From Anaerolineales bacterium (lineage in GTDB: Bacteria > Chloroflexota > Anaerolineae > Anaerolineales > Villigracilaceae), in NCBI GenBank assembly GCA_020060235.1, contig JAGVAO010000260.1, forward strand, positions 1 to 55,290: a stretch of 55,290 bases of DNA. Reading direction: 5' to 3'. How positions within the stretch are numbered: the stretch's first letter is position 1; each line of letters begins with the position of its first letter. Position numbers and translations under genes: made by a program. This document shows, in pieces, positions 1-55,290 of the stretch. The notes beneath the pieces were generated by a model. The model saw only the letters and a list, made by a program, of their open reading frames with translations, did not search any database and was not told the origin of the DNA.

Positions 1-287
1 CGGATGCCAATCTCCTCGTCGGCCTCGCGCAGGGCGGTTTGTTCAGGACTCTCCCCAGGGTCGCTTGCGCCGCCGGGGAAGGAAACCTGCCCCTTGTGAT
101 GTTCCACCCCGTCGGCGCGGCGGGTGTAGAGCAGGTGCCAGGCCGAGGCGTGGCGAACGAGCGGGACGAGGACACCAGCCAAACGCAGGGGATGGTCCGC
201 CCGAACTTCTTTTTCGGTATAAGGCGCGGCGGCAGGAAAACGCAGGGCCTGGGCAATGGCTTCTTCGGTCAGGAAATCGGGATTCAC
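1..287 (-). CDS. Nudix hydrolase, partial (C-terminal part outside window)
   Basis: The reading frame is open from a GTG at 287-285 to the window edge, so only about the first 95 residues are present. It shows a Nudix box with the GX5EX7REUXEEXGU pattern: GGASDPGESPEQ, then ALREADEEIGI at the edge. The FPGG lead-in and spacing resemble CoA pyrophosphatase-type (NudL-like) Nudix enzymes, which cleave nucleoside-diphosphate-linked substrates using Mg. The exact substrate cannot be read from the sequence. The GTG start overlaps the TGA stop of the upstream trmI gene (GTGA), which suggests translational coupling in a small minus-strand operon. Confidence 0.85.
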   Translation of the reverse strand, partial: MNPDFLTEEAIAQALRFPAAAPYTEKEVRADHPLRLAGVLVPLVRHASAWHLLYTRRADGVEHHKGQVSFPGGASDPGESPEQTALREADEEIGI

Positions 288-1162
288 AATTCTTCGGCGG
301 GGTCGTCGGGAGTCGTTTCGGCCTCAGCGATAAGGTTTTGCTCGGCCAGCAAATCGGTCAGGCGCGGGTCTTGCGAAAGGTCGATGCGGCGGGCGAAAAT
401 CAGGAAGCCGGTATGGGCAACCATGCGGTCGGTCGGACGCAGGCGGCTGGGTTCGGGCTTGTAATGACGCAGCAAGACCTCGCAAACCTCGATAAAAGCA
501 AACTGGTGGCGGCGCAGGGCGTAGAGAAGTTTCTCAACCTGGTTAAAAGTGGGCAGGATGGACGAGAAAAAACCACCGGGCTTGAGCGCCGCGCGCACCT
601 GGCCGATGTAATCGTAGGGGTTGGGTACGTCGAGGAAGAAGGCATCCACATTGGTTTCGTCAAACCCGTCGGCAATATTGCCGAGCTTGAGTTCAACCCG
701 TTCTTCCAGCCCCAGGCGCTGCAGGTTTTTACGGGCCAAGTTTTGCATTTCGGGGCGCTGCTCGTAACTAACAACCTGACCGGTCGGGCCGACCGCAAAA
801 GCCAGGGCGGTGGACATGGAACCAGAGCCTGTCCCGGCTTCCATCACGCGCTGGCCTGCGCCAACGCCCATCGTGACCAGGATAAAACCAATATCTTTCG
901 GATAAAGAATCTGGGTGTTGCGCGGCAGTTCGTTGAGCACATCGGCCAGGGAGGGCTGCAGAAGGAAGAACGGGCTGCCCATGTGGCTGAAGACCTGGCT
1001 TCCCCAGGGCAGGCCAATCAGGTCGTCGTGCCGGATGATGCCGCGGTGGGTGCCAAACTCCGCGCCGGGCGTGACATTAAAAATGAAGTGTTTATGACGG
1101 AGGCCGACCAGTTGCACAAGGTCGCCCGCTTCGGGATGGGTGGTGTTTAATTTCCAGGTCAT
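284..1162 (-). CDS. trmI: tRNA (adenine-58-N1)-methyltransferase TrmI
   Basis: 292 residues, normal length for bacterial and archaeal TrmI (Gcd14/Trm61 family), which uses S-adenosylmethionine to make m1A58 in the T-loop of tRNA. A small N-terminal beta domain is followed by the Rossmann methyltransferase domain with the SAM loop VMEAGTGSGSMS near residue 108. The acidic motif SYEQRPE follows, then LDVPNPYDY, the family version of the catalytic loop. The start codon lies 12 bases after a perfect 32-bp palindrome and has no clear Shine-Dalgarno sequence. The gene lies downstream of the S9 peptidase gene on the same strand and overlaps the Nudix gene by 4 bases. Confidence 0.9.
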   Translation of the reverse strand: MTWKLNTTHPEAGDLVQLVGLRHKHFIFNVTPGAEFGTHRGIIRHDDLIGLPWGSQVFSHMGSPFFLLQPSLADVLNELPRNTQILYPKDIGFILVTMGVGAGQRVMEAGTGSGSMSTALAFAVGPTGQVVSYEQRPEMQNLARKNLQRLGLEERVELKLGNIADGFDETNVDAFFLDVPNPYDYIGQVRAALKPGGFFSSILPTFNQVEKLLYALRRHQFAFIEVCEVLLRHYKPEPSRLRPTDRMVAHTGFLIFARRIDLSQDPRLTDLLAEQNLIAEAETTPDDPAEEL

Positions 1163-1174
1163 AGTTTTAAGTAG

Positions 1175-1206
1175 AGTCCCGGCGGGTATATATACCCGCC
1201 GGGACT
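1175..1206. repeat. perfect 32-bp palindrome between S9 peptidase and trmI
   Basis: Two 16-base arms (1175-1190 and 1191-1206, beginning AGTCCCGGCGGG) are exact reverse complements with no spacer. The GC-rich outer part would form a very stable hairpin. It begins 8 bases after the stop of the S9 peptidase gene and ends 12 bases before the trmI start on the minus strand. On the minus strand no clean U-run follows. On the plus strand a run of five T follows about 5 bases later. It may act as a terminator, an mRNA 3-prime end stabiliser or a translation-modulating hairpin. Confidence 0.8.
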
Positions 1207-1213
1207 TAAATTT

Positions 1214-3121
1214 TTAGGTCAGGTGCTTTGCAAAGAAGTCGGTAATGGCGTTATAGCAGGTCACGCGGTTGTCGTATTTGAGCACATCATGGCCCTCGTC
1301 CTCGAAGATGAGCAGTTCCATGTCCTTGCCTTTGGCGCGCAGGCTGTTAACCAGGTCTTCCGACTCAGCCGCAACCACACGCGGGTCGTTGCGCCCCTGG
1401 ATGACCAGCATGGGGCAGGCCAGGTTTTCGAGATAAGACTTGGGTGAGCGCTCGGCCAGGAACTCGCGGTCCTTGGGGTCGGCCGGGTCGCCGATGACCA
1501 GTTTGAAGTAGGGCTTCCAGGTTTCGGGAATGCGCTCAGAAAAGGTAATCAGGTCGTACGGCCCGAACATGTCGCAGGCGGCCTTCCACAATTCCGGATG
1601 GCGTCCGGCCAGGGTCAGGGTCATATAGCCGCCATAAGAGCGCCCAACCACTCCCGCGCGTGAGACATCGAGACGCTTGTCCTTGGGCAAAACCTCGGTC
1701 ATGGCGTGAACGTGGTCGAGGCGGTCGTTGCCACCCCAGTCGCGGTCGACGTGCTTGGTGTAACTCAGCCCATAACCAGTCGAGCCGCGCACGTTGGGCA
1801 CGAAAACCGCAAATCCGCGCACGGTCAGGTACTGGATGAGCGGCATCGAGAACCAGGCAAAGTCGGGGCGTTCCTGTCCCTGCGGGCCGCCATGAATATA
1901 ATAGGCCAGCGGGCGCGGCCCCTTGAAGCCCAGCGATTCGGCGGGCAGGTACAGGCGCGCCGAAATCCGCAAGCCGTCATAAGAAGTAAAGGACGCATCT
2001 TCGCCGCGCGAAAGCTGTTCTTCCGGGATGCCCAAGACCTTCTCGTTGGTGTGCTGAACCACCAACCTGCGCTTTTTGCCCTCGACCGTGTATATCTGGG
2101 TCGGGGAAACCGCCGTCGAAAAGGAAACGGTGAACACGTCCAGTTCCTTGTTGTAATCGGCGTGCTCCAAAACGCCGCCGTCCAGCGGGGCGTCGCCGAC
2201 AACAACATGCTTCAACTTCATGACCCGTTTCTCTTCATTAAAAGTGCCCTCGTACAACCAGGAGCAGCCGTCGATGTTGTAATGAACCGCATAGCGGTCA
2301 GCCTCTAAGTGCGAAACGCCAACCAGTTCCCCCATCCCCTCGTGCACCACCCCCCTGGTCTTTACGGGAGTTACCTCGCCGGGTTTGTCAAAGTCCAGGT
2401 AGCCCAAGGAATAAGTGTCTTCAAACAAGGCCGAGGTCAGCAAAAGTCCCTTACCCGAGGGCGCAAACAAAATCGAATTGATGCCGCTGGGCACAACCTT
2501 CTCGCCCGGCTGGCGTTCCTCTATCGGCTTGCCGTATAAGAGTTTTTTCTTTTTCCCCTCCACCAGGTAGTGGACGCTATCCCCGACCGAATACCCGTCC
2601 GAGAGAATCGCCTGGCTGTGGTCGGGATTGTTCGCAGATGGGTAAGCGCCCCACTGCGATTCGCCCAATTTTTTCAATTCATTGGTGGCAAGGTTGCCGC
2701 GATAAGCCTCGTTCAGCGGTTTGTCACGCCGCTCGGCGTTGAAGTAGACAATGCCTTTTTCGGCATCCACCTCGCCCATGTGGACGCGGTAATTGGCAAA
2801 GAAGTTATCAAAGGCCGGTTGAGGGAAGCCCCCCTCCAGCGGGAGAAGCATCGGCTGGTAATTTTCGTCGCCGTCGTTATCCAGCATCACCAGGATTTTC
2901 CCCAGGTCGCGGAAAACGTAGAAGGAATAGCCGCCAATCAGGTGCGGATTTTGCAGGGCCAGGTTGGGCGGCAGGAGCGGCTCAGGGACGCTGCCGCCGT
3001 AATCCATGGCGTACAGGCTTAGTCGTCCGCTCAGGTTGCTGATGAAATAAATGCGCTCATCCACCAGTTGCGGGGCGACAAACAGGCGAGCAGAAAGCAG
3101 GGATTCAATGCGAGGGGACAT
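1214..3121 (-). CDS. S9 family prolyl oligopeptidase-like peptidase
   Basis: 635 residues in two parts typical of S9 (acylaminoacyl-peptidase/prolyl oligopeptidase) serine peptidases. An N-terminal beta-propeller covers roughly residues 20-360 and a C-terminal alpha/beta hydrolase covers roughly 380-635. The catalytic triad can be placed: Ser495 in GRSYGGY, Asp579 in GRNDPRVV and His611 in EDEGHDV. HGGPQGQ near residue 410 is the usual oxyanion region. No signal peptide is visible, so it is probably cytoplasmic and trims short peptides. A weak minus-strand TACAAT box at 3169-3164 and a GGTG stretch before the ATG fit a promoter and ribosome site. The upstream region is shared with the divergent cold-shock promoter. 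Confidence 0.9.
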   Translation of the reverse strand: MSPRIESLLSARLFVAPQLVDERIYFISNLSGRLSLYAMDYGGSVPEPLLPPNLALQNPHLIGGYSFYVFRDLGKILVMLDNDGDENYQPMLLPLEGGFPQPAFDNFFANYRVHMGEVDAEKGIVYFNAERRDKPLNEAYRGNLATNELKKLGESQWGAYPSANNPDHSQAILSDGYSVGDSVHYLVEGKKKKLLYGKPIEERQPGEKVVPSGINSILFAPSGKGLLLTSALFEDTYSLGYLDFDKPGEVTPVKTRGVVHEGMGELVGVSHLEADRYAVHYNIDGCSWLYEGTFNEEKRVMKLKHVVVGDAPLDGGVLEHADYNKELDVFTVSFSTAVSPTQIYTVEGKKRRLVVQHTNEKVLGIPEEQLSRGEDASFTSYDGLRISARLYLPAESLGFKGPRPLAYYIHGGPQGQERPDFAWFSMPLIQYLTVRGFAVFVPNVRGSTGYGLSYTKHVDRDWGGNDRLDHVHAMTEVLPKDKRLDVSRAGVVGRSYGGYMTLTLAGRHPELWKAACDMFGPYDLITFSERIPETWKPYFKLVIGDPADPKDREFLAERSPKSYLENLACPMLVIQGRNDPRVVAAESEDLVNSLRAKGKDMELLIFEDEGHDVLKYDNRVTCYNAITDFFAKHLT

Positions 3122-3185
3122 ATTTCACCTTTTGTGAGATGTGAGAGAAGTACTTGTGAAGTAATTGTATCTTACCACAGGGCAC

Positions 3186-3213
3186 TTGACATGCTATTTG
3201 CTTTTGATAAAAT
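3186..3213 (+). promoter_or_regulatory. sigma-70-type promoter for the cold-shock gene
   Basis: A consensus -35 box TTGACA at 3186-3191 is followed after 16 bases by TAAAAT at 3208-3213 (5 of 6 matches to TATAAT). Transcription would begin near 3220, leaving a leader of about 135 bases before the cold-shock ATG. This is unusually long for such a small gene but typical of regulated csp leaders. Confidence 0.65.
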
Positions 3214-3257
3214 TAGGGTTGTAAGTGGCACGTGTTTCTTGCTGTACGGAAAGGATA

Positions 3258-3286
3258 GCCTGGACGCGACCCGTCCGGGCTTTTTT
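3258..3286 (+). terminator. intrinsic-terminator-like hairpin inside the csp leader (possible attenuator)
   Basis: GCCTGGACG (3258-3266) and CGTCCGGGC (3272-3280) form a 9-bp stem with one G-U pair and a 5-base loop. Six T follow directly at 3281-3286. This is a textbook Rho-independent terminator, but it sits between the csp promoter and the csp start, and the gene on its left is transcribed away from it. It therefore probably ends most csp transcripts early unless something prevents folding. Confidence 0.7.
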
Positions 3287-3354
3287 GTTACCGTCCGCAA
3301 CCGACACCCGCCGCACATCTCATCCGTTTTTCAGTTCAAGGAGTAAAGGCAACA

Positions 3355-3564
3355 ATGAGCGAACGCGTTACCGGCACAGTGAAGTGGTTCAATTCCAGCA
3401 AGGGCTACGGCTTCATCCAGCGTGAAGGCGGCCCGGACGTTTTCGTCCACTTCTCGGCCATCCAGATGTCGGGCTACAAGTCCCTGACCGAAGGCCAGCA
3501 GGTCGAATTCACCATCGAGCAGGGCCCCAAGGGGTTGCAGGCCGCCGACGTACAGGCCGCCTAA
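3355..3564 (+). CDS. cold-shock protein, CspA family
   Basis: 69 residues, the usual length of a single cold-shock (OB-fold) domain. Both RNA-binding motifs are visible: KGYGFIQ (RNP1) and VFVHFSAI (RNP2), with the family lead-in [11 protein letters not shown]. Such proteins bind single-stranded RNA and DNA, melt RNA structure and can act as antiterminators. AAGGAG at 3338-3343 is a strong ribosome site about 11 bases before the ATG. The gene is monocistronic: it has its own promoter, an attenuator-like hairpin in the leader and a strong terminator 30 bases after the stop. Confidence 0.95.
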
Positions 3565-3593
3565 AAACCTGGCGCACAACACCACCACAACAC

Positions 3594-3624
3594 AAAATCC
3601 CCTGTCACCACGGCAGGGGATTTT
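3594..3624 (+). terminator. Rho-independent terminator after the cold-shock gene
   Basis: AAAATCCCCTG (3594-3604) and CAGGGGATTTT (3614-3624) form a perfect 11-bp stem around a 9-base loop, with the T-run being part of the distal arm. It ends the csp transcript and isolates it from the next gene. Confidence 0.8.
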
Positions 3625-3679
3625 CTATTGCCTTCAAGCCCTCCATTTTGCGGCTATAATTGGCGCGGAGGAAACGACC

Positions 3680-4429
3680 ATGATTACCCAATATCACCGT
3701 CCTGCAAGCCTCGACGAAGCCCTGCAACTGCTCGACCAGCCCGGCACCCTGCCCCTCGGCGGCGGGACAGCCATCAACAGCCCGGCCTACAAAGGGCAGG
3801 ATTTTGCCGCAGTCGATTTGCAAGCGCTGGACTTGAAACGCATCGAAGCGAAAGGCAATATGCTCGAAATCGGCGCAACCGCCAGCCTGCAGGATTTGCT
3901 GGAAAACGCGCACACACCCGCAGCCTTGCAACAGGCCGTCCGGCAGGAGGCTGCCCTCAACATCCGCAACGCCGCCACCGTCGCCGGTAGCCTGGCAGCC
4001 TGCGGCGGACGCTCCCCCTTCGCCGCCATGATGCTGGCCCTCGACGCCAAACTGACCATTCTCTCCAACGCATCCTCGACAACGGTCGGGCTGGGCGAAT
4101 ACCTGGCCCTGCGCCCGCGCGGATTAATCACCCGGATTGATATTCCACTCAACGTCAAATGCGCCTACGAGCAGGTTGCCCGCACCCCCGCCGACCTGCC
4201 GATTGTCGCCGTTGCGCTCGTCCAGTGGGCTGGCGGACGCACCCGCCTGGCCCTGACCGGAACCGGCAACGCGCCCCTGCTGGCCATGGATGGCACGGAA
4301 TCGGACGGGCTGGAAGCCGCCGCAAAGAACACCTTCCACGAATCCGCAGACCAATGGGCCAGCGCCGAATACCGCATGGACACCGCCGCCACGCTGGCAA
4401 AACGCTGCCTCGCCGCTGTGAGCGTTTAG
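3680..4429 (+). CDS. FAD-binding (medium) subunit of a xanthine dehydrogenase / CO dehydrogenase-type enzyme, orphan
   Basis: 249 residues, slightly short for the CoxM/CutM/XdhB FAD subunit family. In such molybdenum hydroxylases this subunit passes electrons from the Fe-S subunit to FAD. FAD pyrophosphate-binding motifs are recognisable: PLGGGTAI near residue 35 and IRNAATVAGSLA near 95, a variant of the family IRN-GTIGGNLA. A C-terminal CO-dehydrogenase-flavoprotein domain covers roughly residues 145-245. No molybdenum or 2Fe-2S subunit gene lies beside it. A TATAAT box (3655-3660) and GGAGG (3667-3671) precede the ATG closely, so the leader is very short. It could be a stray subunit working with distant partners or a flavoprotein with its own role. 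Confidence 0.8.
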   Translation: MITQYHRPASLDEALQLLDQPGTLPLGGGTAINSPAYKGQDFAAVDLQALDLKRIEAKGNMLEIGATASLQDLLENAHTPAALQQAVRQEAALNIRNAATVAGSLAACGGRSPFAAMMLALDAKLTILSNASSTTVGLGEYLALRPRGLITRIDIPLNVKCAYEQVARTPADLPIVAVALVQWAGGRTRLALTGTGNAPLLAMDGTESDGLEAAAKNTFHESADQWASAEYRMDTAATLAKRCLAAVSV

Positions 4430-4438
4430 GGCCTGTCG

Positions 4439-5224
4439 ATGATTCCTGCAAACATCAAAGCCCTCATCCTGGATATGGACGGCGTCCTGTGGCGCGGCGA
4501 CCAGCCGATTGGCGACCTGGCCGCCATCTTCGCCCGCATTGCCGAACGCGGCCTCAAGGTCGTTTTCGCCACCAACAACTCCGTCCGCACGCCCGAACAA
4601 TTTGTCGAACGTCTGCGCGGCTTCGGCGTGGGTTGCGAATCCTGGCAGGTGGTTACCTCCTCATTGGCCGCCGCCGACCTGATTTCGCGCCGCTTCCCTC
4701 CTGGCACGCCCATCTATGCGGTCGGCGAAACCGGACTGAAACAGGCCCTGCGCGACAAAGGCTTCGAGGTGCTGGGAGTCGAAGACGCCGAAAAAGCCCA
4801 GGCCGTGCTGATGGGCATCGACCGCGACATCAACTTCCAAAAACTGGCCGAAGCCGCCCTGCTGGTGCGGCGCGGAATCCCCTTTTATGCCAGTAATCCC
4901 GACAAAACCTTCCCCACCCCGCGCGGCGAAATCCCAGGGGCGGGGTCCTGGTATTCGATTGTCGTCACCGCCAGCGGAATCGAACCGATTGTGGCGGGCA
5001 AACCCGGCCCTGCCATGATGGAACTGGCCCTGCAACGCCTGGGGCTGTCCGCCGCGGAAGCCCTGGTGGTCGGTGACCGCCTAGAAACCGACATCGCCGC
5101 CGGGCAGTCAGTCGGCTGTCCGTGCGCGTTGGTGCTTTCAGGCGTCTCGCAAAAAGATGAAGCCAGGGCCTGGCAGCCAAAAATCGACCTTATCGCCCCT
5201 GACCTGGCAAGCCTGGTCGCCTGA
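4439..5224 (+). CDS. HAD-superfamily phosphatase, NagD-like
   Basis: 261 residues, matching the NagD/4-nitrophenylphosphatase branch (HAD class IIA) of phosphatases, which hydrolyse small phosphate esters such as sugar phosphates or phosphoglycolate. Motif I is LDMDGVLWRG with nucleophile Asp12 and Asp14. Motif II is FATNNS, motif III Lys is in AGKPGPAM and motif IV is VGDRLETDIAAG. The cap domain lies between motifs II and III. The gene begins 9 bases after the FAD subunit gene and ends 10 bases before the GTG of rlmN, so the three genes are probably co-transcribed. The substrate cannot be fixed from sequence. Confidence 0.87.
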   Translation: MIPANIKALILDMDGVLWRGDQPIGDLAAIFARIAERGLKVVFATNNSVRTPEQFVERLRGFGVGCESWQVVTSSLAAADLISRRFPPGTPIYAVGETGLKQALRDKGFEVLGVEDAEKAQAVLMGIDRDINFQKLAEAALLVRRGIPFYASNPDKTFPTPRGEIPGAGSWYSIVVTASGIEPIVAGKPGPAMMELALQRLGLSAAEALVVGDRLETDIAAGQSVGCPCALVLSGVSQKDEARAWQPKIDLIAPDLASLVA

Positions 5225-5234
5225 ATCCCCGCCT

Positions 5235-6284
5235 GTGAGCAATTCATCCCATCCCCCGCTGGTTTACGACCTCGACTTCCCGGGCTTGACCGAACTGCTC
5301 AAGGATTGGGGCGAACCGACCTTTCGCGCCCGCCAAATCTGGCAGGGATTGTATAAAAATTTCTGGAACCACCCGGACGAGTTCAGCAACCTGCCCAAAC
5401 CGTTGCGCGAAAAAATGGCAACCGGACTGCGCTTCGAGGCCATCGAACCCAGCCTGAAACTGGATTCGAGCGACGGGCAGACCCGCAAGACCCTCTTCCG
5501 CCTGGAGGATGGCCGCCAAATCGAAGCCGTGCTGATGCGCTACGACCGCCGCCGCACGCTGTGTATCAGCACCCAGGTCGGCTGCGCTATGGGCTGCACG
5601 TTTTGCGCCACCGGGCAAATGGGATTTTCGCGCCACCTTTCGAGCGGCGAAATTGTCGCCCAGGTGCTCTACTACGCCCGCCTGCTGCACGCCGAAGGCC
5701 AGGCCGTCACCAACGTCGTCCTGATGGGCATGGGCGAACCTTTCCACAATTACGATAACACCATGCAGGCCATCGACCGCCTGAACGATGCCGAAGGTTA
5801 CAACTTCGGCGCGCGGCGATTTACCATCTCGACCTCCGGCCTGGTTCCGGCCATCCGCCAGTTTGCTGACGAAAAACGCCAGGTCAACCTGGCCGTTTCG
5901 CTGCACGCCACCGAAGACGAAAAGCGCGTTGCCATGATGCCCGTCAACAAGCGTTACAACATCGAACAGTTGATTGACGCCTGCCGCGAGTACGTCCAGA
6001 AAACCGGGCGGCGGATAACCTTCGAATGGGCGCTGATTCACGAGGTCAACGACACCCCCGAGGAAGCCCGGCGGCTGGCTTCCCTGCTCAAAGGCCTGTT
6101 GTGCCACGTCAACGCCATCCCGCTCAACCCGACCACCGGCTATGACGGACAGGCCACCAGCAAGGAACGCGCCTTCATCTTTAAGGAAATTCTCGAGCAA
6201 CACGGCATTCCCTGCACCATCCGTATGCGGCGCGGAATCGACATCCAGGCTGGCTGCGGGCAGTTGGCCTCCCGCGCCGACTGA
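5235..6284 (+). CDS. rlmN: dual-specificity RNA methyltransferase RlmN
   Basis: Radical-SAM enzyme that methylates C2 of adenosine 2503 in 23S rRNA and A37 in some tRNAs. 349 residues from the GTG at 5235, the usual family length. An earlier in-frame ATG at 5157 lies inside the preceding gene and would add non-homologous residues, so the GTG is preferred. The 4Fe-4S cluster motif CxxxCxxC is at Cys117, Cys121 and Cys124 (GCAMGCTFCATGQMGF). The second catalytic cysteine is Cys341 in AGCGQL. VLMGMGEPFHNYDN and ISTSGLVP are the expected SAM and substrate motifs. Likely co-transcribed with the phosphatase upstream. Confidence 0.95.
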   Translation: MSNSSHPPLVYDLDFPGLTELLKDWGEPTFRARQIWQGLYKNFWNHPDEFSNLPKPLREKMATGLRFEAIEPSLKLDSSDGQTRKTLFRLEDGRQIEAVLMRYDRRRTLCISTQVGCAMGCTFCATGQMGFSRHLSSGEIVAQVLYYARLLHAEGQAVTNVVLMGMGEPFHNYDNTMQAIDRLNDAEGYNFGARRFTISTSGLVPAIRQFADEKRQVNLAVSLHATEDEKRVAMMPVNKRYNIEQLIDACREYVQKTGRRITFEWALIHEVNDTPEEARRLASLLKGLLCHVNAIPLNPTTGYDGQATSKERAFIFKEILEQHGIPCTIRMRRGIDIQAGCGQLASRAD

Positions 6285-6353
6285 AAGCCGCCTTTTGCGA
6301 AGCGCATCCGCAAGATGCAGGCGGATTACAGGCTGAAGCCCGGGGTACTCCGC

Positions 6354-6382
6354 TTGCGTGAATAACAAATTTAATGTATAAA
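6354..6382 (+). promoter_or_regulatory. candidate promoter for the PMT-NHL gene
   Basis: TTGCGT at 6354-6359 and TATAAA at 6377-6382 are separated by exactly 17 bases in an AT-rich pocket just after rlmN. The start codon follows 44 bases later. No terminator was seen between rlmN and this site, so read-through from upstream is also possible. Confidence 0.5.
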
Positions 6383-6425
6383 ACGCCTTTGTATTGATGG
6401 ACCAACTCAAGAACTGGAAAAGATT

Positions 6426-9400
6426 ATGATGACCGAAGCCCTCAAGGAAACAGAAGCACCCCCAACCGAAGAAAACCAGTCAACCCGCTGGCTCGACGGG
6501 CCGCTCTCGCCCGCCTTTCCGTGGCTGACGCGCGAAGTCTTGCTGTTCGCCATCCTTATCATCCTGGCTGCGGCAACACGCTTCTACGACCTCGAAACGC
6601 GCGTCATGAGCCATGACGAAAGCCTGCACACCTATTACTCGTGGACATTTTCGCAGGGTCAGGGCTACGTTCACAACCCGATGATGCACGGGCCGCTGCA
6701 ATTTCACATGCTGGCCTTCATCTACTTCATGTTTGGTGCCAGCGACTTTACCGCCCGCATCCCGGCAGTTCTGTACAGCATCGCCACAATCTGGGCACTG
6801 TGGCACTGGCGCGGCTACCTCGGGCGCGTCGGCGTGCTTGTCGCCGGGGCGATGATGCTCATTTCGCCCTACATGCTCTACTACGGGCGCTACGTCCGCA
6901 ACGAGGCCTTTGTCGGCCTGTTCGGCCTGCTGACCCTTTTCGCCGTCCTGCGCTACCTTGAAACCGGACGCAACAAATACCTCTACCTGCTATCGGCGGC
7001 GACCGTGCTGCATTTCGCCGTCAAGGAAACCGCCTTCATTTATACGGCCCAATTGCTGATTTTCCTGGCGGGCTATTTTGTCATCCACATCCTGAGCGAA
7101 GACTGGGGCGATAAACAGGCCGAATTCAGCGGATTCATCTTCGGCCTGATTGCCGCCGTCATCGGCATTGGCGGTGCGCTGACCCTCGGCATCCTGAGCA
7201 ACAAACAGGGCGTCATCGGCGGGGATGAAACTGTCGCGCCCCCCATCCCCGGCGAAGAAATCGCCTTCGCCGCCTCAGGCTCAAATTTCTGGATATTACT
7301 ACTGGTGATTCTCGGCCTGGTCGGGATGATTGCCGCCGGGTACTTCCTCATCCGCGGCTTTTCCCTGGAGCGCGTCCGCGAGGAGCGCGCCCTCGACTTG
7401 CTGATGACTCTCGGCACGCTGATTCTGCCCCTGCTGGCGCCCATCCCGATTGCGCTGGTCGGCTTCAACCCGATGGACACCTCGCCCGAGGGCATCCTGC
7501 ACATCCTGATGTTTGTCATCCCGATTGGCCTGGTTTCGCTTGGCATCGGCTTCTGGTGGAAGTGGGATGTCTGGTGGCGGGCGGCGCTGCTCTTTTACGC
7601 CATTTTCACCGTCTTTTACACATCGCTCTTTACCAACGGGGCCGGATTTTTCACCGGCCTGGTCGGTTCGCTCGGATACTGGCTCGAACAACAGGGCGTC
7701 GAACGCGGCAGCCAGCCCTGGTATTACTACATCCTGATTCAAATCCCCATTTACGAGTTCCTGCCCTTCATCGCCAGCCTGCTCGGCCTGGCCATCGGCT
7801 ACAAACGCTTGCGCCAGGCCCGCGAAAAACTGGACGAAGTTTCGCACAACCTGCCCAACACCTTCAGCCTGCTGGCCTGGTGGTCTTTCTCCAGCATCAT
7901 GGCTTTTAGCATCGCCGGTGAAAAAATGCCCTGGTTGACCTACCACATCGCCCTGCCGCTCATCCTGCTTGGCGGCTGGGCCATCGGCAACATTATCGAG
8001 AAAACCGACTGGCAGGAAGTCCGCCAGAAAAACGGATGGCTGGCCCTGGGCCTGCTGGCCCTGTTCACCGTCAGCATCGTTGGTATGGTCGCCGCCTGGC
8101 TGCAAGAAGTGCGCCCGTTCAGCGGAAGTGAAATCGTCCAACTCCAGGCCACCACCTCCTTTGTGCTGGCCCTGGTCGGCTTCCTCGGCAGCGGATTTGG
8201 CCTCCTCCGCCTGCTCGAAGGCTGGCGGCTCAGGCAACTGGCCTACCTCAACGCCCTGGTGATTTTCGCCCTGCTGGCCATACTGACGGTGCGGGCCTCC
8301 TTCCGCGCCACCTACATCACCTATGACAGCGGACGCGAGTATCTTGTCTATGCGCATGGGTACACCGGCAACAAGGACATCCTGCGCCAGGTCAAGGAAC
8401 TTTCCAACCGCACCACCGGCGGCATGGATATTATCGTCGGCTATGATGACGAGGTCTCCTGGCCCATGTCCTGGTATATGCGCGAGTACCGCAACGCCCG
8501 CTTCTACGGCGGCCAGCCGGGACGCGACCTGCGCGAGGCCCCGGCCATTATCGTCGGCGACCGCAACTTCTCCAAACTCGAACCCATTGTCGGCGACGCC
8601 TATTACCGCTTCGATTACGTCCGCATGGTCTGGCCCAACCAGGATTACTTCAACCTGAACGCCGAGCGCGTGCGCAACGCCCTGACCGACCAACGCATCC
8701 TGGCGGGCATCTTCGACATCTGGCTGCACCGCGACTTCACCCGCTACGGACAGGCCACCGGCCAGACCTCCGTCACTGATGAAAACTGGCAGCCCTCCGG
8801 GCGGATGCGGCTCTACATCCGCAAAGACGCCGCCGCGTCCATCTGGCAGTACGGCTCGGTGCCAACCTCGGCTGCCGTCTCAGACCCCTACGAGGGCAAC
8901 ACCATCCTGCTGCCCGCCGAACTGGTCTTCGGCGAATTTGGCAGCGAAGCCGGGATGTTCAACGCCCCGCGCGGCCTCGCCCTCGCACCCAACGGCAACC
9001 TGTACGTCGCCGACTCGCGCAACCACCGCATCCAGCAATTCAGTCCCGACGGTCAGTTGGTCGGCTCATGGGGCGTCTTTAGCGGCCTCGAAACCAGCAG
9101 CGCTCCCATCGGCACCTTCAACGAGCCTTGGGGCGTGGCCGTCGGGCCGGACGGTTCGGTGTACGTCACCGACACCTGGAATCACCGCGTGCAGAAATTC
9201 AGCGCCAGCGGTGAACCGATTACCATGTGGGGCGTCTTCGGCCTGACCGATACTTTCGGCGCGCTGTACGGCCCACGCGGCATCACCGTTGACCGCCAGG
9301 GACGGGTCTTCGTCGCCGATACCGGCAACAAGCGCATCATGATTTACGATAGCGACGGCAATGTCCTCGACCAGTTCGGCGGCGAGGGTTTCGCCGCAGG

Positions 9401-9797
9401 CCAGTTCTACGAACCGGTGGACGTCAAACTGGACTCCAACGGCTATGCTTACGTTACCGACACCTGGAATCGGCGCGTTCAGGTCTTCTCTCCCGACAGC
9501 GACGGGCTGGGCTTCCGCCCGGTGCTCGAATGGCCGATTGCGGGCTGGTATAGCGAATCGCTCGAAAACAAACCCTACCTGACCATCCTGCCCAACGGCA
9601 ACGTGCTGGTGACCGACCCCGAAGCCTACCGCGTGATTGAGTTCACCCCCCTCGGGCAGTTCGTCCGCGCCTGGGGCGACTACGGCACGGAGCACTTCGC
9701 CTTCAGTCTGGTATCCGGCATTGCGGCAGACCGCGAGGGCAACGTCTGGGTCAGCGACGCGGGCGGCAACCGCCTGATGCGATTCAGGCTTCCATAA
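6426..9797 (+). CDS. PMT-type (GT39-like, Agl23/TIGR03663-like) multi-span membrane protein fused to NHL repeats
   Basis: 1123 residues. The N-terminal two thirds resemble lipid-linked sugar transferases of the protein-mannosyltransferase fold. The first loop has SHDESLHTYYSW and NPMMHGPLQFH, the acidic catalytic-loop style of this group, followed by many hydrophobic spans to about residue 640. After a soluble stretch, from about residue 833 come at least five NHL-type beta-propeller blades with repeated patterns such as PRGLALAPNGNLYVAD, NHRIQQF and PWGVAVGPDGSVYVTDT. The likely topology is a membrane enzyme with an extracellular propeller that binds protein or glycan. It may glycosylate surface proteins, but neither substrate nor reaction is shown. 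Start: two adjacent ATGs (6426, 6429), with a weak GGAAAAG upstream. Confidence 0.8.
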   Translation: MMTEALKETEAPPTEENQSTRWLDGPLSPAFPWLTREVLLFAILIILAAATRFYDLETRVMSHDESLHTYYSWTFSQGQGYVHNPMMHGPLQFHMLAFIYFMFGASDFTARIPAVLYSIATIWALWHWRGYLGRVGVLVAGAMMLISPYMLYYGRYVRNEAFVGLFGLLTLFAVLRYLETGRNKYLYLLSAATVLHFAVKETAFIYTAQLLIFLAGYFVIHILSEDWGDKQAEFSGFIFGLIAAVIGIGGALTLGILSNKQGVIGGDETVAPPIPGEEIAFAASGSNFWILLLVILGLVGMIAAGYFLIRGFSLERVREERALDLLMTLGTLILPLLAPIPIALVGFNPMDTSPEGILHILMFVIPIGLVSLGIGFWWKWDVWWRAALLFYAIFTVFYTSLFTNGAGFFTGLVGSLGYWLEQQGVERGSQPWYYYILIQIPIYEFLPFIASLLGLAIGYKRLRQAREKLDEVSHNLPNTFSLLAWWSFSSIMAFSIAGEKMPWLTYHIALPLILLGGWAIGNIIEKTDWQEVRQKNGWLALGLLALFTVSIVGMVAAWLQEVRPFSGSEIVQLQATTSFVLALVGFLGSGFGLLRLLEGWRLRQLAYLNALVIFALLAILTVRASFRATYITYDSGREYLVYAHGYTGNKDILRQVKELSNRTTGGMDIIVGYDDEVSWPMSWYMREYRNARFYGGQPGRDLREAPAIIVGDRNFSKLEPIVGDAYYRFDYVRMVWPNQDYFNLNAERVRNALTDQRILAGIFDIWLHRDFTRYGQATGQTSVTDENWQPSGRMRLYIRKDAAASIWQYGSVPTSAAVSDPYEGNTILLPAELVFGEFGSEAGMFNAPRGLALAPNGNLYVADSRNHRIQQFSPDGQLVGSWGVFSGLETSSAPIGTFNEPWGVAVGPDGSVYVTDTWNHRVQKFSASGEPITMWGVFGLTDTFGALYGPRGITVDRQGRVFVADTGNKRIMIYDSDGNVLDQFGGEGFAAGQFYEPVDVKLDSNGYAYVTDTWNRRVQVFSPDSDGLGFRPVLEWPIAGWYSESLENKPYLTILPNGNVLVTDPEAYRVIEFTPLGQFVRAWGDYGTEHFAFSLVSGIAADREGNVWVSDAGGNRLMRFRLP

Positions 9798-9821
9798 TAA
9801 CCCGCCAAAATCAAGAATCAA

Positions 9822-9861
9822 AAAAGGCCAGCAATCGGAAATATCCGATTGCTGGCCTTTT
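9822..9861. terminator. bidirectional terminator between convergent genes
   Basis: An 18-base arm (9822-9839, AAAAGGCCAGCAATCGGA) and its exact reverse complement (9844-9861) flank a 4-base AATA loop. A-runs and T-runs on the two sides make it work on both strands. It lies 24 bases after the stop of the PMT-NHL gene and 11 bases beyond the stop of pepD, so it ends both transcripts. Confidence 0.9.
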
Positions 9862-9872
9862 CCTTTGCAATG

Positions 9873-11330
9873 TTAGGTTCCGAAATCGACCGGCCTGGGC
9901 GCATACGACTCGAGCAGCGCCGACAGGAACTGCCAGACCCTCCCCACCGAAGGGATGTGCAGCCGCTCCTGCGGCGAATGCGGATTCTGGATGGTCGCGC
10001 CGACCGAAATCATATCCATGCCGCCAAAAATCGCGCCAATGATGCCGCATTCCAGCCCGGCATGAATCATCTCCACCTTTGGCTCGACCCCGAACAGGGA
10101 CTGATAAACCTCCCGGCTGCGGCGCAGCAAGGCCGAATCCATATCCGGCTGCCAGGACGGGTAACCGTCGCTGTGGCCCACCTGCGCCCCGGCCAGCAGG
10201 GCAATCGCGCTGATACGGGTTGTCAATGCCTCCAGGCGCGACATCACCGTGCCGCGCTGGCTGGTGACAATGTGCAGTTCGTCACCTCGAATTTCGGCTT
10301 TGGCAAAATTATTCGATGTCTCGACAAACCCGGCCGCCCCCGCCGACATATCCGCCACCCCGTGCGGGACAGACAGCAGCAACTGAATCAGTTTTTCGGT
10401 GCCAATTTCGCTGACCGCGCGTTCAGCCTCGCAAGCCTGCAGGCTGAGTGAAATGCCCGTCTCGACCCCGGCATATTCCAGGGCCAGGGTAGTCTCGAAC
10501 TCGCGCAAAACCGACTCGACCACCTCGTAATTCCCCGAGTCAAAGGCAACGCAGGCGTTCGCCTCGCGCGGGATGGCGTTATGCGCCGTACCGCCGTTCA
10601 GGGCCGCCACCCGCACCGGCACGCGCAGGCGGATGCGCTCAAGGGTGCGCGCCAGCAGGCTATTGGCGTTGGCGCGGTGCTTGTTGATATCGACGCCCGA
10701 GTGTCCGCCCTGCAGTCCGGCCACCCGCAGGCGATACGCCTGCCACTGGGTCAACGGCTCGAACCACAACCCCAGGCGAATGGTGGTCGTCCGCCCGCCC
10801 GCGCAGCCAACGATGAACACGCCTTCATCTTCCGAATCCAGGTTAACAAGAATCTTGCCCTGCGCAAAACCCGGCTTGAGCCGGTTGGCCCCGCCAATGC
10901 CGACCTCCTCTTCGACCGTGAAAAGCAGTTCGAGCGGCGGGCGGCGCAGCGAATCGTCCTCCGCCAGGGCCATCGCCAGCGCAATCGCAATCCCGTTGTC
11001 GGCGCCCAGAGTGGTGCCCTCGGCCCGCAGCCACTCGCCATCCACCAGCGGGCGGATGGGGTCTTTCAGGAAGTCGTGCTGCGATTCGGGCGTCTTCTCG
11101 CAGACCATGTCCATGTGGCCTTGCAGGATGACAACCGGAGCAGCTTCGCAGCCTGGGCTGGCTGGCACACGAATCAGCAGGTTGCCCGCCTCGTCCGTCT
11201 GCCGCGCAAACCCGCGCCCCTCGGCCCATTCCTGCAACCAGGCCGAAAGCGCCGCCTCGCGCCCCGTCCCGCGCGGAATAGCCGATACCTGCTCAAACAG
11301 TTCGATGATTTTTTTTGTCTGTGCTTCCAT
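9873..11330 (-). CDS. pepD: aminoacyl-histidine dipeptidase (peptidase D), M20 family
   Basis: 485 residues, the full length of PepD/Xaa-His dipeptidases, zinc enzymes that split dipeptides such as carnosine. Metal and catalytic motifs are present: QGHMDMVCEK with the first His ligand and catalytic Asp, LGADNGIA with the bridging Asp, and TVEEEVG with the general base and a Glu ligand. The lid domain carries GGHSGVDI and the distal motif AGLECGII also fits the family. The protein is cytoplasmic with no signal peptide. It is convergent with the PMT-NHL gene. The next gene on the same strand (phosphatase) begins 25 bases downstream of nothing shared: it lies upstream of pepD and could be co-transcribed with it. 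Confidence 0.92.
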   Translation of the reverse strand: MEAQTKKIIELFEQVSAIPRGTGREAALSAWLQEWAEGRGFARQTDEAGNLLIRVPASPGCEAAPVVILQGHMDMVCEKTPESQHDFLKDPIRPLVDGEWLRAEGTTLGADNGIAIALAMALAEDDSLRRPPLELLFTVEEEVGIGGANRLKPGFAQGKILVNLDSEDEGVFIVGCAGGRTTTIRLGLWFEPLTQWQAYRLRVAGLQGGHSGVDINKHRANANSLLARTLERIRLRVPVRVAALNGGTAHNAIPREANACVAFDSGNYEVVESVLREFETTLALEYAGVETGISLSLQACEAERAVSEIGTEKLIQLLLSVPHGVADMSAGAAGFVETSNNFAKAEIRGDELHIVTSQRGTVMSRLEALTTRISAIALLAGAQVGHSDGYPSWQPDMDSALLRRSREVYQSLFGVEPKVEMIHAGLECGIIGAIFGGMDMISVGATIQNPHSPQERLHIPSVGRVWQFLSALLESYAPRPVDFGT

Positions 11331-11354
11331 AAAAAGAGCCTTCCGAACGAGGTT

Positions 11355-11822
11355 TTATACCGCCCGATTTTGAGCATTTACCCCGGCAAGTTCCACAATG
11401 CGGGGCAGGCCGCTCTCAACCAGGCCGAGAATTTCTTCGACCAACCTTTGCGGATTTTCATCCCCCAGGGCCGGGTCAGGAATGTCATACGGCAGGCGGG
11501 CCGACATTTCGCTCAACAAATACACCCGCCCGGCTGCATCAGGGAATTCGAGTGCCAAGGCTTCCTTTTGCCCGCTTTCCATCACCAGCACCAGGTCAGC
11601 CCGGTCAAGCATCTCCGCCTTCAAGGCCAGCGAACGGTGCGCGGCAATTTCCGGCAGCCCGCTCCACGTCTCGAGACGGCGCGTCGCCGGAAATCCGTCA
11701 ACCGCCCACATTCCGGCAGAAGTCACCTGCCATTCCGCCGGGTCAAGCCTGGCGCGCAGGGCATACTCGACCAGCGGCGAGCGAAATTGGTTGGCGCGGC
11801 AAAGAACAAGGATGTTTGGCAT
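11355..11822 (-). CDS. low-molecular-weight protein-tyrosine-phosphatase-like protein
   Basis: 155 residues, normal for the LMW-PTP fold. The P-loop at the N-terminus reads LCRANQFRSP, keeping the C-x5-R-S signature (Cys8, Arg14) but differing from the usual CxGNxCRSP by Gly to Ala and second Cys to Phe. A late DPAL segment (in IPDPALGDENP) supplies the general-acid Asp. Such enzymes remove phosphate from tyrosine kinases of the Wzc type or from arginine in some Gram-positive relatives. One such kinase is encoded at 52081-54000, but the two genes are 40 kb apart and on opposite strands, so a pairing is only suggestive. Confidence 0.75.
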   Translation of the reverse strand: MPNILVLCRANQFRSPLVEYALRARLDPAEWQVTSAGMWAVDGFPATRRLETWSGLPEIAAHRSLALKAEMLDRADLVLVMESGQKEALALEFPDAAGRVYLLSEMSARLPYDIPDPALGDENPQRLVEEILGLVESGLPRIVELAGVNAQNRAV

Positions 11823-11921
11823 ATGAATTTAATGGCGTACGCAGGATTAAATCCGCAAACTCAACCTATTTTATCAAAGGAAAAGGCGCCCCCGGCCACG
11901 TTTGCAAAAACTGTCGGCGCG

Positions 11922-12806
11922 TCATGGTTTCCTGTTCTGCTTTTTGGGCCAGGAAGCCAATGAAACCGGGACAGTTCCAACCGCTTTGACAATCTCGGCG
12001 CAAACTGAGACGGTATGCGCATCAAGCGGCTGGAAACTGTAAAGATTTAAATCGCCGTGCGGTGTAATCCCTTGCAACGGGCCGGATAAAAATTTTAATT
12101 CGCCGTACTTGGGATGCCGCATTTGGATGATATTGTAGTTAATGAAAACATTTTCATCATGAAAAATCGGGGACTGCCAGTGTTCCCTGAAAAGCGGAAA
12201 ACGGTTGAGTTCCGGCAGGATGAGTTGGAAATACCAACTGCTCCGGTACTTAATCGTCATAGCCTTGTAGAGCAGCACCGTGCGACGGAAAAAAGAATGC
12301 GCATCTGCCCCCATCATCTTGCGCTGTGCCTCGAATTCCGGGGCCATCAGAATGCGAATAATATTAAACTGGGTAAGCAGGTGCGGGGCAAGCAGTTTTT
12401 CCGGCGCAGTATTATAAACAACCAGCAGGGCCGGGTTGGCGAACAGGACATCTCCGAAACAATCAGTAATAAATGCCGGTGTTTGCAGCCGGGCCAGGCT
12501 GTCACGAAGTTCCGCCAAGATAAGGTCGGGCTTGACGGTTGAATCCCCTATTTCGCTCTCCTCCACCCCCGTAGCGCACAACAAGAATGCCTCGCGTCCG
12601 CGAACGGACAGATTCAAGGCCTGGGACAGCCGCAGAAGCATATCCGGCTTCAAATTGACCTGGCGCCCCTGTTCGATTTTTTGCAGCGTCACCAGGGGTA
12701 TCCCGGCCCTTTCGGAAAGGTCATTCTGGGTCATGACCTCATCGAACTCATTGCGCTGCTCCTTGCGCAAACCGGCTACCAGGTTCCCAAACTCTTTCTT
12801 GTTCAT
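11922..12806 (-). CDS. XRE-family transcriptional regulator with MmyB-like ligand-binding domain
   Basis: 294 residues. The N-terminal helix-turn-helix (about residues 5-70) contains MTQNDLSERAGIPLVTLQKIEQG, typical of the XRE family. The rest (about 100-280) resembles the MmyB-like PAS-type ligand-binding domain with FITDCFGDVLFANPALL and a C-terminal FLSGPLQG-LNLYSFQPLD stretch. Related proteins bind fatty-acid-like ligands. AGGGAG lies just before the ATG. It is transcribed away from the NusG-like gene and the polysaccharide operon. An extended -10 box and an inverted repeat lie in the shared region, so it probably regulates itself and perhaps the operon. Confidence 0.82.
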   Translation of the reverse strand: MNKKEFGNLVAGLRKEQRNEFDEVMTQNDLSERAGIPLVTLQKIEQGRQVNLKPDMLLRLSQALNLSVRGREAFLLCATGVEESEIGDSTVKPDLILAELRDSLARLQTPAFITDCFGDVLFANPALLVVYNTAPEKLLAPHLLTQFNIIRILMAPEFEAQRKMMGADAHSFFRRTVLLYKAMTIKYRSSWYFQLILPELNRFPLFREHWQSPIFHDENVFINYNIIQMRHPKYGELKFLSGPLQGITPHGDLNLYSFQPLDAHTVSVCAEIVKAVGTVPVSLASWPKKQNRKP

Positions 12807-12880
12807 CGTTGCGCTCCCTTTTCCTACGACACAGGCCTGCCAAGCGGCAAAAACTGGCTATGGTCTAAAATGACCAATTA

Positions 12881-12912
12881 ATTATACCATTTTGATAACA
12901 ACGAGTGGTATA
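12881..12912 (-). promoter_or_regulatory. extended -10 promoter and likely operator of the XRE regulator
   Basis: On the minus strand TGGTATAAT (12889-12881) is a perfect extended -10 box about 75 bases before the regulator start. Its TGGTATA overlaps one arm of an inverted repeat on the plus strand: TATACCA at 12883-12889 and TGGTATA at 12906-12912, separated by 16 bases. A repressor dimer at this repeat would cover the promoter, which fits autoregulation. Confidence 0.5.
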
Positions 12913-12947
12913 GATGACATAAAAATTCAATAAACAACCGGGGATGT

Positions 12948-12978
12948 TTGATAAACTTATGAAAAGAGTGGATAGAAT
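12948..12978 (+). promoter_or_regulatory. candidate promoter of the polysaccharide operon
   Basis: TTGATA at 12948-12953 and TAGAAT at 12973-12978 face right, but the spacer is 19 bases, longer than ideal. It is the best rightward match before the NusG-like gene. It would give a leader of about 170 bases and lies 36 bases from the inverted repeat, close enough to be affected by the regulator. Confidence 0.35.
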
Positions 12979-13155
12979 AACAAAAAATTATTGTTTGTGA
13001 AATCGCCCCGTTTATTGTCCATCCTATATGTTTACAAATGTTTTTGCGGGGGCAATCAAAGAGGTGTACCCGGTATTCGTATCGCCCATCTAAAAAATCT
13101 TTTCACACCCGAAAAGTTGCTTTTGCGCGCCTGATAATTTCTGGCAAAAGAGAGT

Positions 13156-13677
13156 ATGCTGATGTCCCTGGCCTGGTATGTTTTACGCAGCAAGCCGAAC
13201 AAGGAAGATTTCTTCTTCGACCAGTTGCTGGCCCGCCGCCTGGAAGTTTTCCACCCGCGCATCCCGGTGCGGACGGTCAACCCGCGCGCGCGCAAAATCA
13301 GGCCGTACTTCCCCGGCTACCTGTTTGTGCGCGTTGACCTGGACGAAGTGAATGCATCCATTTTACACTGGATGCCCGGCTCAGCAGGTTTGGTCTGTTT
13401 CGACGCCATCCCCGCCAGCGTGCCCGAAAGCCTGATTAACGCCATCCGCCGCCGGGTGGAGGAAATCACCGCAGCCGGCGGTGAGCAGTTGGACGGCCTG
13501 GAACCGGGCGACCGGGTCAGAATTCAGGGCGGCCCGTTCAGCGGCTACGAAGCCATCTTCGACGCCGGTATCTCGGGCAATGAACGTGTGCGCGTCCTGA
13601 TACAATTCCTGCGCGGGCGCCAATTACCGGTCGAACTGCCGACCGGCTTTGTCCAGAAGAAAAAGCAGCCCGCCTGA
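13156..13677 (+). CDS. NusG-family specialised antiterminator (RfaH/UpxY/LoaP-like)
   Basis: 173 residues. A NusG N-terminal (NGN) domain covers about residues 1-105 (WYVLRSKPNKEDFF at the start, PYFPGYLFVRVDL in the middle). A KOW domain follows at about 120-165 (LEPGDRVRIQGGPFSGYEAIF). Core NusG normally sits beside secE and rplK. Here it is the first gene of a 42-kb polysaccharide locus, the usual place of RfaH, UpxY or LoaP paralogues that ride RNA polymerase and suppress termination in very long operons. The second ATG (13162) is better spaced from the AAAGAGAG sequence and may be the real start. Exporter permease gene follows about 100 bases later. Confidence 0.87.
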   Translation: MLMSLAWYVLRSKPNKEDFFFDQLLARRLEVFHPRIPVRTVNPRARKIRPYFPGYLFVRVDLDEVNASILHWMPGSAGLVCFDAIPASVPESLINAIRRRVEEITAAGGEQLDGLEPGDRVRIQGGPFSGYEAIFDAGISGNERVRVLIQFLRGRQLPVELPTGFVQKKKQPA

Positions 13678-13781
13678 AATTCCCCGGCAAGGGACTTCAC
13701 AGGCCAGCCGCCGACATCGCGAACACTCCCCCACTGACATCGAAAATGCCGATGTCGGCGGGGCGGATGCTTGGAAAAAAT

Positions 13782-14654
13782 ATGACCGATACGCTTGCAA
13801 AAAACACAACTGACGACTCCTGGGACATGATTATCCAGCCGCAGCGCGGGCTACTCGACCTGCGCCTGGCGGAACTTTGGAAGTACCGTGACCTGGTCAT
13901 GCTTTTCGTGCGCCGTGATTTCGTCGCCGTCTACAAGCAGACCATCCTGGGCCCGCTCTGGTATCTCATCCAACCCCTGCTGACGACGATTACCTTCACG
14001 GTCATCTTCGGCCAGATTGCCAGCCTGCCCACCGACGGCCTGCCGCAATTCCTGTTTTATATGTCCGGCACGGTGGTCTGGGCCTATTTTGCCGACTGCC
14101 TGAACAAGACATCGAATACCTTCGTGGGCAATGCCAACCTGTTTGGCAAGGTTTACTTTCCGCGCATGGCCGTGCCGGTTTCGATTCTCATCTCGAACCT
14201 GATTACCTTCGCCATCCAGTTCGGCATGTTCCTGGCCTTCGCCTTCTTCTTCGCCCTGCAAGGCTCCGACCTGACCCCCAACTGGACCTGGATTGCGCTC
14301 TCGCCCATCCTGCTGCTAATGATGGCCGGGCTGGGACTGGGCTTCGGTATCATCATCTCCTCGCTGACTACCAAGTATCGCGACCTGCGCTTCCTTGTCC
14401 AGTTTGGCGTGCAATTGCTGATGTATGCCACCCCGGTCATTTACCCGGTTTCGGCCATCCCGGCCCAATGGCAGTGGGTCATCCAAGTCAACCCGATGAC
14501 ACCCATCGTCGAGGCCTTCCGCTTTGCATTCCTCGGCGCAGGGACGGTTGACCTCGGCCACCTGCTCTACAGTTTTGGCTTCATGGTTATGGTTGTCTTC
14601 ATCGGGGCCGTCATCTTCAACCGCGTCGAGCAGACGTTTATGGATACGGTGTAG
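13782..14654 (+). CDS. wzm: ABC-2 polysaccharide export permease (Wzm/KpsM/TagG type)
   Basis: 290 residues from the ATG at 13782, which follows GGAAAA. An in-frame ATG at 13746 would add 12 unconserved residues. It has the ABC-2 permease pattern: an amphipathic N-terminus (LRLAELWKYRDLVMLFVRRDFVAVYKQ broken by motif spacing), then six hydrophobic spans, with the family segments TILGPLWYLIQPLL near the first span and NPMTPIVEAFR late. This protein forms the membrane channel that moves a finished, lipid-linked polysaccharide across the membrane. The matching ATPase (Wzt) is encoded 5 kb downstream at 19669, separated by sugar and acyl-CoA genes, whereas wzm and wzt are usually adjacent. Confidence 0.93.
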   Translation: MTDTLAKNTTDDSWDMIIQPQRGLLDLRLAELWKYRDLVMLFVRRDFVAVYKQTILGPLWYLIQPLLTTITFTVIFGQIASLPTDGLPQFLFYMSGTVVWAYFADCLNKTSNTFVGNANLFGKVYFPRMAVPVSILISNLITFAIQFGMFLAFAFFFALQGSDLTPNWTWIALSPILLLMMAGLGLGFGIIISSLTTKYRDLRFLVQFGVQLLMYATPVIYPVSAIPAQWQWVIQVNPMTPIVEAFRFAFLGAGTVDLGHLLYSFGFMVMVVFIGAVIFNRVEQTFMDTV

Positions 14655-14657
14655 TTT

Positions 14658-15605
14658 ATGACCAAAAACTTCGCCCTGATCGGCGCGGGCGGCTATATTG
14701 CGCCGCGCCACCTGAAAGCCATTCGCGACACCGGCAACCGCCTGGTCGCAGCAGTGGACCCGAAAGACTCGGTTGGCATTCTCGACCAATTTTCCTATGA
14801 TGTGCGCTTTTTCACCGAAATCGAGCGCTTTGACCGCCACCTGGAGAAATTGCGCCGCACGAGCGCTACCGAAAAGGTCGATTATGTATCGGTTTGCTCG
14901 CCCAACTACCTGCACGATGCCCACTGCCGCCTGGCGATGCGCGTCGGCGCGGACGTGATTTGCGAGAAGCCGCTGGTCGTCAACCCCTGGAACCTGGATG
15001 CCCTGCAGGAAATCGAAGCCGAGACGGGCTGCAAGGTCAACAATCTCTTGCAGTTGCGCGTCCACCCGGAACTGGTCAAACTCAAGGAACAGATTGCCCA
15101 GGCTGGCGCGACTGCCATGCACGATGTCGTCCTGAGTTACATCACCAGCCGCGGCAACTGGTATCACGTCTCCTGGAAGGGCCAGCCGGACAAATCCGGC
15201 GGAGTGGCGACCAATATCGGTATCCACTTTTTCGATTTGCTCCTGTGGCTGTTTGGCCTAGCCGCGGAGGTCAAATGCCACCTGACCAATGACAAGCGCA
15301 TGGCCGGATTTATCCAACTCGAACACGCCCGCGTGCGCTGGTTCTTGTCGGTGGACAAGGACGATTTGCCCGAAGCGGCGCGCCAGGCGGGCAAAACCAC
15401 CTTCCGCTCGATTACGGTGGACGGCCAGGAAGTCGAATTTTCAGAAGGTTTCACCGACCTGCACACCCGCGTCTACGAGCGAACCCTGGCCGGGAACGGC
15501 TTCGGCATCGACGTGGCGCGCCCTTCGATTACGCTCACCCATCGCATCCGCCAGGCGGAACTTTCCTCGCCCGGCGACTTGGCCCACCCCTTCCTGAAAA
15601 AATAA
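14658..15605 (+). CDS. wlbA: UDP-N-acetylglucosaminuronate 3-dehydrogenase (WlbA/WbpB), Gfo/Idh/MocA family
   Basis: 315 residues, the family length. It oxidises C3 of UDP-GlcNAcA with NAD, the second step towards UDP-2,3-diacetamido-2,3-dideoxy uronic acids. Start and motifs match WlbA/WbpB closely: [18 protein letters not shown] (Rossmann), [13 protein letters not shown], the catalytic [19 protein letters not shown] and [14 protein letters not shown], and the C-terminal [11 protein letters not shown]. The gene starts 3 bases after wzm and its TAA overlaps the ATG of wlbB (TAATG), so they are translationally coupled. The preceding 6-dehydrogenase (WbpA/WlbL-type) is not in this window. Confidence 0.93.
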
Positions 15606-16210
15606 TGACCGACGCGCCTTACTTTGCCCATCCCTCCAGTTACATTGATGAGCCGTGTGAAATCGGCGCAGGCACGCGCATCTGGCATTTTTGCCATGTG
15701 ATGACGAATGCCAAAATCGGCAGGAATTGCTCGCTCGGCCAGAATGTGATGGTAGCCAGCGGGGTGACGGTGGGCGATAACGTCAAAATCCAGAACAATG
15801 TGTCGCTCTATACCGGCGTAATCGTTGAAGACGATGTTTTCCTGGGCCCTTCCTGCGTGTTGACCAACGTCATTAACCCGCGTTCGCAGATTAATCGCAA
15901 GTCCGAGTACATGCGCACCCTGCTGAAGCGCGGCGCGACGATTGGGGCGAATGCCACCATCGTGTGCGGCGCGACGATTGGCCACTATGCTTTCATCGGC
16001 GCAGGGGCAGTCGTACGCGGCGATGTGCCGGACTACGCCCTGATGCTCGGCGTGCCGGCTAAACAAAAAGGCTGGATGAGCCGCCACGGACACCGCCTGC
16101 CTGCCCCGGATGCCGACGGTCTGCTGACCTGCCCGGAGAGCGGCTGGCACTACCGCGAAGAATCCGGCCTTCTGCGCTGCCTGGATTGGCCCGAAGAGCA
16201 ACCCCTGTAG
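15605..16210 (+). CDS. wlbB: UDP-2-acetamido-3-amino-2,3-dideoxy-glucuronate N-acetyltransferase (WlbB/WbpD)
   Basis: 201 residues of left-handed beta-helix made of hexapeptide repeats (for example [20 protein letters not shown]). It uses acetyl-CoA to acetylate the 3-amino group of the sugar made by WlbA and WlbC. The N-terminus [20 protein letters not shown] and the catalytic-side segments [20 protein letters not shown] and VTNVINPRS agree with the WlbB/WbpD family. A C-terminal tail (about 170-201) with CPESGWHY and LRCLDW extends beyond the helix. The start overlaps the stop of wlbA by one base. A foldback repeat lies immediately after the stop. Confidence 0.92.
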
Positions 16211-16356
16211 CGCAAGATAATATCTTGCGCGTGAAGATGGTCGAGTAGCCCCACGGTTGTCGAGCCTGTCGAGACAGGGGCGTATCGAGACCAATTCCAA
16301 GTGGTAAGTGCAACTTTTGGTCTCGATACGGCGTAAAACATCGCCTACTCGACCAA
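16211..16356. repeat. nested inverted-repeat (foldback) element between wlbB and wlbC
   Basis: Several palindromes are nested here. CGCAAGATA-A-TATCTTGCG (16211-16229) starts right after the wlbB stop. TGGTCGAGTAG (16238-16248) pairs with CTACTCGACCA (16345-16355). CGTATCGAGACCAA (16281-16294) pairs with TTGGTCTCGATACG (16317-16330). CCTGTCGAGACAGG is its own small palindrome. The whole unit can fold into one long cruciform or hairpin and has no coding capacity. Its TGGTCTCGATACG...CTACTCGACCA signature resembles dispersed intergenic palindromes known from other GC-rich bacteria. Confidence 0.8.
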
Positions 16357-16368
16357 CCTAAAATAATT

Positions 16369-17514
16369 ATGAACCCCATCCCCATCCTCGACTTAAAAGC
16401 CCAATACGCAACCATCCGCGCCGAGGTGGAATCTGCCATTGCACGCGTGATGGAATCGCAGCATTTCATCCTCGGCCCGGAAGTGGAAGCCCTCGAGCAG
16501 GAAATCGCCGCCTATTGCGGCTGCCAGTCCGGGATTGGCGTGTCCTCCGGTACCGATGCCCTGCTGGTCTCGCTGATGGCGATTGGCCTCCAGCCGGGGG
16601 ATGAAGTCATCACCTCGCCCTATTCCTTTTTCGCTACCGCCGGGGCCATCGTGCGACTGGGCGCGCGCCCGGTTTTTGTGGACATTGACCTGGATACCCT
16701 CAATATCGATGCCAGTTTGATTGAAGCCGCCATCACGGAGCGCACCCGCGCCATCCTGCCCGTGCACCTGGCCGGACAAATGGCCGACATGGACGCCATT
16801 ATGGCGATTGCCAACCGGCACGGCCTGTACGTAATCGAAGACGCATGCCAGGCCCTCGGCGCGGACTTCGGCGGACGCCGGGCAGGTTCCATTAGTCACC
16901 TGGGCTGCTTCTCTTTCTTCCCGTCCAAGAACCTGGGTGGCGCGGGAGACAGCGGCATGGTCACCGCCAACGACCCGGCCCTGGCCGACCGGGTTGCCCT
17001 GTTGCGCAATCACGGCCACCGCCCCAAATATTACAACCAGGCGGTCGGCGGCAACTTCCGCATGGACGCCCTGCAAGCCGCCATCCTGCGCGCCAAACTG
17101 CCCCACCTCGAAGCCTGGACTGCCGCCCGCCAGCGCAACGCCACCCTGTATCGTCAGTTTTTCCTGGATGCCGGGTTCGCCAGCGAAACGCCAGAACTTC
17201 GTGAGCAAAAGCCAGTCATCCTGCCACGAGAAACTGGCTGGGGACGCCATATCTATCACCTGTACCAGGTACGCGTCCAGAACCGCGCTGGGCTGATGGC
17301 TCATTTGAAAGCAAACCAAATTGGCAGTGAAATTTATTACCCCGTCCCGCTGCACTTGCAGGCCTGTTTTGAGGGCATGGGCTACGCCAAGGGCGATTGC
17401 CCGAACGCCGAACGCGCCGCCGAAGAGACCCTGGCCCTGCCGATTTACCCGGAAATGAACGAGATTCAAATTCAGCGAGTGGCAGACACACTTGCAAAGT
17501 TTTATTCCCATTAA
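16369..17514 (+). CDS. wlbC: UDP-2-acetamido-2-deoxy-3-keto-glucuronate aminotransferase (WlbC/WbpE), DegT family
   Basis: 381 residues. This PLP enzyme of the DegT/DnrJ/EryC1/StrS family transfers an amino group from glutamate to C3 of the keto-sugar made by WlbA. The N-terminus IPILDLKAQYATIRAEVE and the segment SSGTDALLVSLMAIGLQPGD match the WlbC/WbpE subgroup. The internal aldimine lysine is in FFPSKNLGGAGDSGMV and the cofactor Asp in VIEDACQALGAD. Together with wlbA and wlbB it forms the set that makes UDP-GlcNAc3NAcA. A foldback repeat separates it from wlbB but the order is otherwise the standard one. Confidence 0.92.
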   Translation: MNPIPILDLKAQYATIRAEVESAIARVMESQHFILGPEVEALEQEIAAYCGCQSGIGVSSGTDALLVSLMAIGLQPGDEVITSPYSFFATAGAIVRLGARPVFVDIDLDTLNIDASLIEAAITERTRAILPVHLAGQMADMDAIMAIANRHGLYVIEDACQALGADFGGRRAGSISHLGCFSFFPSKNLGGAGDSGMVTANDPALADRVALLRNHGHRPKYYNQAVGGNFRMDALQAAILRAKLPHLEAWTAARQRNATLYRQFFLDAGFASETPELREQKPVILPRETGWGRHIYHLYQVRVQNRAGLMAHLKANQIGSEIYYPVPLHLQACFEGMGYAKGDCPNAERAAEETLALPIYPEMNEIQIQRVADTLAKFYSH

Positions 17515-17532
17515 ACTTAAGGAAAGATTGCC

Positions 17533-18675
17533 ATGAACTTTGAAACCAACGATGAACATCGCATGATTCGCAAGATGGTGCGCGATTTTGCCGAGAAGGA
17601 AATCGCCCCGCTGGCAGAGGAGATTGACGCCAGCGACCAGTTCCCGCATGGGCTTATGCGCCGCCTGGGGGAGTTGGGTATCCTGGGGATGCCGTTCCCC
17701 GAAGCCTATGGCGGCTCGGACGGCGATTATTTCGGGCTGGTGATTGCCCTCGAGGAAGTGGCCCGCGTTTCGGGTTCGCTGGCCCTGATTTTGGATGCGC
17801 ACACCTCGCTGTGCTGTGAGCCAATCTATCACTTTGGCACCGAAGCCCAACGCCAGAAGTTTCTCATCCCCTTGGCGCGCGGAGAGAAGGTGGGCGCATT
17901 TGGTCTTACCGAGCCCCAGGCCGGTTCGGATGCCGGCGCAACTCTGACCCGCGCCGTGCGTGATGACGATGCGTGGGTCATCAATGGCCAGAAGGTTTTC
18001 ACCACCAACGGCTCGGCGGCGGACGTGTTCGTCATCACCGCCAAAACCGACCCGGACAAAGGCACACGCGGCATTTCGTCCTTCATCATCGAAAAAGGCA
18101 CGCCCGGCTTGCGCCTGGGGCGCGAGGAAAAGAAGATGGGCCTGAACGGCACCGGCACCTGCGCGCTGTTTTTCGAGAACTGCCGTATTCCTGCTGAAAA
18201 CCTGCTCGGAGCGGAGAATGAAGGCTTCAAGCAATTTATGATTACCCTGGATGCAGGGCGAATTGCGATTGCTGCCATGGCGCTTGGCCTGGCCCAGGGC
18301 GCATTCGAACGTGCGGTGGCTTATGCCAAAGAGCGCGTCCAGTTTGGACGCCCGATTGCCCAGTTCCAGGCCATCCAGTGGATGGTGGCCGATATGGCTA
18401 CGGACATCGAATCGGCGCGGCTGATGCTCAACAAAGTCGCCTGGATGAAGGAGCAGGGTTTGCGTTACACCAAAGAAGCCGCCATGCTCAAATTGTTAGC
18501 CACCGAGGTCTCGGAGCGGGTCTGCTACAAGGCCGTCCAAATCCTGGGCGGATACGGCTACATCCGCGACTATGCCGTCGAGCGCATGTATCGCGACCAG
18601 CGCCTGTGCGCGATTGGCGAGGGAACCAACGAAATCCAGCGACTGGTGATTGCGCGCCAGGTTCTGGAACTATAG
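17533..18675 (+). CDS. acyl-CoA dehydrogenase (short/medium-chain type)
   Basis: 380 residues, the standard length. It forms a trans-2,3 double bond in a fatty acyl-CoA and passes electrons to ETF through FAD. Signature regions are GAFGLTEPQAGSDAG (FAD binding), FTTNGSAADVF, RVQFGRPIAQFQAIQWMVADM and QILGGYGYIRDYAVERMYRD. The catalytic base Glu lies in GEGTNEIQRL. It closely resembles butyryl-CoA-type enzymes, though chain length cannot be read reliably. It starts 18 bases after wlbC and is followed 13 bases later by a MaoC hydratase, an odd pair inside a sugar locus. It may feed acyl groups to the sugar acyltransferases nearby. Confidence 0.93.
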   Translation: MNFETNDEHRMIRKMVRDFAEKEIAPLAEEIDASDQFPHGLMRRLGELGILGMPFPEAYGGSDGDYFGLVIALEEVARVSGSLALILDAHTSLCCEPIYHFGTEAQRQKFLIPLARGEKVGAFGLTEPQAGSDAGATLTRAVRDDDAWVINGQKVFTTNGSAADVFVITAKTDPDKGTRGISSFIIEKGTPGLRLGREEKKMGLNGTGTCALFFENCRIPAENLLGAENEGFKQFMITLDAGRIAIAAMALGLAQGAFERAVAYAKERVQFGRPIAQFQAIQWMVADMATDIESARLMLNKVAWMKEQGLRYTKEAAMLKLLATEVSERVCYKAVQILGGYGYIRDYAVERMYRDQRLCAIGEGTNEIQRLVIARQVLEL

Positions 18676-18688
18676 GCCGGGTGAAACC

Positions 18689-19099
18689 ATGAGAAAATTT
18701 ACCATTGGACAAAGCGCCCGCCGCGCGAAGGTTGTCACTGCCGAAGAAATTGCTTTTTTTGCCGAATATTCCGGCGACAACAACCCGGTTCACATTGACC
18801 CTGAATTTGCCGCCAAAACGCGCTTCAAGGGCGTGATTGCGCATGGCATGATTGCGACCGTCTTGATGACCGCCATTTTGGGCACCGAACTACCCGGCCC
18901 CGGCAGCGTCTATCTTAGCCAGTCGATTAAATTTACCGCCCCGGTGCGCCCCGGCGATGAGATTACCGCCGAAGTGACCGTCAAGGCTTGGAATGCCGAG
19001 AAAAGAATCATCACAGTCGAGACGCGCTGTTTCAACCAGCACAGCGCGGACGTATTGACCGGCGAAGCCGTCTTGCTGGTGGACGACTTGCCAGCTTAA
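18689..19099 (+). CDS. MaoC-like (R)-specific enoyl-CoA hydratase
   Basis: 136 residues from the ATG at 18689, preceded by CGGGTGA. A single hotdog domain of the MaoC/PhaJ family, which adds water to trans-2-enoyl-CoA to give (R)-3-hydroxyacyl-CoA. The catalytic stretch is YSGDNNPVHIDPEFA, with the Asp and His of the hydratase 2 motif, followed by GVIAHGMI. The later segment FTAPVRPGDEITAEVTV is also characteristic. It follows the acyl-CoA dehydrogenase gene directly, so the two could convert a saturated acyl-CoA to its 3-hydroxy form. A 28-nt repeat of the AATTCG type starts at its stop codon. Confidence 0.9.
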   Translation: MRKFTIGQSARRAKVVTAEEIAFFAEYSGDNNPVHIDPEFAAKTRFKGVIAHGMIATVLMTAILGTELPGPGSVYLSQSIKFTAPVRPGDEITAEVTVKAWNAEKRIITVETRCFNQHSADVLTGEAVLLVDDLPA

Positions 19100-19187
19100 A
19101 AATTCGTCTAATTCGTAAAATTCGCCTGCACTGGCTCCAGGCCAGGGTTGCAAAAAACAAAATTCGCCCAATTCGCACAATTCGTGG
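19100..19187 (+). repeat. two direct copies of a 27-28-nt AATTCG element
   Basis: Copies at 19100-19126 and 19160-19187. Each consists of three 9-base units of the form N-AATTCG-NN (AAATTCGTC TAATTCGTA AAATTCGCC in the first copy; the second ends CAATTCGTGG). They lie between the MaoC gene and the GxxExxY gene, with 33 unrelated bases between the copies. A facing pair follows the GxxExxY gene and another copy lies at 37707. Confidence 0.85.
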
Positions 19188-19202
19188 CAAAAAAATCATC
19201 CC

Positions 19203-19574
19203 ATGCCCGAAATCATCCACAAAGACCTCTCCTACGCCATCGTCGGTGCCGCCATGGAAGTGCACAAAATCCTCGGCCCCGGCTTCCTCGAGTCGGTTTA
19301 TGAATCGGCCCTGGCCTATGAGCTTGACTTGCGCGGAATCCCTTATGAACGCCAGAAACGCCTGCCCGTCTCTTACAAGGACAAATTCATCGGCGAGTAT
19401 GTTGCTGATATGGTTGTGGACAACAAAATTATTCTTGAACTTAAGGCTGTCTCTGCTATTGTTCCCGCCCATGAAGCTCAGGCGCATCATTATGTGAAGG
19501 CAACGGGCCTTAAACTGGCAATTATCCTGAATTTTGGAGCCGAGTCTCTGCAACGAAAACGTATCGCCCGCTAA
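19203..19574 (+). CDS. GxxExxY protein (PD-(D/E)XK nuclease-like)
   Basis: 123 residues, the normal length of the GxxExxY family (TIGR04256). The naming motif is GFLESVY in the segment ILGPGFLESVYESALAYEL. A nuclease-like core follows with VADMVVDNKIILELKA, where Asp, Glu and Lys sit in the D-(ExK) arrangement of PD-(D/E)XK enzymes. The function is not established, though the fold suggests DNA or RNA cleavage. It is wrapped by four copies of the AATTCG element, two on the left and a facing pair on the right, and is unrelated to its polysaccharide neighbours. This suggests it arrived as a mobile or repeat-associated cassette. Confidence 0.88.
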   Translation: MPEIIHKDLSYAIVGAAMEVHKILGPGFLESVYESALAYELDLRGIPYERQKRLPVSYKDKFIGEYVADMVVDNKIILELKAVSAIVPAHEAQAHHYVKATGLKLAIILNFGAESLQRKRIAR

Positions 19575-19580
19575 AAACCG

Positions 19581-19641
19581 CCACGAATTGGACGAATTTC
19601 ACGAAGCCTTAAAAAATTCGTCTAATTCGTGCAATTCGTGG
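19581..19641. repeat. head-to-head pair of the AATTCG element (hairpin)
   Basis: An inverted copy at 19581-19608 (CCACGAATTG GACGAATTT CACGAAGCC) and a direct copy at 19614-19641 (AAATTCGTC TAATTCGTG CAATTCGTGG) face each other across 5 bases. They could form a long hairpin between the GxxExxY gene and wzt, 28 bases before the wzt start. The outer unit of the inverted copy has AA changed to GC. Confidence 0.85.
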
Positions 19642-19668
19642 CCGGAATTTGTGGCAAGAACTAAAAAT

Positions 19669-20964
19669 ATGACAACCGTTATCTCCGTTGAAAACCTTTC
19701 CAAAACCTACCGCCTGGGCCAAATTGGTACCGGCACCTTCACCCATGACTTAAATGTCTGGTGGGCCAAACTGCGCGGACAGCCCGACCCCCGGCTCAAA
19801 ATCGGCCAGGCCGACCACGGCAACCGTGACGGCGAAGAACTGATGGCCTTGCGCGATGTCTCCTTCACCGTCCAGCAGGGAGAAGTGCTGGGCATCATTG
19901 GCCGCAACGGGGCCGGGAAAAGCACCCTGCTCAAAATCCTTTCGCGGGTGACCGCCCCCACCAGCGGACGGATTCGCGCCAAGGGTCGTGTAGCCAGCCT
20001 GCTCGAAGTGGGGACGGGCTTTCACCCCGAATTGACCGGGCGCGAGAATGTGTACCTGAACGGCGCGATTCTGGGTATGACCAAAGCCGAAGTGGCCCGC
20101 AAATTTGACGAGATTGTGGATTTTGCCGGGGTGGAGAAATTCATTGATACTCCCGTCAAGCGTTACTCCAGCGGCATGTATGTGCGCCTGGCCTTTGCCG
20201 TGGCCGCCCACCTTGACCCCGAAATCCTGGTGGTAGATGAAGTCTTGGCGGTTGGGGATGCGGAATTTCAGAAGAAATGCCTGGGCAAGATGGGCGAAGT
20301 GGCCCAGGGTGGGCGGACGGTCTTATTTGTCAGTCATAACATGGCGGCGGTTCAGGGTTTATGCCAGAAGGCTCTGTTGCTCGATAAGGGTTCTCTTAAA
20401 ACACTTGGCGCAACCCGGGAAGTTATTGATTTGTATATTAAGCAGAACCAAGTTGTGGGTGAACAAAATATTTTAGGCGGTTTTGATTTGTCTAATCGAA
20501 CCAATCCTTATTCACCTGAGCATTTATTTGTTTGTTCCTTAGGATTTAAGAACAGCGAGGGGCATGGTATTGCCGCGATTGAAATGGGCGCACAATTGAT
20601 GATGACAATTCATTTATCAGGGTTTTCGCAGCACCGTGGTGCGGAAGTAGGACTAATTTTTAAGACATCCGTGGGACAATGGGTAACCAGCATAACGACA
20701 GCAATGACCGATGTGGAATTGGTTTCCTTTCGTACCAACGATGAGATAGCCACCCTTACTATTCCAAAAGTACCGTTTACTCCCGGCAGATACTGGATTG
20801 ACATCAGCGTTGCCCAGCCAGGAGTTGGACGGTTAGATTATGTTGAGAACGCCGCTTATATAGATGTCTTGGAATCCGATGTATATGGCAAAGGCCATCG
20901 GGTTTCCAGCTATTTTGGACTTGTATATCTGGATGCAGGTTGGAAAATAGAGCCGTCTTTATGA
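19669..20964 (+). CDS. wzt: polysaccharide ABC exporter ATPase with cargo-binding C-terminal domain (Wzt)
   Basis: 431 residues from the ATG at 19669; an open frame continues upstream into the repeat but without homology. The ATPase domain (about 1-245) has Walker A GRNGAGKST, the signature YSSGMYVRLAFA and Walker B ILVVDEVLAVGD. The remainder (about 265-431) is a beta-sandwich of the Wzt-C type, which in E. coli O8/O9a recognises the capped end of the glycan. The first part is GC-rich (about 67% in the line at 19921) and the C-terminal part AT-rich (35% in the line at 20461), so the gene is a mosaic. It works with Wzm encoded at 13782. Confidence 0.93.
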   Translation: MTTVISVENLSKTYRLGQIGTGTFTHDLNVWWAKLRGQPDPRLKIGQADHGNRDGEELMALRDVSFTVQQGEVLGIIGRNGAGKSTLLKILSRVTAPTSGRIRAKGRVASLLEVGTGFHPELTGRENVYLNGAILGMTKAEVARKFDEIVDFAGVEKFIDTPVKRYSSGMYVRLAFAVAAHLDPEILVVDEVLAVGDAEFQKKCLGKMGEVAQGGRTVLFVSHNMAAVQGLCQKALLLDKGSLKTLGATREVIDLYIKQNQVVGEQNILGGFDLSNRTNPYSPEHLFVCSLGFKNSEGHGIAAIEMGAQLMMTIHLSGFSQHRGAEVGLIFKTSVGQWVTSITTAMTDVELVSFRTNDEIATLTIPKVPFTPGRYWIDISVAQPGVGRLDYVENAAYIDVLESDVYGKGHRVSSYFGLVYLDAGWKIEPSL

Positions 20965-21566
20965 AACCTATTCAGCCAATGACCAAAAAATCTTTCCTTT
21001 GGAAAATATTATTAAACGTAAAACGTAGGTTCATACCTAAAAAATGGCCAGGATCGATAGTTGACGGTCATGCAATTATTGAGGGCGACCCTTCGCGCAT
21101 ATCTTTAGCCGCAGGAGTTGTTATTGAAGCTGGTGCTGTTGTATCCACTTTGCATGGTGGTCATATCATTTTGGGTAAAAATACTGTCATTAGACGAGGC
21201 GCAATGCTTATGACCTATGGCGGAGATATTCATCTTGGGGAAAATTGCGGGGTAAATCCATATACTGTTTTGTATGGACACGGCGGTTTAACCATTGGTA
21301 ACCATGTTCGGTTTGCAACGCATGGCGTTGTCATTCCTGCCAATCACTCTTTTGACCAGAAAGAGATACCGATTTACTTCCAGCCGCTTACAAAAAAAGG
21401 GATTGTTATTGGGGATGATGTCTGGGTTGGGGCAGGTGTGATGATTTTGGATGGTGTGCGGATTGGCGATGGCTGTGTTTTAGGCGCGGGTTCTGTTGTT
21501 ACGAAAGACATTCCAGCGAGAAGCATTGTTGTAGGTAATCCTGCCCGAACGATAAGGCAGCGGTAG
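20961..21566 (+). CDS. hexapeptide-repeat acyltransferase (WbbJ/maltose O-acetyltransferase-like)
   Basis: 201 residues from an ATG that overlaps the wzt stop (ATGA). Left-handed beta-helix repeats run through most of the protein (ISLAAGVVIEAGAVVS, HIILGKNTVIRRGAML). The usual end of sugar O-acetyltransferases is present: GIVIGDDVWVGAGVMILDGV, then GAGSVVTKDIPARSIVVGNPA. The catalytic His is probably in the ANHSF segment. It probably acetylates a sugar hydroxyl or amine using an acyl-CoA. It is AT-rich like the rest of the 20.4-25.7 kb island. Confidence 0.87.
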   Translation: MKPIQPMTKKSFLWKILLNVKRRFIPKKWPGSIVDGHAIIEGDPSRISLAAGVVIEAGAVVSTLHGGHIILGKNTVIRRGAMLMTYGGDIHLGENCGVNPYTVLYGHGGLTIGNHVRFATHGVVIPANHSFDQKEIPIYFQPLTKKGIVIGDDVWVGAGVMILDGVRIGDGCVLGAGSVVTKDIPARSIVVGNPARTIRQR

Positions 21567-21583
21567 ATAGATAGCTTGGGTAT

Positions 21584-22483
21584 ATGATGAAATTCTGTAA
21601 ATCCATTTTTTCATTTGCAAACCTATTGCGTGAGCGAGTACTTGAGCAAAGAATCAGCGCCATTTTGGCTGATGCTACTCCTTACCGCTATTATGATACA
21701 GAAGAATTGTTTTGCAAATTACAAGCAGAATATGAGCATAAAAAACCGAAGGAATATGGTTATGACTCTTATAGCACCTGGCGTCGGGGCTTTGAAAGAG
21801 CACAAAAACTATTAGAAAATCCATTTGTTCAATCTGAAAATCTTGCTGTCTGTGAAATTGCTGCAGGCGATGGTATGGCCGGCTATGCCCTGGCTAACTA
21901 TGGGCATAGGGTAACCCTTACAGACATGGATGACTGGCGTGATAAACGGGCAAAACCACTTAATTTTGTGCAGTCAAACATTGATAATGGATTGGATTTG
22001 GAAGATAATCTTTTTGATATTGTAGTTTCTTACAATGCTTTCGAGCATTTTTTGAATCCTAGGCGGGCATTTGATGAAGTCGTTCGCATCTGCAAGCCGA
22101 ATGGTTTAATTTATCTGGAATTTGGCCCATTGTATGCCAGCCCATGGGGGTTGCATGCCTATCGCAGCCTGTATATGCCATACCCGCAGTTCATCTTTTC
22201 GCCAAAATTTGTTCAGGAAAAACTCTCTCAGATAGGTATTTCTGATTTGGGTAAGGCCTCATCATCGCTGCAACCTATGAATCGATGGACCGTCGCAGAT
22301 TTTTCTAGGTTATGGACATCTTCTCTTGTGGAGGTATTAAGCCGCAATTTCTACCGAAATAAAGATTTCCTAGAATTTGTTATTAGATTTCCTCGGGCTT
22401 TTTCTGGCAGGGGATTGACTTTTGAAGATATCACTGTTCAAGGTGTATTTGTATCCTTGAAGAAATGCGAAATCGTTCTGTAA
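21584..22483 (+). CDS. class I SAM-dependent methyltransferase
   Basis: 299 residues. The Rossmann SAM loop is VCEIAAGDGMAGYALANYG near residue 90. Acidic motif II is LTDMDD and motif IV/post-motif is FDIVVSYNAFEHFLNPRRAF. KPNGLIYLEFGP resembles the KPGG motif of many sugar and small-molecule methyltransferases. It probably O-methylates a sugar or the glycan end, but the substrate is unknown. In ABC-exported O-antigens, terminal methylation is a common chain-stop signal recognised by Wzt-C, and this gene sits just two genes after wzt. Low GC, inside the imported-looking island. Confidence 0.8.
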   Translation: MMKFCKSIFSFANLLRERVLEQRISAILADATPYRYYDTEELFCKLQAEYEHKKPKEYGYDSYSTWRRGFERAQKLLENPFVQSENLAVCEIAAGDGMAGYALANYGHRVTLTDMDDWRDKRAKPLNFVQSNIDNGLDLEDNLFDIVVSYNAFEHFLNPRRAFDEVVRICKPNGLIYLEFGPLYASPWGLHAYRSLYMPYPQFIFSPKFVQEKLSQIGISDLGKASSSLQPMNRWTVADFSRLWTSSLVEVLSRNFYRNKDFLEFVIRFPRAFSGRGLTFEDITVQGVFVSLKKCEIVL

Positions 22484-22496
22484 GAGTTTCTAATTT

Positions 22497-23729
22497 ATGC
22501 CCTCCAAGCAAATTCTATCGTTGCAAGATTCTGTTATTAATTATGTTGAATCTAACATTGCAGATAAAGGGACATTCTATCGTTCATCTGATGGTGGCCC
22601 CGGAACTTTGTATGGTACGGTGTATGCCCACTTAATCAAGGTTTATCTCACTGGAAAAAAGCCAACCATCTCAGGTTCTTTGCAAGAAATATTGCATTTA
22701 CAAGACTCGCAACAAGGTTATTTTATTGGACCTGAGGTTAGAGACTGGGAGCCGGACAAATCTGTTAAGCATAGCAGGGAGCATGTCTTATTGCACTTAG
22801 CATGTACAGTTTTACCGCTTTTGGACATATATAATCTGGCCCCTCTTTTCCCATTAAGATTTGCTCACAAATTTAACGGTTGTGAAGATTTAGAATCGTG
22901 GTTAGAAAATCGAGACTGGAGCGATGCCTGGCTGGAAGGGAATAACCTGCTTTTTGTAGGGCAATTACTGGTTTTTCTGCGCGATAAAGAAGGGGTTCCG
23001 GGAGCACAACAGGCTTTAGATTTGTACTTTGATTGGTTGGATAAGAATTTGGATCCGGAAACAGGTTTGTGGGGAACAAATGGTTACTGTTCGCCATTCA
23101 TTGCCATGTGCGGTGGCTACCATCAATTATTGGTCTATTATTATGAGAACAGGGATATTTTATATCCAGAAAAATTAATAGACACAGTTCTAAGCTTACA
23201 GCACATTGATGGGGGGTTTTCTCCGAAGGGCGGTGGTGGCGCATGTGAAGATGTAGATGCGGTAGACATACTCGTTAACTTATACAAGATGGTTGATTAC
23301 AAGCGGCCAGAGATTCGAAGTGCCTTGAGGCGTTGTTTGCGGCATATTTTATCTTTGCAAAATCCAGATGGCGGTTTCCCATACAATCGTACTGATTCTT
23401 TTAGTCATCTTAATATTCCTGCCACATTTTGCCAGGCGGGTAAATCAAATATGTTTTCGACGTGGTTCAGGGTTCATACTTTGGCGCTGATTGCTGAGGT
23501 TTTGACCGATGAGCCTATACTTGCAGGGGTAGATTTTCATTTCAATAGCACACTCTCGATGGGTTGGCATCGAAAGTGGCCAAAAGTTGATCATAGGCTA
23601 TTCTTTGTTCATCGACTAGAAGAATTTCCGGCAAATATTTCTCATATTCTGACAAGTTTTCGGTGGCACATCAATAATGGCTCTAAAGTATTACGAAAAC
23701 TTGTCAGAAAAATAAAAAAGCGATTTTAA
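22497..23729 (+). CDS. uncharacterised protein, predicted alpha/alpha-toroid (terpene-cyclase/prenyltransferase-like fold)
   Basis: 410 residues, family not recognised by name. Four spaced motifs of the QxxxGx(F/W) type occur near residues 69 (QDSQQGYF), 185 (LDPETGLW), 235 (QHIDGGFSPKGG) and 287 (QNPDGGFP). Such motifs mark alpha/alpha barrels found in squalene cyclases, protein prenyltransferases and some glycan-active lyases or glycosidases. There is no signal peptide, so it is probably cytoplasmic. Its position among glycosyltransferases suggests action on a sugar or polyprenyl substrate. It is AT-rich (32% GC in the line at 22501). The next gene begins inside its stop codon (TAATG), indicating a single operon. 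Confidence 0.6.
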   Translation: MPSKQILSLQDSVINYVESNIADKGTFYRSSDGGPGTLYGTVYAHLIKVYLTGKKPTISGSLQEILHLQDSQQGYFIGPEVRDWEPDKSVKHSREHVLLHLACTVLPLLDIYNLAPLFPLRFAHKFNGCEDLESWLENRDWSDAWLEGNNLLFVGQLLVFLRDKEGVPGAQQALDLYFDWLDKNLDPETGLWGTNGYCSPFIAMCGGYHQLLVYYYENRDILYPEKLIDTVLSLQHIDGGFSPKGGGGACEDVDAVDILVNLYKMVDYKRPEIRSALRRCLRHILSLQNPDGGFPYNRTDSFSHLNIPATFCQAGKSNMFSTWFRVHTLALIAEVLTDEPILAGVDFHFNSTLSMGWHRKWPKVDHRLFFVHRLEEFPANISHILTSFRWHINNGSKVLRKLVRKIKKRF

Positions 23730-24733
23730 TGTCTGATAGATTTCCGGTCGTCAGTGTCGTCATGTCTGTCCATAATGGGCAGGCGTTTTTAGCACAAGCC
23801 ATTGAGAGCATTTTGTCTCAAACTTTTTCAAACTTCGAATTCATTATCATTAATGATGCTTCCACGGATAATAGCTCCCAGATAATCGAATCTTTCCGCG
23901 ATCAGCGAATCGCCTGTTTTGTAAACGAAGAAAAAATGGGTTTGGCCGCATCTCTAAATAAGGGAATTTCCCTGGCGAAAGGGGAATATATTGCGCGCAT
24001 GGACGCAGATGATGTTAGCACTCCTGATCGACTTGAAAAACAGGTCAATTTTCTATTGGCAAACCCTGAGATTGCGGTAGTTGGCGCAAATATTATCTTT
24101 ATTGATGAGCAAGGCAATCATCTTCAACGCCTAAACTACCCTGAAACTTCTGGTCTGATACGCTGGTCATTGTTATTCCGAAATTCAATCGCGCATCCAG
24201 TGGTCATGTTTCGCAAGGCGCTGTGGGATTCAGGCTATCGTTATGATGAGAATATGCAAGCCACACAAGATTATGACCTTTGGTCTCGCATAAGCGACAC
24301 ACATAACTTATATAACCTTCAGGATTATTTACTGTATTATCGCCAGCATGACGCCACTGTATCAAGTGTCAATTCTGATGTGCAACGCAGCCTGGACTTC
24401 GATGTTTCTCGGCGGGCTATTTCAAGAGCCTTGGGGCAAGATTTGCCCGTTGAATTAATAGTGTGCCTTAGAGATCCATTGAAAATTACGAATATAGCCT
24501 TGGCACAAAAAGCTGCATATACATTGATTGATTTATATCGAAAATCGATAAAATGGGATATGCAGAACCTTGAGCGCATGTATATTCAAAAAAGAGTTGC
24601 TTCTACGCTGCTGAAAATCTGGCGTCTTCAAAATCGTTCTGTTTTATTGTGGTTTGCGGTCTTGTATTCGTTGTATCTGAACCCCCAATTAATAATCGAA
24701 AAATTTGGCATTTCCTCTTCGCAGACAAATTAA
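23729..24733 (+). CDS. glycosyltransferase family 2
   Basis: 334 residues. The GT-A domain has the opening VSVVMSVHNGQAFLAQAIESIL, then IINDASTDNS and the metal-binding DXD variant MDADD in GEYIARMDADDVSTPDRL. The acceptor-side stretch TQDYDLWSR follows around residue 180. It adds one sugar from a nucleotide sugar in an inverting manner; which sugar cannot be told. The start overlaps the stop of the toroid gene (TAATG). AT-rich, in line with the island. The C-terminal 90 residues are basic and probably membrane-associated. Confidence 0.9.
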   Translation: MSDRFPVVSVVMSVHNGQAFLAQAIESILSQTFSNFEFIIINDASTDNSSQIIESFRDQRIACFVNEEKMGLAASLNKGISLAKGEYIARMDADDVSTPDRLEKQVNFLLANPEIAVVGANIIFIDEQGNHLQRLNYPETSGLIRWSLLFRNSIAHPVVMFRKALWDSGYRYDENMQATQDYDLWSRISDTHNLYNLQDYLLYYRQHDATVSSVNSDVQRSLDFDVSRRAISRALGQDLPVELIVCLRDPLKITNIALAQKAAYTLIDLYRKSIKWDMQNLERMYIQKRVASTLLKIWRLQNRSVLLWFAVLYSLYLNPQLIIEKFGISSSQTN

Positions 24734-24735
24734 TC

Positions 24736-25686
24736 ATGCTTCTCTCCATCGTTGTTTGCACCTACAATCGCGCCGACATGCTGGCAACTGTGCTGGAAAA
24801 CCTGGCAGGGCAAACCCTGTCACCTGACGAGTTTGAAATCCTGATTGTGGATAACAACTCTACCGACGATACCGCCCGCATTGCCCAGGAGTTTTGCGCG
24901 AAATACCCCCATTTTCATTATTTCCTCGAAAAAAATATCGGGCTATCGCATGCCCGCAACCGTGGGCTGGCAGAAGCCAGGGGCGTCTATGTCGGCTATA
25001 CCGATGATGACTGCCGCATCCCGGCGGATTGGTTGGAAAAAGCCCATCGCATTGCCACCGAGCACGCTCCTGCCATTTTCGGCGGGCCGTGGCTGCCGTT
25101 TTACACTGTCCCCAAGCCTTACTGGTATTTGGATAAGTATGACACCTATATGGATGGGAAATACCCGACATGTGCAGAATATTTTCAAGGAAAGTTTGTT
25201 ACCGGGGCAAATATTTTTATCCTTCGAACTGCATTGATTTCCTGTGGAGGTTTTGACACAAATTTGGGAATGCAGGGAGGAAACCTTGGCTACCATGAAG
25301 AGATAGAATTACAGAGAAGAATACTTGCCGCAATTCCAGGCGAAAGAATTTTTTTTGACCCTGAATTGCATCTAAAACATTGGGTACGACCTGAAAAGAT
25401 GAATCTATTATGGCGATTTAAGCAACAGCATGCAGTGGCAAGAGCAAAGGCGCTCTTAGGTAGCCGGGATGAAAGACAATCGAAGCTGACTATATCTTTG
25501 ATCATTAAATTATTGATTCGTCCGCTTATCGAAAGCATACATGTTATTTGTATCATCCCCTTTCGAAACAAAACTGCTTATCCTTTTGTGCAAAACTATG
25601 TGTATGAAGTAGTAGCTCCCGTGTTGCGCAAGCAGATATATGGTTTTTATTTATTATATTTTTTGCGTCGCGCAAAAGAAAGCTAA
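24736..25686 (+). CDS. glycosyltransferase family 2
   Basis: 316 residues from the ATG at 24736, two bases after the preceding stop. It has the GT2 opening LLSIVVCTYNRADML, the nucleotide-binding ILIVDNNSTDDT, and GYTDDDCRIPADWL with the metal-binding DDD. The catalytic region is GGNLGYHEEIELQRRI. The first 400 bases are GC-rich like the core genome (58% in the line at 25021), while the end is AT-rich (33% in the line at 25501). So it looks like a second mosaic gene at the island edge. The IS982 element lies 15 bases after its stop. Confidence 0.9.
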   Translation: MLLSIVVCTYNRADMLATVLENLAGQTLSPDEFEILIVDNNSTDDTARIAQEFCAKYPHFHYFLEKNIGLSHARNRGLAEARGVYVGYTDDDCRIPADWLEKAHRIATEHAPAIFGGPWLPFYTVPKPYWYLDKYDTYMDGKYPTCAEYFQGKFVTGANIFILRTALISCGGFDTNLGMQGGNLGYHEEIELQRRILAAIPGERIFFDPELHLKHWVRPEKMNLLWRFKQQHAVARAKALLGSRDERQSKLTISLIIKLLIRPLIESIHVICIIPFRNKTAYPFVQNYVYEVVAPVLRKQIYGFYLLYFLRRAKES

Positions 25687-25708
25687 TTTCAGTGATCTAT
25701 TTACTTAA

Positions 25709-26626
25709 TCCAAGTTGCTACCAAAGGAAGTTGATGGAGCAGGCGACGACGAACAAAGCAACTTTGAGTTCGAAACCTTTGGCAGTAACAGCATGAATGG
25801 ATTTTGGCAGGAGCCGCTCAATCAGGCTCCCAGTTGTTTCAACCACCTTTCGGAGGGTCGATTGGAAATAGAAGATAAACGGAGGCACAGGTCTCAAAGA
25901 GTTTTTCTTCCGAATGGGTGACAAAACAATCCCGGCTTCTTTCATGATGTCCTCGATAACATAATCGTTGTAGGCCTTATCACCTATTACCAAAGATTCT
26001 TCAGGCAAGTCAAAATTGTATAAACCCAAAGCGCTGGTGTCATTCATTGCGCCTGGTGCGAGGAAAAATTCGACCGGTTCGCCCTGTTCCGTCACCAAAA
26101 CATGGATCCGGATGCCATAAAAATAGCGTTTTTTGCTTGGAATATAGCCGCGCCAGTCTTCACCTTGGTAAATTTCAGCTCGTGGAATGCGATAATTGTC
26201 GCAAACGGCAATTGGATAGCTATCGATCACATAAATCGAGTTCTCGTTGAGTTTCTTCCAGGTTTCGCCAAGCCGCAGGAACAAGGTCAGGAACAACTCG
26301 GCGATGTTATGCAAGCGGCGGTTGAAGCGGCTCTTACCTAACATATTCGGAATGTAATGGCCATCATATAGAAAGCGGCTGGCCATGCAAAAGTTGCCCT
26401 TAAAGTACAACATTGCAACGATAGCAGTCGTCATGACTTCGGCATCACTCATTTGGCGTTGTGGATCTTCGTAGTGGTGCAACGCGGTGAGCATGTCAGC
26501 ACAGAGGCAAAACACTACTATAATTTGGGTATCCATGATTGTCTCCTCTTTTGGTGGTCGGGATACCCCAAATGTAGCCGACTTTCATGGATTTTTGTCA
26601 AAGTTCAACAATGGTAGCAACTTGGG
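25709..26626. mobile_element. IS982-family insertion sequence, complete
   Basis: A 918-bp element bounded by near-perfect 15-base terminal inverted repeats (TCCAAGTTGCTACCA at 25709-25723 against CCCAAGTTGCTACCA read inward from 26626). It carries one transposase gene on the minus strand. An 8-bp direct repeat TTACTTAA flanks it (25701-25708 and 26627-26634), as expected for target duplication, so the insertion still carries its original target-site repeat. It sits between two glycosyltransferase genes and interrupts no reading frame, but its gene faces against the operon. Confidence 0.9.
25718..26536 (-). CDS. IS982-family transposase
   Basis: 272 residues, full length for the family with an AGGAG ribosome site before the ATG. 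The catalytic DDE-type core is visible: VIDSYPIAV (first Asp), VIGDKAYNDY (second Asp) and an Glu late in the protein, with YFYGIRIHVLVTEQG between them, which is characteristic of IS982. The stop codon lies inside the left inverted repeat. No frameshift or internal stop is seen, so the enzyme could be active. Transcription runs against the surrounding operon. Confidence 0.93.
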   Translation of the reverse strand: MDTQIIVVFCLCADMLTALHHYEDPQRQMSDAEVMTTAIVAMLYFKGNFCMASRFLYDGHYIPNMLGKSRFNRRLHNIAELFLTLFLRLGETWKKLNENSIYVIDSYPIAVCDNYRIPRAEIYQGEDWRGYIPSKKRYFYGIRIHVLVTEQGEPVEFFLAPGAMNDTSALGLYNFDLPEESLVIGDKAYNDYVIEDIMKEAGIVLSPIRKKNSLRPVPPFIFYFQSTLRKVVETTGSLIERLLPKSIHAVTAKGFELKVALFVVACSINFLW

Positions 26627-26659
26627 TTACTTAAGAAGTTTTAAGAAAGGTATTTTCTG

Positions 26660-27799
26660 TTGAGGCTTGTTCTCGAAGGATTTATCTATAAATCCCAGGC
26701 GCACGGTGGTGTGTCACGTATGCTCAATGAACTTTTGCCCCGCATGTGTGAGCAGGATAACTCGTTAAGTGTAGAAATCCTTACCCTGCCAGGTACTCAC
26801 CGTCCTCTGCCTGTTCATTCGGCGATTTCCGCGCGCCCCATCAGTTTTCAGCCTTTTGGCGGCTGGCGCCCGCGCGCTTTCTGGCGTTACCTTGAGCTGC
26901 CCATCAATCGTTGGTTTTCGAACCGCGCCATTGCCCGAGCCGTTGGCCGGGGTGGTGGCGCAATCTGGCATTCTGCTTTTTATCACCTGCCTGGTGAATG
27001 GCAGGGCCCAATTGTAACCACCATGCTCGACATGGCTTATGAACGTTTCCCTGCGATTTTTAAGTCTGCCACTCATCATGCCCTCATTCGCGCCAAACGT
27101 GAGTGCATTCGCCGTTCAGACATGGTGATTTGCATATCCGAAGCCACCTGCCAGGATGTGATTGATTTGCATGGCGCCGACCCGGCCAAAACAGTGGTTG
27201 TGCATCTTGCCCCCAGCCAGGTATTTCATGCTGCTACTGAATATGAGAATTTGCTTGAGTTGAACTTGCCTGCCAATTTTTTACTTCATCTCGGCAATCG
27301 TTCTGCCAATAAAAATTTTTCATTCCTGTTAAACGCTTATGCAAGCTGGCCTGGGCGCAGCGACCTGCCCCTGGTGGTGGTGGGCCATGATTGGAACAGC
27401 GGCGAGGAGAATCAAATCGTTGAATTAGGTCTCGAAAACGACCTTTTCCGAATCCCACACCAGCCGGATGAAGTGTTGGCCCAGTTATACCGGCGCGCGG
27501 CGGCATTCCTGTTCCCTTCCATCTATGAAGGGTTTGGCATGCCCCTGCTGGAAGCGATGGCCTGTGGTTGCCCGGTTGTCTCTTCTCGTATTCCATCATC
27601 TGTTGAAGTGGGTGGTCAAATTCCTTTTTATTTTGATCCCTTGTCCATTCCTGAATTTCACGCCGCGCTCGACCAGGCCCTTGCCATCCCGCGTAATGAC
27701 GTGCGCTTGCAGCAAGGTTTGGCCTGGAGCGGGCAATTTACATGGGATGCCGCTGCGGCGCAAACCCTGGCGGTGTATCGTCAACTTGTAGGCCGATAG
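26660..27799 (+). CDS. glycosyltransferase family 4 (GT-B)
   Basis: 379 residues from a TTG start, preceded by AGAAAGG. GT4 enzymes are retaining glycosyltransferases with two Rossmann domains. The C-terminal donor domain has FLFPSIYEGFGMPLLEAMACGCPVV, the E-x7-E motif of the family. LHLGNRSANKNFSFLLNAY is the usual linker strand. The opening GFIYKSQAHGGVSRMLNELL is a typical N-terminal acceptor loop. Related enzymes often transfer mannose or similar sugars, but donor identity is not shown. It is the first gene after the IS and has no promoter of its own that I can see. Confidence 0.9.
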   Translation: MRLVLEGFIYKSQAHGGVSRMLNELLPRMCEQDNSLSVEILTLPGTHRPLPVHSAISARPISFQPFGGWRPRAFWRYLELPINRWFSNRAIARAVGRGGGAIWHSAFYHLPGEWQGPIVTTMLDMAYERFPAIFKSATHHALIRAKRECIRRSDMVICISEATCQDVIDLHGADPAKTVVVHLAPSQVFHAATEYENLLELNLPANFLLHLGNRSANKNFSFLLNAYASWPGRSDLPLVVVGHDWNSGEENQIVELGLENDLFRIPHQPDEVLAQLYRRAAAFLFPSIYEGFGMPLLEAMACGCPVVSSRIPSSVEVGGQIPFYFDPLSIPEFHAALDQALAIPRNDVRLQQGLAWSGQFTWDAAAAQTLAVYRQLVGR

Positions 27800-27852
27800 T
27801 ACTTTTATCAAATTCTGGCAACGAAACTGTTATGGTTCGAAAAAGGTTCAAT

Positions 27853-28878
27853 ATGACAATTTTAAAAGAATTACGTTCCTGGCGGGATGAATGGCAAAAA
27901 GTATATCGTTTTCATGGGGGGTGGATAACCGAATTGCGTTGCCTTCTTGGGGCATGGCTTGTAAAGCGGGGCAAGGTTGAGATTATTCCCCAAATGGGTC
28001 AATTGGATGCCGTAACTTTCTCGGTCGTGACAAAGATGACCGCTGTATGGGCTTATTTCAGCTTAAGAATTGCCCGCCAGGTGCCAATGCGTATTCTGAT
28101 TGCCGACAGCGCGGGTTCGCTTTCTCAGGTTTTGCCGCAACAGCCCGGAATGCAAATTTTGCCGGTGTTTAACTATCACCATGCCAACAAGCTCGATATG
28201 TTTGTCAATCAATTGTGCAGCGCTCCTTATGTTCTCGTTTCAGATGATGATATTTTCTGGTTGGGAAGTGACGCCATTCTCTGGGCGCTTGAACAATTTG
28301 AAGGCAATCCCAACCTTGCGGTTGTATCCCTGTTGCCTAAAAATGAAACTCCCGACTTGCTCAAGGACAAAGTCCAGCAGCCCATGGGGTCACTTTTTAT
28401 GCTTCGGCGTTCGATCTGGCTGGGTGAGAATCTCTCTTTTGCAGTGGATAATAGCCCTTTGAAACACAATATGGGTATTTATGACACTGGCGAAAAGGCC
28501 CAAACCCAATTGCTTGAGCGGGGTTACGACATTATTTACCTGCCCGAATCCATGCGCAAAGATTTTGTCCCATTAAAGGGAATTAGCACCTGGGTATTAA
28601 AAACCCAAAAGCATCAGGGCAATTTGCGCCGGCACATTCAATCACATGCAGGCTTGCAGGAAAAAGTATTCCAGATGATTGTTTCAGCCAATCGCCTGGG
28701 AAAGTTGTTCTTAAAAATTTATCCCCAGGCAACCGATGGCAACTTTACCCGGCCCATATTCTTGCAAAATGTTGAGAACCTGTGCCGTGAGTTATTACCC
28801 GCTGAAAGCATTCATTTCATCGAGTCTGAAATCGAACAGAAAATGTACCTTTTGGAATCAGCAATGTTTGCTGATTAG
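27853..28878 (+). CDS. putative glycosyltransferase (GT-A-like), family unassigned
   Basis: 341 residues from the ATG at 27853, which follows AAAAAGG at good spacing. An open frame continues upstream but overlaps the previous gene. The segment LCSAPYVLVSDDDIFWLG contains a DDD metal site like those of GT-A glycosyltransferases. The N-terminal part lacks the usual GT2 opening and instead has VTFSVVTKMTAVWAYFSLR. YDIIYLPESM and a C-terminal helical region complete it. It probably transfers a sugar, but no donor or acceptor can be named. GC content is intermediate. Confidence 0.55.
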   Translation: MTILKELRSWRDEWQKVYRFHGGWITELRCLLGAWLVKRGKVEIIPQMGQLDAVTFSVVTKMTAVWAYFSLRIARQVPMRILIADSAGSLSQVLPQQPGMQILPVFNYHHANKLDMFVNQLCSAPYVLVSDDDIFWLGSDAILWALEQFEGNPNLAVVSLLPKNETPDLLKDKVQQPMGSLFMLRRSIWLGENLSFAVDNSPLKHNMGIYDTGEKAQTQLLERGYDIIYLPESMRKDFVPLKGISTWVLKTQKHQGNLRRHIQSHAGLQEKVFQMIVSANRLGKLFLKIYPQATDGNFTRPIFLQNVENLCRELLPAESIHFIESEIEQKMYLLESAMFAD

Positions 28879-28994
28879 CAGAATACCCATGCCCCGTACC
28901 GGACGCCACCCCAAAAACAAAGAAATCAAAGACATGTCGGTTAATTGTTTAGAGACAAAGCAAGTTTTGCCAAGTATTCTAAGCCACCTCTCAA
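28879..28994 (+). other. 116-bp intergenic junction with a possible gene remnant
   Basis: No supported gene. It starts with a GC-rich bit in which ATGCCCCGTACCGGACGCCA reads as an in-frame start of about 13 host-like codons (MPRTGRHPKNKEI), then turns abruptly AT-rich before the next acyltransferase. It may be a scar left when an earlier gene was replaced by the AT-rich cassette that follows. Confidence 0.35.
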
Positions 28995-29555
28995 ATGTTA
29001 AAACCTAGATACATTCAATTCTTACATGTAATGGCTGAGATTGAAGCTTCTTTTGGCGGCGCGGACAAATTGTTATTCTGGCGGCGTCAAGAATTAGAAA
29101 ATCTCGATGTCCACTTTGGTGATCCAATTTGGATAGGCCGGCATTTGAGAATTTTAAGAAGTGGCAACATCGTACTTGGAAATCGTGTTGCCTTGCCCTT
29201 TAACGCACAACTAATTAATTACAGCCAAATTACGATTGGTGATGATTTTATAGCGGCATCAGACCTAATCATCAATACTGGAACACACGACCCAGTAACC
29301 ATGAATCCCTCATCGAAAGAAATTCATATTGGCAATCGTGTTTGGTGTGGAGTTCGTGTTACCATACTGGCAGGTGTGACTATAGGTGACGATGTGGTGA
29401 TCGGAGCAGGAAGTTTGGTTAATAAAGATATTCCCAATAATGTAATGGTGGCAGGCGTGCCAGCTCGAATTATTCGCCCGTTAGATCGTTCTCATGTAAA
29501 AAAAATTTGGTCGCAGGCTAATCCCAAGCAAAAAGCCCAATTTTTTGATGCATAA
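28995..29555 (+). CDS. hexapeptide-repeat acetyltransferase (WcaF/Maa-like)
   Basis: 186 residues of left-handed beta-helix. It has the catalytic region ASDLIINTGTHDPVTMNP with the likely catalytic His, and the family ending GNRVWCGVRVTILAGVTIGDDVVIGAGSLVNKDIP. It resembles sugar O-acetyltransferases of capsule and colanic-acid type. It would acetylate a glycan sugar from acetyl-CoA. It is AT-rich and begins a second low-GC patch of the locus (28.99-30.6 kb). Confidence 0.87.
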   Translation: MLKPRYIQFLHVMAEIEASFGGADKLLFWRRQELENLDVHFGDPIWIGRHLRILRSGNIVLGNRVALPFNAQLINYSQITIGDDFIAASDLIINTGTHDPVTMNPSSKEIHIGNRVWCGVRVTILAGVTIGDDVVIGAGSLVNKDIPNNVMVAGVPARIIRPLDRSHVKKIWSQANPKQKAQFFDA

Positions 29556-29581
29556 AAATTGCACATTTGGAGTTTTATCCG

Positions 29582-30610
29582 ATGCCTCGTTTAGGTCACC
29601 ATCCTCTCAAAGTTACTGGCTTAAAAGATGATTTTTGCCCGCAAAAAATTACCATTGCTACAATTACACACATTCCGCAGGTTGCTGGTTACTGGGCTGA
29701 GAGTCTAGATGTACTGAAAATTTTCTTTCAAAGCTTGTTTGCAAGTACGGAACAATCGTTTGATTTGATGGTATTTGATAATGCCAGCTGTGAAGAAGTC
29801 CAAAATTATCTTGTTAGCTTGAAGATGGATGGGACAATTCAATACTTAACACTATCGCAACATAATTTGAAAAAGCTGGGCGCTCTAAATTACTTGCTTT
29901 CTACTGCCTCGGGTGATTACATTGCTTTTGCTGATAGCGATGTATACTTCTTGCCAGGATGGTTGGAAGCCTCACTGAAAATATTGGATACATTTCCTGA
30001 AGCGGCCAAAGTAACCGCTTTGCCACTTGTAGGAGGCGATAAAACCCTTCTTTACGCAGAAAATGTTCAACGGGCACAATCTGACCCAAGTTTGGTGTTG
30101 AAACTGGGTGAACTGGTAGAACAACAATACATCGATGCCCATCGGGTTAGTCTAGGAAAAACCCCTGAGCAGTATGAGACGTACTTGAAAAACCGTAAAG
30201 ACGTATTGCTCACCCGAAATGGCGTCTCTGCTTATCTCACAGGCGCTGATTTTCAATTTACAATTACTCGTCAATCGCTTCAAAAGGCTCTTCCCCTTGT
30301 CGTCGAAAACCCAAATGAATATTATGACCCAATTTATTCGCCTGTTCTTGAGCGGCGACTAGAAGCAGCCGGGTTGTGGCATCTTTCTACTCCCGATTAT
30401 TTAGTGCATCACATGGGCAATCATGTGCCAAACCTGTCTGCCGAACTTCCCTGGCTAAATCTTGAGCCGGGTGAAGCGTTTCATACTCACATTCATCCCC
30501 AAAAAACGGTTTCTCTCTCCTTCTCAAATCGTTTACGCCAAAACCGCATCATCCGCAAAGCCATCAACAAAATTCATCTGTGGTCCTATCGTTTTTTATA
30601 TGACGCTTGA
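29582..30610 (+). CDS. glycosyltransferase family 2
   Basis: 342 residues from the ATG at 29582, preceded by GGAG at 29569-29572. A TTG five codons earlier lies inside that ribosome site and is a poorer start. The GT-A core is VFDNASCEEVQNYL and GDYIAFADSDVYFLPGWLEASL with the DSD metal site. The N-terminus has a short extra segment before the usual opening ITIATITHIPQV. A long C-terminal part with HHMGNHVPNL is unusual but may bind the acceptor. AT-rich. Confidence 0.85.
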   Translation: MPRLGHHPLKVTGLKDDFCPQKITIATITHIPQVAGYWAESLDVLKIFFQSLFASTEQSFDLMVFDNASCEEVQNYLVSLKMDGTIQYLTLSQHNLKKLGALNYLLSTASGDYIAFADSDVYFLPGWLEASLKILDTFPEAAKVTALPLVGGDKTLLYAENVQRAQSDPSLVLKLGELVEQQYIDAHRVSLGKTPEQYETYLKNRKDVLLTRNGVSAYLTGADFQFTITRQSLQKALPLVVENPNEYYDPIYSPVLERRLEAAGLWHLSTPDYLVHHMGNHVPNLSAELPWLNLEPGEAFHTHIHPQKTVSLSFSNRLRQNRIIRKAINKIHLWSYRFLYDA

Positions 30611-30622
30611 GTGTAAAAAACA

Positions 30623-31405
30623 GTGAACATCGCCGTCCTCGTCCCTCTCTACCAATCTCAATTCACCCCAGACGAGCAAACCTCCCTGTGCCACCTGCAA
30701 CACCACTTGGGTGGCCTGCCGCTCATTGCCATCCAGCCGGCCGGGTTGGGGTTGCGCCTGCCAGGGTTCGCCGCGCGCGAGTTTCCCGCCCATCACTTTG
30801 CCAGCATCAGCGCCTACAGCAAACTGCTCCTCTCCCCGGCCTTTTATGAAGCCTTCCGCGAATTTGACTACATCCTGGTTTACCAGACCGATTGCCTGGT
30901 CTTTTCGCCCGGCCTGGCCCGCTTTTGCCAAATGGGCTACGACTACCTCGGTGCGCCCTTCTTTGAAAAAGCCAGCCAGCCGCCGCGCCTCTCGCGGGTT
31001 GGCAATGGCGGCCTATCCCTGCGCCGTGTGCAGGCCTTTCTCGATGTGCTACATTCACCGCACATCCCGGCCTGGGGCGAAGTCCTGAGCGCCCGCCTGC
31101 CCGACCTGTACGAATTTCCCCGCCCGGCACGCTGGCTCAAAAAGATGCGCATTATCCGCGCCGCCCGGCGCGGGGTGGCCTGGTACACCCGCGAATATGG
31201 CCTGAACGAAGACCTGTTCTGGTCCGACCGCGCCCACCTGTTCAAGCCGGATTTTAAGATTGCCCCGCTCGACGCGGCCCTGCAATTTGCCTTCGACGCC
31301 CACCCCCGCGCCTGTTTTGCCCACAATGGCGGCGCGTTGCCCTTTGGCGCGCATGCCTGGGCCAGGTGGCAGCGCGATTTTTGGGAGCCACACCTTCTGC
31401 CATGA
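30623..31405 (+). CDS. DUF5672 family protein, putative glycosyltransferase-like
   Basis: 260 residues starting at a GTG. It matches the DUF5672 pattern in outline: a start MNIAVLVPLYQSQF, the central FDYILVYQTDCLVFSPGL with a D-x-D-like acidic site, DYLGAPFF and GNGGLSLRRVQAFLDVL. A late EDLFWS follows. Such proteins occur in surface-glycan loci and are predicted to have a GT-A-like fold, but the activity is not shown. GC content jumps sharply here to the high level of the following genes, and the stop overlaps the next start (ATGA). Confidence 0.75.
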   Translation: MNIAVLVPLYQSQFTPDEQTSLCHLQHHLGGLPLIAIQPAGLGLRLPGFAAREFPAHHFASISAYSKLLLSPAFYEAFREFDYILVYQTDCLVFSPGLARFCQMGYDYLGAPFFEKASQPPRLSRVGNGGLSLRRVQAFLDVLHSPHIPAWGEVLSARLPDLYEFPRPARWLKKMRIIRAARRGVAWYTREYGLNEDLFWSDRAHLFKPDFKIAPLDAALQFAFDAHPRACFAHNGGALPFGAHAWARWQRDFWEPHLLP

Positions 31406-32415
31406 CCGCCGATTATTTTAAGAACCTTTCCCCTGTTTTTATTCTTGGCATTGCCCGCTCGGGCACTACCCTTCTGCAAAGCCTGCTCGATGGTCACCAG
31501 CAACTGCTGGTGGATATCTATGATTCCCGTTTTGCCTACTGGTATAAGCGAGTTTATGGCTGGATCAATCAGCTGCAACATGGCCCGGTTTCAACCCCTG
31601 AGCGATTGGCTCTTGCAGAACAAATCATGCTCGACCATGTTTTCAACGCGGACAGCCCCTATTATCAAGATTTTGTATCGCACGTCTCCACCCCCGAATT
31701 AAAAAATCACTTTCGCAATTTGTTGGCTGCTCCGAGCAATCATCCTAAAGATTTTCTCGAATCGTACCTGCATGCGCTTGGATTGGCTTCCGGTCATCTG
31801 ACCAGTCAAACCCGCTATTGGGTGGATAAAACCCTGAGCTATGAATATTTGTTTTATCGTTATGCCCAATGGTGGCCAACCGCCCGATTTATTTACATGA
31901 CCCGCGACCCGCGCGATATTTACACCTCATATAAAAAACGCGACATCAAAAACAATCGCCCGATTACCTCCATCGAATCCTTTGCTGTCACCTGGGGCGA
32001 TTCTGCCCGCACCCTGCTTAATTGCCAGCGTCAGGTTGCGCCCCAAAACCGCCTTGTTCTGCGCTACGAAGACCTGGTGGCCAACCCGCAGACGGTCATG
32101 CAATCGGTTGCCGACTTTTTGGGCATTGATTTTGCGCCGGGTTTGCTCAGCCCCACCAAAGGCTTTGGGCGCGTGCCGTGGGGCGGCAACCCCGAAACTG
32201 GCCAAAAACAAACCGGCGTGGTATACCAGGACGCGGCCCGCAAATGGCAAACCTACCTGCAACCGGAAGAATTGGCCCGGCTCGAGTTTTTGCTCGGGCG
32301 CGAAATGCAGGCGGTTGGTTATCCCCTTGCCGCCCCGCCCCGCGCTTTTCCGTTGGCGGCGGCCCAGGTTGCGGCGCGCCGCGCTTTATTTAAATTGGTC
32401 AATCTCGGCCTGTGA
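31402..32415 (+). CDS. sulfotransferase family protein
   Basis: 337 residues from an ATG overlapping the previous stop. The 5-prime phosphosulfate loop of PAPS-dependent sulfotransferases is LGIARSGTTLLQSLLDGHQQL, and the 3-prime phosphate motif is YMTRDPRDIYTSYKKRDI. YEDLVANPQTVMQSVADFLGI is the familiar late helix. It would transfer sulfate from PAPS to a glycan hydroxyl or amine. A second, more divergent sulfotransferase-like gene lies at 34716. No PAPS-synthesis gene is in the window, so the donor must come from elsewhere in the genome. Confidence 0.88.
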   Translation: MTADYFKNLSPVFILGIARSGTTLLQSLLDGHQQLLVDIYDSRFAYWYKRVYGWINQLQHGPVSTPERLALAEQIMLDHVFNADSPYYQDFVSHVSTPELKNHFRNLLAAPSNHPKDFLESYLHALGLASGHLTSQTRYWVDKTLSYEYLFYRYAQWWPTARFIYMTRDPRDIYTSYKKRDIKNNRPITSIESFAVTWGDSARTLLNCQRQVAPQNRLVLRYEDLVANPQTVMQSVADFLGIDFAPGLLSPTKGFGRVPWGGNPETGQKQTGVVYQDAARKWQTYLQPEELARLEFLLGREMQAVGYPLAAPPRAFPLAAAQVAARRALFKLVNLGL

Positions 32416-33311
32416 GCGCCTTCCTCCGCATCAGCATCGTCATCCCCTCCTACAACCAGGGCCAATACCTCGAGCAGGCCATTGGCTCCGTGCTCGAGCA
32501 GGGCTACCCCGCCCTCGACTTGCTGGTGGTGGATGGCGGCAGCCAGGATAACTCGCTCGACGTGATCCGCAAATACGAAAACCGCCTGGCCTGGTGGGTC
32601 AGCGAGCCGGATGGAGGCCAATCGCAGGCCATCAACAAAGGCTTTGCCCGCGCCACGGGCGAAATCATTACCTTCTTGAGCAGTGACGACCTCTACCTGC
32701 CCGGCGCGCTGGCCGATGTCGCCGCCCAATACCGTCAAAACCCGCAGGTTGGGGCCATCATTGGTGCCTTCTCCTTTTGGGATGCAGGCCAGCCCGCCCC
32801 CGGTGCGCCCATTCCGCCCTTTTTGAAAATCCCTGCCCCCTGCGACCTGACCCTCGGCCCCCCGGCGGTCTATCGCCTGCACCAGGCCGCCACCTTCTAC
32901 ACCCGCGCCGCGCTGGATGCTGTTGGCCGCAGCGTGCGCGAAGACCTGCGCTATGTCATGGATCGCGAATTGCTCTACCGGGTTTGCCGCCGCTTTCCAT
33001 TGGCATTGTCAAATGCGCCTTATGGCGTTTTTCGCCGCCACCCCGAAAGCAAAAGCGTGGCCGAAATCCTGCCCTTTGCGCGTGAGTTTGCCCAAATCTA
33101 CCGCGAAGCCCTCACCGGTGACCCGGATCAAGACCGCCTGCGGCGCAAAATGGCAAATTACCGCCTGTCCAGAGGATATGTGAAATACGCTCATGTTGTG
33201 CGCCGTTCCCCGCAAACCTACCTGGCCCTGTTGCGCGCCGCGCTTACCTTCCCCGGACTGGTTGCGACCAGCGGCTATTGGCGCGCTTATCTTCCATCGA
33301 AAATCGAATGA
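32412..33311 (+). CDS. glycosyltransferase family 2
   Basis: 299 residues from a GTG overlapping the previous stop (GTGA). Opening ISIVIPSYNQGQYLEQAIGSVL, donor-site VVDGGSQDNSLD and the metal-site variant FLSSDDLYLPGAL mark the GT2 GT-A fold. The acidic tail of the domain includes VMDRELLYRVCRRF. The usual DXD is replaced by SDD, which is common in this subgroup. It is probably cytosolic and acts on a lipid-linked glycan intermediate. It ends with ATGA overlap into the next gene. Confidence 0.9.
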   Translation: MSAFLRISIVIPSYNQGQYLEQAIGSVLEQGYPALDLLVVDGGSQDNSLDVIRKYENRLAWWVSEPDGGQSQAINKGFARATGEIITFLSSDDLYLPGALADVAAQYRQNPQVGAIIGAFSFWDAGQPAPGAPIPPFLKIPAPCDLTLGPPAVYRLHQAATFYTRAALDAVGRSVREDLRYVMDRELLYRVCRRFPLALSNAPYGVFRRHPESKSVAEILPFAREFAQIYREALTGDPDQDRLRRKMANYRLSRGYVKYAHVVRRSPQTYLALLRAALTFPGLVATSGYWRAYLPSKIE

Positions 33312-34726
33312 CCGCTTCCAAACCCCACATCCTGCTCGTCATCGCCCGCGGCGAGGCCGTGCGCAACTTCATCTATTCCGACACCCTGCCGGTACTGGCT
33401 CAAAACGCGCGTGTCAGCCTGCTTTCGCTGGTCGATCATGGCGAAGTTATTGAGCGTGCCCGGCCCTATGTCGAACAGGTCATTCCCCTGCGCGCCTATC
33501 GTGAAAACCCGCTGGCAAGCTTCTACCGCGAAACCCTGCACATGGCCCACTTTCGCTGGCTGTGGAGCGAAAATGTCAAATCCTATTGGGGCCGCAAAAA
33601 TGCCAAAGTGCGCGGCAAACCCTACGAAGTGCTTAAACTGGCCTGGCTGCGCGCCCTGGCTGTGCCGCTGGCCAATCGCCCGGCCCTCGAGCATGGAACC
33701 CGTCTTGAACAATGGTTTTCGTGGAAACTGCGCCCAAAAACCGAATTTGAAGACCTTTATGCCCGCCTGCAACCCGACCTGGTCTTCAACTCCTCCCATA
33801 TTCACGGCTACGAAGCTGACCTGCCCCTGCGCGTGGCCCACGGATTGGGCATCAAGACCGCTGCCTTTATCTTCTCCTGGGATAACCTGACCTCCCGCAG
33901 CCGCATCATGGTTCCCTACGATAACTTCCTGGTCTGGACGGAAGGCCTGAAACGCCAGTTTTTGGATTTCTACCCCCAAGTTTCCCCAACGCGGGTGACG
34001 GTCACCGGCACACCGCAAATGGATTATCACTTCAAGCCCGAATTCTGGCTCTCGCGTGAAGAACTGGCCCGCCGCGTGGGCCTCGACCCGGCCCGGCTCT
34101 TCATCCTCTACACCACCGGGCGCGATGTCGATTTTCCCGACGAGCACAAAATCGTGGCCGAAGTCATCCGCTTTATCAAAACGCTCCAACCTCGCCCCCA
34201 ACTGCTCGTCCGCACCTACATCAAGGGCAACAGCCCCACAATGGTTGCCCTGGCCGAAAGCCTGCAAAACGACCCCGATGTGGTTTTTCCAAAAATCCTT
34301 TGGGATAAACAATGGATTATGCCCCTGCACGATGACCTGGCCCTGTACACCAGCCTGTTGCGTCATACGGTTTTGGGGATTAATCCCGCCTCCACCGTCA
34401 CCCTCGAACTCTTTATGACCGGCAAACCCGTCATCAACCTGGCTTTTGAGCCGCCGGGTAGCAAACTGCCGCACTGGTCCCGTTTTGCCCGTCACATTGA
34501 CTACGAACACTACCGCCCGGTGGCCGCCAGCGGCGGGGCCATGGTCGCCCGCTCGCTCGATGACCTGAAAGCCATGATCCTGCGCGGCCTCTCGCAACCC
34601 CAAGCCGACCGCCCGGCCCAACAGCGCTTCCTGCAAAACTTCTTTGGCGACACGCTGGATGGCAAATCCGGCCAGCGGGTGGCCGAAGAACTTTTAAGAC
34701 TGGCAAAACCCAACCGTGAAAATTAA
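33308..34726 (+). CDS. putative GT-B-type transferase (CDP-glycerol glycerophosphotransferase-like)
   Basis: 472 residues from the ATG at 33308 that overlaps the preceding stop (ATGA). The N-terminal half begins HILLVIARGEAVRNFIYSDTL and the C-terminal half has VTGTPQMDYH, FILYTTGRDVDFPDEHK and GINPASTVTLELFMTGKPVINLAF. That arrangement resembles the donor-binding half of GT-B enzymes such as CDP-glycerol glycerophosphotransferases and capsule-type transferases. The specific donor is not clear and the annotation is a fold-level guess. Its C-terminus overlaps the next gene by 11 bases. Confidence 0.6.
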   Translation: MTASKPHILLVIARGEAVRNFIYSDTLPVLAQNARVSLLSLVDHGEVIERARPYVEQVIPLRAYRENPLASFYRETLHMAHFRWLWSENVKSYWGRKNAKVRGKPYEVLKLAWLRALAVPLANRPALEHGTRLEQWFSWKLRPKTEFEDLYARLQPDLVFNSSHIHGYEADLPLRVAHGLGIKTAAFIFSWDNLTSRSRIMVPYDNFLVWTEGLKRQFLDFYPQVSPTRVTVTGTPQMDYHFKPEFWLSREELARRVGLDPARLFILYTTGRDVDFPDEHKIVAEVIRFIKTLQPRPQLLVRTYIKGNSPTMVALAESLQNDPDVVFPKILWDKQWIMPLHDDLALYTSLLRHTVLGINPASTVTLELFMTGKPVINLAFEPPGSKLPHWSRFARHIDYEHYRPVAASGGAMVARSLDDLKAMILRGLSQPQADRPAQQRFLQNFFGDTLDGKSGQRVAEELLRLAKPNREN

Positions 34727-35597
34727 AGCCCCCATCTTCCTCAACTGCCTCTCGCGTGGCGGCAGCAACATCTTTTGGAACATCTTCCTCTCCCATCCCG
34801 ATGCCTGCTCCCCCATCCGCGAAACGCTCGAACTCTTTCGCACCGACCCTCGTGACCCGCACTGGGAAGGCTACCTGGTGGCCCTGCTCAGCGGCCAGCC
34901 AAATCTTTTCAATCAATGGAAATTGGAAGCCCGGTGGCCCGTCAACCGGCTCGCTCGTCAATTTATCGATTCCACCCTTTATCGTCACCAACAGCGGACT
35001 CTCACCGACCCCGAAATGCGCTTCAAGGCCGAAAACATCCCCTACACCCTGGCCGAAGTGCAACAGGCCCGCCTCGTCACCAAAAACAACAACGGCATCG
35101 CCTTCCTAAGCGATACCTTTGCCGAGATGTACCCCGATGCCACCTTTTTTGCCCTCCAGCGCGACCCCATCCCGCTCTATGAAAGTCACAAGCGCCGCAA
35201 AATTTCAAAAACCCCCGAACAGTTTGCCAATTTTTACAACCGCCTGGCCCGGCGCGCCCTGCAGGACAAACAGAACTTGCCCAACTACCACATCATTCGC
35301 TTTGAGGACATTCTCGCCGACCCGCCCGGCATGATTCCCCGCCTGTACCGCCTGGCCAACCTCGACCCGCAAAAAGTGGAAAGAGTGCGTTTTCGCGCCA
35401 AGCCGCACTACCAGGCCAACGGCTCGTATGGCTCGGCCCAGCCAGAGTTTGGGCATTACTGGTTTGGTTTCGACCAGGTTTATGAAATCCTCGAGCCGGA
35501 AATCAACCGCATCCAATCTGAACTCATCTCCCCCGAAGAACGCGGCCAGGTGGCCGAACTCACCCGCGCCGCCCGTGAGGCCTTTGGCTATGTTTGA
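34716..35597 (+). CDS. sulfotransferase-like protein, divergent
   Basis: 293 residues from a GTG 11 bases inside the previous gene. It has the sulfotransferase layout in a degenerate form: the N-terminal loop LNCLSRGGSNIFWNIFLSHPD stands in for the PAPS 5-prime phosphosulfate loop and FALQRDPIPLYESHKRRK for the 3-prime phosphate motif. IIRFEDILADPPGMIPRLYRL matches the late helix of the family. It may sulfate the same glycan as the gene at 31402, or be an inactive relative. The next gene starts 8 bases inside it. Confidence 0.7.
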   Translation: MKIKAPIFLNCLSRGGSNIFWNIFLSHPDACSPIRETLELFRTDPRDPHWEGYLVALLSGQPNLFNQWKLEARWPVNRLARQFIDSTLYRHQQRTLTDPEMRFKAENIPYTLAEVQQARLVTKNNNGIAFLSDTFAEMYPDATFFALQRDPIPLYESHKRRKISKTPEQFANFYNRLARRALQDKQNLPNYHIIRFEDILADPPGMIPRLYRLANLDPQKVERVRFRAKPHYQANGSYGSAQPEFGHYWFGFDQVYEILEPEINRIQSELISPEERGQVAELTRAAREAFGYV

Positions 35598-36537
35598 GCC
35601 ATCCATTTCGGTTGTCACCCCCACCTTGCGCCGCCCCGCCGAAATGCGCGACCTGCTGCAAAACCTTTCTGCCCAAACCCACCTGCCCCTCGAGCTGGTT
35701 CTGGTGGATGGCACTCCCGCTGGCGAGGAAGAAACCCGCCAGGTGGTCGAGCAAACAGCCCCAGGCCTGCCCTTTGCCGTCCAATACATCCGGCGCGGCG
35801 GCGGCACGGCCATCCAGCGCAATGTGGGCATTGATGCCGCCCGTGGCGCGTTTATCGCCTTCATCGATGATGATATTCGCCTCGAGCCGGATTTTTTCGC
35901 CCTGATGCTGGAGGCCTTTGCGCAGGATGTGGAGCACAAAGTCGGTGGAATCACCGGCTACATCACCAACCAGCACCTCGACCCGGCAACATCTCCTCGT
36001 TGGCAGTGGTACCGCCGCATGAATTTGTTCACCACCTACGAACCGGGCCGCTTCGACTACCAGACTGGCTACACCATTAACCGCTACCTTCAGCCGCCGC
36101 ATGATACCCTGCGTGAAGTGGATTTTATGTCCTCCAACTCGGCATTATGGCGCAGGCAGGTTTTTGAACAGGGCCTGCGATTCGATGAATTTTTCACCGG
36201 CTTTGGCGTGCTTGAAGATGCACAAATGTCATTACGCGCCCGCCAAACCTGGCAACTGCTCGAACATGGCCGCGCCCATTGCCAACACTTGCACGCCCCC
36301 GGCGGGCGTGAAAATGATGGGCTGGTGGCCCGCAAAACAGCGGTTAATGCCCGCTATCTCTTTCTCACCATTGTCCCTCGGCGAACCTTCACCCAGGAAT
36401 TCCGCTTTTGGCGAGTGCAGGCGGTGCAACTGGTTATTTATCTATCGGCGGCTTTTCGACAGCCCAGCAAAAACACTTGGGCGGGTGTGGTTGGCAAAGT
36501 GTTGGGTATCATTCAATCTTTTTGGCTGCGCGCGTAA
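35590..36537 (+). CDS. glycosyltransferase family 2
   Basis: 315 residues from the ATG at 35590 near the end of the previous gene; an open frame further upstream lacks homology. Opening PSISVVTPTLRRPAEMRDLL, metal site GAFIAFIDDDIRLEPDFF (DDD) and the catalytic-side FSSNSALWRRQ and TGFGVLEDAQMSLRAR fit GT2 enzymes. It probably adds one sugar to a lipid-linked acceptor at the inner face of the membrane. C-terminal 50 residues are hydrophobic and basic, which suggests membrane attachment. Six bases separate it from the next gene. Confidence 0.9.
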   Translation: MFEPSISVVTPTLRRPAEMRDLLQNLSAQTHLPLELVLVDGTPAGEEETRQVVEQTAPGLPFAVQYIRRGGGTAIQRNVGIDAARGAFIAFIDDDIRLEPDFFALMLEAFAQDVEHKVGGITGYITNQHLDPATSPRWQWYRRMNLFTTYEPGRFDYQTGYTINRYLQPPHDTLREVDFMSSNSALWRRQVFEQGLRFDEFFTGFGVLEDAQMSLRARQTWQLLEHGRAHCQHLHAPGGRENDGLVARKTAVNARYLFLTIVPRRTFTQEFRFWRVQAVQLVIYLSAAFRQPSKNTWAGVVGKVLGIIQSFWLRA

Positions 36538-36543
36538 AAATTC

Positions 36544-37716
36544 ATGAACCTGCTCGTCATCTCGCACAAAGAAACCTGGCCCGACCCCGCCGCCCCGCTG
36601 GGCGTTTCCACGGTGGGCGGGTTTGCCTTCCAGATGGCCGCCATTGCCCCGCTTTTTCATCAAACCCGCCTGGTGCTGACCCAGCCCCCCGAACCTGCGC
36701 CCGGCGGGCTGATTCCCTTCGCCCCGCTCTATGACCGCATCATCACCCTGCCCACCCCGGCGGGTGGACGCTGGCACAAATTGCGTCTCACTCCCTGGTT
36801 CCTGCGCCACCTGCCGCTTTTATGGCGCGAAATCGCCCGCGCCGATGCCATCCACACCCCCGTCCCTGGCGATGTTGGCTCGCTGGGCCTTGTCCTGGCC
36901 CTGATCCAACGCAAACCGCTCTTTGTGCGCCACTGCGGCACCTGGGGCGAGCCGGTTACCATCAGCGATAAGATTCTGCTCTGGCTGCTGGAGCGTATCG
37001 CGGGCGGACGCAATGTCGTTCTCGCCACTGGCGGGGCCGAAACTCCCCCCTCGGCCAAAAACCCCAACATCCACTGGATTTTCTCTACGTCCCTGGCCCA
37101 ATCCGAACTCGATTCAATCCCCCCCGCCGCCCCCTGGGATGCCCGCTCGCCCCTGCGCCTGGTCACCGTCGGGCGCCTCGCCCCCGGCAAAAATATGGAA
37201 ACCATCCTCGAAGCCCTGCCCGCCATTCGCCAAAAAATCCCCAACCTGCACCTCGACATCCTCGGCGAAGGCGAAGCCCGCTCCTCGCTCGAATCCCAAG
37301 CCGCCGCCCTCGGTCTGCGGTCTGCGGTCACTTTTCACGGCAACGTCAGCCATGCCCGCGTGCTCGAAATTCTCTCGCAATCGCACCTGTTCGTTTTTCC
37401 CACCCGCACCAAAGAAGGCTTCCCCAAAGCCGTGCTCGAAGCCCTGGCCTGCGGCTTACCTGTGATCGCCACCCGCGTCTCGGTTATCCCGCAGTTGCTC
37501 AAAAACGGCGCTGGCCTGTTGTTGGAAGATACCTCCGCCCCGGCGGTGGCCGCGGCCATTTTGCAAATCACCTCCAACCCGGCGGGCATGGCCCACATGG
37601 GACGCCAGTCCCGCCAGGCCGCCCGGGGCTACACCCTCGAAGCCTGGGGCCAATCCATCGGCGTCCACCTCGAAAAAGCCTGGGGCCAGCCTCTGCGTGA
37701 AACAAAAAATTCGTAA
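36544..37716 (+). CDS. glycosyltransferase family 4 (GT-B)
   Basis: 390 residues. It has the GT4 donor domain with RLVTVGRLAPGKNMETILEAL, HGNVSHARVLEIL and VFPTRTKEGFPKAVLEALACGLPVIAT (the E-x7-E motif). The N-terminal acceptor domain opens MNLLVISHKETWPDPAAPLG. The last codons (Lys-Asn-Ser-stop) fall inside a 28-nt AATTCG repeat copy at 37707-37734, so the repeat supplies the stop codon. The natural C-terminus may have been altered by its insertion. Donor unknown. Confidence 0.9.
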   Translation: MNLLVISHKETWPDPAAPLGVSTVGGFAFQMAAIAPLFHQTRLVLTQPPEPAPGGLIPFAPLYDRIITLPTPAGGRWHKLRLTPWFLRHLPLLWREIARADAIHTPVPGDVGSLGLVLALIQRKPLFVRHCGTWGEPVTISDKILLWLLERIAGGRNVVLATGGAETPPSAKNPNIHWIFSTSLAQSELDSIPPAAPWDARSPLRLVTVGRLAPGKNMETILEALPAIRQKIPNLHLDILGEGEARSSLESQAAALGLRSAVTFHGNVSHARVLEILSQSHLFVFPTRTKEGFPKAVLEALACGLPVIATRVSVIPQLLKNGAGLLLEDTSAPAVAAAILQITSNPAGMAHMGRQSRQAARGYTLEAWGQSIGVHLEKAWGQPLRETKNS

Positions 37717-37734
37717 AATTCGCCAAATTCGTGG
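37707..37734 (+). repeat. fourth direct copy of the 28-nt AATTCG element
   Basis: Three 9-base units AAATTCGTA, AAATTCGCC and AAATTCGTGG lie end to end, matching the copies around the GxxExxY gene 18 kb away. The TAA at 37714-37716 within it ends the upstream glycosyltransferase. It separates that gene from the deacetylase. Confidence 0.85.
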
Positions 37735-37740
37735 CCTTAA

Positions 37741-38622
37741 ATGCCCTTCACCATGCCCTACCCTGCAGACTCCCCCTCCCTTAGCCTTTTCCCCCGCCTC
37801 GCCGCCCGCAGCGGACTGGCCGCCCTCGCCCGCTGGATTCTGGCCCGAGGCGGGCGCTTCGCGCTCAACTTCCACGGCGTTTCGCGCCAGCGCTACCCCA
37901 ATGTTCCCCGCGACCTCCAACCGCACCACACCGTGGACGAGTTCCGCGATACCTTGGCCTGGCTGGCCCCGCGTTTCCCCTTCCTCCGCCTGGATGATTT
38001 TCTCCACACCGCCAAACCGGGCGTCCTGCTCACCTTCGATGACGGCCACGCCAACAACCTGTTCAACATCCTGCCCATCCTGGCCGAGTTTCGCGCCCAG
38101 GGCTTGTTTTTTGTTACCGTTCAACACGTCCAAAATCCGCGCAACTGGCTCGGCTTCACCCGCGAATATGCCCGGCGTGGCTGGGGCGCAGAGCAAAACA
38201 TCCCCGAAGACTTCGCCCGCGATTGCTATGATGGACTCTCCGAAGCCCAACTGGCCCAACTGGCCGCCAGCCCCTGGGCGGTGATTGGCTCGCACACCCT
38301 CCACCACCCGCACCTGCCAGAGCTTTCTTCCGCCGCCCTGCGCCGAGAGTTGGAAGAATCCCGCCGCGCCCTGGCCGAAATCAGCCGCCAGCCGGTCGCG
38401 ACCCTGGCCTACCCCTACGGCGAATACAACCGCCCCGTGGCCGAAGCCGCCCGCGCCAGCGGCTACCGCGCCGCCTTTGCTGTCATCCCCCAGGGCGTGG
38501 GCCTGCCCGCTTACGAAATTCCCCGCGCGGATTTATACTACCCCGACCCCGACTACCTGGCCCTCAAACTCAGCGGCCTGCGCTGGCCCGCCCAGCGCGC
38601 CCCCATCCTCCCTGCCTCCTGA
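37741..38622 (+). CDS. polysaccharide deacetylase (NodB-like, CE4 family)
   Basis: 293 residues. NodB domain with motif 1 LLTFDDGHANNLFNILPIL (TFDDG), motif 2 IGSHTLHHPHL (the His pair binding a metal) and motif 3 VATLAYPYGEYNRPVAEAARASGY. The N-terminal NFHGVSRQRYPN resembles the lead-in of the family. It removes N-acetyl groups from a glycan, leaving free amines or sites for other substituents. No signal peptide is evident, so it may work on cytoplasmic intermediates. The ATG lies just after an AATTCG repeat; an alternative ATG is 12 bases later. Confidence 0.87.
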   Translation: MPFTMPYPADSPSLSLFPRLAARSGLAALARWILARGGRFALNFHGVSRQRYPNVPRDLQPHHTVDEFRDTLAWLAPRFPFLRLDDFLHTAKPGVLLTFDDGHANNLFNILPILAEFRAQGLFFVTVQHVQNPRNWLGFTREYARRGWGAEQNIPEDFARDCYDGLSEAQLAQLAASPWAVIGSHTLHHPHLPELSSAALRRELEESRRALAEISRQPVATLAYPYGEYNRPVAEAARASGYRAAFAVIPQGVGLPAYEIPRADLYYPDPDYLALKLSGLRWPAQRAPILPAS

Positions 38623-38632
38623 TGCCTCGCAC

Positions 38633-38654
38633 CTGACACTTGAAACTTGACACT
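38633..38654 (+). repeat. simple ACTTGA-type repeat at the gene junction
   Basis: CTGACACTTGAAACTTGACACT contains near-copies of ACTTGA/ACTTGAC. The TTG used as the likely start of the next glycosyltransferase lies inside it, so the repeat supplies the N-terminal residues Met-Lys-Leu-Asp-Thr. Confidence 0.5.
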
Positions 38655-39776
38655 ATAAAAATCATTTACTTAATCGGTCAACTTGGCCTGGGCGGCAGTG
38701 AACGCCAACTTTACCTGTTGCTCAAGCACATGGACATAACCCGCTTCGAGCCGCAGGTGGTCGTCTTCAACCCCAGCGCCAACTACACCCTGGATGACGA
38801 CCTGCGCCGCGCCGGAGTGAGCGTCCATCCCATTCCGCCCACCGTGCGCGGCATTCCCGCCCGCATGGCCTGGCTTTACCGCTTTTTTCGCCAACTGCGC
38901 CCGCACGTCGTCCACTCCTGGAGTATTCACGACAACGCCTACGCCGGGCTGGTTGGCTGGCTGGCCGGTGTGCCGCTTCGCCTGGGTTCTGTGCGTGGTT
39001 CGATTGGTTCTCCTGATTTCCGACAGTTTTCTCGCCTGATTCAATGGCTGATTTTGCATAGCGTACAAGCCCAAGTGGTAAATTCGGCATCCATTGTGGC
39101 TGATTTGCGCGCTGCCGGGGTCCCTGCCACAGGCATCTTCCTGCTCCCCAACTGCGTCGAGACCGGTGCCCCCGGCCCGCAGGCTGAACTGCCCGCCAAT
39201 TTTCCCCATTCCGGGCGAATTATTGGTATGGTGGCCAATCTGCGCAGTGAGAAAAATCACCTGCTCTTCGTGCGCGCCCTGGCGCGTCTGCTGCCCGAAT
39301 TTCCCGACCTGTACGGGGTGATGGTTGGCCAGCCGGTGCGCGCCTCCGACCCGGATGTGCCGGAACAAGTCCAGGCCGCAATCGAACGGCTGGGGGCAGG
39401 GGAGCGCATTCGCCTGGTGGGATTCCACCCCTACCCCCCGGCGCTTTTGCCCCGTTTCGAGGTCTTTTGCCTGCCCTCCGATTTTGAAGGTACGCCCAAT
39501 GCCGTGTTGGAGGCCATGGCGGCTGGCCTGCCGGTGGTTGCCACCAACGTCGGCGGCATTCCGCAGGTGATTGAGCATGGTATAAACGGATTGCTGGTCC
39601 CACCGCGTGATGAAGATGCCCTGGCCGCCGCCCTACGCGACCTGCTCCTCGACCCGGCCGCCGCCCGCCAGATGGGCCAGGCCGCCCGCCAGCGCGTTGA
39701 GCGTGGACTTTCCCCGCAAGTCATCGTCCCCCAACTCGAAGCGTATTACGACAGTCAACCTGGCAAAAGCAGGTAA
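38640..39776 (+). CDS. glycosyltransferase family 4 (GT-B)
   Basis: 378 residues. It opens KIIYLIGQLGLGGSERQLYLLLKHM with the GGSE loop of GT4 enzymes, then LPNCVETGAPG and a donor domain with GMVANLRSEKNHLLFVRAL, FEVFCLPSDFEGTPNAVLEAMAAGLPVVATNVGG (E-x7-E). The start is uncertain: the TTG at 38640 lies in a simple repeat, and no clear ribosome site precedes it. Related enzymes commonly use UDP-GlcNAc or GDP-mannose, but no donor is shown here. Confidence 0.88.
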   Translation: MKLDTIKIIYLIGQLGLGGSERQLYLLLKHMDITRFEPQVVVFNPSANYTLDDDLRRAGVSVHPIPPTVRGIPARMAWLYRFFRQLRPHVVHSWSIHDNAYAGLVGWLAGVPLRLGSVRGSIGSPDFRQFSRLIQWLILHSVQAQVVNSASIVADLRAAGVPATGIFLLPNCVETGAPGPQAELPANFPHSGRIIGMVANLRSEKNHLLFVRALARLLPEFPDLYGVMVGQPVRASDPDVPEQVQAAIERLGAGERIRLVGFHPYPPALLPRFEVFCLPSDFEGTPNAVLEAMAAGLPVVATNVGGIPQVIEHGINGLLVPPRDEDALAAALRDLLLDPAAARQMGQAARQRVERGLSPQVIVPQLEAYYDSQPGKSR

Positions 39777-39794
39777 ACCGCCTGCTAAAATCCT

Positions 39795-39818
39795 CCAATC
39801 TCCCAATCATCCAATCCC
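39795..39818 (+). repeat. imperfect 8-bp tandem repeat (CCAATC)
   Basis: CCAATC begins at 39795, 39803 and 39811, exactly 8 bases apart, in the 50-base gap between a glycosyltransferase and a GNAT gene. The bases between are variable (TC, AT, CC). Confidence 0.6.
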
Positions 39819-39826
39819 AAATCCCT

Positions 39827-40855
39827 ATGCCCAAACTTCTAACCGCCGAACAGATTGCCCCCGAGCTGCTCAATAATTTCTTGCGTCGGGTTTACCCACC
39901 ACTCAAAGCTGAATTCTTGATTCAACATGGCGCCTGGTGGCACGGTTCCAACGCCAACCGCCTGGTGATTATTGAGGAGGACAAAGTCGCCGGGTATTGC
40001 GGAGTGATTCCCGCGCAGGTCTGGGTGGCGGGCCAGGTGCGCTCCGCGCTGTGGTGGGTGGACCTGGTCATCGCCCCTGAATTGCGTGGGCGCGGCCTGC
40101 AAAGCCTGTTCGACGAGCGAATCAAACAAATGTCTCCGCTTTTGCTGGGATTTCCCAATGAAGTTGCTGCCAAAATCCATCGCAAACATGGCTGGGGCGT
40201 GCGCGATGATATGCCCATTGACCTGCTGCCACTCTGGCCGCGAGACGTGAAGATGGTGCGTTCCGGCGGCCTGGTTCGCCGTATCGGCGCATTGGCGCTC
40301 AGCCCCCTGGCCGCATTCTGGCGCGCCTGGCTTATGCGCCAAAATCCCCGCCGCGCCTGGAGACTCCCCGCTTTTGATCCACAGGCTCTTGCTGATGTGT
40401 TTGAACGCGCCCCGCGCAATGGATTGAACACCGCCTGGCGTGAAGCTTCATGGTTTGCATGGCGCTACGGGCAGGCACCCAACCGGCATGAATATGCTTT
40501 TTACCTGGCGGGTAAACCAGAATCCCCCTCGCATTTTCTCGTGGCCCGCTTCATCACCCAGCCCGATGGCTTGCGCTACGCCCGCATCCTCGACGTTTTC
40601 GGCGATTTTGCGGATACACCTGCCTTATCGGACCTGTTTACACTGGCCTTGCAGGATTGTATTCGGCATCGGGCTGGCCAGGTCACCCTGATTGCGTCCC
40701 GGCCCGAATTGCACACCCTGGCGCGCCGTTTAGGGTTTCTTTTCTCTGCGCCGGTTGGCTTTTGCTGGTTGAGTGATGACCCGGCCCTGATGCAAGCCCT
40801 GTCCGCCGAAAATTACTGGGCGCTGGTCGACAGCGACAATGATGCCCCGGATTAG
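39827..40855 (+). CDS. GNAT-family N-acetyltransferase
   Basis: 342 residues, longer than a single GNAT domain. The acetyl-CoA region is SALWWVDLVIAPELRGRGLQSLFDERI, with R-G-R-G-L in place of the canonical Q/RxxGxG/A loop. GFPNEVAAKIHRKHGWG follows in the typical place of the second part of the domain. The remaining 180 residues probably form a second GNAT-like half. Such enzymes N-acylate amino sugars or other acceptors. It precedes an O-antigen ligase-like gene. Which acceptor it acts on is not known. Confidence 0.75.
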   Translation: MPKLLTAEQIAPELLNNFLRRVYPPLKAEFLIQHGAWWHGSNANRLVIIEEDKVAGYCGVIPAQVWVAGQVRSALWWVDLVIAPELRGRGLQSLFDERIKQMSPLLLGFPNEVAAKIHRKHGWGVRDDMPIDLLPLWPRDVKMVRSGGLVRRIGALALSPLAAFWRAWLMRQNPRRAWRLPAFDPQALADVFERAPRNGLNTAWREASWFAWRYGQAPNRHEYAFYLAGKPESPSHFLVARFITQPDGLRYARILDVFGDFADTPALSDLFTLALQDCIRHRAGQVTLIASRPELHTLARRLGFLFSAPVGFCWLSDDPALMQALSAENYWALVDSDNDAPD

Positions 40856-40867
40856 AAAAGGTTTCAA

Positions 40868-42325
40868 ATGACAGTTAAGCCAACAAACAAGCTCCCGCAG
40901 GCTGCCATGCCGTCATTCGCTCCGAATATACGTGTCTTGGGTAGGCAGGCTGATATTCCATTGGTTGATTTAAGATACAGCGAAGTGCTTCGTTTCTTGA
41001 TCTTGCATGCGCCGCTAATGTTGATTTTTACCGGCCTGCCTTTTTTGGCAACCATTCATTCCCTCATAACTCTGGCGGTTGGTCTTCATTTTCTGATTCG
41101 TGATAATACCCCTGTGCGGGTTGCCTGGGTTTTGGCCTATATTGCCAGTGCGGAAATCCTTTGGCGTGGAGCTGAATCTACCCTGATTTGGGAATATGGC
41201 AAATACACTGTTCTGGGTTTAAGCCTTTTGGCTTTATTTAAATATCGCTTACTGTCCAAAATTACACTATGGCCTTTGCTGTTTCTTGTATTGCTTTTCC
41301 CTGCTGTTTTTGTTACGCCCTATTTTGACCGCGAAGCAATTTCTTTCCAACTGGCAGGCCCGATTACGCTTGGCATCGCGTCCTTGTTCTTCAGCACCAT
41401 CGAACTTCGGAGACCTGACCTGCAACGCTTTTTTTTGGCGATGGTTGCTCCAAGCCTCAGCATGGCCGCCTTGATTATTTACAATGCCCTGACAGGTAAT
41501 ATCGAATTTTCAGGTGGGGGTGCAAATGAGCTTGTAACCGGCGGGATTGGCGCCAACCAGGTTACTTCGGCGGTTAGTTTTGGAGTCATGGGTGCTTTTT
41601 TCTTTGCTTTTTTGGTCTATAAAGATGCCCTGTTGCGTAACCTGATGATTGGCCTTGCCATTGGGCTAACCATTGCATCCGTGTTAACTTTTTCCCGCGC
41701 CGGGCTTTGGAATACCCTGGGGGCGGTGGCCATTGCTGCGCTATTCCTCTCCCGTGACCGCTGGCGCAGCGCCAAATTGTTTAACACCACGCTGGTTTTG
41801 GCCGTGCTGGGTTTGGTGGTGATCTTTCCATTTTTAACCAACTTGACAGGGGGAACGCTGGCTCAGCGTTTTAGTGACTTCGACTCCACCGGCCGCGATG
41901 TGCTGGTCCAGATTGATTATCAAGTATTCTTGGATAACCCGGCGTTTGGGGTTGGGGTCGGGCAATCGGTTTACTATCATATTCCTTATTTTGGCTATCC
42001 CAAGCCCACCCATACCGAGTACACCCGTCTGCTGGCTGAACATGGTTCGCTGGGCGTTTTGGTGATGGCGATTTGGGCGTTGGTGACCCTGGCGCGGATG
42101 GTTTCAAGGCACAATCCCTTTTCTAAAAGTGTCTCAACATCTTTTACGATCTGGGCTTTGCTATATATGCTGCACTCTGCGACCCGGATGGTTGCGCCAT
42201 CCCTGGCATTTGGATTGGGCGCGGCGCGTTTCCTGCCGGATGATGAACAAGAGCCTGAGCCGGATGTTGCCGCACCTGAGCAAAATGGAAAATCCTTTGC
42301 GCATCCTCATCGCCTCCGACGCTGA
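40868..42325 (+). CDS. O-antigen ligase/polymerase-family membrane protein (Wzy/WaaL fold)
   Basis: 485 residues with about ten hydrophobic spans. The periplasm/outside-facing loop has the family SRAGLWN before a span and, later, PAFGVGVGQS, then HTEYTRLLAEHGSLGVLV, the typical O-antigen ligase (PF04932-type) motif. Such proteins join or polymerise lipid-linked glycans outside the membrane. Its presence with an ABC exporter is unusual, because Wzy usually pairs with a Wzx flippase, which I do not see. GC content is intermediate (lower than neighbours). Confidence 0.85.
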   Translation: MTVKPTNKLPQAAMPSFAPNIRVLGRQADIPLVDLRYSEVLRFLILHAPLMLIFTGLPFLATIHSLITLAVGLHFLIRDNTPVRVAWVLAYIASAEILWRGAESTLIWEYGKYTVLGLSLLALFKYRLLSKITLWPLLFLVLLFPAVFVTPYFDREAISFQLAGPITLGIASLFFSTIELRRPDLQRFFLAMVAPSLSMAALIIYNALTGNIEFSGGGANELVTGGIGANQVTSAVSFGVMGAFFFAFLVYKDALLRNLMIGLAIGLTIASVLTFSRAGLWNTLGAVAIAALFLSRDRWRSAKLFNTTLVLAVLGLVVIFPFLTNLTGGTLAQRFSDFDSTGRDVLVQIDYQVFLDNPAFGVGVGQSVYYHIPYFGYPKPTHTEYTRLLAEHGSLGVLVMAIWALVTLARMVSRHNPFSKSVSTSFTIWALLYMLHSATRMVAPSLAFGLGAARFLPDDEQEPEPDVAAPEQNGKSFAHPHRLRR

Positions 42326-43295
42326 GCGCACCCCGGACGGGGCCGCCATCCCGCACGCTTACGCCACCCAGGTCGAGTTTTTGCGCCGGGCGGGCAACGA
42401 GGTGTGCGTTTTTGGCGTCAATGACCGCACCTCGCCCGACGGGGTGGTCCGCAACATCCGCGAGTTGCGCGCCAAAGCGCGGCAATTCGCCCCCGATTTG
42501 CTGGTGGCCTATTACGGCACAATGGTGGCGGCGGTCACGCGCTTGGCTGCCGGAAAAATCCCCTATGTGGTCACTTTTCGCGGCTCAGATTTGCTCGGCA
42601 CCTCCAACCCCGGCTGGAAATGGCGCCTGCGTGACCGATTGGGGCGTTTTCTCAGCCTGTGGGCCGCCGGGGGAGCGAGCCAGGTTGTCGTCAATGGCAT
42701 GGGGTTGTATCACGCCCTGCCGCCGGGGATGCGCCCCAAGGCCCACAACCTGGCCAATGGGATTAATACCGAGATTTTTGCGCCCCTGCCACAGGCCGAG
42801 GCCCGCGCCCGCCTGGGCTGGGGCCTAGAGGAGCGGGTGATTTTATTCAACGCCGGGGTGGGCAGCGGGCAGGTGGTCAAAAACCGCCCCCTGGCCAAAT
42901 CTGCCCTGGGACTGTTGCGCCGCGCTTGGCCCGCCGCCCGCCTGGAGGCGATTTCATCCTGTACCCGTGAGGAAGTCGCCCTGCGGATGAATGCCAGCGA
43001 TGCTCTGCTGGTCACCTCCCTGCACGAAGGCAGTCCCGACCTGGTGAAAGAGGCCATGGCTTGCAACCTGCCGGTGGTTTCCGTCCCGTGCGGGGATGTG
43101 CCGGAACGGTTGCAGGGCGTCTCGCTCAGTTCCATCCAGCCCTACGAGGCCGGGGCGTTGGCGCAGGCCCTCGAAACTGTCTTGCGGCAGGGGGGGCGGT
43201 CGAATGGCCGGGCGCAGTTGTTTGCCCAGGGGTTGGATATCCCCTCGGTGACGGAGCGGGTGTTGGCGGTTTATCGCCAGGCGGTGACGCCATGA
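42285..43295 (+). CDS. glycosyltransferase family 4 (GT-B)
   Basis: 336 residues from the ATG at 42285 within the end of the previous gene; an earlier ATG at 42264 is possible. Features: LRILIASDAERTPDGAAIPHAYATQVEFLRRAG, HNLANGINTEIF and ALLVTSLHEGSPDLVKEAMACNLPVVSV, with E-x7-E. It belongs to the same superfamily as the other GT4 genes but carries an unusual GSPDLV in place of the commoner GFP. Its stop overlaps the next start (ATGA). Confidence 0.87.
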   Translation: MENPLRILIASDAERTPDGAAIPHAYATQVEFLRRAGNEVCVFGVNDRTSPDGVVRNIRELRAKARQFAPDLLVAYYGTMVAAVTRLAAGKIPYVVTFRGSDLLGTSNPGWKWRLRDRLGRFLSLWAAGGASQVVVNGMGLYHALPPGMRPKAHNLANGINTEIFAPLPQAEARARLGWGLEERVILFNAGVGSGQVVKNRPLAKSALGLLRRAWPAARLEAISSCTREEVALRMNASDALLVTSLHEGSPDLVKEAMACNLPVVSVPCGDVPERLQGVSLSSIQPYEAGALAQALETVLRQGGRSNGRAQLFAQGLDIPSVTERVLAVYRQAVTP

Positions 43296-43912
43296 TTGTG
43301 ATTGTGGATTATGGCATGGGTAACCTGGGTTCGATTGCCAATATGCTCAAGCAGGTTGGCGCGCCTGCCATCATTAGCGCAGACCCGCAGGTGATTACCG
43401 GCGCTGAACGCCTGATTTTGGCCGGGGTGGGCGCGTTTGACGCCGGAATGGAGCGCCTGCACAACCTGGGGCTAATTCCCACGCTGGAGCGCATGGTTTT
43501 GGAGCAGGAAATCCCGTTTTTGGGCATTTGTCTGGGGATGCAGTTGTTAGGCCGCCGCAGCGAGGAGGGCCAGCGCCCCGGCCTGGGGTGGCTGGAGGCG
43601 GATACGGTGCGGTTCGATTTTGGGGCGAACCCGGCCCGGTTGCGAATTCCGCATATGGGCTGGAACGAACTCCAGCCGCGCACATCCCATCCCCTTTTGC
43701 AGGATTTAGGCGAAGAGCCGCGCTTCTATTTTGTGCATTCGTTTTATGTGCGCTGTGACCGCCGCGAAGATGTGCTGGCCCAAACCGAGTATGGCCTGTG
43801 GTTCGATGCCGTGGTGGGGCGTGGCAACCTGCTCGGCACCCAGTTTCACCCCGAAAAAAGTCACCGCTACGGCAAAAAAGTCCTGCAAAATTTTGTGGAG
43901 TGGCGTCCATGA
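43292..43912 (+). CDS. hisH2: HisH-like glutamine amidotransferase of the acetamidino-sugar pathway (HisH2)
   Basis: 206 residues, a class I glutaminase with nucleophile Cys80 in GICLGMQLL, and His186 and Glu188 in TQFHPEKS. It releases ammonia from glutamine. In histidine synthesis HisH pairs with HisF, but here the pair is followed by the WbpG amidotransferase. No other his gene is nearby, so it most likely supplies ammonia for amidination of a sugar N-acetyl group, as in P. aeruginosa O5 B-band LPS. ATGA overlaps both the previous and the next gene. Confidence 0.92.
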   Translation: MIVIVDYGMGNLGSIANMLKQVGAPAIISADPQVITGAERLILAGVGAFDAGMERLHNLGLIPTLERMVLEQEIPFLGICLGMQLLGRRSEEGQRPGLGWLEADTVRFDFGANPARLRIPHMGWNELQPRTSHPLLQDLGEEPRFYFVHSFYVRCDRREDVLAQTEYGLWFDAVVGRGNLLGTQFHPEKSHRYGKKVLQNFVEWRP

Positions 43913-44676
43913 TCTTGCCGCGAGTCATCCCCACGCTTCTACTGCGGAACACCGGCCTGGTCAAGACGGTGCGCTTCAAAGACCCCGTGTATGTTGGCGA
44001 CCCGCGCAATGCGGTCAAGATTTTTAATGAGCGCGAGGTGGACGAGTTGTTGCTGCTCGATATCCAGTCCACGCCGCGCAAATCGCCCATTCAATTTGAC
44101 CTGATTCGCGAGATTGTGACCGAGGCCTTTATGCCGATTGGCTATGGCGGCGGCATCACGGATGCTGAACAGGCCCGCCAATTGGTAAAACTTGGAATTG
44201 AGAAGGTCGTCCTAGGCACTGCAGCAGCCCAAAATCCTGGCCTGGTTAGCGACCTTTCGCGTTTTGTCGGCGCATCCAGCACGATGGTCTGCCTGGATTA
44301 CAAACGCAATTTTTGGGGTAAAAAAGAAGTCATGATTGGCGGCGGACGTGAGGGAACTGGCCGCGACCCGCTCGAATTTGCCCTTGAGATGGAAAAACGC
44401 GGCGCCGGCGAATTGATTTTGAATTGTGTTGACCGTGACGGCTCCATGCAAGGCTATGACATTGACCTGTTGGCTGTCATCTCTTCCCACCTGGATATTC
44501 CAGTGATTGCCTGCGGCGGGGCCGGGCGTTTGCCCGATTTTCGCGCGGCGGTTGATGCCGGGGCTTCGGCGGCGGCGGCGGGCAGTTTTTTCGTTTTTCA
44601 CGGCAGGCATCGCGCCGTCTTGATTAATTACCCTTCCCGCGCTGAACTGCGCGCGACATTTCTTGGAGAAGCATGA
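43909..44676 (+). CDS. hisF2: HisF-like acetamidino modification protein (HisF2)
   Basis: 255 residues of TIM barrel. It resembles imidazole glycerol phosphate synthase cyclase subunits: PIGYGGGITDAEQARQLVKLG, LILNCVDRDGSMQGYD and IACGGAGRLPDF. However, the catalytic Asp11 of true HisF (CLDV) is replaced by Leu11 in PTLLLRN, while the second catalytic Asp in CLDYKRN is kept. This pattern is that of HisF2 proteins acting only as ammonia-channelling partner of HisH2, and it should not complement histidine synthesis. It overlaps the previous and the next genes by ATGA. Confidence 0.93.
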   Translation: MILPRVIPTLLLRNTGLVKTVRFKDPVYVGDPRNAVKIFNEREVDELLLLDIQSTPRKSPIQFDLIREIVTEAFMPIGYGGGITDAEQARQLVKLGIEKVVLGTAAAQNPGLVSDLSRFVGASSTMVCLDYKRNFWGKKEVMIGGGREGTGRDPLEFALEMEKRGAGELILNCVDRDGSMQGYDIDLLAVISSHLDIPVIACGGAGRLPDFRAAVDAGASAAAAGSFFVFHGRHRAVLINYPSRAELRATFLGEA

Positions 44677-45797
44677 GTCGTCCTTATCAAATTTGCACCC
44701 GCTGCGTCATGGATACCAGCGACCCGGAGATCACCTTCGACCAGCAGGGCGTCTGCAATCATTGCCACGCCTATGATTTGCGCGCCCGCCAGGAGTTAAT
44801 TTCAGCGAGCCAGCGCGAAGGCCGCCTAGCCGCGCTGGTGGCGCGTATCAAGCACGACGGCCAGGGCAAAGACTATGACTGCGTGCTAGGCGTCAGCGGC
44901 GGCGCCGATAGTTCGTATGTGGTCTACCTGGCCCATCAACTTGGTCTGCGCCCGCTGGCGGTTCATTTCGACAACGGCTGGAATTCCGAACTGGCCGTGG
45001 ATAACATCAAAACTCTGCTTTCGCGGCTCAACCTGGATTTATATACCTATGTGGTTGATTGGGATGAGTTCTGCGACCTGCAAAAGTCTTTCCTGCGGGC
45101 TTCAGTACCCAATGCGGAAATCCCCACCGACCACGCAATTAATGCCGTGCTGTGGGACATGGCCGCCAAATATGGCCTGCGCTACATCCTGAATGGCAGC
45201 AACCTGGAGACCGAGGGCGTGATGCCCCTGGCCTGGACGTACACCGCCCTCGATTTTCACCACATCCAGGCCATCCAGCGCCAGTTTGGGGCGCGGCGGC
45301 TGAAAAGTTTCCCCCGCCTGGGGCTGTTCAAGTTTTTATATTATGTTTTTGTGCGCCGCATCCGCTTTGTCAACCTGCTCAATTACGTCCGCTACGACAA
45401 AGCCGGGGCGGTTCAAACCCTGGAGCGCGAGTGCGGCTGGCGGCCTTATCCGCAAAAGCACTACGAATCGGTCTGGACGCGCTTTTACCAGGGCGTGTAC
45501 CTGGTGGATAAATTTGGCTTCGACAAGCGCCGCCCGCACTACTCGGCCCTGATTAATTCGAGCCAATGGGCGCGCTCCGAAGCGTTGGAGCGACTGCAGG
45601 CCGAAAATTATCCCGCCGAACTGGCCACCCAGGATCGGGAGTTTGTCTTGAAAAAATTTGGCCTGAGCGAGGCCGATTATGCCGCCTTGCTGGCCGCCGC
45701 GCCCAAAAGCCACCTCAATTACCCCAACCTGGCCGCCATTTACCTGCGTGACTCGAAGTTGCTGGCCTGGTTTAAGCAGATTGCGAAATCGGCGTGA
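44673..45797 (+). CDS. wbpG: N-acetyl sugar amidotransferase (WbpG family)
   Basis: 374 residues. It turns an N-acetyl group of a sugar into an acetamidino group using ammonia supplied by HisH2-HisF2 (TIGR03573-like). The PP-loop ATPase motif is LGVSGGADSSYV (residues 72-82). The N-terminal zinc-type cysteines Cys8, Cys11, Cys28 and Cys31 lie in CTRCVMD and CNHC. LNGSNLETEG is a further family stretch. It overlaps the HisF2 stop (ATGA) and the next gene (ATGA), so the three genes form a tight block. Substrate is probably the 2,3-diacetamido uronate from WlbA-C. Confidence 0.94.
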   Translation: MSRPYQICTRCVMDTSDPEITFDQQGVCNHCHAYDLRARQELISASQREGRLAALVARIKHDGQGKDYDCVLGVSGGADSSYVVYLAHQLGLRPLAVHFDNGWNSELAVDNIKTLLSRLNLDLYTYVVDWDEFCDLQKSFLRASVPNAEIPTDHAINAVLWDMAAKYGLRYILNGSNLETEGVMPLAWTYTALDFHHIQAIQRQFGARRLKSFPRLGLFKFLYYVFVRRIRFVNLLNYVRYDKAGAVQTLERECGWRPYPQKHYESVWTRFYQGVYLVDKFGFDKRRPHYSALINSSQWARSEALERLQAENYPAELATQDREFVLKKFGLSEADYAALLAAAPKSHLNYPNLAAIYLRDSKLLAWFKQIAKSA

Positions 45798-46864
45798 TGA
45801 AGGCTTCTTCTTTGCTGCTCGTTTCTATCATCATACCTATTCGGAACGAATCGGCATTTATCCAACGCAGTCTGGGGGCAGTGCTGGCTCAGGATTATCC
45901 ACGTCAGTTATTGGAAGTCTGGGTGGCAGATGGCAATTCCACGGATGATACCCGCGCCCAAATTCATCACGTTTGCCAACAATTTCCTGATTTCTGTGTC
46001 AATATTGTGGATAACCCTGATCAGTTTATGCCGATGGGCTTTAATCGCGCCCTGAGCCAGGCGCGTGGGGATGTCATTATCATGCTTGGCGGTCATGCTG
46101 AAGTTGCCCCCGATTATGTCAGTCAATGCGTGCGCTTATTATCCGAGACGGATGCCGATTGCGTTGGGGGGGCGATGGAAACCCTTGCAACCACACCTAC
46201 AGGTCAGGTCATTGCACTGGCGATGAGCTCCCCTTTTGGGGTTGGCGGGGTTGCTTTTCGCACGCTGCCAGAAAAAGAAATGGAAGTGGACACCTCGGTT
46301 TTTGCAGCTTACCGGCGCGAGGTATTTCAGAAAATCGGTGGTTTGGATGAAGAAATGATTCGCAACCAGGATGACGAATTTAATTATCGCTTACGTTCCC
46401 AGAGCGGAAAAATTCTCTTTGCGCCATCCATTCGTTCGCGCTATTACAGCCGGGCCACCTTTTCATCTTTGTGGCGACAATATTTCCAATACGGACTCTA
46501 CAAAGTGCGCGTCCTGCAAAAACACCCGCGCCAGATGAGCCTCCGCCAATTCATCCCGCCGCTTTTTGTGCTGGCCCTGCTATTTTCGGCGCTCCTAGCC
46601 TTCTTCCCCGCAACTCGTTTCTTATCTCTCGTTGTTCCTACCGTCTATGTTTTTGCCAACATCGCTGCTTCTACTCTGACGGCTTTCCGCGCAAACAAAA
46701 CCCGCCAACTACCATTTGCCATTTACCATTTCCTCTTGCCCTTTACCTTCGGCATCCTTCATCTCAGTTACGGCCTCGGCTTCCTTCTTGGCATCTTTAA
46801 GTTCTGGAACCGCTGGGGCGATAAGGTCGGCAAAGTTCCCGCTTGGACGTATGAATCATCCTGA
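45794..46864 (+). CDS. glycosyltransferase family 2 with C-terminal membrane spans (ExoA-like)
   Basis: 356 residues. GT-A domain at about 1-250 with VSIIIPIRNESAFIQRSL and VADGNSTDDT. The metal site is IMLGGHAEVAPDYV: ExoA-type enzymes usually have a DxHA sequence here, so the first Asp is replaced by Gly. Two to three hydrophobic spans from about residue 265 anchor it. Family members use UDP-glucose or similar donors on lipid-linked acceptors. The catalytic Asp change is notable, though some family members tolerate it. It overlaps the neighbours at both ends. Confidence 0.85.
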   Translation: MMKASSLLLVSIIIPIRNESAFIQRSLGAVLAQDYPRQLLEVWVADGNSTDDTRAQIHHVCQQFPDFCVNIVDNPDQFMPMGFNRALSQARGDVIIMLGGHAEVAPDYVSQCVRLLSETDADCVGGAMETLATTPTGQVIALAMSSPFGVGGVAFRTLPEKEMEVDTSVFAAYRREVFQKIGGLDEEMIRNQDDEFNYRLRSQSGKILFAPSIRSRYYSRATFSSLWRQYFQYGLYKVRVLQKHPRQMSLRQFIPPLFVLALLFSALLAFFPATRFLSLVVPTVYVFANIAASTLTAFRANKTRQLPFAIYHFLLPFTFGILHLSYGLGFLLGIFKFWNRWGDKVGKVPAWTYESS

Positions 46865-47549
46865 CGACCTGGCCCGCCTGCGCCACGAGTACGCTGACCG
46901 CGCCCGCCGCTTGGCCGAAAGCGATATTTACAGCGCGTTCAACCGCGCCAACCTATTTGCCATCCAATCCCGCCAGCGCGTGACCCTTGACGCCTTGCGC
47001 GCATATGGCGTCAGGTCTTTCTCCGGTTTGCGTATTTTCGAGATGGGCTGTGGTTCGGGCGGGGTGTTGCGCGAATACCGCTGGCTGGGGGCCGATGCGG
47101 TAAACCTGTTCGGCATTGACCTGCTGCCTGACCGCCTGCGCGAGACCCGCCAGTCCTTGCCCGAAACCGGGCTGGCCAATGCCAACGGTCAATTTCTGCC
47201 CTTCCCGTCGGCTTCGTTTGACCTGGTCTTGCAATACACCGCAATTTCTTCCATCCTGGATATGGACTTGCGCCGCGAAATTTGCGCCGAACTGCTACGC
47301 GTTACCCGTCCCGGTGGGCTGATACTCTCTTACGATTTCTGGCTTAACCCGACCAACAAGCAAACCCTCGGCCTGCGTCCGGCAGAAATCCGCCAGTCGT
47401 TCCCCGGCTGTGACATCCGTTTTCACAAAATTACCCTGGCCCCGCCAATTGCCCGCCGCCTCGTCCCGCACTCTTGGCCGCTGGCCCTCCTGCTCGAAAG
47501 CCTAGGCCTCTTCAACACCCATTACCTGGCTGCCATCCGCAAACTCTGA
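46851..47549 (+). CDS. class I SAM-dependent methyltransferase
   Basis: 232 residues from the ATG at 46851, 14 bases inside the previous gene. SAM loop IFEMGCGSGGVLREY (residue about 65), acidic FGIDLLPDRL, and LQYTAISSILDMDLRREI, then RVTRPGGLILSYDFWLNP, a usual PGG loop. It probably O-methylates the glycan or a lipid carrier-linked sugar. No substrate can be assigned. It ends the run of tightly coupled genes before a 143-base gap. Confidence 0.82.
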   Translation: MNHPDDLARLRHEYADRARRLAESDIYSAFNRANLFAIQSRQRVTLDALRAYGVRSFSGLRIFEMGCGSGGVLREYRWLGADAVNLFGIDLLPDRLRETRQSLPETGLANANGQFLPFPSASFDLVLQYTAISSILDMDLRREICAELLRVTRPGGLILSYDFWLNPTNKQTLGLRPAEIRQSFPGCDIRFHKITLAPPIARRLVPHSWPLALLLESLGLFNTHYLAAIRKL

Positions 47550-47692
47550 ACACAATACAGCCGTGCCCTGCGACCAAATGGAGTTCCAAAGGGCCTTTGT
47601 GATAATATTCTGACCAAAATCCATTTACTATGCGCAGTCCGTATTCCAACAATTGCACCTGATTTTCCGCTTCAAAAAGAGGGGATATTCTC

Positions 47693-49198
47693 ATGGTTAC
47701 CAACACATTTTCCAAACCAACTTCAATGGCCGCTTCCACCACCCGCCCCTGGCATACCCGCTTTGCCAAACGCATGCTGGACATTGTTGCCTCCGCGTTG
47801 GGGTTGTTAATTCTCTGGCCGCTTTTTGTTCTAGTCGCAATTCGAATTAAGCGCGATTCGCCCGGGCCGGTCTTTTTCCGCGGGCCGCGCATGGGGTTGG
47901 GCGGAAGCGTCTTCCACATTCTCAAATTCCGCACCATGCGCGAAGAGGCCGAGAGTTACAACGGCCCCAAGATTACCGCCGAAGGCGACGGACGCATCAC
48001 CCCGCTCGGCAAATGGCTGCGCGACACCAAACTGAACGAACTGCCCCAGTTGTGGAATGTGCTGGTCGGCGAAATGAGCCTGGTCGGCCCGCGCCCCGAA
48101 GACCCCGATTTCGCCGCCAAATGGCCTGAAGACGCCCGGCGCGAGATTCTCTCGGTGCGCCCCGGTATCACCAGCCCGGCCAGCATCTCCTATCACGACG
48201 AGGAAAAATTGCTCTCGCGCGACAACCTGATGGGCGATTACCTCGAAAAAATTGCCCCCGACAAAATGCGCCTCGACCGTCTGTACGTCCGTCACTACAA
48301 CCTGATGACCGACCTGGATGCCATATTCTGGACCCTGATTGTGCTGGTGCCGCGCGTCTCTATTCAACCCAAGAGCGAAGGTCAGTTGTTCGGCGGCCCA
48401 TTTACACGCATGGTGCGCCCATTCATGAACTGGACGGTGATTGATTTCATTATCGCCTTCCTCGGCGCTGGCGCAGTAGGACTCACCTGGCGGCTATTCG
48501 AGCCCCTGGATATTGGCTGGGACCGCGCATTTTGGGTTGGGCTCGGAATTGCCTTTATGTTCAGCCTGGTCAACAGCCTGCTGGGGCTGAAGCGGGTCGA
48601 GTGGTCACGGGCCATGCCCGAAGACGCCCTGGGCATTGTCGGTTCCGTTGTCATCGTGGTCGTTTTCATCCTAGTTTTTGAAATGTACCTGCCTGATTTG
48701 AATATTCCGCAAGGCTATCTGATTGCGACCGGGGCGGTGATTGGCAGCGGCTTCTTGATGGCGCGCTACCGATTGCGACTCATCACCGGTCTGGCCAGCC
48801 GCTGGGTGCGTTTACGCCGCAGCGGATTTGGAGTCGGCGAGCGCGTACTGGTAGTCGGAGCCGGGGCTGGCGGTGAACTGGTCACCTGGCTGCTGCGCCG
48901 CCCGGATTTCAGCCGCCTGTTCTCGATTCACGCCTACGTCGATGACGACCCGGCCAAACAGGGTATGCGCTATGACGGCGTTCCAATCCTTGGGACGACC
49001 GCCGACATCCCGGCCCTGGTCAAGCGCGAAGACATCGGCCTTGTGGTGTATGCTATCAACAAGGTCTCGAAAGCCGACCGGGAACGCATCCTGGCAGTCT
49101 GCCGCAAGGCTGATACTCGCCTGGTCATCCTGTCAGATGTGCTGCACAGTATCGAAACTCACTTCATCCCTGAAAATGGAAAGAGACATCATGGCTGA
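47693..49198 (+). CDS. polyprenyl-phosphate sugar phosphotransferase with domains in swapped order
   Basis: 501 residues. N-terminal part (about 24-230) is the bacterial sugar transferase domain that starts glycan assembly on undecaprenyl phosphate: KRMLDIVASALGLLILWPLFV (reentrant membrane helix), LKFRTMRE, and LPQLWNVLVGEMSLVGPRPED. Its catalytic dyad is Asn115-Glu116 (KLNELPQ) where the PglC/WcaJ enzymes have Asp-Glu. The second part (about 240-500) has four hydrophobic spans and a Rossmann-like CoA-binding domain (RVLVVGAGAGGELVTWLL). In WbaP/WcaJ-type proteins the order is the reverse. AGAGGGG precedes the ATG. It would start the glycan encoded here. Confidence 0.88.
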   Translation: MVTNTFSKPTSMAASTTRPWHTRFAKRMLDIVASALGLLILWPLFVLVAIRIKRDSPGPVFFRGPRMGLGGSVFHILKFRTMREEAESYNGPKITAEGDGRITPLGKWLRDTKLNELPQLWNVLVGEMSLVGPRPEDPDFAAKWPEDARREILSVRPGITSPASISYHDEEKLLSRDNLMGDYLEKIAPDKMRLDRLYVRHYNLMTDLDAIFWTLIVLVPRVSIQPKSEGQLFGGPFTRMVRPFMNWTVIDFIIAFLGAGAVGLTWRLFEPLDIGWDRAFWVGLGIAFMFSLVNSLLGLKRVEWSRAMPEDALGIVGSVVIVVVFILVFEMYLPDLNIPQGYLIATGAVIGSGFLMARYRLRLITGLASRWVRLRRSGFGVGERVLVVGAGAGGELVTWLLRRPDFSRLFSIHAYVDDDPAKQGMRYDGVPILGTTADIPALVKREDIGLVVYAINKVSKADRERILAVCRKADTRLVILSDVLHSIETHFIPENGKRHHG

Positions 49199-50186
49199 TT
49201 TCTGGAAAGGCAAGAGCATCCTGGTGACGGGCGCGGGCGGATTCATCGGTAGTCACCTGACCGAGACCCTTTTGCGAGCCGGAGCGCAGGTGCGCGCCTT
49301 TGTGCGCTACAACGCCCGCAACGACCCTGGCCTGCTGCGCTTTCTCTCGCGCCCGGATTTCGACGCGCTGGAAATTCTGACCGGCGACCTGCGCGACCCG
49401 GACGCCGTCCGCCAGGCGGTGAAAGGCGTCAGTCACGTTTTCCACCTCGGGGCGCTGATTGCCATCCCGTACTCGTACCAGCACCCGGTCGAGGTGGTCG
49501 AGAGCAACATCATCGGCACGCTGAATGTTCTTTTAGCGGCCCGCGACCTAGGGGTCGAACGTCTCGTCCACACCTCGTCGAGCGAGGTCTACGGCTCGGC
49601 CCTGCGCGTCCCGATTGACGAGGAGCATCCCCTGCAGGGACAGTCCCCCTACTCGGCCAGCAAAATCGGGGCCGACAAGCTGGCCGAGAGTTTTTACTAC
49701 TCCTACAACCTGCCGGTCGTTACCCTGCGTCCGTTCAACACCTTCGGCCCGCGACAGTCGGCCCGCGCCGTCATCCCAACCATGATTAGCCAGGCCCTTT
49801 CGGGTGACACCATTCACCTGGGCAACCTAGACACGCGCCGTGATTTCACCTATGTCAGCGACACAGTAGCCGGGTTTCTCAAAATTGCTGAAACACCCGG
49901 CGTCGAAGGCCAGACGATTAACCTCGGCACCGGCCACGATGTGCGCATCGGCGACTTGGCCGAGCAGATTGTCGCCATGCTCGGCCACCCCGTCAAAATC
50001 GTAGTCGAGTCGCATCGCCTGCGCCCGGACAAAAGCGAAGTCCAGCGCCTGATTTCGGACAACCGCCTAGCCCTCGAACGCCTGGGCTGGAGTCCGCAGG
50101 TGGACATCAACACCGGCCTGCGCCGCACCGTTGAGTGGATTCGCGAGAACCTGTCGGAGTACACGACAGACAGGTATGTGGTTTAG
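49191..50186 (+). CDS. legB: NAD-dependent 4,6-dehydratase, LegB-like
   Basis: 331 residues from the ATG at 49191 (GGAAAGAG at good spacing), 8 bases inside the previous gene. Short-chain dehydrogenase with Rossmann GAGGFIGSHL, catalytic HTSSSEVYG and YSASKIGADK. FHLGALIAIPYSY, NTFGPRQSARAVIPT, LRPDKSEVQRL and the end RENLSEYTTDRYVV agree with LegB of the legionaminic acid pathway, which makes a 4-keto-6-deoxy sugar nucleotide from an NDP-GlcNAc. It is followed by a nucleotidyltransferase and an aminotransferase. LegG, LegI and LegF are absent, so full legionaminic acid synthesis is not encoded here. Confidence 0.85.
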   Translation: MADFWKGKSILVTGAGGFIGSHLTETLLRAGAQVRAFVRYNARNDPGLLRFLSRPDFDALEILTGDLRDPDAVRQAVKGVSHVFHLGALIAIPYSYQHPVEVVESNIIGTLNVLLAARDLGVERLVHTSSSEVYGSALRVPIDEEHPLQGQSPYSASKIGADKLAESFYYSYNLPVVTLRPFNTFGPRQSARAVIPTMISQALSGDTIHLGNLDTRRDFTYVSDTVAGFLKIAETPGVEGQTINLGTGHDVRIGDLAEQIVAMLGHPVKIVVESHRLRPDKSEVQRLISDNRLALERLGWSPQVDINTGLRRTVEWIRENLSEYTTDRYVV

Positions 50187-50188
50187 CG

Positions 50189-50902
50189 ATGAAAGCCGTC
50201 ATCCTCGCCGGGGGCAAAGGCAGCCGCCTGGCTCCCTACACCAAAGTCATCCCCAAGCCGCTCATGCCGATTGGCGATATGCCGATTCTCGAAGTCCTGC
50301 TGCGCCAGATTCGCCGCGCCGGGGTGGACGAAGTCATCCTGTCAGTCGGGCACATGGCCAGCCTGCTGCGGGCCTTCTTCCAGGAAGGTGAGCATCTCGG
50401 CATGAGAATCCGCTACAGTTACGAGGAAAAGCCGCTCGGCACTGCCGGGCCGCTGACCCTGCTTGACGGTCTCGACCAGACCTTCATGGTCATGAACGGC
50501 GATGTGCTGACCACCCTCGATTTCAGCGACCTGCTCGACTTTCATCGCAAATCCGGCGCACTGGTGACGATTGCCATGCACCGCCGCGAGGTCAAAATCG
50601 ACCTGGGGGTTTTGCAACTGGATGGCGGTCACGCTGTCACAGGCTACATCGAAAAACCCACCTATGATTTTCACGTCAGCATGGGCGTCTATGTCTTTGA
50701 GCCGCAGGCCCTGGCCTATATTCCGACCGGCCAGTATTTTGATTTCCCCAGCCTGATTTTGAAACTCATCGAAGACGGCCAGAAGGTGGCTGGTTATCCC
50801 TTCGAAGCCTACTGGCAGGATTTGGGCCGCCCGGACGATTACGAGCAGGCCATCCAGGATTTTGAGTCGATGCGCACACAGTTTTTGGGAGATGACGAAT
50901 GA
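50189..50902 (+). CDS. sugar-phosphate nucleotidyltransferase (PtmE/RfbA-type)
   Basis: 237 residues from the ATG at 50189, just after legB. It has the nucleotidyltransferase motif MKAVILAGGKGSRLAPYTKVIPKPLMPIGD, MVMNGDVLTT (metal site) and VTGYIEKPTYDFHVSMGVYVF. It joins a sugar 1-phosphate to an NTP. Its position right after LegB recalls PtmE of Campylobacter, which makes GDP-GlcNAc for the dehydratase, but here the CBS domains of PtmE are missing. It is also similar to GlmU/RfbA-like domains, so NTP and sugar cannot be fixed. Confidence 0.82.
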   Translation: MKAVILAGGKGSRLAPYTKVIPKPLMPIGDMPILEVLLRQIRRAGVDEVILSVGHMASLLRAFFQEGEHLGMRIRYSYEEKPLGTAGPLTLLDGLDQTFMVMNGDVLTTLDFSDLLDFHRKSGALVTIAMHRREVKIDLGVLQLDGGHAVTGYIEKPTYDFHVSMGVYVFEPQALAYIPTGQYFDFPSLILKLIEDGQKVAGYPFEAYWQDLGRPDDYEQAIQDFESMRTQFLGDDE

Positions 50903-52050
50903 GTTGGAAAATTCCCCTGTTTGACCTGGATTACGGCCCCGAAGAGGAGCAGGCCGTTCTGGATGTACTGCGCAGCGGCTGGTTGACAATGGGCGAGGTC
51001 ACCGGGCGTTTCGAGGCAGCCTTTGCCGAGGCCTGCGGCGTCAAACATGCGTTTGCAGTCGCAAACGGGACAGTTGCCCTGCACCTGGCCTGCCTGGGTG
51101 TGGATATCAAACCGGGCGACGAGGTGATTGTCCCGGCCCTGACTTTCGTCGCCACCGCCGCCTGTGTCCGCTATGTTGGCGCGACGCCGGTCTTTGCGGA
51201 TATCGTCAGCCCCGATGACCTGACCCTTGCACCCGAGTCTGTCGAATCCCTGATTACCCCTCGAACCCGCGCCATCATCGTGATGCACTATGCTGGCTAC
51301 CCCTGCGACATGGCCGCCTTTCGCGCACTGGCCGAAAAGCACAACCTGAAACTCATCGAAGACGCCGCCCACGCGCCGGGTGCTGAACTGGACGGGCGAC
51401 GGGCTGGCTCGTGGGGAGACGTGGCCGCCTTCAGTTTCTTCTCCAACAAGAACCTGGCCACCGGCGAGGGGGGCATGGTCACCACAGATGATGATGAGGT
51501 CGCAGCCAAATTGCGCCGCCTGCGCTCACACGGCATGACCAGCCTGACCTGGGACCGTCACCGCGGACAAGCCTTAAGTTACGATGTCACCGATTTGGGT
51601 TATAATTACCGTCCGAGCGAAATGCTTTCGGCCCTGGGACTTGTGCAGTTGTCCAAATTGGACGCGAATAACCAGCGCCGACGCGAACTGACAACAGCCT
51701 ATCACGAATTGCTGACTGAATTGGTTCCAAAGGTTGGCATCCCATTTACAGGACAGCAGGCGGGGGCGGCCTGTCATATCCTTCCGATTTTACTGCCGGA
51801 AGGAACCCATCGCCCGGACTTTATGGATGCGATGAAAACGCGGGGAATTCAAACCAGCATTCATTACCCACCCATTCCTGAGTTCACCGCCTATCGCGCT
51901 ACTTCTGGCGGCCTGGAGGGGTTGCCCTTTACCCGTGCTGTTGCCGAACGCGAAGTAACCCTGCCCTTGTACGCGCGCATGAGCCTGGACGATGTCCGTC
52001 TGGTCGCAGAATCTGTGCGCGAGGTCCTGGGCGCAAAACAAAAATTGTAA
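50899..52050 (+). CDS. DegT/DnrJ/EryC1/StrS-family sugar aminotransferase
   Basis: 383 residues, ATGA overlap with the preceding stop. PLP fold with VANGTVALHLACLGVDIKPGDEVIVPALTFVATA, cofactor Asp in LIEDAAHAPGAEL and the lysine in FFSNKNLATGEGGMV. It would transaminate the 4-keto-6-deoxy sugar nucleotide from LegB to a 4-amino-4,6-dideoxy sugar, as in bacillosamine- or perosamine-type routes. Three genes (LegB, nucleotidyltransferase, this) therefore make one deoxyaminosugar donor. The exact sugar cannot be decided. It is different from WlbC. Confidence 0.87.
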   Translation: MSWKIPLFDLDYGPEEEQAVLDVLRSGWLTMGEVTGRFEAAFAEACGVKHAFAVANGTVALHLACLGVDIKPGDEVIVPALTFVATAACVRYVGATPVFADIVSPDDLTLAPESVESLITPRTRAIIVMHYAGYPCDMAAFRALAEKHNLKLIEDAAHAPGAELDGRRAGSWGDVAAFSFFSNKNLATGEGGMVTTDDDEVAAKLRRLRSHGMTSLTWDRHRGQALSYDVTDLGYNYRPSEMLSALGLVQLSKLDANNQRRRELTTAYHELLTELVPKVGIPFTGQQAGAACHILPILLPEGTHRPDFMDAMKTRGIQTSIHYPPIPEFTAYRATSGGLEGLPFTRAVAEREVTLPLYARMSLDDVRLVAESVREVLGAKQKL

Positions 52051-52080
52051 AGATATTTCCAGGACAAGGAAATTTTAATT

Positions 52081-54000
52081 ATGGAAATCAAAGAGTATTT
52101 TCAAATAGCACTGCGATGGACCTGGTTATTGGCTTTGGGGTTGCTGCTGGGCGGTGTGGGGGCGTATTTGTATGCCAACAGCCAGGAGCGGGTCTACCAA
52201 ACCACGACTCGCGTACAGGTTATCAGCGCTTCGCAATCGGTGAATCCTTATGACACAGTCACCAGTTATTACCAGGAGCAGCAATTAGCCCAGACTTATG
52301 TGCAAACCCTGCGCAGCCGCCCGATTACAAATGCTGTCTCCGAGAAAATCGGCGGGTCGGTTACTCCCGGTCAAATTAAAGTTAGCCTCGTTCAAAACAC
52401 CCGCCTGCTTGATATCAGCGTCGAAGATTCCAACCCTGAGCGCGCAGCATTAATAGCCAACACCCTGGTCGAAGTCTTTATTGAAAGCAACAATCTTTTG
52501 CAGGCGCAACGATTTAATGAAGTCGAGCAAAACCTTGAAGCCCAAATCCAGCAAATTGACGCCCAAATTGAGGCTTTGCAGACACGCACCGTCGCGGTGA
52601 CTGCCGAACAATCGCAGCAGCAAATTGAAAGAGCCCAATCTGAAATTGACCGCTTGCAGGGCGAGATTCTTGCGATTCGCACTTCCCTGGACGAGTTGCG
52701 TTCGCCACCGCGCGAACCAGGTGCTTTGTCTACTCCAACACCATCGCCTGAGACGCGAACCGAAATTAATGAAAAAGAACTGGAACTCAAGCAACTGGAA
52801 ACCACGTATAACCTGTATCAGCAGATTTACACCAACCTGGTGGTGCTGGGCGAAAGCCGCGGCCAGGGCAATGCAAACCTTGAGCAAGAGCAAATGCAGT
52901 CCACCCTGGCGCTTTACCGCCAGATTCGCGCCAACCTGCTCTCCAGTTATGAAAATGTTCGCCTGGCGCGCCTGAGCAGCACCTCCAATGTTTCCCCGGT
53001 AGAGCCGGCCTTGGTGCCAACCAGCCCGATTCGCCCGCAGCCGCTGCAAACCGGTTTGTTGGGAGCAGCAGTCGGCCTGATGCTAGCGGCAGGAATCATC
53101 TTCTTGATTGAATACCTCGATGACACCATCAAATCCGCCGACCAGGCATCGGCAATCCTCGGGCTGCCTGTCATCGGCTACATCGCCGAACTGGAACATG
53201 ATAGCGACAAGGCCTATGTCTCGGAAAACCCGCGCTCTCCCGTCGCGGAAGCGTTCCGCACCCTGCGCACCAACCTTGAATTTGCCGGGGTCGACAAACC
53301 CATCAAAAGTATCCTGGTCGTCAGTTCCCACCCGGGCGAGGGAAAATCCACGGTTGCATCCAATCTCGCCATCACCATTGCCCAGGGTGGCAAAAAAACC
53401 ATCCTAATTGACGCCGACCTGCGTCGCCCTCGCGTTCACTACTACCTTGACCTGACCAACCGCATCGGCCTGAGCAACCTCTTCCGCGATTCTTTGAAGA
53501 TAGAAGATGTCGCCCACCAGTGGAAAGATTCGAACCTGAAAGTCATCACCAGCGGCGGCATCCCCCCCAACCCCGCCGATTTGCTAGCATCCGATCGCAT
53601 GGCCTCCATCCTCGATGCCGCCGGTCGAAACGTGGACATGGTGGTCATAGACGCCCCGCCCTTCCTGGTGGCGGATGCCTCCATCCTGGCTTCCCGCACC
53701 GATGGAGTCTTGTTCGTCATCCACCCGGGCCGGACTCCCGTTGATGCAGCCCTGACCACGCTGGAACAAATGCGCCGCGCAGGAGCCAACATCGTGGGTC
53801 TTGTGCTCAACCGCATTCCTCGCAGCCGCCCCAACTATTATGGTGGGTATCGTTACTACTCGGGTTACTACAAGGGAGAATACAGCTATTACGACGAGGC
53901 CTCACGCGGTAATGGGAAAAGCAAGTCCAGGTTTCCCTGGATTCCCCGGCGCAGCCAAATCCAACAAAACCAACCCACCGAAGAACGCCAGGAACAGTAA
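52081..54000 (+). CDS. wzc: Wzc-type polysaccharide co-polymerase and tyrosine autokinase
   Basis: 639 residues. N-terminal Wzz domain with two membrane spans (about 15-32 and 325-345) around a coiled-coil outside region (residues about 130-290, many QLE-type heptads). C-terminal BY-kinase domain has Walker A HPGEGKST (Lys422), Walker A-prime ILIDADLRRPRVH and Walker B MVVIDAPPF (Asp524). A Tyr cluster of ten tyrosines (586-604) is the autophosphorylation tail. It sets chain length and export activity. AAGGAAA precedes the ATG. The counterpart phosphatase may be the LMW-PTP-like gene at 11355. Confidence 0.94.
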   Translation: MEIKEYFQIALRWTWLLALGLLLGGVGAYLYANSQERVYQTTTRVQVISASQSVNPYDTVTSYYQEQQLAQTYVQTLRSRPITNAVSEKIGGSVTPGQIKVSLVQNTRLLDISVEDSNPERAALIANTLVEVFIESNNLLQAQRFNEVEQNLEAQIQQIDAQIEALQTRTVAVTAEQSQQQIERAQSEIDRLQGEILAIRTSLDELRSPPREPGALSTPTPSPETRTEINEKELELKQLETTYNLYQQIYTNLVVLGESRGQGNANLEQEQMQSTLALYRQIRANLLSSYENVRLARLSSTSNVSPVEPALVPTSPIRPQPLQTGLLGAAVGLMLAAGIIFLIEYLDDTIKSADQASAILGLPVIGYIAELEHDSDKAYVSENPRSPVAEAFRTLRTNLEFAGVDKPIKSILVVSSHPGEGKSTVASNLAITIAQGGKKTILIDADLRRPRVHYYLDLTNRIGLSNLFRDSLKIEDVAHQWKDSNLKVITSGGIPPNPADLLASDRMASILDAAGRNVDMVVIDAPPFLVADASILASRTDGVLFVIHPGRTPVDAALTTLEQMRRAGANIVGLVLNRIPRSRPNYYGGYRYYSGYYKGEYSYYDEASRGNGKSKSRFPWIPRRSQIQQNQPTEERQEQ

Positions 54001-54021
54001 CGCCTCAGGCAAGCAACAATC

Positions 54022-54873
54022 ATGAAAATCTGCCCTTATCTTGGCCTGCTCCAAGACCCAAAAACGCCTGCTATCTTCCCGTCAGAGCGCAACTGTTGCT
54101 ACCGAGCCGGGTCCGCCCGTCCGGTGCTGGAGACGCACCAACAGGCATACTGCCTGGCAGAAGCCCATCCGACCTGCCCTGTCTTTCTCGACCCGGAAAG
54201 CGCACCTGACGGTGAAACTTCCTACACGCAGTCTCTGTCCGCAACCAGCAAAAATATTCTTCCCTATGCTTTCGCGCTCCTGGTCTTGCTCGGAGTAGTC
54301 CTGGCAGCCTGGCTGTATCGAGACAGCTTTATCCAGCCCGCCAGCCCACCCCCCGTTGCTGCATTGCCCCAGGCAACGAGCCAGGAATACGCAACCGCTA
54401 CGCCGGAATCCGGCCCGCTGGCAACCTTACTGGTTACGCCAACCCCCAGCCCCCGTCCAACCAACACCCCGCCTGCCCCAACAGAAACATCATCCGTCAC
54501 CCCGCCCCCGGGACTTGGAGTGCCAATCGGCAGTTCCCCTGCCCTGGTCATCCACCGCGTTGCTTCGGGCGAAAGCCTGACCACAATTTCAAAGCTGTAC
54601 GGAACAACAGAGACGGCCATCCGCGCTGTTAATCTTTTGCTTCCCATCCCAGTCTGGGAAAACTGGTTAGTCGTCGTTCCCCACCAGACCGAAGATGTTG
54701 CCGATTTGCCCCTCTTTGAAGTCTATCAGGTGAATGTGGACGGAGTAACCGCTTCATCCCTGGCCGAGCAGCTTAATGTGGATGCCTCCCTGCTGGCGCA
54801 ATATAACAATCTTGGCCAAGACGATTTTTTCGCGGACGGGCAATGGGTGCTGGTGCCGCACACCCGCCGCTGA
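54022..54873 (+). CDS. membrane-anchored LysM protein with CPxLG Cys-rich head
   Basis: 283 residues. The first 55 residues have an unusual cysteine pattern (CPYLGLLQDPKT, NCCYRAG, HQQAYCLAEAHPTCPVF; Cys4, 25, 26, 44 and 52, plus His39 and His49). I recall this pattern from other Anaerolineae proteins, where it has no established function; a metal or Fe-S site is possible. One hydrophobic span (about 78-95) follows, then a Pro/Thr-rich linker. A LysM domain (about 170-215: HRVASGESLTTISKLYGTTETAIRAVNLL) and a second LysM-like part (LAEQLNVDASLLAQYNNLG) bind peptidoglycan or glycan. The head would be cytoplasmic and LysM outside. Confidence 0.75.
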   Translation: MKICPYLGLLQDPKTPAIFPSERNCCYRAGSARPVLETHQQAYCLAEAHPTCPVFLDPESAPDGETSYTQSLSATSKNILPYAFALLVLLGVVLAAWLYRDSFIQPASPPPVAALPQATSQEYATATPESGPLATLLVTPTPSPRPTNTPPAPTETSSVTPPPGLGVPIGSSPALVIHRVASGESLTTISKLYGTTETAIRAVNLLLPIPVWENWLVVVPHQTEDVADLPLFEVYQVNVDGVTASSLAEQLNVDASLLAQYNNLGQDDFFADGQWVLVPHTRR

Positions 54874-54881
54874 CATTTTTC

Positions 54882-55290
54882 ATGAGTCCTGAAACCCTCC
54901 ATGAGTTTTTGACAGACTCATCTGTAAACTTACACGAATCGGTTTTGCATTTTTTAGGTCAGCGCGCCAAACATATAGGCAACCCTCGAGAATTAAACTG
55001 GGTCTTTGCCGACCCAGTCCTTCGATTTCTCGCACCTGTATTATTTTTTCTCCATAAGGAAAAGCAAATTATCCTCCCTGAAGATGTCCTTGCCTTAGCC
55101 AGGAATCGTTATTTTGAGAATCTGGCACGCTGGATGATGGGGGAGAAACAACTAAATAAGATTTTGCGCGCCCTGGATGATGCCCATATTGATGTTATTC
55201 CGCTTAAAGGCGCAGTTTTGCAGAGCATTCTTTATCGTGACCGCGGGTTGCGTTCCATGGCCGATATTGATATTCTGGTTCGCTCCGAAA
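54882..55290 (+). CDS. nucleotidyltransferase-fold protein, partial (C-terminal part outside window)
   Basis: Open to the right edge from the ATG at 54882 (about 136 residues). The helical N-terminal part leads to LNKILRALDDAHIDVIPLKGAVLQSILY and RDRGLRSMADIDILVRSE. The DxD of an unclassified nucleotidyltransferase family (PF14907-type) is in DIDIL and the PLKG loop precedes it. Such proteins are found in glycan, peptide-modification and toxin contexts; the substrate is unknown. It begins 8 bases after the LysM gene, so it belongs to the same transcription unit. Confidence 0.75.
   Translation, partial: MSPETLHEFLTDSSVNLHESVLHFLGQRAKHIGNPRELNWVFADPVLRFLAPVLFFLHKEKQIILPEDVLALARNRYFENLARWMMGEKQLNKILRALDDAHIDVIPLKGAVLQSILYRDRGLRSMADIDILVRSE

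Follow-up and report, generated by a model that had tools for sequence, protein, structure and literature searches.

Does a short repeat that stands several times around a small nuclease-like gene in an Anaerolineales genome belong to that gene, and do the two move together? The window, the whole 55,290-nt stretch of contig JAGVAO010000260.1 (assembly GCA_020060235.1) analysed here, carries such a gene at 19203-19574 on the plus strand. A preliminary description, made from the letters alone, had read gene and repeats as a small mobile or repeat-propagating unit.

A minimal PD-(D/E)XK nuclease-like gene and its arrays

The gene encodes a protein of 123 amino acids that had been described as a GxxExxY, PD-(D/E)XK nuclease-like protein, and profile searches confirmed this identity, with 146.6 bits against TIGR04256 (curated cut-off 35, E 3.6e-43) and 141.1 bits against PF13366 (cut-off 22, E 2.5e-41); PDDEXK_3 was the sole domain found by Pfam. 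The RecB/Cas4-like PD-(D/E)XK signature consists of a D...E-x-K triad and a Q-xxx-Y motif, and both are present in the family: D69, E79 and K81 are invariant in 185/185 homologues, Q93 is kept in 183/185 and Y97 in 180/185. We take these motifs to assign the window protein to the RecB/Cas4 type. An AlphaFold2 model built from 25 sequences (pLDDT 92.9) gave one Foldseek match below 0.001, to 4ic1 (E 8.3e-4), and the nearest solved folds were SSO0001 (a Cas4), LHK exonuclease, a Cas4 of Pyrobaculum and lambda exonuclease. In Cas4 proper, four cysteines hold an Fe-S cluster; the translated window protein contains none, and thus would form no Cas4-type Fe-S cluster and is not a Cas4 in the strict sense. 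By profile search, the adjoining genes encode an acyl-CoA dehydrogenase, a MaoC-like dehydratase and an ABC/Wzt-like protein, none of them related to the GxxExxY gene, which is as foreign to its neighbours as had been supposed.

All four repeat copies of the preliminary description were recovered. Two plus-strand arrays in direct orientation (19100-19126 and 19160-19187), each of three AATTCG units with a period of 9, lie left of the gene, and a minus-strand arm (19581-19608) and a plus-strand arm (19614-19641) stand head to head on its right. Perfect AATTCGnnn x3 arrays occupy 19101-19124, 19161-19184 and 19615-19638, the last within the plus-strand arm; in the fourth copy (minus strand, 19581-19607) the first unit is degenerate, reading CTTCGTG instead of ATTCGTG. 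The exact pattern matched four times in the window, at the three perfect arrays and at a stray one (37708-37731) that is missing from the preliminary description, whereas 100 shuffles that preserved dinucleotides gave 0.00 matches on average. When no motif was imposed and three units of period 8-10 were sought with at least 6/7 identical columns, the scan returned the three perfect arrays, the stray array and one unrelated stretch at 39794. The right-hand pair forms a complete head-to-head palindrome (19580-19642), the type found elsewhere as a gene-less element, and folds as single-stranded DNA with -23.1 kcal/mol (z -9.0). ORF 36544-37716 takes its stop codon, and hence its C-terminus, from the stray single array (37706-37734, plus strand), 18 kb off.

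Arrays of the same design flank GxxExxY genes across phyla

The same genome holds six PF13366 genes, namely the window gene (locus L009) and five others, and six perfect AATTCG x3 arrays, three at the window gene, one stray and two elsewhere. Each of the other five genes carries arrays of the same design, on both sides at L008, L011 and L012, on the left only at L010 and on the right only at L007, which is close to the end of its contig. Their units are of the CTTGGCG, CTTTGCG, TTCCGTG, AATTCGTG and CTCTGTG types, four of the five unlike the window's.

The survey was extended to 80 loci from relatives (86 loci and 91 gene matches with the genome's own six) and to a named set of 80 loci picked by protein alone, which spans Chloroflexi, Bacteroidetes, Planctomycetes, Verrucomicrobia, proteobacteria, cyanobacteria and methanogenic archaea, among others. 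After matches below 270 nt were dropped, 185 of 197 gene matches were kept; one genome stands in two collections, L202 (Candidatus Oscillochloris fontis) being L266 of G049, and the gene common to both would put the phylum of the window as Chloroflexota. Among the loci listed, the usual order is upstream gene stop, inverted arm, gene, outward arm and next start. Three-unit arrays with at least 6/7 identical columns were present in 50/84 upstream and 52/83 downstream flanks of the relatives and in 48/79 and 44/76 of the named genomes, so that overall 58-63% of 200-nt flanks hold three 7-mers with a period of about 9, compared with 8/348 (2.3%) and 14/320 (4.4%) control windows of the same loci. 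A de novo search for triples, which imposed no letters at the search step, found the motif pointing outward in 147 of 357 flanks, inward in 22, another motif in 49 and none in 139; in control windows, triples appeared in 14/555. Arrays are absent from 17 of the 185 genes and confined to one side in 41. Open frames of about 550 amino acids with an N-terminal GxxExxY domain were seen at L279, L284 and L285, flanked by ATCCGTT/ATCCGCT-like units, another type.

Left and right arms of the same element correspond as inverted copies, with median scores of 16.2 and 16.5 in the two sets versus 8.0 and 9.5 for swapped partners; in direct orientation, own pairs scored just 9.0 and 8.0. The own partner had a median rank of 2 of 84 and 3 of 76, coming first in 34/84 and 25/76 cases and within the top 5% in 64/84 and 39/76. 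An ordinary repeat lying near a nuclease gene by accident is ruled out by the shuffles, the control windows and these arm swaps, and by the genome counts below; nothing was found in its favour, and its probability is negligible.

Pairing beside other GxxExxY genes was the check that the preliminary description had proposed, and the pairing recurs in the own genome, in relatives and in other phyla. Its 28-nt repeat of three 9-nt units survives as a three-unit build, but not as a single fixed element: the unit differs by element, some arms being quite different (AATCAAG-like in L106, L107 and L104), and one 28-nt repeat common to all GxxExxY genes is ruled out. The window's own layout, with two direct arrays on the left and a full palindrome on the right, is atypical among these elements.

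Arm class and protein clade

Across 110 elements with good arms (621 units), unit positions 1, 3 and 6 had 4.3%, 3.5% and 6.0% of letters in the minority within their element, compared with 23.5% at position 4; positions 2, 5 and 7 were preset by the search, and that they are constant therefore carries no weight. On a protein tree of the 110 of 185 genes with an arm score of at least 4, position 1 (A/C) required 3 changes versus 18.6 when shuffled, position 3 required 13 versus 36.2 and position 6 required 24 versus 34.5; position 4, variable within elements, also has tree signal (19 versus 30.9). For the 51 named-set members, signal was found at position 3 (5 changes versus 10.1, 0/300 shuffles) and position 6 (11 versus 15.5, 6/300) but not at position 4 (9 versus 10.1, 67/300), position 1 being nearly constant. 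These comparisons indicate that arm class follows protein clade, with a conserved design and an element-specific unit; since the arms are linked to the gene, simple co-inheritance may account for the tracking. Of 23 arrays that lie over 700 nt away from the gene, 16 shared the class of the gene's arms (shuffled mean 6.7, maximum 14 in 2000), although these 23 come from 12 loci and the effective number is therefore smaller.

Mismatches of class were also found. In G143, the genome of L174 (arms CTCTGTG), 8/10 arrays are of the CTT class, and G020 has 11 CTT-class, 12 CTC-class and one A-type array beside two genes with CTC- and A-type arms. Within genus g62, the resident gene as predictor of solo type gave a mixed outcome, the predicted shift of copies from ATTCG to ATCTG holding in G075 (173:124) and failing in G104 (47:17). 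Such mismatches count against a strict one-gene-one-repeat rule. At one g62 site, the gene of G067 and G128 has ATTCGTG arms, whereas that of G075 and G104 has ATCTGTG arms and, in G104, an in-frame stop; this is only a lead, because in-place divergence is also possible.

Gene-less palindromes across genomes

A survey of 101 genomes of the phylum found the gene in 24 and the strict array pattern in 29. The pattern occurred in 21/24 gene-bearing genomes, the other three having no match at all, versus 8/77 gene-less ones (Fisher p 2.5e-12, with genomes taken as independent and kinship uncorrected). In total, 2096 arrays matched the pattern versus 21 for the reversed pattern, 11 of the latter in G118, where the reversed control exceeds the pattern itself (2). 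The highest counts were 489 (G067), 484 (G128) and 459 (G075), and arrays were present in 17/22 genomes reached via the named loci. Only 44 of the 2096 arrays lie in the 77 gene-less genomes, and G122 and G083 account for 37 of these; the gene is present in their congeners G006 and G112. The orphan arrays, together with the class mismatches, suggest that palindromes outlive the gene, that further GxxExxY genes went unseen or that other enzymes move the palindromes.

In one alternative, the palindromes are MITE- or REP-like repeats that owe their movement to another enzyme, and GxxExxY is cargo kept by selection between the arms, for example for repair or defence. The class mismatches would fit it, as would the great excess of gene-less copies over genes in some genomes, the strong purifying selection on the protein reported below and the fact that some copies ride in another MITE. 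Against it, the class of linked and of distant arrays alike goes with that of the protein, and gene-less genomes hold just the 44 arrays noted above, mostly in two genomes with gene-bearing congeners. We consider this alternative distinctly unlikely.

In G053, 7/15 fetched copies lie, by inspection, inside an unrelated MITE, so that amplification in this genome is ruled out as proof of mobility. The MITE-like repeat has GGCTCTT ends and appears to have captured and multiplied a gene-less palindrome (L357, L359, L360, L361, L365, L366 and L368); several G053 contigs stop in or near it.

Three palindromes were computed to fold strongly as DNA. This would also suit a role at the RNA level, in which the palindromes are transcript hairpins for termination or stability within operons and the nuclease processes hairpins, including those of its own gene. 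Among the 77 elements with both arms complete, 63 have their left arm no more than 100 nt from the end of an ORF (same strand, at least 80 codons), and for 33 of those 63 the distance is no more than 10 nt, which again favours such a role. The nearest folds of the protein are mainly those of DNA nucleases, however, and RNA processing leaves unexplained why arms and gene recur together in different surroundings (next section). A search of five loci against Rfam, which is neutral here, returned no family at gathering score, and a known RNA family was accordingly set aside for these loci. Overall, we regard an RNA-level role as very unlikely.

Arms and gene in different surroundings

The proteins of L106, L107 and L104, from the genus of the window, the same family and another family of the order, respectively, are 93-98% identical. 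Their main DNA matches span 486, 443 and 509 columns out of 6.3 kb and correspond to arms plus gene; the full match list contains shorter matches within the same range and none more than 500 nt from the gene. The right flanks are not wholly unrelated, since the ORFs that follow L106 and L107 on that side match at 70% over 23 N-terminal residues. With dN of 0.015-0.043 and dS of 1.0-2.7, dN/dS is about 0.02, which indicates strong purifying selection on the GxxExxY protein. L142 and L144 share 625 columns around the gene, and array copies farther out match too; L144 begins 133 nt before the gene, so that the left boundary is out of view and the right end alone is visible. L207 and L177 share 415 columns. 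Among the matches listed, L113/L108, L205/L188, L150/L276, L263/L258 and others have long common flanks and are same-site relatives. The same ends in different surroundings, as expected of a transposable element, are therefore seen for L106/L107/L104 and, on the right side only, for L142/L144. From these alignments, arms and gene appear to travel between genomes as one unit.

Carriage as phage cargo was rejected: 0/25 candidate stretches in viral contigs were confirmed, and the phage records contained no match to the window protein. Plasmid records yielded eight with distant GxxExxY homologues.

Occupied and empty sites were identified by inspection at two junctions, both other than the window's MaoC-wzt junction. 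At lepA-rlmB within one genus, the gene is present in G000 and G002 and absent from G001 and G004, and a relic may remain in G004; a gene-less palindrome follows lepA in G019, G012 and G010. In this comparison, the lepA end was located in 27/30 loci, and the downstream genes differ outside the genus. Similar post-lepA gaps of the same genome group contain, at L329 and L340, a different intergenic palindrome of the CTTCGACTACG / CTGAGCGGA type. Between the glycine riboswitch and gcvH, 19 of 30 loci had gcvH in view, of which two carry the gene, one a palindrome and 16 neither; the gene was found in G000 and G005, and also in G053, and the gene-less palindrome in G040. The occupied and empty sites of both junctions are too diverged for a target-site duplication to be read. 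A CTTGGCG-armed gene lies between the riboswitch and gcvH at L008, L068 and L270, in three genomes, and may by its position be riboswitch-controlled.

These observations bear out a small mobile unit as far as sites vary among relatives and arms plus gene occur in different surroundings; the window copy itself, with its atypical layout, is a less regular example. They also bear on homing, in which an endonuclease would cut an already present gene-less palindrome at its centre and the gene would be copied in by repair, the palindromes spreading otherwise. In favour of homing, the nuclease gene is a lone one, its arms share their units with the palindromes and, by inspection, it sits at the place that the loop takes in a gene-less palindrome. 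It requires, however, that palindromes were already in place, and the DNA common to L106, L107 and L104 includes the arms although the surroundings differ. We consider homing unlikely.

Proposed mechanism

Taken together, we propose with modest confidence that each GxxExxY gene is probably the coding portion of a very small mobile element, whose nuclease would recognise its own arms and mobilise both gene-bearing and gene-less palindromes. The element would consist of an inverted arm of three 7-mer units with a period of about 9, the gene and an outward arm, the arms being the putative terminal recognition sequences of that element's own nuclease; the non-autonomous form of the element would be the gene-less head-to-head palindromes that have such arms. 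In this pathway, the RecB/Cas4-like PD-(D/E)XK nuclease would bind the three units, possibly when these are extruded into a hairpin or cruciform, and cut at or near the palindrome, followed by host repair or replication that would place the arm-bounded DNA into intergenic gaps. The proposal is based on sequence, namely the anatomy across phyla, the matching of arm to arm, the tracking of clades, the variable sites, the recurrence of nearly identical arms plus gene in unlike places and the purifying selection.

More tentatively, and with somewhat less than even confidence, these elements may form a self-moving class that spans bacteria and archaea, with a minimal RecB/Cas4-type nuclease as the sole enzyme and a tripled 7-mer arm as the sequence that this enzyme reads. 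The arm code, with unit positions 1, 3 and 6 fixed within an element and position 4 free, would have diversified alongside the protein; the gene-less palindromes would make up a REP/MITE-like family that reaches hundreds of arrays in some genomes.

The proposal offers a testable function for a protein family that NCBI names by motif alone, and a likely origin for short intergenic hairpin repeats in environmental bacteria and archaea. Should arm-bounded DNA be moved by the nuclease alone, this would be a mobile element without a known transposase, and the many natural protein-arm pairs would make its DNA-recognition code directly readable.

Comparison with known systems

The arrangement had been thought undescribed, and no description of the gene-repeat association was found in the literature searched, subscription papers and preprints lying outside that scope. 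There, the passages naming GxxExxY say nothing on repeats, and TIGR04256 and PDDEXK_3 are not mentioned. One match to a repeat string is a primer located at a Bacteroides fragilis invertible promoter, upstream of BF2782, and the passage on this primer does not treat it as a repeat (PMC3090145); it carries CTCTGTG-type arm sequence, so an array may adjoin that promoter. Another match is a fish barcode (PMC8438044).

The proposed elements resemble MITEs and insertion sequences in their inverted ends, intergenic insertion and gene-less derivatives, but have no known transposase and measure about 450-600 bp with one nuclease gene of about 120 amino acids. With RecB, Cas4 and lambda-exonuclease nucleases they share the predicted fold, the D-E-K triad and Q-xxx-Y; they differ in being a minimal 123-aa domain without cysteine, encoded by a gene with its own repeats. 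I-Ssp6803I is a homing endonuclease of the PD-(D/E)XK fold, and endonucleases of this type are likewise lone nuclease genes for which spread by cutting is possible; the GxxExxY gene, in contrast, is not in an intron or intein here, and has terminal arms and abundant gene-less copies.

The closest parallel is with REP/RAYT systems (REPtrons, REPINs) and TIRtrons, in which one gene is likewise flanked by palindromic or inverted short repeats, with dispersed gene-less copies and several types. RAYTs are tyrosine transposases of the IS200/IS605 type that carry an HUH domain (PMC3733652; PMC2817692). The GxxExxY genes, class mismatches apart, are flanked by genome-dispersed repeats as RAYT genes are. 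Their enzyme differs, PDDEXK_3 alone being found and no HUH/Y1 transposase domain, and so do the arms, which consist of three 7-mers with a period of about 9 and rarely show the RAYT-type GTAG tag (GTAG/CTAC in or within 10 nt of the right arm in 7/87). By analogy, the best explanation may be that GxxExxY elements work like REP/RAYT systems with an unrelated enzyme.
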